Below are positions 1 to 24,786 of a stretch of 24,786 nt of DNA, one piece after another. Origin of the DNA: a virus. Below the pieces are notes generated by a model. That model saw only the letters and a program-made list of their open reading frames with translations. It was not told the DNA's origin and searched no databases. The stretch lies in IMG/VR virus record IMGVR_UViG_3300009149_000259, positions 1 through 24,786 of that record; one strand, given 5' to 3'. A program made the translations under genes and the position numbers. Each line of letters begins with the position of its first letter. Within the stretch, counting starts at the first letter, position 1.

Positions 1-588
1 CAGCGTGCCATGACCTGACATAGTTACTTTGGCATTGTTGGCAGGGTCAGCGTCAACACCGATTACAATTTCTCCATCAGCTAATCCTTCGAGCTTGGTT
101 ACGGCAATAGCCGCAGCCGCGTTCACGTCCGCGTTGACTATGGCACCAGCAGCTATAGCACCTACCCCCGCATTGCTGATAGTAATATCACCAGTGATCG
201 TTTGAGCTTCGGCGATACTAGACCCGTTGCCAATCGGTATCTTACCGTTGGCCACAGCTATCTTGCCCAGAGTAAGATTTGCACCAGTAGCAATCTTGGC
301 ATCGGTGATAGTACCGTCGGCAATGTCCGAGGCGATAACCACTCCGGCGGCGATCTTGTCTGATGTAATAGCATTGGCCGCAATCTGGCCATTATCAACC
401 GCTAACAGAGCCAAATGAGCGGTGTCAATTGCCCCGGCAGCTATATGTTCCGAATCGACTGCACCATCGGCAATCTTTGTCCCGTCAACTGCATCAGCAG
501 CAAGCTCCGCCGTATCAACAGCACCTTCGCCAATAGCAGCTACCGAGCCATATTTGGCCAACCATATCTTGAACGCTGAAAGACTCAT
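1..588 (-). CDS. Repeat-rich phage structural protein, partial (C-terminus beyond left edge)
   Basis: An open frame starts at ATG 588 and runs off the left edge with no stop (196 codons visible). The start has an AAGGAG site eight bases upstream. After a short N-terminal segment (MSLSAFKIWLAKYGSVAAI) the protein consists of degenerate repeats of about 8-12 residues of the type AVDxxxIAxGAI, AITSDKIAAG, TITDAKIATG. They are rich in Ala, Ile, Asp and Gly with regularly spaced hydrophobics, as in beta-structured trimeric fibres or surface-exposed phage proteins. It lies just downstream of the major capsid gene in transcription order, which suits a virion protein such as a head fibre or tail fibre. 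I do not recognise a family. The structural role is inferred from repeats and position. Confidence 0.6.
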   Translation of the reverse strand, partial: MSLSAFKIWLAKYGSVAAIGEGAVDTAELAADAVDGTKIADGAVDSEHIAAGAIDTAHLALLAVDNGQIAANAITSDKIAAGVVIASDIADGTITDAKIATGANLTLGKIAVANGKIPIGNGSSIAEAQTITGDITISNAGVGAIAAGAIVNADVNAAAAIAVTKLEGLADGEIVIGVDADPANNAKVTMSGHGTL

Positions 589-644
589 AGTCTATACTCC
601 TTATCTAATAGAAGTCCGACTCATCAAGCAAACGAACTTCGCAC

Positions 645-1643
645 TTAGGACTGCGTGCCCTTGACCAGAACCAGAGGACGAGTGCACAGGCACAGCGGAT
701 TGCTCTGCGTGTGAATCTCAATGCCTCGATCATAGTCCATTACCTTCTGCTTGGCATACATCGGCAGGCCAATCGTATTAGCCGTCTCGATGAAGTCCGC
801 AGGAGCGTAATAGGTCTTGAACAGTCCGGGAACGCCTTCTGGGAAGAACCGAGCTTGTGAGGTATTAATAAAGTCCACGCTACCGATCGAACCGCGATAA
901 ACCTCAAAGGTAATCCCGCCGAACTCAAAGCCCTTGCGAGGATCATTGCGAAGATTGACACTATCCTGGAAGCGATAGTAAGCATCCTTCACGCTGTCAT
1001 GGCCAATCAGTGCCCTGAACCATGTTGAACCACATATTGCTCTGACCTTAGTAAAAGGCGCGTTCTGCAAAGCATCCTCGATAGCCTCGATGACAGTGAT
1101 ACAGGTATCTCGAACATCAGTCGTGGCAGTGGCAAACACAAAGTCCACGGTGGTCTCCGTTACGCCGAACTCGGTGAACAGATTATATATCTCGGTTGCA
1201 CCGTCAGCGTCCAGAAGGCTACCATGAATAGCGCCAACACGATGGTATTCCAGCGTAGCCTCGTGGCTCTGGCGCATTTCAGCCAATCGATTGTTGACCA
1301 CCTCAGCAACACCCTCGGTCTCGTTCTCGCTACCGAACTTGCGTACACCCTGGACGGATGATGCAAGAACAGTATCATTGAAGGGTATGTGCGGAACGGT
1401 AAACGAACGCATGGTCCGCTTACCAGCTCGTGCCTGAGTCGCCGGCTCACCCGGACGCTTAGTCGGCAGCAAGGACAGAACACCGTTGTTCTCCTCGACC
1501 ATGATTGCCCGCGTAGTAACACCCTGCGATTCAAAGATTCCCATCTCGCCGATCCGAGCCGGTTTATATGGCATCCGATTAATCGCATCCGTCAAACTCG
1601 CTAGTCCAAACGCATCTGATTTGAAAATGTCTAACAAAGCCAT
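645..1643 (-). CDS. Major capsid protein (phage capsid E-like family)
   Basis: This 332-residue protein resembles the lambda gpE-type major capsid family in length, overall pattern and position. The N-terminal part (MALLDIFKSDAFGLASLTDAINRMPYKP) and the early stretch MGIFESQGVTTRAIMVEE, followed by a basic-rich segment and FTVPHIPFNDTV, are typical of that family. It should form the hexamers and pentamers of the head shell. A strong AAGGAG site lies seven bases before ATG 1643. The order scaffold/protease, decoration, major capsid is the classical head module and supports the call. No signal peptide or membrane segment is visible and the length is normal for the family. Confidence 0.85.
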   Translation of the reverse strand: MALLDIFKSDAFGLASLTDAINRMPYKPARIGEMGIFESQGVTTRAIMVEENNGVLSLLPTKRPGEPATQARAGKRTMRSFTVPHIPFNDTVLASSVQGVRKFGSENETEGVAEVVNNRLAEMRQSHEATLEYHRVGAIHGSLLDADGATEIYNLFTEFGVTETTVDFVFATATTDVRDTCITVIEAIEDALQNAPFTKVRAICGSTWFRALIGHDSVKDAYYRFQDSVNLRNDPRKGFEFGGITFEVYRGSIGSVDFINTSQARFFPEGVPGLFKTYYAPADFIETANTIGLPMYAKQKVMDYDRGIEIHTQSNPLCLCTRPLVLVKGTQS

Positions 1644-1704
1644 TGTTTTTCTCCTTACAGAGTAAAGTCCAACACGTCACTCCCAAAACTACATAATCAC
1701 CACC

Positions 1705-2103
1705 TTAGGTGATCGGTGTACCTTCCTCGTAGTTTGTCGCTTCAGCCAGGCCAATAATTCCCAGGGCCAATAGATAAGCCTCAATCTCAGACCAGCCTAC
1801 GCTGGCCTCGCACGCTGCGTCCACCCTGGTCTCATCGACAATAGCCGGGCCTCGGACCAGGCACAGGATTTCGTCACCGGGATCAACTGATTCCGTAACT
1901 ATTGCTTCCAGTGCAATGGCAGTGACGTTAGCTTCCTGACCATTGGCGACCAGAATGTAACCGGTGTTGTCGCGCAGAGGACTACCAATCTGGATCGTTT
2001 GAATAGTAGATGCTTTCAGTGTCAGCTTCTCTAGGCAATAATCCTGGTTCACGACCCACTTCAAAACATCCTGAATCCGTACAGTTTCGCTTAGACTTGA
2101 CAT
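1705..2103 (-). CDS. Head decoration protein (lambda gpD-like)
   Basis: A 132-residue protein between the protease/scaffold and major capsid genes, the usual place for a capsid-stabilising decoration protein. The central part (GSPLRDNTGYILVANGQ, then AIALEAIVTESVDPGDEILCLVRGPAIVDE) matches the beta-rich gpD pattern, in which a VLVRGPA(V/I)V strand is characteristic. Decoration proteins bind trimerically at three-fold points of the expanded shell. The start has an AAGGAG site. A short inverted repeat (ATCACC/GGTGAT) straddles the stop codon but has no T-run, so I do not call it a terminator. Confidence 0.7.
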   Translation of the reverse strand: MSSLSETVRIQDVLKWVVNQDYCLEKLTLKASTIQTIQIGSPLRDNTGYILVANGQEANVTAIALEAIVTESVDPGDEILCLVRGPAIVDETRVDAACEASVGWSEIEAYLLALGIIGLAEATNYEEGTPIT

Positions 2104-2170
2104 TTCTATACTCCTTACTTGTAAACCGTTTCTCGTTTAGACCAACACAAATAGCAGGAACGCACCTGCT

Positions 2171-2671
2171 TTAATTCGTCAGGCCAGCTTGTTTACGCCT
2201 TCGGTCAATGTCCGCCGTTACCGGATTCGGTGTCGTCTGGCCAGGACCGCCAGCCAAAGACAACACTTGCGGACCCGTTTGCTCTTTGAGCTTAACCGGA
2301 TCGTTCTCAGCCAAGATTGAAACTAGATCGTCAAACCCGTCGTCACCCTTCGATAACGACAAGGCCAGAGCAGCACTCTCGACAAACCGCTTGGCCAGTT
2401 TGTCTTTGACGGCCGGAGTTATTCGGGCCGAGGCCACCAGAGATCGCAGCTTCATGTCCCGGTTCTCCGAGGCCAACTTGACCAGCAACGGATCGGGGGT
2501 CTTGATCTTGTGGCTTGCTTGAATCTCTTCAACTTTCTGCTCGCCGACTTTCAACTTATCTTCGGTAATCTTCTTAAGCTCAGCAAGAGCCTTCAAGATC
2601 AACTCTTCGGCGTTCGCATCGGTCATATCTTCAGCAATGCCCAAAGCCTCTTTTATCTTTGTCCAGTCCAT
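2171..2671 (-). CDS. Nested in-frame scaffold protein from internal start
   Basis: Inside the protease gene, in the same frame, ATG 2671 is preceded at six bases by a perfect AAGGAG (2683-2678). Translation from it would give a separate 166-residue protein starting MDWTKIKEALGIAED. It is charged and predicted helical, with Lys/Glu-rich segments around EELILKALAELKKITEDKLK. This matches the known lambda C/Nu3 and Mu I/Z arrangement, where the scaffold is made in excess from an internal start in the protease gene. The site and frame are seen directly. Separate expression is inferred. Confidence 0.65.
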   Translation of the reverse strand: MDWTKIKEALGIAEDMTDANAEELILKALAELKKITEDKLKVGEQKVEEIQASHKIKTPDPLLVKLASENRDMKLRSLVASARITPAVKDKLAKRFVESAALALSLSKGDDGFDDLVSILAENDPVKLKEQTGPQVLSLAGGPGQTTPNPVTADIDRRRKQAGLTN

Positions 2672-3436
2672 ATCATTCTCCTTAGTTGACTGCAATGACG
2701 CAGCCACAGACTCGAAACCCTTCAAACCCGGAATAATCGGGTCTGTACACAATGCAACGTGAGTAATGGGTCGGCGGTAGACATTCCCATGACCGTCAGT
2801 AAATTCTGGCGGCACATAAATAGAAACATCAGAAGTCAAAGCCAGCTTACCTGCATCCTTACCTACTAAGTCCACCACGGCAAATAGCGAGTTACCCTCG
2901 CGGAACATGTCTACCACCCACCCTTGATTCTGTTCGGGATTAGTAGGATCGCGGTGCGTCAGTGGTATCGGAACTTTGTTGCCGGCCTTGGTCCAGTGAG
3001 AAAATGTAGCTACCCAATGGTCGAGAGTCTTATCAGTGACCTCAAACGAAATACCATCGGAAGCCTTGATGTACCTACCAATCCTAATTAGCTCTTTCTT
3101 GTATCGGTGAACCGGCAGGCCATTCTCTATGCGAACACCCTGTACCGCAATCCCCGGCCCAGTTTGCAGTGACAACAGAAAAGCGGCCTTGGCCTCTGAT
3201 GCTTTTTCAAATTGAATCGGTTTGTGATCGTGGTCCTTCAACCAGGCACGAGCCTCTTGCTCGGTAAACTTGGCAGCGTCAAAACGGATAGCCTGCAACT
3301 CTACCTTTTCCTCTCCGTCTTTCAGCACACCCCAGATAGCATGAATGCCTTCACCGAACTTGTCGTTCTCCCGGCGAATGCGCACATACTTGTCCGGGTC
3401 TTGCAGTCTGGCAGAATGCTCGTTGGGGTACGGAAT
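2171..3436 (-). CDS. Prohead protease with C-terminal scaffold domain (Mu gpI-like), probable ATT start
   Basis: Residues from about 100 to 230 carry the Mu-type prohead protease pattern: control of a membrane-free soluble domain ending in SIYVPPEFTDGHG, then PITHVALCTDPIIPGLKGF. Such proteases cleave the scaffold during head maturation. The C-terminal 166 residues are charged, helical and scaffold-like. The frame is open upstream of GTG 3385 to a TGA at 3442-3440. The upstream residues read PYPNEHSARLQDPDKY, a pattern I associate with the N-terminus of phage prohead proteins. The only codon correctly spaced (six bases) from a perfect GGAGGTGA site at 3447-3440 is ATT at 3436-3434. I therefore place the start there (421 residues). 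GTG 3385 and CTG 3406 lack a comparable site. Confidence 0.75.
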   Translation of the reverse strand: MPYPNEHSARLQDPDKYVRIRRENDKFGEGIHAIWGVLKDGEEKVELQAIRFDAAKFTEQEARAWLKDHDHKPIQFEKASEAKAAFLLSLQTGPGIAVQGVRIENGLPVHRYKKELIRIGRYIKASDGISFEVTDKTLDHWVATFSHWTKAGNKVPIPLTHRDPTNPEQNQGWVVDMFREGNSLFAVVDLVGKDAGKLALTSDVSIYVPPEFTDGHGNVYRRPITHVALCTDPIIPGLKGFESVAASLQSTKENDMDWTKIKEALGIAEDMTDANAEELILKALAELKKITEDKLKVGEQKVEEIQASHKIKTPDPLLVKLASENRDMKLRSLVASARITPAVKDKLAKRFVESAALALSLSKGDDGFDDLVSILAENDPVKLKEQTGPQVLSLAGGPGQTTPNPVTADIDRRRKQAGLTN

Positions 3437-3442
3437 AAATCA

Positions 3443-3447
3443 CCTCC
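3443..3447 (-). promoter_or_regulatory. Strong Shine-Dalgarno deciding an ATT start
   Basis: GGAGG (extending to GGAGGTGA) lies six bases upstream of ATT 3436-3434 and overlaps the in-frame TGA that closes the upstream frame. No ATG, GTG or TTG lies within a normal distance of it, so it points to a non-canonical initiation codon for the prohead protease. Confidence 0.65.
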
Positions 3448-3535
3448 GTAGAACGATTGCGTAGCTTCGGTTATTATCGTAGGGATAAAGTCAGTCGGGA
3501 GAAAGAGAAAAACGAGCGAGATGATTGCTCTGTTG

Positions 3536-3565
3536 CTTCTGATAGCTGTTGATAGTTACTGATAG
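3536..3565. repeat. Three tandem 10-bp repeats (CTATCARNNR on minus strand)
   Basis: Three consecutive decamers on the minus strand read CTATCAGTAA, CTATCAACAG, CTATCAGAAG with no spacing. A 10-bp period puts every copy on the same face of the helix, as in arrays bound cooperatively by small winged-helix excisionase-like proteins. They begin one base after the stop codon of the excisionase-like gene and lie in the 130-base gap before the protease gene. The rest of that gap (3448-3535) shows no gene. Confidence 0.6.
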
Positions 3566-3566
3566 G

Positions 3567-3764
3567 TCATTTACGGTGTGTTTTTGTGGTATTAGACATG
3601 CCAGACATAGAAGATAATGCCAAATCAACATTAGATTCAACAATTCGATACTGACGTTCAACAAGTACAGCATCTAGTTTTCTATTGTGTATTAATCGCC
3701 GTACTGTTTGTTCAGATACAGCCAACTTACTAGCCACTTCTTTTATAGTTATATACTGTTTCAT
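3567..3764 (-). CDS. Excisionase-family helix-turn-helix protein
   Basis: This 65-residue protein begins MKQYITIKEVASKLAVSEQTVRRLIHNRKLDAVLVERQYRI. This is the MerR/Xis-type winged helix pattern: 'TIKEVASKLAVSEQTVRRLI' is the recognition helix-turn-helix and the following segment is the beta wing. Such proteins bind DNA as excisionases or small regulators. Its ATG overlaps the stop of the MuF gene in an ATGA junction, so it is translated with head genes, an unusual place for a DNA-binding regulator. Three 10-bp repeats immediately downstream are candidate binding sites. No integrase is visible, so a regulatory role is at least as likely as excision. Confidence 0.75.
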   Translation of the reverse strand: MKQYITIKEVASKLAVSEQTVRRLIHNRKLDAVLVERQYRIVESNVDLALSSMSGMSNTTKTHRK

Positions 3765-4633
3765 CCTGCAATCCTCGCAAAGACCTCTCCTGGATTAAAA
3801 CCCCAACCCTCGTCCGGCAACCAACCAGCCGGTGCCTCAACTATCTCGCGTTCCTCAAACAACTCGATTGCAATGCACCGGCAACTCCATCCATTCGGCG
3901 GAAAGCCTGTCTGCCAGAACGGATTGTCCTTCGGCAACGTAACGCCATCTAATTCAACATGGCTCGGTCGTACCCGATCATCGCCAACGGTTGCATACTT
4001 ATAGCCCCAAAGTATCTCATCAATCACCGGCGTTTTGTCGTGCTGCCACTTAGCCGCGCTGTAGGCGGTTGACATCTGAGTGCGATAGATGTTCTCAACT
4101 TGATAAGAATTGCTCGGCGTTATCCCCACCGCATCAAAGGCCTCCTGCAACCGGACCTTGCCCTCGCGCACGTGTAAGCCCTGCGAAACAATATCGACCA
4201 TCGCCTCTTGTAGTTTTTCGTCAGCTACGTCAGAGACATTCGTCAGAACCCTAAACGCCTCGGCATCGAACTGCTCACGGATCAAAGCAATCTCGGCCTT
4301 GCTCATCTTCATCTGCTTACGCAAGATATTAGTGGCACTATCGGCAGCAGACAAAGACAATGTGCTAACAGCTATACTTCGCTTACGTCCGAGCATGTAA
4401 GCCAGGACCATAAAGTCACGTAGCTCGTCTTTGCCCTTGAGCAGTTCAGACCGAACAGCCTTCTGCATTTGCCTCAAACTTTTCTTACGCCAGATAGATA
4501 GAGCCTTCTGCATGGCCCTAAACCCGATCCGAGAGGCAACGGCCGTCCCGCGATTCTCGTACCTGGCATAGTCGCTGGCCATCAATCGAGCCAGCCGCCG
4601 CTCTTCGTTGGTAACTAACTTGGCCATAGTCAT
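3761..4633 (-). CDS. Minor head protein, MuF / SPP1 gp7 family
   Basis: The C-terminal part has the family signature: EILWGYKYATVGDDRVRPSHVELDGVTL, then DNPFWQTGFPPNGWSCRCIAIEL. It holds the conserved R-x-x-H, the aromatic W and the CRC motif of phage Mu F-like head morphogenesis proteins. The N-terminal 150 residues are helical and charged. Proteins of this family sit at the portal and are needed for head assembly or DNA delivery. Its ATG 4633 overlaps the stop of the preceding gene (ATGA), which selects this start over the next Met two codons in. The order portal, small protein, MuF, protease/scaffold is that of Mu-like head modules. Confidence 0.85.
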   Translation of the reverse strand: MTMAKLVTNEERRLARLMASDYARYENRGTAVASRIGFRAMQKALSIWRKKSLRQMQKAVRSELLKGKDELRDFMVLAYMLGRKRSIAVSTLSLSAADSATNILRKQMKMSKAEIALIREQFDAEAFRVLTNVSDVADEKLQEAMVDIVSQGLHVREGKVRLQEAFDAVGITPSNSYQVENIYRTQMSTAYSAAKWQHDKTPVIDEILWGYKYATVGDDRVRPSHVELDGVTLPKDNPFWQTGFPPNGWSCRCIAIELFEEREIVEAPAGWLPDEGWGFNPGEVFARIAG

Positions 4634-4902
4634 TGGACCACCGCCTCGTACTCTTGATTAAACACTACCTGCTTGCGTATCATATAGCCGCCGTCCACGT
4701 TGGTAACAATCCAATCACACGGACAAACCACCTCATATCCCTTTGATGTTTTTATATTGCCGTGATCGGTAATCAGCCGCCCGCACACCGCACAGGTGTT
4801 GCCAGATTTCCGAGCACCGCATGATCTTACCGCCGGATGGTCTCCCGGCCCGTACCACTGCACGGCCTCGAATAAATCATTCTTCTTACGGAATAGGGGC
4901 AT
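4630..4902 (-). CDS. Small phage zinc-ribbon-like protein
   Basis: A 90-residue protein with four Cys in the middle: VRSCGARKSGNTCAVCGRL, later VVCPCDW. It has the pattern FEAVQWYGPGDHPAV near the start and CDWIVTNVDGGYMIRKQVVFNQEYEAV at the end. Short phage proteins of this layout are common next to structural genes and have no known function. The Cys pairs suggest zinc binding. I chose ATG 4902, one base after the portal stop, rather than the in-frame TTG 4914, because TTG would need to overlap the portal gene without a better ribosome site. The 3' end overlaps MuF by four bases. Confidence 0.6.
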   Translation of the reverse strand: MPLFRKKNDLFEAVQWYGPGDHPAVRSCGARKSGNTCAVCGRLITDHGNIKTSKGYEVVCPCDWIVTNVDGGYMIRKQVVFNQEYEAVVQ

Positions 4903-4903
4903 A

Positions 4904-6337
4904 TCATCTACCAAGGCTCGGAATGAACCGACTGAGCCGCTCGCGCTCTTCAGCCGTCAAGCCGGCCAGCACGCCTTCTTTGGTAGCCAACTCCGGATCG
5001 TCCTCGTCGCCGGCCTGAGCAATCTCTTTCGACTTCGGCAGACCGAGCTTGTCCTTCATCGCATCTGTGTCGAGCGTGCCAAACTCTTCCAAGAACCCTT
5101 GCGGGTTGGCTATAATCGCCGTGTAAATCTGTTTGATTAATCCTATCTGCTCATCGATCAGCGGCGTAGCCACTAGGCGCACTTTACCCCGTTGATCCTC
5201 CCCAAAGTTCAATACCATCACCTGATCCACTGCATACCAGTTGACGAACCGCGTAATATGCCGATCGACCAACTGCATATTAGCAATGGCCATATCAGCG
5301 TGAACACCGGCCTCGGCCTTGGTCCCGAACTCGCCTTCCAGAATCGACCGCTCCGGCGTAAGCAATGCTCGAACCTTTAGAGCATCCAAGTATTTCTCAC
5401 GATCGACAAAGCCTGGCTGCCGGGCCCCGGAATCTTGTAGTATATCAATCTTCCACGAATACATCTCGCTGTTGATAGAACCGGAACCAATGTCATGTTC
5501 GGAAGCTATTGTCCGAGGTATGGAGATCGAGCCGGAGGCCTCCATAGCCCGAAGGAATTGGGCAGCAACCACACCGTTGTCAACCGTGGCACCGGCGACC
5601 GTGGACATACCAGGCGGATAATAAATAACAAAGTGACTGCCAGCAACCTTCTTGTCGTAGGTAGCCGCACCCGCATCCGCGTCAGTCCATTTGGTACAGA
5701 CAGACCGGGCGTTCTCCAATAGCGGTGAACCATACCACTGCGTACCCTCAACACGGAAAGCTATATGCAGACACTTATCGGCGGTCAGAATAATGTCCTG
5801 GCCCGTAGATGAGTTCACCTGCTTATATCCAGCAAACACCCCCGTCTCTTTCTCGATCTGAATTGTAGTTATGTCGTGCAGTAGAGGTTTGAGCTTCTTG
5901 AGTATTACCTTGCCGCCGTCCTCTTCAAAAACCTTCTCATAGCCCTGCCAGCCAAAGTCCACATCGCCAAACAGAACCGCCGGCTCCATTATCTGCTCGC
6001 GCATAGACATGAACGTGTCGTCTATCAATGCGACCATATCATCAGGCACATCGTCATCGGCCTCTATCGACCAGGACCCCGATAGTACCGAGGCGGCCAG
6101 CATACTCCGAGCCAGTGCTATCGTTGGGTCTTTGCGCAGGTCCCTGTACGTCTGATAGGTTACTCCGCTCGGCAACGACCTAGGTAGGTCACCGCCGATC
6201 ATCGAGACGTACGACACGACCTGTGCAGTGGTCAACTCCGCCAGGTGCTTCGGCTTGCCCGTCTGGCTGGCTAAGGCCAAAGACTTTTTAGACTTAGCCT
6301 TCGCTACTGTTTTACTCGTACTCATTCTTTTAGACAT
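4904..6337 (-). CDS. Portal protein (DUF935 / Mu gp29-like)
   Basis: At 477 residues this has the length and position of a portal protein, directly after the large terminase gene and before MuF. Visible family features are the early segment RDLRKDPTIALARSMLAASVLSGSW, the segment LFGDVDFGWQGYEKVFEEDGGK, and HIAFRVEGTQWYGSPLLENA, as in Mu gp29-type portals. A dodecameric portal forms the DNA entry channel and docks terminase. The C-terminus is acidic (GDEDDPELATKEG). The start overlaps the terminase stop by eight bases, consistent with translational coupling. Confidence 0.75.
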   Translation of the reverse strand: MSKRMSTSKTVAKAKSKKSLALASQTGKPKHLAELTTAQVVSYVSMIGGDLPRSLPSGVTYQTYRDLRKDPTIALARSMLAASVLSGSWSIEADDDVPDDMVALIDDTFMSMREQIMEPAVLFGDVDFGWQGYEKVFEEDGGKVILKKLKPLLHDITTIQIEKETGVFAGYKQVNSSTGQDIILTADKCLHIAFRVEGTQWYGSPLLENARSVCTKWTDADAGAATYDKKVAGSHFVIYYPPGMSTVAGATVDNGVVAAQFLRAMEASGSISIPRTIASEHDIGSGSINSEMYSWKIDILQDSGARQPGFVDREKYLDALKVRALLTPERSILEGEFGTKAEAGVHADMAIANMQLVDRHITRFVNWYAVDQVMVLNFGEDQRGKVRLVATPLIDEQIGLIKQIYTAIIANPQGFLEEFGTLDTDAMKDKLGLPKSKEIAQAGDEDDPELATKEGVLAGLTAEERERLSRFIPSLGR

Positions 6338-8618
6338 GTTGTGGCACTCCGCCTATACCCGTGAAAGATACTTCCTTGACCATCCGCTGCGGTATCACTC
6401 GCGCAGGCCGCAGGTAGGAAACAAAGTAACCGAAGGCATCAACCGCATGGCCTAGCTTCTTATCCGTCTGCTCAAAGTCGCCATACTGGTTCCGCTTCAT
6501 ACGCTGCAAATCATTTATCAACCGCTTACACCGCCCGTGTATTTTTACTCTAACATTTCCCTGCATATCAAGCAAGGCTACATTTACGGCATTGACCCGA
6601 TCAACTACCGGGGGGTTGCCCGCCGGCACCCGGATACGGTGATTGACGTTGGCGCCCCGCAGAGACTGACGAACGATGGCATAACAACTCTCGCCGGTCC
6701 CCGCCCAGTGGCTTCCGCCGGTTGCATCGCCGAATACGTGCAACTCCGGCCCGTACTTAGCCAGTCCACCAAGGTCGGTATTTATCAGCCGGACAGACAT
6801 ATCAATCAACCCCCGCACATCCAGGCGGTCTGCATATAGCTCATAGACAATCAGAAACATATCTTGGTTGGGTATGTACTGCCCGATCAATCCGTGCATT
6901 CCCGGCGCTATGTTGAAGTCCAGCATCAGACAAAGAGGCAGGCCGTCCTTAAGTGTAATGCTATCGTCTATGTGCAGGTCATCGTCAAACTGAGGATAGA
7001 CCAGAGCGCCTCGCAAATTCGCAGCCTGGCCCTCAAGGTACTGGGCAGCTAGGTCCGGCGTTAGCAGCTTCGATTGCATCTCATAAAAATCAGCCATGCA
7101 AGGATTCTCTCTAGTCGATCCCCGATACCAGGCGTGAGTTGGATAGCCGCCGTGCATCTCCTCGTATATCCGCGTATGGTCTCCCTCGTTTGTATATGTA
7201 AACATGCACTGGATAAAGTTAGCTTGGGGGTGTCGTACTCGACCGGTAAGCTGAATATAAGCATCGTTGCGGGGATCGAACCGATCTTCTTTCCAGCGTG
7301 CCGGCTCATCGCCCCAGGCCGCACCCGCCTGCCAGCCGGCAATCCGCTCCGGCATATCAGCCGAACGCACCATAATCACACTGGGATTATCACCTGTACC
7401 CAAACGTGGGAAGATAAACGCCGGTCCCTCGATCCGGCCTTTACGACTACTGATCCACTCTATCGGTTCATCCACCTCCTCACAAGCCCGAAACATCTCC
7501 GGTACGCAATAGTCCATAGCACCTCGATAGCTAGGCGCGATGATAACACTAGGCACCCCCGTCGGCTGACCGTGTGCGTCAAACGCATTATGGACGTGCA
7601 GCGTTTCCAGCTTGCGGGCACCGATAAAAGTCTTGCCCGAATTATGATGAATCATACCCTTTGCCACATAACTATCAGCTTCAGGTACGCGAATATCAAA
7701 AACCCAATCTTTTTTTAATTTTCTTATTGACCGTATCCGCATCCCTACTGTATAATAATTGCATGGAGACAAAGAAAAAACAATATGTAAAGATCGATAC
7801 AGACCAAGTTCGCAAGCTCCGTGCGGAAGGCTTAAGTTGCAAAGAGATGTCTCATGTTCTCGGTGCTCGCGAAGAATCGATCCGCAAGCACATGTCGAAA
7901 CAGGGTATTCCTCGCCTAGCAAAGAAAGCCCGTCCTCATAAGAATCATTTTTGGAAGGGTGGTCGCACAATAGACAAGAGTAACTATGTTTTACTTTTGA
8001 AGCCTGGTCATCCAATGGCCGATAAACATGGTTACGTCCGTGAGCACCGATTGATAATGAGTCAGATGTTGGGAAGAAATCTTTCGCCAGACGAGGTTGT
8101 ACATCATCGTGATAATAATCATCAAAATAATCAATCAGACAATTTAATTCTCTATCCAAATAATCATACTCACCTAGCCCGGACGTTGAAGGGCAAATGT
8201 CCAAATTGGACCCCGGAAGGCCGGGAGCGTATATTAAAAGCTGTCTCTGCTCCAAAGCGCCGCAGGGCTGCCAACCACAAGAAGTCAAAAACAAATGATT
8301 CTTAGCGACATCAACAAATACACCATTATCTAGTTCTACCCTATAAATATCCGTCTTATACTTTGCAAACACATTGGTCGCAGCAAAAGGCTCCAATCTA
8401 AAACCATTCCATCCTAAAACAACATTAGCCTTCGACCTTAGAGATTCAGCCGCATAAGATTCTTTGGTAATTGGATTATAAATCGGAGTATCGGCGGTAA
8501 TACATCCCCACCCGCCCTCATAGCCTATAAAGTTGTGAGTCCAGTCGGCGGCGAACTCCGCCTGAGCACCCGGATTCGGTCGGACCACACCACTACTATC
8601 GAGCGTCAACTGAGCCAC
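6330..8618 (-). CDS. Terminase large subunit interrupted by an intein
   Basis: The 762-codon frame encodes a packaging ATPase/nuclease plus an intein (residues 39-326). Joining residue 38 to 327 gives a 474-residue terminase whose Walker A reads GGWG/SGKT. The ATPase half continues with VIIAPSYRG and a Walker B-like AAWGDEPARW. The nuclease half shows LCLMLDFNIAPG, HVFGDATGG and the terminal DAFGYFVSYLRP, in the usual order. The protein should cut concatemeric DNA and pump it through the portal. GTG 8618 has GGGAG five bases upstream. It follows the small subunit gene and overlaps the portal gene. An HNH endonuclease gene lies on the opposite strand inside the intein. Without splicing the ATP-binding loop would be broken, so splicing is presumably essential. 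Confidence 0.9.
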   Translation of the reverse strand: MAQLTLDSSGVVRPNPGAQAEFAADWTHNFIGYEGGWGCITADTPIYNPITKESYAAESLRSKANVVLGWNGFRLEPFAATNVFAKYKTDIYRVELDNGVFVDVAKNHLFLTSCGWQPCGALEQRQLLIYAPGLPGSNLDICPSTSGLGEYDYLDRELNCLIDYFDDYYHDDVQPRLAKDFFPTSDSLSIGAHGRNHVYRPLDDQASKVKHSYSCLLCDHPSKNDSYEDGLSLLGEEYPVSTCACGSILREHREHETSLCNLSLPHGACELGLYRSLHIVFSLSPCNYYTVGMRIRSIRKLKKDWVFDIRVPEADSYVAKGMIHHNSGKTFIGARKLETLHVHNAFDAHGQPTGVPSVIIAPSYRGAMDYCVPEMFRACEEVDEPIEWISSRKGRIEGPAFIFPRLGTGDNPSVIMVRSADMPERIAGWQAGAAWGDEPARWKEDRFDPRNDAYIQLTGRVRHPQANFIQCMFTYTNEGDHTRIYEEMHGGYPTHAWYRGSTRENPCMADFYEMQSKLLTPDLAAQYLEGQAANLRGALVYPQFDDDLHIDDSITLKDGLPLCLMLDFNIAPGMHGLIGQYIPNQDMFLIVYELYADRLDVRGLIDMSVRLINTDLGGLAKYGPELHVFGDATGGSHWAGTGESCYAIVRQSLRGANVNHRIRVPAGNPPVVDRVNAVNVALLDMQGNVRVKIHGRCKRLINDLQRMKRNQYGDFEQTDKKLGHAVDAFGYFVSYLRPARVIPQRMVKEVSFTGIGGVPQHV
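7727..7756 (+). promoter_or_regulatory. Sigma70-like promoter for the antisense HNH gene
   Basis: TTGACC (7727-7732) and TATAAT (7751-7756) are separated by 18 bases on the plus strand, opposite to all surrounding genes. The expected transcription start, about seven bases after the -10 box, falls at or next to ATG 7763, so the mRNA would be leaderless or nearly so. No Shine-Dalgarno precedes that ATG, which fits leaderless translation. The promoter lies within minus-strand coding sequence for the C-terminal Hint half. Confidence 0.65.
7763..8305 (+). CDS. HNH homing endonuclease encoded antisense inside the terminase intein
   Basis: This 180-residue protein is the only convincing plus-strand gene. 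Residues 9-50 resemble a helix-turn-helix (TDQVRKLRAEGLSCKEMSHVLGAREESIRKHM). Residues 90-140 form an HNH nuclease: YVREHRLIM, then VVHHRDNNHQNNQSDNLILY with H114-H115, N118/N127 and H135/H137 as the likely metal and catalytic positions. The tail is basic. Such HNH proteins are free-standing homing endonucleases of phages. It fills the space between the Hint halves of the intein, and its last codons overlap Hint block B. ATG 7763 is preferred over an upstream TTG 7661 because the protein pattern starts there and a promoter ends just before. The base composition is more A+T-rich than the flanks, suggesting acquisition. Confidence 0.88.
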   Translation: METKKKQYVKIDTDQVRKLRAEGLSCKEMSHVLGAREESIRKHMSKQGIPRLAKKARPHKNHFWKGGRTIDKSNYVLLLKPGHPMADKHGYVREHRLIMSQMLGRNLSPDEVVHHRDNNHQNNQSDNLILYPNNHTHLARTLKGKCPNWTPEGRERILKAVSAPKRRRAANHKKSKTNDS

Positions 8619-8670
8619 AAGAACTCCCTAAACCCACTTCTACAATTTGTCATAGTATAGGCGCATATTT

Positions 8671-9162
8671 TTAATCCGACTCACTTTCATCATCTCTCGC
8701 ACGCGGGGCCGGTTGGACAGGATTCGTTTTTGGCTGTAAATTGATCGGCAAAGACGTGCGGATGACTGTAGAACCGTCCGAGTTGTCATAACCGGATATT
8801 GTCAGTCCAGCAGCTAATTCGATACCCTTGATCGCGGCCCGGAGTATGGTTTCGGCCTTAGCCGACCGATACTTTTTCTTGCCGTTCTTGGTCACTGGAA
8901 TCTCACCTTCAGCAGCTTGGAGAATTCGCTGGGCAAAGGCTCGCCCCCTAGACCGTAGAACCCTGAGCGTCTCCCGATAATACCCTTGGCTGAGCTTCTC
9001 GATCATGGCATGAAGCTCCGGCCTACTATCTCCGCAGGCTATCTTGAAAACCTGAGCCTCACTCAGATCGTGTTTAACTGCTATTTCTGTAAGCGGTAAC
9101 GAACTTTCCGCTATATCTTTACACAGGTTGAAGTCGTTATAGTGTGTTTTTCTATAGGCCAT
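8671..9162 (-). CDS. Probable terminase small subunit
   Basis: This 163-residue protein sits directly before the large terminase gene. The N-terminal half has a helix-turn-helix pattern (CKDIAESSLPLTEIAVKHDLSEAQVFKIACG). The middle is helical and basic (YYRETLRVLRSRGRAFAQRILQAAEG, then YRSAKAETILRAAIKGIELAAGL), suitable for oligomerisation. The tail is acidic and Pro-rich. Small subunits recognise the packaging site and load the large subunit. The call rests on position, size and HTH. I see no diagnostic family motif. No Shine-Dalgarno lies at normal distance before ATG 9162. Instead a 16-bp palindrome abuts the start. Confidence 0.6.
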   Translation of the reverse strand: MAYRKTHYNDFNLCKDIAESSLPLTEIAVKHDLSEAQVFKIACGDSRPELHAMIEKLSQGYYRETLRVLRSRGRAFAQRILQAAEGEIPVTKNGKKKYRSAKAETILRAAIKGIELAAGLTISGYDNSDGSTVIRTSLPINLQPKTNPVQPAPRARDDESESD

Positions 9163-9177
9163 AATGATTTATCATTA
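9162..9177. promoter_or_regulatory. Palindrome at the start of the small terminase gene
   Basis: TAATGAT-TT-ATCATTA is a perfect 7-bp inverted repeat with a two-base centre. It ends at the first base of the start codon of the terminase small subunit gene. It could be an operator or an RNA hairpin that hides the start. An AGAGGA sequence lies about 30 bases upstream of the ATG and would be brought nearer by the hairpin. Function is inferred only. Confidence 0.4.
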
Positions 9178-9231
9178 CATAAATAGAGTATTCCTCTGTA
9201 GTTAGTACCGATTCGAAGAGTGGTTAGAATA

Positions 9232-9645
9232 CTACTTTAATCCCCGCTTGAGTGCAATAGCTGAGGCAGCATCGGCTGTTAATCCCTGTCGTTGGCTATC
9301 TGCTACGATGGGTCTGGATGCATCTACTGGTAAAACACGTCTGAATCCATCAATCCAGTCTAATTCCCTTTGACGTTGTTTCCTACGTAAATCATCGGCA
9401 TCGAATATACCACTGGCATTACCAACATAGTATTCTTCTGTTGGTGTCCAGTTTGAGTCGGATGTCCCTCCGTAATCATTATTGTTGGTTGCTATCATGC
9501 TAACACTCCCTAAAGTTACGCAGAGCGTCAGTCCGGCGGCCATCAGCCAATAAAATCCACGTCTCAAATCGCCGTGGCTGAACCAGACAATCGAGGCTCC
9601 GAGGTCAAGGACCATAAGCAGCAGGGGAAAGAGTTTGGGATTCAT
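9232..9645 (-). CDS. Small membrane protein with two transmembrane segments
   Basis: A 137-residue protein with two N-terminal hydrophobic segments (about residues 4-21, LFPLLLMVLDLGASIVWF, and 28-50, FYWLMAAGLTLCVTLGSVSMIA) joined by a short charged loop, followed by about 85 hydrophilic residues. ATG 9645 overlaps the stop of the methyltransferase gene in an ATGA junction, so I use it rather than an upstream in-frame start. No family is recognised. Two transmembrane helices next to terminase genes could suggest a holin, but the long soluble tail is not typical and no endolysin is nearby. Confidence 0.65.
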   Translation of the reverse strand: MNPKLFPLLLMVLDLGASIVWFSHGDLRRGFYWLMAAGLTLCVTLGSVSMIATNNNDYGGTSDSNWTPTEEYYVGNASGIFDADDLRRKQRQRELDWIDGFRRVLPVDASRPIVADSQRQGLTADAASAIALKRGLK

Positions 9646-10874
9646 TTTGGATCTTTCAGTTCGGTCCACTTTTTGCCATCGCTTTCGCGTTTAGCTGGTT
9701 TTCCAGAAAAATCTACATATCTCTGAATTATAACATCACAATAGTGCGGATCGATTTCCATGCCGTAACAGATACGGTTCAGTTTCTCGCACGCTATGAG
9801 CGTTGAACCGGAGCCGAGGAATAAATCTAAAACAGTATCACCCGCAGTTGTTCCACCATTTAAATACTTACACAGAAGCGCGGTAGGCTTTGATGTTGGG
9901 TGGGCTTCGCTCCCAGATGTCTTTTCATGTTGAAACACCTCAGCGGCAACAAAGCCCTTAGACCCACAGAATCGATGCTTGCCGATATATCCGTAAGTTA
10001 GCACCTCATAATTTTGTATATAGTCGGAGTTTTCTAAGATTCCTCCACCTTTGATCCAGTATAGCCACTGATGAAAATGAATTTCCAGTTCGCCGAAGAT
10101 ATTTTGAAAAAGAGGTATATCTCGATTGGCATGAAATACGTAATAGTTGCAGTTTGGATTAGATGCCCGCAATGCGTTAGATAAAAATTGAACCATAAAT
10201 AAGCGGAATACGTCTTTCTTTTTTTTGTCGTCGTAATTATTATAAGCCCTTGCTATATGGCCCAAATTAATATTATATGGCGGATCGGTGAACACCATAT
10301 CGGCTTTATTCCCATCCATGAGCCGCTCGACATCCTCGGCCTTCGTAGAGTCGCCGCATAATACGCGGTGATTGCCGAGCATCCACAAGTCCCCCGGCTT
10401 AGTAATAGCCTCGTCCGGCGGTTCAGGCACGTTGTCCGGGTCGGTCAAGCCTTCTGATGGTGGAGTGAACTCACCTTGTAGTTCTTTGATCTCGCCCACG
10501 GTAAAACCGGTCAGGGTTATGTCTATATCGGGCAGTGCATCGAGTTCGACAAGTAGGTTGGTCAGCACGGGGTAGTCCCATCCGCCTCCGGTTTTATTAA
10601 GGGCAATGTTAAGTAGCTTGGCTTTGGTATCGTCATACTCCCTATAGACGACTGGTACGGTGGTCATGCCCAGTATCTTAGCTGCTTTCAATCTCTGGTG
10701 TCCGCCGATAACCATCTGGTCTGATGGCCGAACGATGATCGGATCGACAAAGCCAAACTCTTTTAGGCTACGAACAACGGCGGCCAGTTGTTCTTCGGTA
10801 ATGGTCCGAGGGTTGCCGGGCCAGGGCTTGAGTTTATCAACAGGTACTTGAACAATGGCAATATCATCAGGCAC
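9642..10874 (-). CDS. ParB-like nuclease domain fused to DNA methyltransferase (beta class)
   Basis: Residues 1-95 form a ParB/Srx-like domain (VDKLKPWPGNPRTITEEQL, then VIGGHQRLKAAKILG). A linker follows, then a DNA amino-methyltransferase with DPPY at 197-200 and the SAM-binding motif DLFLGSGST at about 350-358. This order, catalytic motif before SAM motif, is that of beta-class enzymes methylating adenine N6 or cytosine N4. Phages carry this fusion widely, probably to protect their DNA from host restriction. No restriction nuclease partner is present. GTG 10874 has GGAG six bases upstream and overlaps the preceding gene by eight bases. Target specificity cannot be read from the sequence. 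Confidence 0.9.
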   Translation of the reverse strand: MPDDIAIVQVPVDKLKPWPGNPRTITEEQLAAVVRSLKEFGFVDPIIVRPSDQMVIGGHQRLKAAKILGMTTVPVVYREYDDTKAKLLNIALNKTGGGWDYPVLTNLLVELDALPDIDITLTGFTVGEIKELQGEFTPPSEGLTDPDNVPEPPDEAITKPGDLWMLGNHRVLCGDSTKAEDVERLMDGNKADMVFTDPPYNINLGHIARAYNNYDDKKKKDVFRLFMVQFLSNALRASNPNCNYYVFHANRDIPLFQNIFGELEIHFHQWLYWIKGGGILENSDYIQNYEVLTYGYIGKHRFCGSKGFVAAEVFQHEKTSGSEAHPTSKPTALLCKYLNGGTTAGDTVLDLFLGSGSTLIACEKLNRICYGMEIDPHYCDVIIQRYVDFSGKPAKRESDGKKWTELKDPK

Positions 10875-11493
10875 GGCGATCTCCTTTGCTAGTAATTTTA
10901 TCGAGCATTCGTTTGACGGTTACGGGTGGCGGGACGATCTTAGCGTCGGCCTTCATCTGAGCACGGACCGGCTTGAAGAAGTCCCGTCGCCGGTGTTGAC
11001 CTTTAGCTCTAATAACAGGCGCATATCGCAAGAGTAATTTGTATTTGTCAATTTGAGTTTTTAATCGGTATAGATAGGTTTGCAGGTTCATGTGTTCTAG
11101 TCTATCAGTCATCCTCTCGTTGCACCCGATTGTTTCGGATTGATCTTCGTCAGTATAGTTCAATAATCTGGTCTGCTTGTACTGCCGATAGGCTTCATGG
11201 CGGATAGCATGTTTGGCGGCATTAACTAGCCACTGATTGATCTGTTCGTCGGCCATTCGTAAACGAACTTGTTTCAGTTTTTGCCATACTGCTAGTCGAG
11301 CTTCCTGTTTGGCATCCTCGATACAATCACCGGCCAGGTTCCTAGCCAGCTCATTGATTACCCCATCCAGCCGGTTAATCAGGGCGACAAATCCCCCATT
11401 ATTATTCCTAGCCTGTCTGACTAACTGTCTCCACCCGATAGTTGCTATATCATAACCTCCGTGCCTGCTATAGCATGTATTTAGTCTAATCAT
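10867..11493 (-). CDS. Putative sigma-factor-like regulator
   Basis: This 208-residue protein has an N-terminal part resembling sigma70 region 2: LINRLDGVINELARNLAGDCIEDAKQEARLAVWQKLKQV, then INQWLVNAAKHAIRHEAYRQYKQTRLL. The segment 'IEDAKQEARLAVW' is like the D-L-x-Q-E-x-x-x-x-L-W core. The C-terminal half is basic (RAKGQHRRRDFF, ending KGDRRA) with no clear region 4. It may redirect host RNA polymerase to late promoters, which suits its place just before the packaging and head genes. It could also be an unrelated DNA-binding protein. The start follows the upstream stop closely. Confidence 0.45.
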   Translation of the reverse strand: MIRLNTCYSRHGGYDIATIGWRQLVRQARNNNGGFVALINRLDGVINELARNLAGDCIEDAKQEARLAVWQKLKQVRLRMADEQINQWLVNAAKHAIRHEAYRQYKQTRLLNYTDEDQSETIGCNERMTDRLEHMNLQTYLYRLKTQIDKYKLLLRYAPVIRAKGQHRRRDFFKPVRAQMKADAKIVPPPVTVKRMLDKITSKGDRRA

Positions 11494-11496
11494 TTG

Positions 11497-11733
11497 TCAA
11501 CGACTAAGTTTATTTACGAGCGATGCCTTGATCTTTTCCGGCACATCAATCGTTCGGACAACGGTTATCACCTGGCTGGCCAGCCATTGATTCTCCCGAT
11601 GCAGGGCTTTACACTTACGTTCGGCTGCATCGGCTAGGTCAAAAAACTCCGGGAGCACCTGCCACTCTTTCCGGTTAAACGTAAAGAGAATGCCTAACCC
11701 CTGGTCGGTACGTTCGATGATGGTAGCGGGCAT
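11497..11733 (-). CDS. Hypothetical small protein
   Basis: A 78-residue protein between the VRR-NUC gene (one base gap) and the sigma-like gene (three base gap). It has a first half with beta character (TIIERTDQGLGILFTFNRKEWQVL) and a helical second half with Ala, Glu, Lys and Arg (DLADAAERKCKALHRENQWLASQV). No family recognised. Tight packing and a clean frame support it as a real gene. Confidence 0.55.
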   Translation of the reverse strand: MPATIIERTDQGLGILFTFNRKEWQVLPEFFDLADAAERKCKALHRENQWLASQVITVVRTIDVPEKIKASLVNKLSR

Positions 11734-11734
11734 A

Positions 11735-12010
11735 TTAGATTCCTAGAGTAGTTTTTACCTCGTCCCAGTCATGTACAGCCAGGGCAACGGCCCCGGCATG
11801 CTGTATCTGTTCCAGCCGATGATGTTGCAGCATTGTCGGTTTATTCCCCGGTACTTTGATCTCGAAAAAATAAGCTCGCCCCTCTTTGATTACGAGCAGG
11901 TCGGGCATACCCCGGCGCTGCATCGGGCTGCCATGAATTTTCAGCCAGAAGATACCGTGCCGGTCAAGGTTGGCTGTAATCGACTTAGTAATAGACTTCT
12001 CGGTGGTCAT
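11735..12010 (-). CDS. VRR-NUC domain nuclease
   Basis: A 91-residue stand-alone VRR-NUC domain of the PD-(D/E)XK superfamily. The core is RRGMPDLLVIKEGRAYFFEIKVPGNKPTMLQ: GxPD supplies the first acidic residue, ExK (EIK) the second acid and lysine, and the T-x-x-Q is typical. Stand-alone domains of this type occur in many phages near replication genes and act as structure-specific or Holliday-junction-like nucleases. The length is normal. The ATG overlaps the lipoprotein stop in ATGA. Confidence 0.85.
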   Translation of the reverse strand: MTTEKSITKSITANLDRHGIFWLKIHGSPMQRRGMPDLLVIKEGRAYFFEIKVPGNKPTMLQHHRLEQIQHAGAVALAVHDWDEVKTTLGI

Positions 12011-12414
12011 TTTGACTTATCCAATACTTTTTGAGCCGCTTTGATAAATTCTCGGTGTGTTTTATATACATCGTTCAGGGCACTGTCATACTTATTAACC
12101 GAATTATCTCCGCCAAGTTGAACAAGTCTGATAGTATATTTTATCGTAACTAATGCTGAGTACATATATGATCCACAGGACCTCAACTCTTCCACCTCGT
12201 CTGTATCCGGCAGATCATCCAGTTGCCGCAGTGCGTCCATGAATCTTTGATCCTGGTCTTCCAGTTCATACATGCTGGTTCGGGGATCATTTAATCGAGC
12301 CGCTCGGTCGGCCTGGTTCATAGCCTCGCGCACGTCCCGCCGCTGACTATCGGATAACTTACCGCAGCCAACTAAGAAAAGAATAGCTAATAAACACACT
12401 GCAATCTTTTTCAT
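12007..12414 (-). CDS. Small lipoprotein
   Basis: The N-terminus MKKIAVCLLAILFLVGCGK is a short lipoprotein signal with lipobox LVGC, so the mature protein begins at Cys17 and should be lipid-anchored. The rest (about 118 residues) is charged and helical with no family I recognise: AMNQADRAARLN, DALRQLDDLPDTDEVEEL. It shares ATGA overlaps with the small membrane gene upstream and the VRR-NUC gene downstream. Roles such as superinfection exclusion or a spanin subunit are possible but unsupported. Confidence 0.75.
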   Translation of the reverse strand: MKKIAVCLLAILFLVGCGKLSDSQRRDVREAMNQADRAARLNDPRTSMYELEDQDQRFMDALRQLDDLPDTDEVEELRSCGSYMYSALVTIKYTIRLVQLGGDNSVNKYDSALNDVYKTHREFIKAAQKVLDKSK

Positions 12415-12635
12415 GTTTTATTTCCTTTCCTTTTAATTTTTTCTACTGTAAATACAACAAGAAATAACATTCCCAAACACGCCAAAATAGCTATGGCTAT
12501 GGCAGCTGGTATCCATAGGGGTGACAATATCCACCACCAAGACCAATTAATCTTTTCTAGTAATTTGAACACAATAAAAACGATGGTAAGCAGTCCAGGA
12601 AAACCTATTCCGGTGCTGTAATTATTTATAGTCAT
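12411..12635 (-). CDS. Small two-helix membrane protein
   Basis: A 74-residue protein with two hydrophobic segments, GFPGLLTIVFIVFKLL and WIPAAIAIAILACLGMLFLVVF, separated by a Trp-rich stretch (INWSWWWILSPLWIPAA) and closed by a basic tail (KIKRKGNKT). Small proteins with this 'GLLTIVFIVxKLxxxIxWSWWWxLSPLW' pattern are frequent in phages and unassigned. Both ends overlap neighbours by four bases. Confidence 0.75.
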   Translation of the reverse strand: MTINNYSTGIGFPGLLTIVFIVFKLLEKINWSWWWILSPLWIPAAIAIAILACLGMLFLVVFTVEKIKRKGNKT

Positions 12636-13012
12636 GTTTTTTCCTTGGTTAGTTTTTGTTTCCTAGCTTGAAAATCTATACCGCCCATGAAAGCTTCTAA
12701 TAAATCTTCCCAATTAAACGGCCAATAATCAGGATAGTCACCATCTTCATCCAATGGGCCGTCTATCATTGCATACCATTCGCCAAACACTTCTTTTTCT
12801 TCATCTGTTGCATTATCTACATCACGCAAGTTGAACGGAGACACCGTATCCAGGTACGCCTGTATTGTAGCCACCGTCTTTTTACCGCAGCCCTTCCAGT
12901 ACAGCATATCTCTTGGCTTTATCTTCCGCAGTTCATTAATCGACTTTATATTATTTCGATAAAGCATTGAGCGAATACGAGCGTCAAAAATATCATACCA
13001 GGGATTACTCAC
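12632..13012 (-). CDS. RNA polymerase alpha-CTD-like (helix-hairpin-helix) protein
   Basis: Residues 9-54 (DARIRSMLYRNNIKSINELRKIKPRDMLYWKGCGKKTVATIQAYL) follow the alpha C-terminal domain pattern: a 'R-x-x-N-x-L-x-x-x-x-I-x-T-I-x-E-L' helix pair, then 'L-x-x-x-K-G-x-G-K-K-x-x-x-E-I'. The rest is acidic with Trp and Tyr clusters (EWYAMIDGPLDEDGDYPDYW). The alpha-CTD binds UP elements and activators in host RNA polymerase, so a phage copy could modulate transcription. A simple helix-hairpin-helix DNA-binding protein is the alternative. GTG 13012 has AAGGAG six bases upstream. Confidence 0.6.
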   Translation of the reverse strand: MSNPWYDIFDARIRSMLYRNNIKSINELRKIKPRDMLYWKGCGKKTVATIQAYLDTVSPFNLRDVDNATDEEKEVFGEWYAMIDGPLDEDGDYPDYWPFNWEDLLEAFMGGIDFQARKQKLTKEKT

Positions 13013-13022
13013 GTCATTCTCC

Positions 13023-13238
13023 TTATTTCATGCAACACTTCTTGTACTTTTTACCGGAACCACAGTAGCACGGATCGTTCCGACTACACGCCCTGACCTT
13101 TTTAGCTACCTTGATCCGACTGCCGGGTATATGTATCTTCACCGGTTTCCACTGAGACTTACTCGGTCGGTAACCTCGGAATAGTCTCCGGTACCATTTT
13201 ACGCACCACTGCTTTACTCGAACGGTTATTGTTTTCAT
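13023..13238 (-). CDS. SEC-C motif zinc-binding protein
   Basis: A 71-residue very basic protein whose C-terminus RNDPCYCGSGKKYKKCCMK is the SEC-C motif: C-x-C-x8-C-C or C-H, a zinc site first seen at the SecA C-terminus and also found alone. The N-terminal 45 residues are rich in Arg, Lys, Trp and Tyr, suggesting nucleic-acid binding. Its ATG overlaps the helicase stop by one base (TAATG). The role in the phage is unknown. Confidence 0.8.
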   Translation of the reverse strand: MKTITVRVKQWCVKWYRRLFRGYRPSKSQWKPVKIHIPGSRIKVAKKVRACSRNDPCYCGSGKKYKKCCMK

Positions 13239-14938
13239 TAGACCACCATTCTCAGGTTGACCGACCTGCTGGTTAGTGGATTACATACAACGACTGTTTC
13301 CCTCGCCCTAGTCAATCCCACATAAAACATACGCACAACGCTATCACGGCTAGTACCAAAGCACGACCACTCCCGATAGCCGGACGGCGACAGATCAGGA
13401 TATACAAAGACGCAATCGGCCTGACTTCCCTTGAAACTATGGATTGTCCCAACAAATAATTTCGGTGCCTTCTTGACCTCATCTACACCATGCTTTCTTA
13501 TTACTCGCAGCGGATAAGCAGCCGTTCTTTTCTTCTTGTCGCGTACTCGGTTCTCCCACCAGGCTAATACCTCGTCCAGTGGAATCTTATCATCCTGCTC
13601 CCGTTTTTGAAATAGTTCCAGCATTTCCCTAAACGGCGGGGCCTCGAACATATCCCGCAACTCCTCGCCGGTCATAGCCTGCTGTTCTTTCTGCTTGGCC
13701 ATGTTTTCTAAAATGGTTTTAGAGCCTCGCTGAAACAATCCCCGGCTATTCAGCACATCAACCCAGTGAAACAGTTCTTCCGGCGTCCATAGCCGATAGT
13801 CGTCTCCGTAAGTTCTCTTGTCTAGGCGCAGATACTCCAGAATACGCTGAGTCATGGTAATACCGCGTCCCCTGCTTAATGGGTTCCAGTCGCCCCTGCG
13901 CGTACGCCACGGGTTAGAAAACGGCAGGCCGCGCTTACGGATAACCTCTACCGTCGGAACCATCAGGAAAGAGCACGAGGCCATTATCATAACCGACTTG
14001 CCTTGATCCAAATACTTCTCGGCCAGATTAACGGCAATCTCCGGGGCCTTCCAGTTGGCATCACAGGTTGTAACCACACCGTCATAATCGCGCGGCTTGT
14101 ACTCGATAGGCTTATAGGTAGACAAGCCTTTGATCCACTGTAACGAAGCCCGATGCACGGCGCGCGGTACTCGATAAGACTGACCTAAAACTTTACGGTG
14201 CGTATTTGGTATAGTATCGTCCATGAATACTTCTGGGTGTGCCCCGCGCCAACAATAGAGAGCCTGGAACGGATCACCAACTACAATCAGCTTGCCGGCA
14301 GCCTGACCCCACTTTTTTAATAACGAGAACTCTAACGCGGAATTATCCTGACACTCGTCGGCCAGCATAACCAGCGGCGCGCCCGGGGCGGTATCCACAT
14401 CGCGCCAAGCCTGCTCAATCAGGTCGGTGAAGTCCAGCAGGCCGGCGTCGGCCTTCCACTCGTTATAGATTTTGGCAAAGTGCTTGACCGTTATCGGCCA
14501 GGTGTCGGGGTGAACCATCCGAGCACGCAGGACGTGATAGGCGGCCATTGCCTGATCACCTAGCCCAATACCAGTAGTCTCCCAGTCGGGATCGTCCGTG
14601 TTCTTGCGGTTGGTAGTGGTGATCGTAAACTCGGTCTGGCTCTCATTGAAATCTTTCAGATTAGTCTCGACCAGTCGGGGATTGCCCAGGGCGCGGAAGG
14701 CATGGGCGTGGAGGGTACCAACGGCTTCGAGGGGTAAAGGTAAATCACGGCCAGCTATCTCTGCTGCTGCTGCGCGGGTCAGACTACAGAGCATGACCGG
14801 TGTTTTGAGCATCCCGCCGTACCGTTTGTTGGACCACTCTACAAGCGCACGAGCCTCGCTCGCGAGCCACGTTGTTTTTCCTGTACCGGGCGGGCCAATG
14901 ACTGCCCACACTTGACTATTATTCTCTGCGTTTGTCAT
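13238..14938 (-). CDS. UvrD/Rep-like superfamily 1 helicase
   Basis: A 566-residue helicase. Motif I is GPPGTGKT (15-22), motif II DECQD (194-198), motif III VVGDPFQALYCWRGA, motif IV-like SYRVPRAVHRAS, and C-terminal motifs KLFVGTIHSFKGSQADCVFV and FYVGLTRARETVVV. It should unwind DNA 3' to 5' during phage replication or recombination. The start codon ATG 14938 has no Shine-Dalgarno. It lies inside one TTATGACA repeat of the adjacent repeat region, with a TATACA sequence 10 bases upstream, so expression may be controlled by whatever binds the repeats. Confidence 0.9.
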   Translation of the reverse strand: MTNAENNSQVWAVIGPPGTGKTTWLASEARALVEWSNKRYGGMLKTPVMLCSLTRAAAAEIAGRDLPLPLEAVGTLHAHAFRALGNPRLVETNLKDFNESQTEFTITTTNRKNTDDPDWETTGIGLGDQAMAAYHVLRARMVHPDTWPITVKHFAKIYNEWKADAGLLDFTDLIEQAWRDVDTAPGAPLVMLADECQDNSALEFSLLKKWGQAAGKLIVVGDPFQALYCWRGAHPEVFMDDTIPNTHRKVLGQSYRVPRAVHRASLQWIKGLSTYKPIEYKPRDYDGVVTTCDANWKAPEIAVNLAEKYLDQGKSVMIMASCSFLMVPTVEVIRKRGLPFSNPWRTRRGDWNPLSRGRGITMTQRILEYLRLDKRTYGDDYRLWTPEELFHWVDVLNSRGLFQRGSKTILENMAKQKEQQAMTGEELRDMFEAPPFREMLELFQKREQDDKIPLDEVLAWWENRVRDKKKRTAAYPLRVIRKHGVDEVKKAPKLFVGTIHSFKGSQADCVFVYPDLSPSGYREWSCFGTSRDSVVRMFYVGLTRARETVVVCNPLTSRSVNLRMVV

Positions 14939-15414
14939 AATGTCATAATGTATATACGAGTTTTAAGACCACACACACGTTCCTGATTTTGAAATCGCCA
15001 GGTCGTTTAGAGTTTTTGCATAAGTCTTGTGGTTTCATATAGTTACAGATTCGTGGTTTTTTTGTCATAACTCGAAGTCTAGTACACACAAAGACTTACG
15101 TATTTTTGCCTTTAGTGGACTATTTTACACCACTATTAGCTATATTGTCTATCTTACCCATATTACCCATATGCCTGTATTTGTCATAACTGGCATAACC
15201 CGGTTCGCGGGCGGTTATGACAATTTTTCTTATACAAGTTTTTGTTTTATACATAGTTACAAAGACCTGTCATAACTTCTAGTTTTTGAATTATGACGCA
15301 CTTAGCCTTTATTACATAAAGACTTATATCAATTGTCATAGCTGAAACCAAATCCAGGGGACATAAAAAGTCGTTTCGCATTAAAAGTATGCGCCATATA
15401 TGACAATTATGACA
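14933..15414. repeat. Repeat-rich intergenic region: TGTCATAA repeats, candidate origin or control region
   Basis: This A+T-rich gap of 540 bases holds no convincing gene. The octamer TGTCATAA appears at 14933, 14941, 15063, 15182 and 15268, and its reverse complement TTATGACA at 15215 and 15407. Seven-of-eight matches occur near 15291, 15334 and 15398. Other repeats here are TAAGTCTT (15021, inverted AAGACTTA at 15091 and 15319), ATAGTTACA (15039, 15253) and two tandem TTACCCATA (15154, 15163). Such clusters of iterons and A+T-rich DNA between a primase and a helicase resemble phage or plasmid replication origins. An operator array is an alternative. Confidence 0.65.
15181..15223. repeat. 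Large hairpin formed by two inverted repeats of the TGTCATAA motif
   Basis: TTGTCATAAC (15181-15190) and GTTATGACAA (15214-15223) are perfect 10-bp inverted repeats. Between them CCCG and CGGG can pair around GTTCG. A stem with a G+C-rich tip in an A+T-rich iteron field is typical of origin hairpins or symmetrical operators. Pairing is seen in the sequence. Function is inferred. Confidence 0.6.
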
Positions 15415-15478
15415 AACCACTGCTGCTGGCCAGGTCGTCCTCGTTGCCCCCTGTTGGGCGATCTCGGTCTGGAGCATA

Positions 15479-17149
15479 CTATGTCGCCTCCTCATTGTTC
15501 TGTTCCAGTGGCAGGCCCACGTTGGCGTCCATAGCCAGGTCATCGTAGGGCTTGTGCCAGTAGCTCGTCGCGCTGCGTAGGCTCTCGAACCGCCAGGATA
15601 GGTTTTTCTGAGTGTATCCAGCTAGTTTTAGGTACTGGCACATTTTCGGGTTGGTGATCCGCTCGCCGAGGACCGTACGGAGGTGCTCCCGCAATTCCCC
15701 GGCATGAATGTAGATTTGCCCGTCTTTGAGCAGGGGCAGGTTATTGGCCGCCTTGAATTGCCAGGCTCCGTCGCTGACATCGGGTCTGTTTTTGAGGTAG
15801 TTGGTAATCCACTGGTTGGCCTCATAGTCGGGCCGGGATTCGGGGTTATCGACTACCTCGACCACCTGGCCGAGACAGTTGCAGATACCGGCCCATTTTT
15901 TAGCTTTCATGCTGGTAAACAATATTTTACCAATAGCCTCGTAAACTTTGTCCCGGAATCTGTTAGTAGTGGTTATATCAGATACGTTGCCCATCGGAAT
16001 CCACTGGCCGCCAGCCAGTTGCATCGAGTATTTCGCATCGACTTTGCCGTGCTGCATCCACCGCACAATAGGCAGCCCCAGTTCGCGGCTTATCTGTTGG
16101 AGGATAAAAGACCTTTTGGCCTGACTATCCGGTATGGCGTGGGCTTTATCGGCCAGGTCCTCTATGCTGCTTTTGGTATCACGTCTGGCCGGAGTGAGAA
16201 TATGGTTTTTGATCCAGTCCCAACGCAGAGCCTTTTCCGGCTTATCCTTGTGCCTTCGCCGCCAGGCGATAATCAGGTTGGCGATCTCCTGGTCGACCCA
16301 GCCGGCAGCCACGGCAGTATTGGCCAGGGACAAGCAGTAGGCGCTGGCCGATTGGTCGGACAACTTGCTATTCTGACGGTTCCACGACCGTTTGAAATTG
16401 ATGTCATTCTCGATCAGTGCGGTGAGTTTTTCAGTGGGTGCATCCGCCTCAGCGGACAAAACAATATCATCAACCTCAACGACAGTAGTGCTCCAAGCGC
16501 AAAAGTCATCATCTACCAAGATATTCTCAAAGTCATCGGGCAGATATTTTCCGTCGTGTATGTCGGCGGTGATTACCGCTCGCGGCTTAGGGTATTTATG
16601 GTTAAGCGTTCCAGGCAGCCTCAGTACGCGGGTCAGGTCGCCTACGCTGTCGATGTCGTATCCAAGTTTGGAGGCCTCGCTGCGGAGCGTAGCTCCCAGG
16701 CGTTTGCACAATTTGCCGGCGGCAGTCCGCTCATCGTCTGAATCGAATATCCACGGCTCTTTGAAAATCCAATATACGTGTAGGCCGCCGCCGCTGTTGA
16801 CAATAATCGAGGGTTTGAGTGGTATGCCGGCAAATATTTTGCGGGCCTCCGCTTCGTTTGGTGGTAGGTTGGGCTTAGAGTGCTGCTCGTCGGCTAAGTC
16901 GATGTCCGCCCATAGACCGCCGATACCAACTACATTGGCCAGCTTCCCGCGTCCGTGCGGTGATCCACCAATTAGGCCCAGGCCGAAATATACATTTTCA
17001 TTCTCGGCCTGGGCCAGTGCAAACTTTACAGCCTCGGCGGTATTATCAAACCGCTTGGTTGTCCTGCTCGGCAGGCAGAAAATAGACAGTCTGTGTTCAC
17101 CGTCTATCCCGTCTTGGAACAGGGCTTGCAGGAAATCGTTGGTGTCCAT
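15479..17149 (-). CDS. Archaeo-eukaryotic-type primase (RepB-like / prim-pol)
   Basis: A 556-residue protein. Residues 1-200 carry the AEP fold pattern: IGGLWADIDLAD (the D-x-D metal site at 82-84), IVNSGGGLHVYWIF (the S-x-H nucleotide site at about 119-125) and DLTRVLRLPGTLNHK. This is as in plasmid RepB' and phage prim-pol proteins, which start DNA synthesis with short primers. The C-terminal 350 residues have no Walker A, so no helicase domain is fused. The separate UvrD-like and SNF2-like helicases may compensate. The start has GGAG seven bases upstream. The gene ends at the repeat-rich region, which supports a replication role. Confidence 0.85.
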   Translation of the reverse strand: MDTNDFLQALFQDGIDGEHRLSIFCLPSRTTKRFDNTAEAVKFALAQAENENVYFGLGLIGGSPHGRGKLANVVGIGGLWADIDLADEQHSKPNLPPNEAEARKIFAGIPLKPSIIVNSGGGLHVYWIFKEPWIFDSDDERTAAGKLCKRLGATLRSEASKLGYDIDSVGDLTRVLRLPGTLNHKYPKPRAVITADIHDGKYLPDDFENILVDDDFCAWSTTVVEVDDIVLSAEADAPTEKLTALIENDINFKRSWNRQNSKLSDQSASAYCLSLANTAVAAGWVDQEIANLIIAWRRRHKDKPEKALRWDWIKNHILTPARRDTKSSIEDLADKAHAIPDSQAKRSFILQQISRELGLPIVRWMQHGKVDAKYSMQLAGGQWIPMGNVSDITTTNRFRDKVYEAIGKILFTSMKAKKWAGICNCLGQVVEVVDNPESRPDYEANQWITNYLKNRPDVSDGAWQFKAANNLPLLKDGQIYIHAGELREHLRTVLGERITNPKMCQYLKLAGYTQKNLSWRFESLRSATSYWHKPYDDLAMDANVGLPLEQNNEEAT

Positions 17150-17173
17150 CGAGCCACTCCGTTGACGATGTTG

Positions 17174-17929
17174 CTATTCTTCGGTAGGCTCAGCAGCGTA
17201 ATCGGTCGGCTCAACACGCACGGCCTGAAGGTACGGTCGTAGTTCCATGCTGATCCGTTTGAATTGCTCAACCTGGGCCGGTTCCAGCATACTAGCAGTG
17301 GTCAAAACGGCGCGGCTGTATTTGATGCCCTCGCCGTTGCTGGCCTCTTCGAGGTCGAACTTGGTTAGAACCGCGTAGTAGGGCAGTGATCGTGAGGCTA
17401 GTCGCAGCATATACTGCTTGGCCTTTCGCAGACTGGTGGGCGGTAGGCTGACGCAGATGGGGAGCATACCATTTTCCCGCATGACAAACAATAGTTTTAG
17501 TTGCTTGCAGGCCTGGCCTTTGCCCTTCTTGGATGAACCAAATTCTGCGAATGGACACTTATTACAGCTTCCGCCAGGTGTGCCGATACCGGTAATACTA
17601 TCGTCGGAACTGCAATCCGGCGGAGTGTTTCCGCCGCCCTCATCGAGGCCCTTCTCCCAGTAGACGCGCCCGAGCTTGTGGTAGATGATGACCCCGGTGA
17701 AGCTACCAACTACCTCGTCCTGATCTACTCCGGGGATCACCCAGGCTTTTGTTCCGCCGGCGGGTATCCGCACGCGGTCGAGTTCAAAAGGGCTGAGTCC
17801 CTCGGCGCCGATATTCTCGGCTAGGCTTTGATTAAGACCTGCGATACCAGCCTTTAGTATCGCAAATTCCTGGCCGCCGATGACGGCCAGGCCTGTTTCC
17901 TTCTTCCCGTTTCCGTTTTTCTTCGCCAT
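17174..17929 (-). CDS. Conserved phage protein with Cys cluster, possible ssDNA-binding protein
   Basis: A 251-residue protein beginning with a Lys/Gly/Asn-rich segment, then a domain with regular beta strands and the segment PPDCSSDDSITGIGTPGGSCNKCPFAEFG followed by KGQACKQLK. Four Cys (in C-x-SS, C-x2-C and AC) could bind zinc. A second conserved-looking part is LPICVSLPPTSLRKAKQYM. The pattern recalls a phage replication-associated family often seen beside primases, possibly ssDNA-binding. I cannot name it firmly. Its start has GGAG with normal spacing, and the tRNA gene lies 40 bases upstream. Confidence 0.5.
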   Translation of the reverse strand: MAKKNGNGKKETGLAVIGGQEFAILKAGIAGLNQSLAENIGAEGLSPFELDRVRIPAGGTKAWVIPGVDQDEVVGSFTGVIIYHKLGRVYWEKGLDEGGGNTPPDCSSDDSITGIGTPGGSCNKCPFAEFGSSKKGKGQACKQLKLLFVMRENGMLPICVSLPPTSLRKAKQYMLRLASRSLPYYAVLTKFDLEEASNGEGIKYSRAVLTTASMLEPAQVEQFKRISMELRPYLQAVRVEPTDYAAEPTEE

Positions 17930-17968
17930 ACAACAATCTCCTTTGCCCCATTGGGGCGGTTAGTGGAA

Positions 17969-18039
17969 TTGCGGGGCCTGGAGTCGAACCAGGAACTAGG
18001 GCTTATGAAACCCTCGACTTACCATTTGTCCACCCCGCT
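17969..18039 (-). tRNA. tRNA with anticodon CAU, initiator-like (tRNA-fMet-like)
   Basis: A 71-base cloverleaf on the minus strand (5' A at 18039). Acceptor 2-7/66-71 is GCGGGG/CCCCGC, with position 1 and 72 both A, hence unpaired. The D stem is GAC/GUC. The anticodon stem AGGGU/GCCCU encloses UUCAUAA with CAU at 34-36. The T stem CCUGG/CCAGG encloses UUCGACU. U8 and discriminator A73 are normal, and CCA is not encoded. An unpaired 1:72 and A11-U24 are hallmarks of bacterial initiator tRNA, and the acceptor stem nearly copies the Escherichia coli one. Only two of the three conserved G-C pairs at 29-31/39-41 are present (31-39 is U-G). Confidence 0.88.
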
Positions 18040-18043
18040 ATAT

Positions 18044-18140
18044 GCTCTGATGTCCCGCATCCGGCGTGCCGTCCGGAACTCTTTATGCGGTATTTTTGCC
18101 TCCGTTGTGATGGTGTTGGCATCACATAACCCATCAGAGC
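18044..18140 (-). ncRNA. Structured RNA element just upstream of the tRNA
   Basis: On the minus strand GCTCTGATG (18140-18132) pairs with CATCAGAGC (18052-18044), a perfect 9-bp closing stem. Inside are two arms. One has a perfect 7-bp stem TGTGATG/CATCACA with a 7-base loop. The other has CCGCAT/ATGCGG extended by CCGG/CCGG. The whole makes a three-way junction that ends four bases before the tRNA. Three perfect nested helices in under 100 bases are unlikely by chance. I do not recognise a known class. It could be a tRNA-processing ribozyme, a leader or a free ncRNA. It lies after the stop of the upstream gene and contains no better gene. Confidence 0.55.
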
Positions 18141-18170
18141 TTTACTCGCCAGTCAAGCGAGCAGTCTGGT

Positions 18171-18821
18171 CTAACTAATAGATGCTTCTACCTCTTGTTT
18201 GCCAAGGATAACCTCGATTAAATCTTCACGCTTCTTGTATGCTTCACGAAAGAAATTGGTAGCTACGGTTTCGTCCTGCTCTGCCAAGTCTAAATACTTC
18301 TGGTATGTTTTCTTTGCTAGTTCGATTTCTTTTTGCAGGTCTTGGGCTGTATGTACTTTTGCCCAAACATTACTTCGTATCTGTGACGTTGTAGAAAGGT
18401 ACTTGTCATAGGCATTCTTTTTGGGTTCGTAATCCTTCTTCTTGGCTTCATTATCGGCAAGTACATTTTTCACACACACAACATCTTCGTGGCGATAAAA
18501 TGATTCTTCGCTAATTGCGGAGTCGATTTTGATGGTTAACCACTTATAATCATAACCGATATTCCAGTCGTGATCTGCCTTTAGAATATTCATCTGTGCG
18601 ACTGCCTCAGCATCAGTTCTTTCTGCGAAATACATATCGCCGACACGATAAGCAATCTCAGACTTGATAATGCCAGCTTTTTCTAAAGTTGGTCGTTCAG
18701 GAGGTTCAGTGGGCATTATTCCCGCATGGGCGATCTCAATATCAATTAATCGCTGAACTTGCTCCTCGGTCAAGGCTATCAACTCGTTGTGTTCCAGGTC
18801 ATCAATTCTTTGCATACTCAT
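18171..18821 (-). CDS. Hypothetical charged helical protein
   Basis: A 216-residue protein, acidic and lysine-rich. Early residues are AEQ/E-rich helix (LTEEQVQRLIDIEIAHAG), and the C-terminal 100 residues look coiled-coil-like (DNEAKKKDYEPKKNAYDKYL, DLQKEIELAKKTYQKYLDLAEQDE). Three Trp/Tyr-rich turns lie in the middle (ADHDWNIGYDYKWLTIKID). AAAGGA lies five bases before ATG 18821, and a structured leader lies upstream. No family recognised and no signal or membrane segment. Confidence 0.6.
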   Translation of the reverse strand: MSMQRIDDLEHNELIALTEEQVQRLIDIEIAHAGIMPTEPPERPTLEKAGIIKSEIAYRVGDMYFAERTDAEAVAQMNILKADHDWNIGYDYKWLTIKIDSAISEESFYRHEDVVCVKNVLADNEAKKKDYEPKKNAYDKYLSTTSQIRSNVWAKVHTAQDLQKEIELAKKTYQKYLDLAEQDETVATNFFREAYKKREDLIEVILGKQEVEASIS

Positions 18822-18884
18822 AACTATCCTTTCTAAAAAAATGTGTAGTGGTCAATCACTCGTTTATCCTTCGATTATTATTTA

Positions 18885-18983
18885 CCCTGCCGACCGAGCC
18901 CCGTTCCCATGTATTTGCTCGGCCTGCCTCGACCACCTCAGCTTACGGCAGGGCCATCTACCAGTTGGCGACAGGCTGGTAGA
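18885..18983 (-). ncRNA. Structured 5' leader before the 216-residue protein gene
   Basis: In the 167-base gap the sequence can form TCTACCAG/CTGGTAGA (18957-18964 with 18976-18983, 8 bp, 11-base loop) and CCCTGCCG/CGGCAGGG (18885-18892 with 18946-18953, 8 bp). The latter encloses CCGAGC/GCTCGG (18894-18899 with 18917-18922). All are perfect. A possible alternative pairing is GACCAC (18931-18936) with GTGGTC (18848-18853), near the ribosome site. It resembles a leader or regulatory RNA. No known riboswitch class is recognised. Confidence 0.45.
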
Positions 18984-18988
18984 AACGC

Positions 18989-19411
18989 TTAGGGGGCCTT
19001 ACGCGCCCCGATCTTGAATACCTCCGACACTTTGATTACTTCCTTGAGTTGCTCCGGCAGGATAGGCATACCGTTATCATCCTTCTCACATTCTCTTACC
19101 CGGGCGCTGAGCCGTTGGACGTTGACATTATCTTCGACCAGGAAGTTCCATGTATTGTCGTCCATCGACTTGAGCAGATCACACATAGCCTGCTTGTCAC
19201 CGGCGTGCCCGGCCCATAGCTGGCGATTGAGATAGATAGTGTATCCGTCTAGCTTGGTGGACTGAATGCCTTCTTCCTGAAAGGACTCGACAATCTTCGG
19301 TTCAAGCTCGTCCAGCCTGGCTTTAGTGTCCCGGAGTTGTTCCTCCAGTAATGTTTTCTTTTTGATCAGGTCCACATACGGTTTTACTACGGTCTTTGTT
19401 GCCAGGGCCAT
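18989..19411 (-). CDS. Hypothetical coiled-coil protein
   Basis: A 140-residue protein starting at the second of two close ATGs. AAGGAG (19424-19419) is seven bases from ATG 19411 but only one base from ATG 19417. The N-terminal half has a heptad-like helix (VDLIKKKTLLEEQLRDTKARLDELEPKIVESFQEEG), and the second half has mixed structure (YTIYLNRQLWAGHAGD, NWNFLVEDNVNVQRLSARVREC). It resembles small phage proteins of unknown role with a coiled-coil and a single folded domain. The upstream gene overlaps its 5' end by 89 bases in another frame. Confidence 0.6.
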   Translation of the reverse strand: MALATKTVVKPYVDLIKKKTLLEEQLRDTKARLDELEPKIVESFQEEGIQSTKLDGYTIYLNRQLWAGHAGDKQAMCDLLKSMDDNTWNFLVEDNVNVQRLSARVRECEKDDNGMPILPEQLKEVIKVSEVFKIGARKAP

Positions 19412-19814
19412 TGCCATTCTCCTTGTGTAAGAGTTCACCATCGCCAACGAAATTGATTAATGTCGATCCTGATCCTGATTCTGATGGGTTGGACAAGTCA
19501 GTAATAATCATTTTACCTTCAAAAACACTAGCTGCTATAGGGAAGTGTGCATGAATTGAATGTGTAAAATTGTCAGTAATTATTCGGAGATCGTTAAAGA
19601 AAATGCGACACACGGCGTGCCATTTTTTCTCATAACGAACTTCTGTATCGATGCATGTTCCGTCTATTAGATGTAATTTGTTTGTTGTTTTTATTTCAAT
19701 AATCACAACAGTCCATTCTGGCACAAAAATATAGTGGTTCTTACCATCATAGTCTCTAGTGAGCAATGTTCCTCTATTGCCAGAAATTATTCTTTCTCTT
19801 GTGTCAGTGCTCAT
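19323..19814 (-). CDS. Hypothetical protein overlapping the next gene
   Basis: A 163-residue protein beginning MSTDTRERIISGNRGTLL, with a beta-rich centre (YIFVPEWTVVIIEIKTTNKLHLIDGT, VRYEKKWHAVCRIFFNDLRI) and a Gly/Ser/Asn-rich tail (SESGSGSTLINFVGDGEL). The start overlaps the stop of the upstream gene. Its last 89 bases overlap the following gene in another frame, unusually long for this window. A frameshift or late extension of the C-terminus is possible. No family recognised. Confidence 0.5.
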   Translation of the reverse strand: MSTDTRERIISGNRGTLLTRDYDGKNHYIFVPEWTVVIIEIKTTNKLHLIDGTCIDTEVRYEKKWHAVCRIFFNDLRIITDNFTHSIHAHFPIAASVFEGKMIITDLSNPSESGSGSTLINFVGDGELLHKENGNGPGNKDRSKTVCGPDQKENITGGTTPGH

Positions 19815-20202
19815 CTTGTAAGAGTCCTTTCAATTCATCTGCCTTATTTTCTTCAAGCCATTTATAAAATTCTTCTATGCCAGGTCTTGAAAAACCGGTG
19901 CCAAGATATGTGAATTTGCCAGTGGCAAAAAAGTAGTCTTGAACTAGAGGAATAATCTCTTTCCTTAAATTCAGATATGGGTATTTATTTTCTTTTTTCT
20001 GTTGATCTGATCCACCTTTTAGTTGATAGGGTGTTCCGCACTGTGTGCACATTCCTTCCCCGTGATAATCACTCCACTGAAAAGTCATGGGGACTGCGCT
20101 ACAGACAACACATTTTTTGTTTTGAGCAGAAGACTCATTATTGGCCATTAGATCATAATCATGTAGAACGCCTTGTTTTGGTTTTGACATTTCAAACTCC
20201 AT
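19804..20202 (-). CDS. Zinc-finger-containing hypothetical protein
   Basis: A 132-residue protein with a four-Cys zinc ribbon at about residues 31-56: KKCVVCSAVP, then GEGMCTQCGTPY (two C-x2-C pairs). The remainder has aromatic residues and a short C-terminal acidic helix (EENKADELKGLLQDEH). ATG 20202 overlaps the helicase gene end and has GGAG seven bases upstream. Another ATG four codons in is also well placed. Family unknown. Confidence 0.6.
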   Translation of the reverse strand: MEFEMSKPKQGVLHDYDLMANNESSAQNKKCVVCSAVPMTFQWSDYHGEGMCTQCGTPYQLKGGSDQQKKENKYPYLNLRKEIIPLVQDYFFATGKFTYLGTGFSRPGIEEFYKWLEENKADELKGLLQDEH

Positions 20203-22927
20203 GTTTTATCTCCGCCAGTATTGATTCGATTACGGTTTTTCTTTGCTTCAAAGCCTTATAGACTTTCTCATCCACGGTTTTACGAGCCACCAAATGCAAG
20301 TAAGTTACCGATCTCTTTTGGCCGGGTCGATGCAGCCTGGCCATGCTCTGCTCATAATCACCGAGGCTGAATCCCAGTGAGTAGTAACAGGCGTAGGCTG
20401 ATCGAGTCAGGTCGATTCCCAGTCCGCCGGCCTGAATCTGCACGGCCAAGACCTCGCCGCCAGTAGCCGCCTTCCACTCGGCTAGTTCGTTGATTGAGCC
20501 GGATAGCTCAAAGCATTTGCGTTCGGCTTTTTCGGATATTTGTTGGACAGTTTCGAGGTCTCGTCTGAATCGGCAAAATACAACCAGCGGGTCGGACTGC
20601 TCCAAATCGTCTAGTATATCAGCCAGGGCCTCGGCTTTGCCGGTGTCGATAGGCATTTCCGTACCGGTTTCGAGCTTGGCAAAGCCGCTAGTTATTTGCT
20701 GCAATCGTATTAATCTGGCCAGGGCGTTGGCCGCCGTTATAATGCCCTCGCCTACATCGGCTATAAATTGTTTCTCTAGCTCATCATAGGCTTTGCGAGC
20801 TGTATCACCGAGGTCTATAATTCTCGGTTCATGGATCACCGGCGGCAGGTCGAGCACATCCTCTTTTTTGACTCGATGGGCTATCGAATAAAATAACTCG
20901 TTGAACTCCTGCTCGTTCTGATAACCGATAACCTGGTGGTTCTCGAAGCCACCGAGGACGGCAAAGTGTGCGCGAAATCTTACAAAACTTGTACCGAAGA
21001 TTCCTGGGTCGAGAAATCTGTATTGGGCGTAGGCGTCGAGGGGCGAATGCGGTAATGGCGTGCCACTAAGTCCCACCTTGCGAACGGCTTTTAGTTTGGC
21101 CATGAATTTGCTACAGCGGCCTGCCGGGGCTTTTATTTTGTGGCAATTATGGACGAGCAATCCATTAGCAAAATAATTTCCTGTAGTAGTTTCGAGATTC
21201 ATTACTTCTTGATTTGTTTCATAATCTGTGTTGGATTTTCCAAAATATCCCAGTTCCAAAAGTGAAAAACTTTCCATCCTAGGTTTTCTAACATCTGATT
21301 TTTTCTCATATCTGTAGCTTGAACCTTTTTCGTTTTGTGTGTATGGCCGTCCACTTCTATTGCTATTTTTAGTGTTGGATTTGCTATGTCTATTTTCAGA
21401 TGGTTTACACAATGCTCCATCAACCATCCTTTGCCTAATAAATGATATAATGCCAACTGGGGTTTCGTTGGACCTGCGCCATTGCCACCGTTTAGATGTT
21501 TCCAACCTTGGGCTGCCAACTTCGCTAAACCCTTTTCTCTGGTTTTGGGATCTCGAAAAGGATTCCTGTCTGAATGTAAATACTGCTGAAGTTTCTTCAT
21601 CGCTTTTTTGTTTTTGCGCAGTTTTAGCATGTTTGCTTTGCTCTTGCTGCGCATATGTTCGGTGTATACTTTTGCTTTGTGTTCTGGTTGAGACATTCGC
21701 CATTTGGCAGAACAGGAAGTACCACAAAATCTCCGTGGTTTGCCTCTCGCCATTTTCTTGTCCGCCAAAAATTCTCCTCCGCATATTTGGCAAATAAGAT
21801 GATAGGGTGTTTTGCGAGGTCCATGTGGTGGCGGATGTGCTTGGGTACGGCATTGGTTTGAACAATACATTTGTGTTTTTCTTATCGTAGTGTAGGTCTT
21901 TTTGCAATTTTGACAGACAAGTTTGTACATTTCTTTTTTCTCCTGGTTGAGCCATAGGATATTTTATATCAATGCAGTACACTGAATCAAGATATTTTTT
22001 TAATAAATTTGCTGCAATATAGCCCCGATCTGTGAATACGGGATGTTCGGGGGTAAGATATGTATTCCCTACTTGTACAAAATTACACGATGATGTTTTC
22101 CTAAATATATGTTTTATAATGGTTTCTGTAATTTTGCCTGTTTTATGGTCAAATCCATAAACCAGATCGCCTAGTTGAATATCTTCGATCTTTTTGTCTC
22201 CTAGCGGGGTAGATATTTTTGTACCTAATGGGACACACTCGTCGGCCACAATCATATCCCATTTAATCTCGGTGGCGAATTGACCGAATAGATTACGCCA
22301 TACAGCATCGTAGTTTATTACCAGGACTATCTTTTCATGCCGGGCATTGGCCAGTTGTAACTGTTGTCTAGCTAGTTTAGTTCGTGCCGCAATGGTTCCC
22401 TCGCGCAAGGCAATGACGTTTACAAAATAGCGGGCGTGTTTCTCGAACTCCGCCGGCCAGGTATCAATGACGCTTTTTGGGCAGACGATAAGCACCTGTG
22501 TACAATCAGTTATATTACACACCGCGTCCACTACACACTTTGTTTTGCCTGTCCCCATGCTGAACGCGAGCATTGACGCGGGCAACAATTTAATCAGGTG
22601 ATAGCCCTGAGTCTGATGGTACCAGGGTTTGGTTTCTGACTTGGCGGGTTCCAGATATTTTTTGAGTTTTATTTCTTCGGCAGTAACTCGCAGTGATATA
22701 AGCTTGGAGATTTCTGGATCAATCTCCGGCAATCGCCCATATTTTTCAGGTGGGTACAAATCATAGATAAAGTTCTTTGCGATATATGCGCCGGCGGCAG
22801 TGGCCGGCAGATACCAGACTTTCGACCTGGGGTCCCACCTGACCCCCCGCAAAGCCTTGACTCGGTCTTTAAGTTCGTAGGGTGTATTAAGTTCAATCCT
22901 GTTATTTTTGAGTGTTGCTGTCGCCAC
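20192..22927 (-). CDS. SNF2/HARP-like superfamily 2 helicase interrupted by an intein
   Basis: The 911-codon frame holds a DNA-dependent ATPase with an intein (residues 231-594). Without it the protein has 547 residues. The N-terminus (LRGVRWDPRSKVWYLPATAAGAYIA) resembles the HARP-like domain of SMARCAL1-type annealing helicases. Motif I is SMGTGKTK (about 123-130). Motif II reads DE/CHK across the intein junction. Motif III-like GLSGTP and motif VI YEQSMARLHRPGQKRSV follow. The product probably remodels forks or annealed DNA in phage replication. GTG 22927 has GGAG six bases upstream, and a near-perfect sigma70 promoter precedes it. A second endonuclease gene is nested in the intein in another frame. 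Confidence 0.9.
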   Translation of the reverse strand: MATATLKNNRIELNTPYELKDRVKALRGVRWDPRSKVWYLPATAAGAYIAKNFIYDLYPPEKYGRLPEIDPEISKLISLRVTAEEIKLKKYLEPAKSETKPWYHQTQGYHLIKLLPASMLAFSMGTGKTKCVVDAVCNITDCTQVLIVCPKSVIDTWPAEFEKHARYFVNVIALREGTIAARTKLARQQLQLANARHEKIVLVINYDAVWRNLFGQFATEIKWDMIVADECVPLGTKISTPLGDKKIEDIQLGDLVYGFDHKTGKITETIIKHIFRKTSSCNFVQVGNTYLTPEHPVFTDRGYIAANLLKKYLDSVYCIDIKYPMAQPGEKRNVQTCLSKLQKDLHYDKKNTNVLFKPMPYPSTSATTWTSQNTLSSYLPNMRRRIFGGQENGERQTTEILWYFLFCQMANVSTRTQSKSIHRTYAQQEQSKHAKTAQKQKSDEETSAVFTFRQESFSRSQNQRKGFSEVGSPRLETSKRWQWRRSNETPVGIISFIRQRMVDGALCKPSENRHSKSNTKNSNRSGRPYTQNEKGSSYRYEKKSDVRKPRMESFSLLELGYFGKSNTDYETNQEVMNLETTTGNYFANGLLVHNCHKIKAPAGRCSKFMAKLKAVRKVGLSGTPLPHSPLDAYAQYRFLDPGIFGTSFVRFRAHFAVLGGFENHQVIGYQNEQEFNELFYSIAHRVKKEDVLDLPPVIHEPRIIDLGDTARKAYDELEKQFIADVGEGIITAANALARLIRLQQITSGFAKLETGTEMPIDTGKAEALADILDDLEQSDPLVVFCRFRRDLETVQQISEKAERKCFELSGSINELAEWKAATGGEVLAVQIQAGGLGIDLTRSAYACYYSLGFSLGDYEQSMARLHRPGQKRSVTYLHLVARKTVDEKVYKALKQRKTVIESILAEIKHGV
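21146..22237 (-). other. Intein in helicase motif II (364 residues)
   Basis: The intein begins with Cys (codon 22237-22235) in CVPLGTKISTPLGDKKI (block A). Block B is GNTYLTPEHPVFT with a standard T-x-x-H. Block F is VMNLETTTGNYFANGLL, and it ends VHN (Asn codon 21148-21146), followed by Cys as C-extein nucleophile. It therefore has all residues for standard splicing. Splicing restores DECHK. Between the Hint halves the reading frame runs about 240 codons through low-complexity, Ser/Asn/Lys/Arg-rich sequence that is the out-of-frame reading of a zinc-finger endonuclease gene. Confidence 0.92.
21202..21930 (-). CDS. Zinc-finger and Vsr/DUF559-like homing endonuclease nested in the helicase intein
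   Basis: A 242-residue protein in the +1 frame relative to the helicase. It has two Cys4 zinc knuckles (C6, C9, C23, C27 and C47, C50, C69, C73), a linker with a NUMOD-like segment (SDRNPFRDPKTREKGLAKLAAQG), and a C-terminal Vsr/DUF559-type nuclease: KIDIANPTLKIAIEVDGHTH with D181, E192, D194 and H196/H198 as likely catalytic residues, followed by LGWKVFHFWNWDI. Such patch-repair-like domains are known in homing endonucleases linked to inteins and introns (EDxHD type). ATG 21930 has AGGAG nine bases upstream, so it can be translated by itself. It is bracketed by the Hint halves and is more A+T-rich than the helicase. Confidence 0.88.
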   Translation of the reverse strand: MYKLVCQNCKKTYTTIRKTQMYCSNQCRTQAHPPPHGPRKTPYHLICQICGGEFLADKKMARGKPRRFCGTSCSAKWRMSQPEHKAKVYTEHMRSKSKANMLKLRKNKKAMKKLQQYLHSDRNPFRDPKTREKGLAKLAAQGWKHLNGGNGAGPTKPQLALYHLLGKGWLMEHCVNHLKIDIANPTLKIAIEVDGHTHKTKKVQATDMRKNQMLENLGWKVFHFWNWDILENPTQIMKQIKK

Positions 22928-22951
22928 AGACTACTCCATTTGTATAAGTAT

Positions 22952-22980
22952 ATTATAAACCATAAATTGCCGTCTGTCAA
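22952..22980 (-). promoter_or_regulatory. Near-perfect sigma70 promoter of the helicase operon
   Basis: On the minus strand TTGACA (22980-22975) and TATAAT (22957-22952) are separated by exactly 17 bases, a consensus promoter. The expected start is about 22945, giving a leader of roughly 18 bases that includes the GGAG site of the helicase GTG. It should be a strong early promoter recognised by host RNA polymerase without a phage factor. Confidence 0.85.
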
Positions 22981-23016
22981 GGAAATAAATTACTTTTTTC
23001 TTTTTTGGTCGAGCCT

Positions 23017-23283
23017 TTATGTCTGTTTTCGATATGCGGGCAATAATTTCCATCCTCTTCCTTGGCATGTTGGGCATTTTTGCATTAAACCTGCGTCTTT
23101 TAATCTTTCGGCTAATTCACTTCCTTTTTTTTGTTCATCCGGGATTCTTTGTAATTCCATCATTAGAGCATTAGTCCAACCTAGTGCAATTGATGCGTTA
23201 AGTACGGGGTCATCTATGGATGTGGTAGGGTTGGCTGCGAGACCAGCCATAATCTTAATCGCGGCGTACGTCTGAATGTTCAT
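23017..23283 (-). CDS. Small protein with C-terminal zinc-like motif
   Basis: An 88-residue protein with a helical N-terminal part (TYAAIKIMAGLAANPTTSIDDP, NALMMELQRIPDEQKKGSELAERL) and a C-terminal CPTCQGRGWKLLP, a single C-x2-C-x-G-x-G-W motif like one DnaJ-type zinc half. AAAGGA precedes ATG 23283. It could pair two copies by shared zinc. Function unknown. Confidence 0.6.
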   Translation of the reverse strand: MNIQTYAAIKIMAGLAANPTTSIDDPVLNASIALGWTNALMMELQRIPDEQKKGSELAERLKDAGLMQKCPTCQGRGWKLLPAYRKQT

Positions 23284-23287
23284 ATAT

Positions 23288-24085
23288 TTATTTCCTTTCC
23301 GGCATTTGCCTTACTCGCAGCTCTTCCGGCCACTCCGAGGGGGTGTGGCTGACCTTGCCGTTTATCTCGACCTGCTTGACGTAGCAAGGGACATTGGCTG
23401 CCTTGCATTGGCTCACAATGTCGAAAACCCATTTTAGCTTGCACGGTCGGCGGTGCGGGCCAGATTCGCAGCCGACTATTACCCAATCAATCGGAATTTC
23501 TTCAATCGTTCCATTATTTCGTTGCCGTACCCCTTTTAGCGGCAATATCATATAACCTTCCAACATCGGCTCTAGACTAATCCACCTTACCGCTGCCGGT
23601 ATGTTCAGCAGTATCGGTATCCGCTTGTCGGCCCACTCCTGGTTTTCACAGGACACGCCGAGCCATACATTTGGGAATATATCAGGGAATTGATCTCCAT
23701 ATAAGAATTGAATACTTTTGGCCATGCGGTCGGATCGCTTCGTGAGCACAAGAAAAGTAGCATACGAGCATCCCATCAATTTGAACACACGATTTATCTC
23801 TGTGCCCCGGATATTGATACTTTCGTGAAAAAGGTCTCCCATGAACTGAACTGCAATCTTGCTGTTTTCTTTAGCATTCATTACAACATCAGCGTCTTTG
23901 TCCAAGAATATAGGCTTACCCCCCGCCTTGGCCGCCCGAACCTCGGCGGAGAGCAAGGGATTGTTCTTCTGCCGGTCGCACATCCGCAAATGCCAGCAGT
24001 TTTGACAGCCTTCGGATACAGGCGTACAGCGCATGGCCAGCGGATTCCACGAATGCGTTACGTAAGAAATGTTAGTCTTTTGCAT
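23288..24085 (-). CDS. DUF5131 (phage Gp37/Gp68) family protein
   Basis: A 265-residue protein. The N-terminal segment ISYVTHSWNPLAMRCTPVSEGCQNCWHLRM has the T-x-x-x-W-N-P and C-x6-C-x2-C layout of the DUF5131 family, which resembles a radical SAM-type or iron-sulfur site. Further family-like parts are VLTKRSDRMAKSIQFL, NVWLGVSCENQEWADKRIPILL, RWISLEPMLEG and WVIVGCESGPHRRPCK. These proteins are common in phages and their reaction is not established. Length is normal. Confidence 0.85.
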   Translation of the reverse strand: MQKTNISYVTHSWNPLAMRCTPVSEGCQNCWHLRMCDRQKNNPLLSAEVRAAKAGGKPIFLDKDADVVMNAKENSKIAVQFMGDLFHESINIRGTEINRVFKLMGCSYATFLVLTKRSDRMAKSIQFLYGDQFPDIFPNVWLGVSCENQEWADKRIPILLNIPAAVRWISLEPMLEGYMILPLKGVRQRNNGTIEEIPIDWVIVGCESGPHRRPCKLKWVFDIVSQCKAANVPCYVKQVEINGKVSHTPSEWPEELRVRQMPERK

Positions 24086-24099
24086 TGCTTATCTCACTT

Positions 24100-24414
24100 T
24101 CACTCGTTGGCTATTTTTAACAATACGGACACATGACATTCACGGTCAAGTGGACACCAGCAGCATAGATTCTTATCGCGCAGGGCACGTTTTATTTCCT
24201 CAATGGTCGGCGGATCACCGTAGCCTGAAATGTCGCCAGCAAGCCATGTCTCAAATAACACAACCAATGTGGAATAATCTCTCGCATTTACGCCAATACG
24301 AAATGGATTGCCATATTTTGACGGTCTGCCAACATAGACAACCGGCAGACCGTTAGGCGAAGCGGCCTGCATATTCCAGCCTTTGGTTCGCTTACGTTGG
24401 ATTCTTATTGGCAT
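24100..24414 (-). CDS. DUF4326 family protein
   Basis: A 104-residue protein with the DUF4326 layout: VVYVGRPSKYGNPFRIG near residues 25-42, then EEIKRALRDKNLCCWCPLDRECHVSVLLKIAN at the C-terminus, with the C-W-C...C-H metal-like group. The family is frequent in phages and plasmids, and its function is unknown. A triplet of ATTAGGAT sites lies in the 51-base gap upstream, so it may be specifically regulated. GAGAGG precedes ATG 24414. Confidence 0.8.
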   Translation of the reverse strand: MPIRIQRKRTKGWNMQAASPNGLPVVYVGRPSKYGNPFRIGVNARDYSTLVVLFETWLAGDISGYGDPPTIEEIKRALRDKNLCCWCPLDRECHVSVLLKIANE

Positions 24415-24426
24415 TTGCGCCCTCTC

Positions 24427-24462
24427 ATCCTAATTTAGCACAGATTAGGATATAATTAGGAT
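24427..24462. promoter_or_regulatory. Operator-like cluster of three ATTAGGAT sites
   Basis: ATTAGGAT occurs at 24444-24451 and 24455-24462, exactly 11 bp apart (one helical turn), and its reverse complement ATCCTAAT at 24427-24434. They fill the gap between two small genes, just before the DUF4326 start. Two direct copies in phase plus one inverted copy is typical of a repressor or activator site. The binding protein is not known. Confidence 0.55.
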
Positions 24463-24465
24463 AAC

Positions 24466-24669
24466 TCATCGGCGGGTCTTTCGGTTCCAATCTTCATAGT
24501 ATTCGCACATACCATTATCATCCACGACAGCCTCAGCATTGCTATCTCTATGTAGGTCATCGGGCAATGGTTCATGTTCGCAAATTAGTTGTTCTGCATT
24601 AAATTCAGACAACACAGACGCAACACAAGTGTTACAACAATGCCTGCTTTCTTGTTTGATGTAAGCCAT
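24466..24669 (-). CDS. Small cysteine-rich hypothetical protein
   Basis: A 67-residue protein with CCNTC near residues 11-15, then C-E-H and C-E-Y further on. It is acidic and may bind zinc. ATG 24669 follows the upstream stop by one base, and AGGAAGG is close upstream. No family recognised. Confidence 0.6.
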   Translation of the reverse strand: MAYIKQESRHCCNTCVASVLSEFNAEQLICEHEPLPDDLHRDSNAEAVVDDNGMCEYYEDWNRKTRR

Positions 24670-24670
24670 A

Positions 24671-24786
24671 TCATCCCTTCCTTTCTTCTATGCTTGCCCG
24701 CAAATCAGCTACGGCGGCGGTTACAGCAGCGGTCCAAGTTTCCCCTCCACCCGTAAAAGCTCTATCGGGATATTCAAAATGATTTA
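24671..24786 (-). CDS. Partial gene cut by the right edge (C-terminus)
   Basis: On the minus strand a frame enters from the right edge and ends at TGA 24673-24671. The 37 visible residues read NHFEYPDRAFTGGG, then ETWTAAVTAAVADLRA and SIEERKG. The start is outside the window. The close spacing (one base to the next gene) supports it as the first visible gene of the operon. Function cannot be judged. Confidence 0.55.
   Translation of the reverse strand, partial: NHFEYPDRAFTGGGETWTAAVTAAVADLRASIEERKG

Follow-up and report, generated by a model that had tools for sequence, protein, structure and literature searches.

The window, by which we mean the whole 24,786-base (24.8-kb) phage fragment analyzed here, carries a single tRNA gene, at positions 17969-18039 on the minus strand. 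Comparison with bacterial and viral tRNAs suggests that it encodes an initiator-type methionine tRNA that is probably formylated and used in initiation, a reading to which we assign a probability of about 0.68. As an object in its own right the tRNA is ordinary and the result is modest, the kind being already known from phage T5; it is of greater interest as a member of a group of viral tRNAs that appear to keep the marks of an initiator and often drop the third of three anticodon-stem G-C pairs.

The tRNA gene and its genomic surroundings

The window comes from an IMG/VR virus record and contains matches to major head protein, head maturation protease, portal, terminase, and helicase(s). ARAGORN makes a single tRNA-Met(cat) call at 17968-18040 on the minus strand. 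The Rfam RF00005 match (17969-18039, minus strand) scores 55.7 bits against a gathering threshold of 29 (E 1.1e-9) and is full length (positions 1-71 of 71), with 1:72 flagged as a non-standard pair; together, call and score bear out the tRNA proposed in the first-pass annotation. The minimum-energy fold, computed from the bases, is a cloverleaf in which nucleotide 1 is unpaired and the anticodon helix is prolonged into the loop. Its energy of -28.2 kcal/mol (z -2.39) is equalled by one of 200 shuffles; a search for the D-arm and anticodon pattern gives a single hit in the window and no hit in 100 shuffles.

The identity elements can be read directly on the minus strand, from nucleotide 1 (18039) to nucleotide 73 (17969). 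A1 (18039) lies opposite A72 (17970) and leaves the top of the acceptor stem unpaired, below which the 5' strand 2-7 (GCGGGG, 18033-18038) pairs with CCCCGC (17971-17976) as G2-C71, C3-G70, G4-C69, G5-C68, G6-C67, and G7-C66. The D-stem is formed by G10-C25, the initiator mark A11-U24 (18029 and 18017), C12-G23, and an A13×A22 mismatch; A15 and U48 are present as well. The anticodon CAU (18005-18007) lies in the loop UUCAUAA, closed by a stem of A27-U43, G28-C42, G29-C41, G30-C40, and U31·G39. G29, G30, and U31 (18010-18012) face G39, C40, and C41 (18002-18000) at the site of the three G-C pairs, the third of which is therefore U·G. The discriminator A73 (17969) is followed by TTC (UUC), with no encoded CCA, so CCA must be added post-transcriptionally. 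The bases reported earlier (CAU, A1×A72, A11-U24, and GCGGGG/CCCCGC), for which no strand had been stated, are correct on the minus strand; 1:72 remains unpaired on re-reading, and the remark that one of the three G-C pairs is missing is exact, with U·G at 31:39.

Upstream of the tRNA, beyond a 131-nt gap (18040-18170), lies a minus-strand ORF of 216 aa (18171-18821) without a family match in PHROGs, Pfam, or PADLOC. Downstream, starting 39 nt past the tRNA, is a minus-strand ORF of 251 aa (17174-17929; phrog_23155, function unknown). A search of 17800-18900, which takes in the gap, turned up no sigma70-like promoter, and we infer co-transcription with the adjoining minus-strand genes. A search of 17700-18400 returned no repeats, and searches of 20 window proteins against PHROGs or Pfam brought up no integrase. 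The segment 14000-24786 has no close relatives in annotated phages. The downstream 251-aa protein has no close relative in the viral contigs; against annotated phages it gives 12 matches, all of them distant. In six capsid relatives, both the tRNA and a homolog of the downstream gene are absent (0/6 for each).

Several other minus-strand genes of the window deserve mention. The 911-aa SNF2-type helicase (20192-22927) has its SNF2 domain match split into two stretches, between which a weak, below-cut-off Hint_2 match begins at residue 231. The DEAH-like box is interrupted at this point (DE / CH), and the insert starts with Cys and ends with Asn-Cys, so that it is probably an intein. At 9642-10874 a ParB-like domain is fused to a DNA methyltransferase, with phrog_498 covering nearly the whole protein, and a 556-aa protein (15479-17149) best matches the N-terminal portion of a DNA polymerase/primase profile from phages (residues 36-197) and is otherwise unassigned. 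A DUF5131 protein (23288-24085, phrog_2045) also matches PDC-M41B and PDC-M30B, two models of candidate defence genes in PADLOC. The product of 18989-19447 matches DUF7307, "Pam3 gp33-like protein"; Pam3 is a cyanophage, and the match is too weak for naming a host.

Initiator and elongator features

Bacterial controls comprised 123 chromosomal initiators from at least 119 loci (pattern scan of species genomes, among the matches listed), together with CAU elongators, 13 from the initiator loci and 29 from an elongator-pattern search with matches in 27 of 30 genomes. Removal of duplicates left 84 initiators and 42 elongators. C11-G24 is fixed by the search pattern in 29 of these elongators and free in the other 13. 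Viral contigs were searched with two patterns, each matching at least 119 of them: pattern 1, used alike for the viral and bacterial initiator sets, fixes GCGGGG and A11-U24, and in pattern 2 the fixed parts are A11-U24 and the window's D-arm (GACAA...AAGTC), with no constraint on the acceptor. Positions 1:72, 29:41, 30:40, and 31:39 are free in all patterns. The viral contigs yielded at least 194 distinct A11-U24 CAU tRNAs. As DNA of the host or of other viruses may be present in IMG/VR contigs, 27 tRNAs with at least 92% identity to a bacterial initiator, among the matches listed, were set aside as host-like, leaving 167. Set 2 consists of 88 viral tRNAs whose selection, among the matches listed, was based on D-arm and anticodon alone. 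The counts take in tRNAs called by ARAGORN, leaving out one viral and one bacterial tRNA without parsed positions; 16 of the 167 viral tRNAs are mismatched at 2:71 or 3:70, partly because their 3' strand was read out of register, and were kept in the counts.

The bacterial classes differ at 1:72 and 11:24. Position 1:72 is mismatched in 83 of the 84 bacterial initiators among the matches listed, as it is in the window, and is G-C or G·U in all 42 elongators, in which the partner of G1 is C72 in 29 cases and U72 in 13. All 42 elongators have C11-G24, including the 13 in which the pattern left 11:24 free rather than fixed (29), and none has the A11-U24 of the window. The combination of a 1:72 position other than G-C with G2-C71, C3-G70, A11-U24, and A73 occurs in 82 of 84 initiators among the matches listed, in 0/42 elongators, and in the window, the 11:24 part of this comparison being circular because the sets were selected on 11:24. 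The acceptor features stand apart from that selection: the window combines a true mismatch at 1:72 with G2-C71, C3-G70, and A73, as do 48 of 88 members of set 2 (matches listed), compared with 0/42 bacterial elongators (p 3e-11) and 6/36 other viral CAU tRNAs (p 1e-4). When G·U is allowed at 1:72, the counts become 63/88 for set 2 (matches listed), 12/42 for elongators (G1·U72), and 9/36 for other viral CAU tRNAs.

The available part of PMC9976931 gives an open 1:72, A73, G2-C71, C3-G70, and G4-C69 as formylation elements, and that of PMC7949028 adds A11:U24. All six of these elements are found in the window, with A·A at 1:72 in place of the C·A of E. coli. A·A is rare among bacterial initiators, with two cases in 84 among the matches listed (L131 and L177, the latter probably misread by the parser). 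In the phylum of one A1×A72 match, from Chloroflexi, an A1-type initiator pattern was found in 1/61 genomes, counting initiators that fit the pattern, and the single hit is that same match. Three anticodon-stem G-C pairs are described in the available portion of PMC7949028 as aiding P-site selection; of 29:41, 30:40, and 31:39, the window has two.

An initiator-versus-elongator profile that treats positions independently gives the window a score of +2.4, or -8.9 without positions 11 and 24. Bacterial initiators score 49.2 to 74.9 when left out one at a time, and elongators have a median of -88.6 and a 95th percentile of -65.9; the elongator maximum of 13.3 is taken to be L177, probably a misread initiator that was counted as an initiator in later comparisons. 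The window falls between the bacterial classes because many of its positions (27, 32, 43, 49, 65, and others) differ from those of bacterial initiators. Its best identities, among the matches listed, are 78.5% to viral A11-U24 tRNAs, 72.3% to bacterial initiators, 66.2% to bacterial elongators, and 64.6% to other viral CAU tRNAs. The initiator type suggested in the first-pass annotation thus holds at 1:72 and 11:24 and is weakened by the third G-C pair and the intermediate profile score. As for its proposal of a variant or an elongator derived from an initiator, the variant is borne out, as U31·G39 recurs in viral tRNAs, and the elongator is the less likely of the two, with the profile score between the classes.

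Such an elongator would read internal AUG codons, its weakened stem having lowered its preference for the P-site. The lost third G-C pair and the profile score are compatible with this, and the same anticodon arm (AGGGU-UUCAUAA-GCCCU) occurs in the tRNA-Met of Shigella phage Sf16, which is elongator-like (G1-C72, C11-G24). Elongators need a paired 1:72 for EF-Tu, however, and the window has neither this pairing nor the C11-G24 found throughout the bacterial elongators (pattern-fixed in 29 of 42), so we consider an elongator unlikely. Still less probable is a host initiator gene copied into the phage, now without function and in decay, such as an integration remnant. The missing CCA, the altered third G-C pair, and the failure to find a promoter-like site in 17800-18900 would fit decay, and some viral-contig tRNAs are indeed host-like (the 27 of 194 distinct A11-U24 tRNAs mentioned above). 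Yet the stems of the window tRNA are intact save for A13×A22 and the open 1:72, its Rfam score is good, and its identity to any of the 84 bacterial initiators listed is at most 72.3%. None of 498 bacterial genomes from two phyla, moreover, has its D-arm type (pattern 2, 0/249 in each), and the searches for an integrase (20 window proteins) and for repeats (17700-18400) came back empty. A tRNA-Ile2 in which CAU is modified to LAU (lysidine) to read AUA is hardly credible: CAU is common to Ile2, and T5 has an annotated CAU tRNA-Ile beside its initiator, but C11-G24 and a paired 1:72 are universal in the 42 bacterial elongators, which presumably include both elongator Met and Ile2 types, and are both lacking in the window.

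The viral group and its changed anticodon stem

Like bacterial initiators, viral A11-U24 CAU tRNAs avoid G-C at 1:72 (163/167 and 84/84, respectively, among the matches listed). The viral position is a mismatch or G·U in 126 cases, A-U or U-A in 37, and G-C in 4, which makes it Watson-Crick in 41 of the 167 listed. G2-C71 (142/167), C3-G70 (145/167), and G30-C40 (133/167) are likewise common among the viral matches listed, in which 4:69, 6:67, and 7:66 are G-C in some tRNAs and A-U in others. The anticodon stem is different. G31-C39 is present in 74/167 viral tRNAs versus 83/84 bacterial initiators (p 6e-21), and all three G-C pairs in 7/167 versus 70/84 (p 2e-39), again among the matches listed; the 14 bacterial exceptions listed lie at 29:41 in 13 cases and at 31:39 in one. 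These counts suggest that the viral group has mostly kept the open acceptor top and has let go or changed the three-GC stretch. 16S rRNA contacts pairs 29:41 and 30:40 more than 31:39.

U31·G39 itself occurs in 32/167 viral initiator-type tRNAs among the matches listed, compared with 29/890 viral tRNAs with other anticodons (p 6e-12). It is also present in 4/36 other viral CAU tRNAs, a proportion no different from that of the initiator-type tRNAs listed (p 0.34), and in four named-phage CAU tRNAs without A11-U24, so its specificity for initiators is unsupported. On a tree of 151 viral rows, the 16 with a 2:71 or 3:70 mismatch having been dropped, U31·G39 requires 19 changes and therefore seems to recur; resolution is weak, with 135 of the 266 forks open. 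The nearest rows to the window are viral tRNAs, on a long branch whose placement is unsure. Because the change recurs in viral CAU tRNAs and is present in the annotated T5 initiator, toleration or selection is a better reading of it than decay; the window is not alone in lacking this G-C pair. The loss of the third pair across phage initiators was undescribed in the titles and abstract openings searched, a scope outside which most subscription papers fall. The group points to natural initiators that tolerate losing a feature which is taught to be almost universal.

Some neighboring cases are harder to classify. The CAU tRNAs of Streptomyces phage HaugeAnator (L393, 2500-2574) and Stenotrophomonas phage Mendera (L399, 127-201) have T×T or U-A at 1:72 and U31·G39 but also U11-A24, a mixed initiator and elongator pattern. 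In Mesorhizobium phage vB_MseS-P1 (L407, 1500-1574), an initiator-like tRNA (A×A, G11-C24) is predicted inside an annotated transcriptional repressor gene, and either the tRNA call or the repressor annotation is probably wrong. Among the viral contigs, tRNAs with a CTA anticodon, reading TAG, stand beside initiator-type tRNAs in arrays (L016, 9896-9969; L034, 4138-4213), and two contigs with an initiator-type tRNA also carry predicted tmRNA genes (L046, 7255-7623; L050, 4542-4943).

If the window tRNA is an initiator, it would be excised from the minus-strand transcript, given CCA by the host, and charged with methionine via its CAU anticodon. Formylation would follow from the open 1:72, G2-C71, C3-G70, G4-C69, and A73, and the formylated tRNA would initiate on the mRNA of the phage (and on what is left of that of the host). 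We infer each of these steps, from transcription, CCA addition, and charging to formylation and P-site use, from the features of the gene. Internal codons are not normally read by an initiator tRNA, which makes codon supply a poor reason for a phage to carry one. This touches the old question of why phages carry tRNAs at all, since codon supply does not readily account for a lone initiator. The 80 pattern-2 matches listed include 38 contigs of at least 30 kb, and a census took in 37 of them, leaving out L010, which has several tRNAs. A single tRNA was found in 11 of these 37 records, which may be fragments, and ARAGORN confirms it as the CAU tRNA in 10 of the 11, the tRNA of L283 not being called.

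Peptide deformylase was considered as a partner gene and showed no association, being present in 3/37 census records; there is therefore no general formyl-Met module. In one record (L320, G579), the deformylase frame (71139-71534) has five in-frame TAG codons, which suggests that this phage reassigns TAG.

Why a phage should keep such a tRNA may be explained, tentatively, by resistance to tRNases, an idea that is compatible with the initiator reading: an altered residue 39 would let translation start after cleavage of host tRNAfMet. The available part of PMC4105405 states that enteric VapC cuts tRNAfMet between A38 and C39, and that of PMC10264068 proposes the same escape logic for other phage tRNAs. 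A38-C39 is present in 83/84 bacterial initiators versus 76/167 viral tRNAs among the matches listed, and the window has G39. The enrichment of U31·G39 over other anticodons, its 19 changes on the tree, and the 10 of 11 single-tRNA records (37 in all) in which the lone tRNA is confirmed as CAU fit the same idea. Against it, U31·G39 is also found in other viral CAU tRNAs and in the four named-phage tRNAs without A11-U24, and in PADLOC searches of 10 window proteins the only match was the DUF5131 protein, about 5 kb from the tRNA. Furthermore, tRNAfMet is a target of S. flexneri VapC, and S. flexneri phages generally avoid encoding it, according to the available part of PMC10264068. Relaxed selection that spares the central 30:40 pair could give part of the pattern and is the simple alternative to escape from tRNases. 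All told, we regard tRNase escape as possible and somewhat unlikely. A broader proposal, that phages maintain initiator lineages of their own in which the formylation marks and G30-C40 are kept and 31:39 has shifted from the almost invariant G-C of bacteria, repeatedly to U·G, because initiator-specific tRNases cut beside residue 39, is speculative and in our view doubtful. If true, a phage would keep starting translation after the host initiator is destroyed, sometimes with the initiator as its only tRNA. The group of viral tRNAs is concrete enough for both initiation and tRNase resistance to be testable.

Known counterparts

Bacterial tRNAfMet resembles the window in its GCGGGG acceptor, open 1:72, A11-U24, CAU, G30-C40, and A73. 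It departs from it at G31-C39, G12-C23, and C13-G22, each present in 83/84 bacterial initiators among the matches listed, where the window has U31·G39, C12-G23, and A13×A22. Mycoplasma initiators with AU/GC/GC, GC/GC/GU, or AU/GC/GU anticodon stems also have an altered three-GC stretch; their wobble pair, however, is G31·U39 in place of the U31·G39 of the window, whose gene is viral.

Among named phages, 13 CAU tRNAs were recovered from 15 stretches. A11-U24 is found in three of them (T5, CcrColossus, and CcrRogue), and of these three the T5 tRNA alone has U31·G39. ARAGORN found no CAU tRNA in GMA2, PpS_SYP, or GAP32, and it missed the annotated CAU tRNA-Ile of T5.

An initiator tRNA of the T5 kind has apparently been known since the 1970s, judging by the title of a 1975 paper, and Chen et al., an entry in the references of the review PMC4810235, is reportedly connected with phage initiator tRNA. 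Cyanophage tRNAs include initiator tRNAfMet according to the available part of that review; what this has in common with the window tRNA is that a phage encodes it. With an annotated initiator in T5 and others cited in cyanophages, a phage initiator tRNA is therefore not new, and with at least 119 viral contigs matching each pattern the premise of the first-pass annotation that it would be notable as an exception is unsupported.

The closest counterpart is T5 tRNAfM (AY543070, 32428-32505), annotated as "initiator tRNA fMet," which is identical to the window in 48 of 79 aligned columns. The two share an open 1:72 (T×T in T5, A1×A72 in the window), G2-C71, C3-G70, A11-U24, CAU, G30-C40, and U31·G39, the stem being AGU/GCU in T5 and GGU/GCC in the window. 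They differ in that T5 tRNAfM has U73, its gene encodes CCA, its D-arm and variable loop are longer, and it lies within a large tRNA array, whereas the window tRNA has A73 and no CCA and is alone in its fragment. The window nevertheless has the features of the T5 type: it is phage-encoded, with an open 1:72, A11-U24, and an altered three-GC stretch. What sequence comparison adds to this known kind is a widespread viral group in which the apparent initiator marks are kept and a stem is altered that bacteria rarely alter.

What the first reader, a model, noticed from the sequence alone, without database searches (positions are those of the whole stretch)
21146..22237. Second intein with endonuclease in an overlapping same-strand frame
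In the helicase intein a 242-residue zinc-finger/Vsr-like endonuclease is read in the +1 frame, with its own AGGAG site and ATG. The helicase frame is open through all 243 codons of it. Under equal base use, that many codons without a stop has a chance near 1 in 100,000. The true chance depends on composition. The out-of-frame reading is low in complexity, so only the endonuclease frame looks like a folded protein, and the open splicing frame must be maintained for the helicase to be made.
Basis: partly seen in the sequence, partly recalled or inferred. Interest (0 to 1): 0.95.

Follow-up and report, generated by a model that had tools for sequence, protein, structure and literature searches.

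The report
Intein with frame-shifted overlapping homing nuclease
A self-splicing protein insert in a phage helicase carries its spreading enzyme, a DNA-cutting nuclease, in the same stretch of DNA but in another reading frame, and more than a hundred diverse phage and bacterial relatives keep exactly this two-layer code, so the nuclease is not, as the textbook has it, a built-in domain of the spliced protein.

Summary
The helicase intein is 22237..21146(-), 364 aa. A 242-aa EDxHD/Vsr-like nuclease ORF, 21930..21202(-), lies inside it in the +1 frame, with AGGAG and ATG. Keeping the nuclease protein and codon usage fixed, the helicase frame should hold about 12 stops; it holds none (P<5e-5).

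It is not a one-off. The window plus relatives found by nuclease similarity give 113 non-redundant loci with the same +1 arrangement: Vibrio, Pseudomonas, Corynebacterium and uncultured phages, and bacterial contigs or prophages of several phyla. They show 0 stops where 1,054 are expected. Free-standing relatives show the expected stops. Start sites of the nuclease are enriched for Shine-Dalgarno sequences. The splicing frame is Hint domain, disordered linker, Hint domain; the nuclease frame folds well and resembles I-Bth0305I. Near-identical phages with and without the insert show a precise empty site.

Best reading: a family of inteins inserted mainly at DE|C of the Walker-B/DExH motif. Its homing endonuclease is translated separately by internal initiation, and selection keeps the splicing frame stop-free. 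Splicing, cutting and translation are inferred, not measured. I found no published description, but one preprint and one 1998 paper that may bear on it could not be read.

The parts
22238..22927 (-). N-extein of phage SNF2-family helicase, ending ...WDMIVADE in motif II (Walker B/DExH box)
   Evidence: Pfam SNF2-rel_dom 1.6e-19; boundary
21146..22237 (-). Complete intein, 364 aa in the helicase frame, Cys1 ... LVHN, followed by Cys+1
   Evidence: boundaries; frame-0 family profile hits Hint/intein structures, gp41-1 at 6.7e-17; model; fold match
21983..22237 (-). N-terminal splicing half of the Hint domain (intein residues 1-85)
   Evidence: mean pLDDT by 10-residue blocks mostly 87-98, 69 for the last block
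21218..21982 (-). Dual-coded stretch read in the splicing frame as a disordered linker (intein residues 86-340), no stop
   Evidence: pLDDT mostly below 55; 0 stops against 12.3 expected
21146..21217 (-). C-terminal splicing half of the Hint domain (intein residues 341-364, NYFANGLLVHN)
   Evidence: pLDDT 89-97; TIGR01443 intein C-terminal region
21940..21944 (-). Shine-Dalgarno AGGAG, 9 nt before the nuclease ATG
   Evidence: family enrichment
21202..21930 (-). Homing endonuclease ORF, 242 aa, +1 frame, stop included
   Evidence: DUF559 1.6e-11; pLDDT 90.7; best structure match I-Bth0305I 3r3p
21850..21915 (-). Zinc finger 1 of the nuclease, C6 C9 C23 C27
   Evidence: sequence; alignment
21712..21792 (-). 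Zinc finger 2 of the nuclease, C47 C50 C69 C73
   Evidence: invariant in the 8-sequence alignment; C69 and C73 at least 90% in 52
21205..21468 (-). EDxHD/Vsr-like catalytic domain (D181 E192 D194 G195 H198 D207 W219 N226 invariant)
   Evidence: invariant in 52 of 52 sequences
21200..21204 (-). TAATG: nuclease stop overlaps an in-frame ATG of the splicing frame; possible re-initiation of C-intein plus C-extein
   Evidence: not a shared feature of the other phage loci
20192..21145 (-). C-extein of the helicase (CHKIK... and Helicase_C), stop included
   Evidence: Pfam Helicase_C 6.5e-07

Best explanation
This is a contiguous, cis-splicing class-1-type intein in the Walker-B/DExH motif of a phage SNF2 helicase. 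Its homing endonuclease is not a domain of the intein but a separate protein encoded in the +1 frame of the same DNA. Ribosomes reading the helicase frame make a precursor whose Hint halves (residues 1-85 and 341-364) are joined by about 255 disordered residues, the shadow reading of the nuclease gene. The Hint domain excises itself and leaves DE-CH. Ribosomes starting at the internal AGGAG/ATG make a free zinc-finger plus EDxHD nuclease, which cuts intein-less helicase alleles so that repair copies the element in, together with the +1 Cys codon. Selection acts on both frames: amino-acid selection on the nuclease, and little more than absence of stops on the linker. Shown by sequence: both frames, the missing stops, the family, the Shine-Dalgarno enrichment, the empty sites. 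Inferred: splicing, separate translation, cutting, homing.
For: Window: 12.3 stops expected, 0 seen, P<5e-5. Nearest phage relatives in Vibrio, Pseudomonas and Corynebacterium phages all carry the nuclease in the +1 frame of an open helicase ORF. Family: 113 of 116 non-redundant best relatives have frame 0 open, 0 stops against 1,054 expected; free-standing DUF559 controls 140 against 165 expected, and the free-standing relative L023 has 31 against 29. Hint by profile and fold; nuclease by profile and fold. Shine-Dalgarno of 5 nt or more before 29 of 78 nuclease ATGs against 3.1% of background ATGs, p=8e-24. Precise empty sites phi673/phi674 and CP-T1/VchM-138 with the +1 codon changed. HEN-free alleles of about 145-149 aa at the same site show the linker is dispensable. 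Nuclease codon-position-3 changes dominate between close Vibrio phages while its protein is kept. Hint and nuclease diverge together, r=0.66.
Against: No protein or RNA data. About half of the nuclease starts tested show no Shine-Dalgarno of 4 nt or more (37 of 78 do). One relative (L178) has a TGA in the splicing frame. The TAATG in the window would allow a split product. No close relative of the window's own nuclease was found; the nearest is 45% identical (L012), so codon-level selection was measured only on relatives.
Confidence: 0.9

Rival explanations
1. Split intein or fractured gene: the N-half is made separately, the nuclease ORF follows, and C-intein plus C-extein are re-initiated at the TAATG, with trans-splicing as in the split inteins gp41-1 and NrdJ-1.
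For: TAATG at 21204..21200 directly before NLETTTGNYFANGLLVHN; Hint closest to the split inteins gp41-1 and NrdJ-1 among others; one relative, L178, has a TGA in the linker.
Against: The N-frame has no stop, here or in 113 loci, although about 1,054 would be expected; without a stop no N-half ends. TAATG is not shared by the other phage loci.
Confidence: 0.03
2. The nuclease is reached by a programmed +1 frameshift from the helicase frame and is made as an N-extein/N-intein/nuclease fusion.
For: The nuclease is always in the +1 frame, and its frame is open 11 codons upstream of the ATG in the window.
Against: Shine-Dalgarno plus ATG directly before the zinc finger, enriched family-wide; the A6 run before the ATG would favour -1, not +1, slippage (reasoning from the sequence).
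Confidence: 0.04
3. The open frame is chance or neutral: one of the two frames is not used.
For: In GC-rich members the expected number of stops is low, e.g. 4.7 in MR14, P=0.002.
Against: 0 stops against 1,054 over 113 loci; free-standing relatives have stops at the expected rate; both frames carry conserved folded domains.
Confidence: 0.005
4. The nuclease gene sits in a self-splicing RNA intron rather than in an intein.
For: EDxHD/Vsr nucleases are also found in phage introns (PMC12350094).
Against: No Rfam intron match in the window; complete Hint halves in the host frame flank the nuclease and the empty site lies at the Hint ends.
Confidence: 0.01

Closest known systems
Canonical intein with in-frame homing endonuclease (PI-SceI type)
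   Same: Hint splicing domain, Cys1, HN|Cys+1, nuclease coded at the middle of the intein, precise empty sites
   Different: Nuclease is not a domain of the intein: it is coded in another frame with its own ribosome-binding site and start codon, and the host frame reads it as a disordered linker
Fractured genes: split inteins with EDxHD/Vsr homing endonucleases between the halves (Dassa et al. 2009, cited in PMC12350094; not readable here)
   Same: Same nuclease superfamily, nuclease as a separate ORF between the intein halves, related Hint domains (gp41-1, NrdJ-1)
   Different: There the host gene is broken into separate ORFs; here it stays one continuous ORF that overlaps the nuclease gene
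[quoted passage not shown] 2025, PMC11855218)
   Same: Homing-type endonuclease hidden in another frame of an insertion that has no stop in the host frame
   Different: HNH not EDxHD; no splicing domain, so the insert is thought to stay in the protein; no detectable ribosome-binding site. Here a Hint domain is present and the nuclease has a Shine-Dalgarno site
I-Bth0305I (PDB 3r3p)
   Same: Best structural match of the catalytic domain
   Different: Described in PDB as a mobile intron protein; N-terminal zinc fingers and overlapping coding are not shared by that match

Membership tests
Intein (class 1) | Hint-fold splicing domain in the host frame | tested here: met
   profile hits, model, fold match to gp41-1, Mtu RecA and others
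Intein (class 1) | Cys/Ser 1, block B TxxH, penultimate His plus Asn, Cys/Ser/Thr +1 | tested here: met
   C1, TPEH, LVHN|C in the window; C1, H65 and N364 invariant, H363 at least 90% in 44 sequences
Intein (class 1) | Precise insertion with empty-site homologues | tested here: met
   phi673/phi674 and CP-T1/VchM-138, tested on relatives; a helicase homologue at about 36% identity, THSA-485A, shows no DEC motif
Intein (class 1) | Protein splicing activity | not testable with these tools
   needs expression and mass spectrometry
Canonical intein with fused endonuclease domain | Endonuclease read in the same frame as the intein | tested here: not met
   +1 frame in the window and in all 113 non-redundant loci
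EDxHD/Vsr-like homing endonuclease | Conserved active-site residues and catalytic fold | tested here: met
   D181 E192 D194 H198 D207 invariant in 52; 3r3p best match, then 3hrl, with Vsr lower
EDxHD/Vsr-like homing endonuclease | Cuts the intein-less allele | not testable with these tools
   presence/absence polymorphism and co-converted +1 codon are indirect support
Fractured gene / split intein | Host gene broken into separate ORFs | tested here: not met
   one continuous 911-codon ORF
ShiLan-type insertion | No splicing domain | tested here: not met
   Hint domain present

The most novel reading that the evidence does not exclude
Out-of-frame nuclease inteins are a large class of their own and a route to split inteins: a single stop in the dual-coded linker, with re-initiation after the nuclease, turns such an intein into a fractured gene with a split intein and a free nuclease. 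L178 (one TGA) and the TAATG of the window would be steps on that path.
Probability: 0.35. Interest if true: 0.92.

Novelty: new variant of a known kind. Interest (0 to 1): 0.86.

Why it matters
Inteins are described as a splicing domain with the homing endonuclease built in as a domain. Here is a family, spread over phages and bacterial contigs of many groups, in which the nuclease is a separate gene overprinted on the intein. That changes how such inteins should be annotated: the host ORF looks as if it held a meaningless linker, and the nuclease is missed. In the annotated phage records examined, no nuclease is annotated at that place. It also gives a long, strictly frame-constrained overlap with over a hundred natural replicates and free-standing controls for studying overlapping genes, and a testable path to natural split inteins. 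phi673 and phi674, two near-identical phages of a laboratory bacterium with and without the element, make homing directly testable.

Tried and rejected
Single-sequence searches of viral contigs with the window nuclease and helicase found nothing; an alignment was needed. An RNA intron was rejected. Selection on the linker beyond absence of stops was tested by hydropathy against stop-free synonymous permutations: mean z -0.39, weak. The test that codons before AA/AG/GA never end in T (0 of 2,018 against 1,742 of 5,642) is the same fact as the missing stops put another way and is not counted twice. Lower four-fold divergence in the nuclease than in the C-extein of Vibrio phages (0.14-0.15 against 0.24-0.54) could reflect double constraint or recent lateral transfer of the intein; third-position divergence in the stretch upstream is as low, so transfer is more likely, but the two were not separated. 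Relatives of the terminase intein were sought with two searches and not found beyond a weak Hint match.

Full report
Observation. The window is a 24,786-base IMG/VR virus record. On the minus strand a 911-codon ORF (22927..20192) encodes an SNF2-family helicase (Pfam SNF2-rel_dom 1.6e-19 and Helicase_C) with an insertion in motif II...WDMIVADE|CVPLGTKI...TGNYFANGLLVHN|CHKIK.... The insertion 22237..21146 is 364 aa. Inside it, in the +1 frame, lies a 242-aa ORF 21930..21202 with two CxxC zinc fingers and a DUF559/MTES_1575 (Vsr-like) domain (1.6e-11). AGGAG stands 9 nt before its ATG.

Chance. With the nuclease protein held fixed and its synonymous codons permuted, the helicase frame would contain 12.3 stops on average. 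It has none, and none of 20,000 permutations was open; with extein codon usage 11.5 are expected and none of 10,000 samples was open. The other same-strand frame has 18 stops.

Relatives. tblastn with the nuclease against phage genomes found relatives in helicase genes of Vibrio, Pseudomonas and Corynebacterium phages. In every one of those examined the nuclease lies in the +1 frame of an uninterrupted helicase CDS that carries Hint motifs at the same DE|C position. Profile searches of IMG/VR and of GTDB genomes gave many more. After removing redundancy, 116 loci remain; 113 have the host frame open through the nuclease, always with the nuclease in +1, with 0 stops against 1,054 expected. No +2 and no in-frame arrangement was seen among the 80 loci of the last scan. 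The loci were chosen by nuclease similarity, not by openness. Exceptions: L143 (free-standing), L160 (degenerate), L178 (one TGA in an otherwise intact intein), and from the first scans L023 (free-standing, directly upstream of a helicase, 31 stops against 29 expected) and L049 (remnant). Free-standing bacterial DUF559 genes show 140 stops against 165 expected.

The two products. The frame-0 family profile (44 members) matches inteins of known structure, including the split inteins gp41-1 (6.7e-17) and NrdJ-1. The AlphaFold model of the window intein is confident for residues 1-80 and 341-364 (Hint) and largely disordered between; Foldseek finds inteins. The nuclease model has mean pLDDT 90.7, although its low pTM (0.48) leaves the arrangement of its domains open. 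Its best structural match is the catalytic domain of the homing endonuclease I-Bth0305I, with Vsr lower. D181, E192, D194, G195, H198, D207, W219 and N226 are invariant in 52 sequences.

Expression. The first ATG within 15 codons of the first zinc finger is preceded by a Shine-Dalgarno match of 5 nt or more in 29 of 78 loci, against 3.1% of ATGs in other frames of the same regions (p=8e-24). Internal initiation is therefore the best-supported route; it remains inferred.

Mobility. phi673 and phi674, near-identical Corynebacterium phages (99% in the aligned helicase), differ by a precise 906-nt intein; taking it out gives the same length, and the codon after the site is GTG in the empty and TGT in the filled allele. 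CP-T1 and VchM-138 show the same with 1,059 nt. Empty alleles read DEAH, DEVH or DESH, filled ones DE|CH: the +1 Cys comes with the element. Vibrio phages K389, K459, PS65A.1 and 13VV501A carry shorter, HEN-free inteins of about 145-149 aa at the same site, so the linker is not needed. Hint and nuclease identities correlate (r=0.66, 0 of 2,000 permutations): the overlapping unit has diversified as a unit, which fits a single old origin of the +1 overlap.

Selection. Between close Vibrio phages, changes fall on the third nuclease codon position; the nuclease protein is kept and the linker changes, but never to a stop. Linker hydropathy differs little from stop-free synonymous permutations. So the splicing frame appears to be held open rather than held to a sequence.

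Known ground. The nearest published case that I could read is the ShiLan domain (PMC11855218): an out-of-frame HNH in a methylase insertion, for which the authors found no splicing domain and no ribosome-binding site. That paper cites a preprint on actinobacteriophage inteins with 'Non-Canonical Architecture' and Gorbalenya 1998 for overlapping frames; neither is held here, nor is Dassa et al. 2009 on fractured genes. The novelty call is therefore provisional: new variant of a known kind. Ten literature searches found no description of an intein family with an overlapping-frame nuclease.

Noticed in passing
window 8504..7641 (-) and 7763..8305 (+): The terminase large subunit has an intein (288 aa, inserted in Walker A, GGWG|C...HN|SGKT) with an HNH ORF of 180 aa on the opposite strand; the terminase frame has 0 stops against 7.5 expected (P<5e-5). 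A second overlapping-frame nuclease in an intein of the same contig; relatives were sought twice without success.
   Followed up: partly
window 21204..21200 (-): TAATG: the nuclease stop overlaps an ATG in the splicing frame just before the C-intein.
   Followed up: partly
L178:3545: Single TGA in the splicing frame near the start of the nuclease in an otherwise intact intein: possible fresh split intein or sequencing error.
   Followed up: partly
L031 and L038: The nuclease ORF runs 37 and 10 nt past the intein end into the C-extein, so it also overlaps host coding sequence.
   Followed up: no
L023:3950-5000: Free-standing nuclease directly upstream of a helicase whose reading frame breaks exactly at motif II (IIIDE RTPRSSSDL*), possibly a scar of intein loss or a sequence error.
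   Followed up: no
L047, L054, L068: The same intein family sits in what look like DnaX genes (judged by sequence only) on Bacteroides-, Clostridia- and Lachnospiraceae-labelled contigs.
   Followed up: no
window 17969-18039 (-): tRNA gene, the only Rfam match in the window.
   Followed up: no
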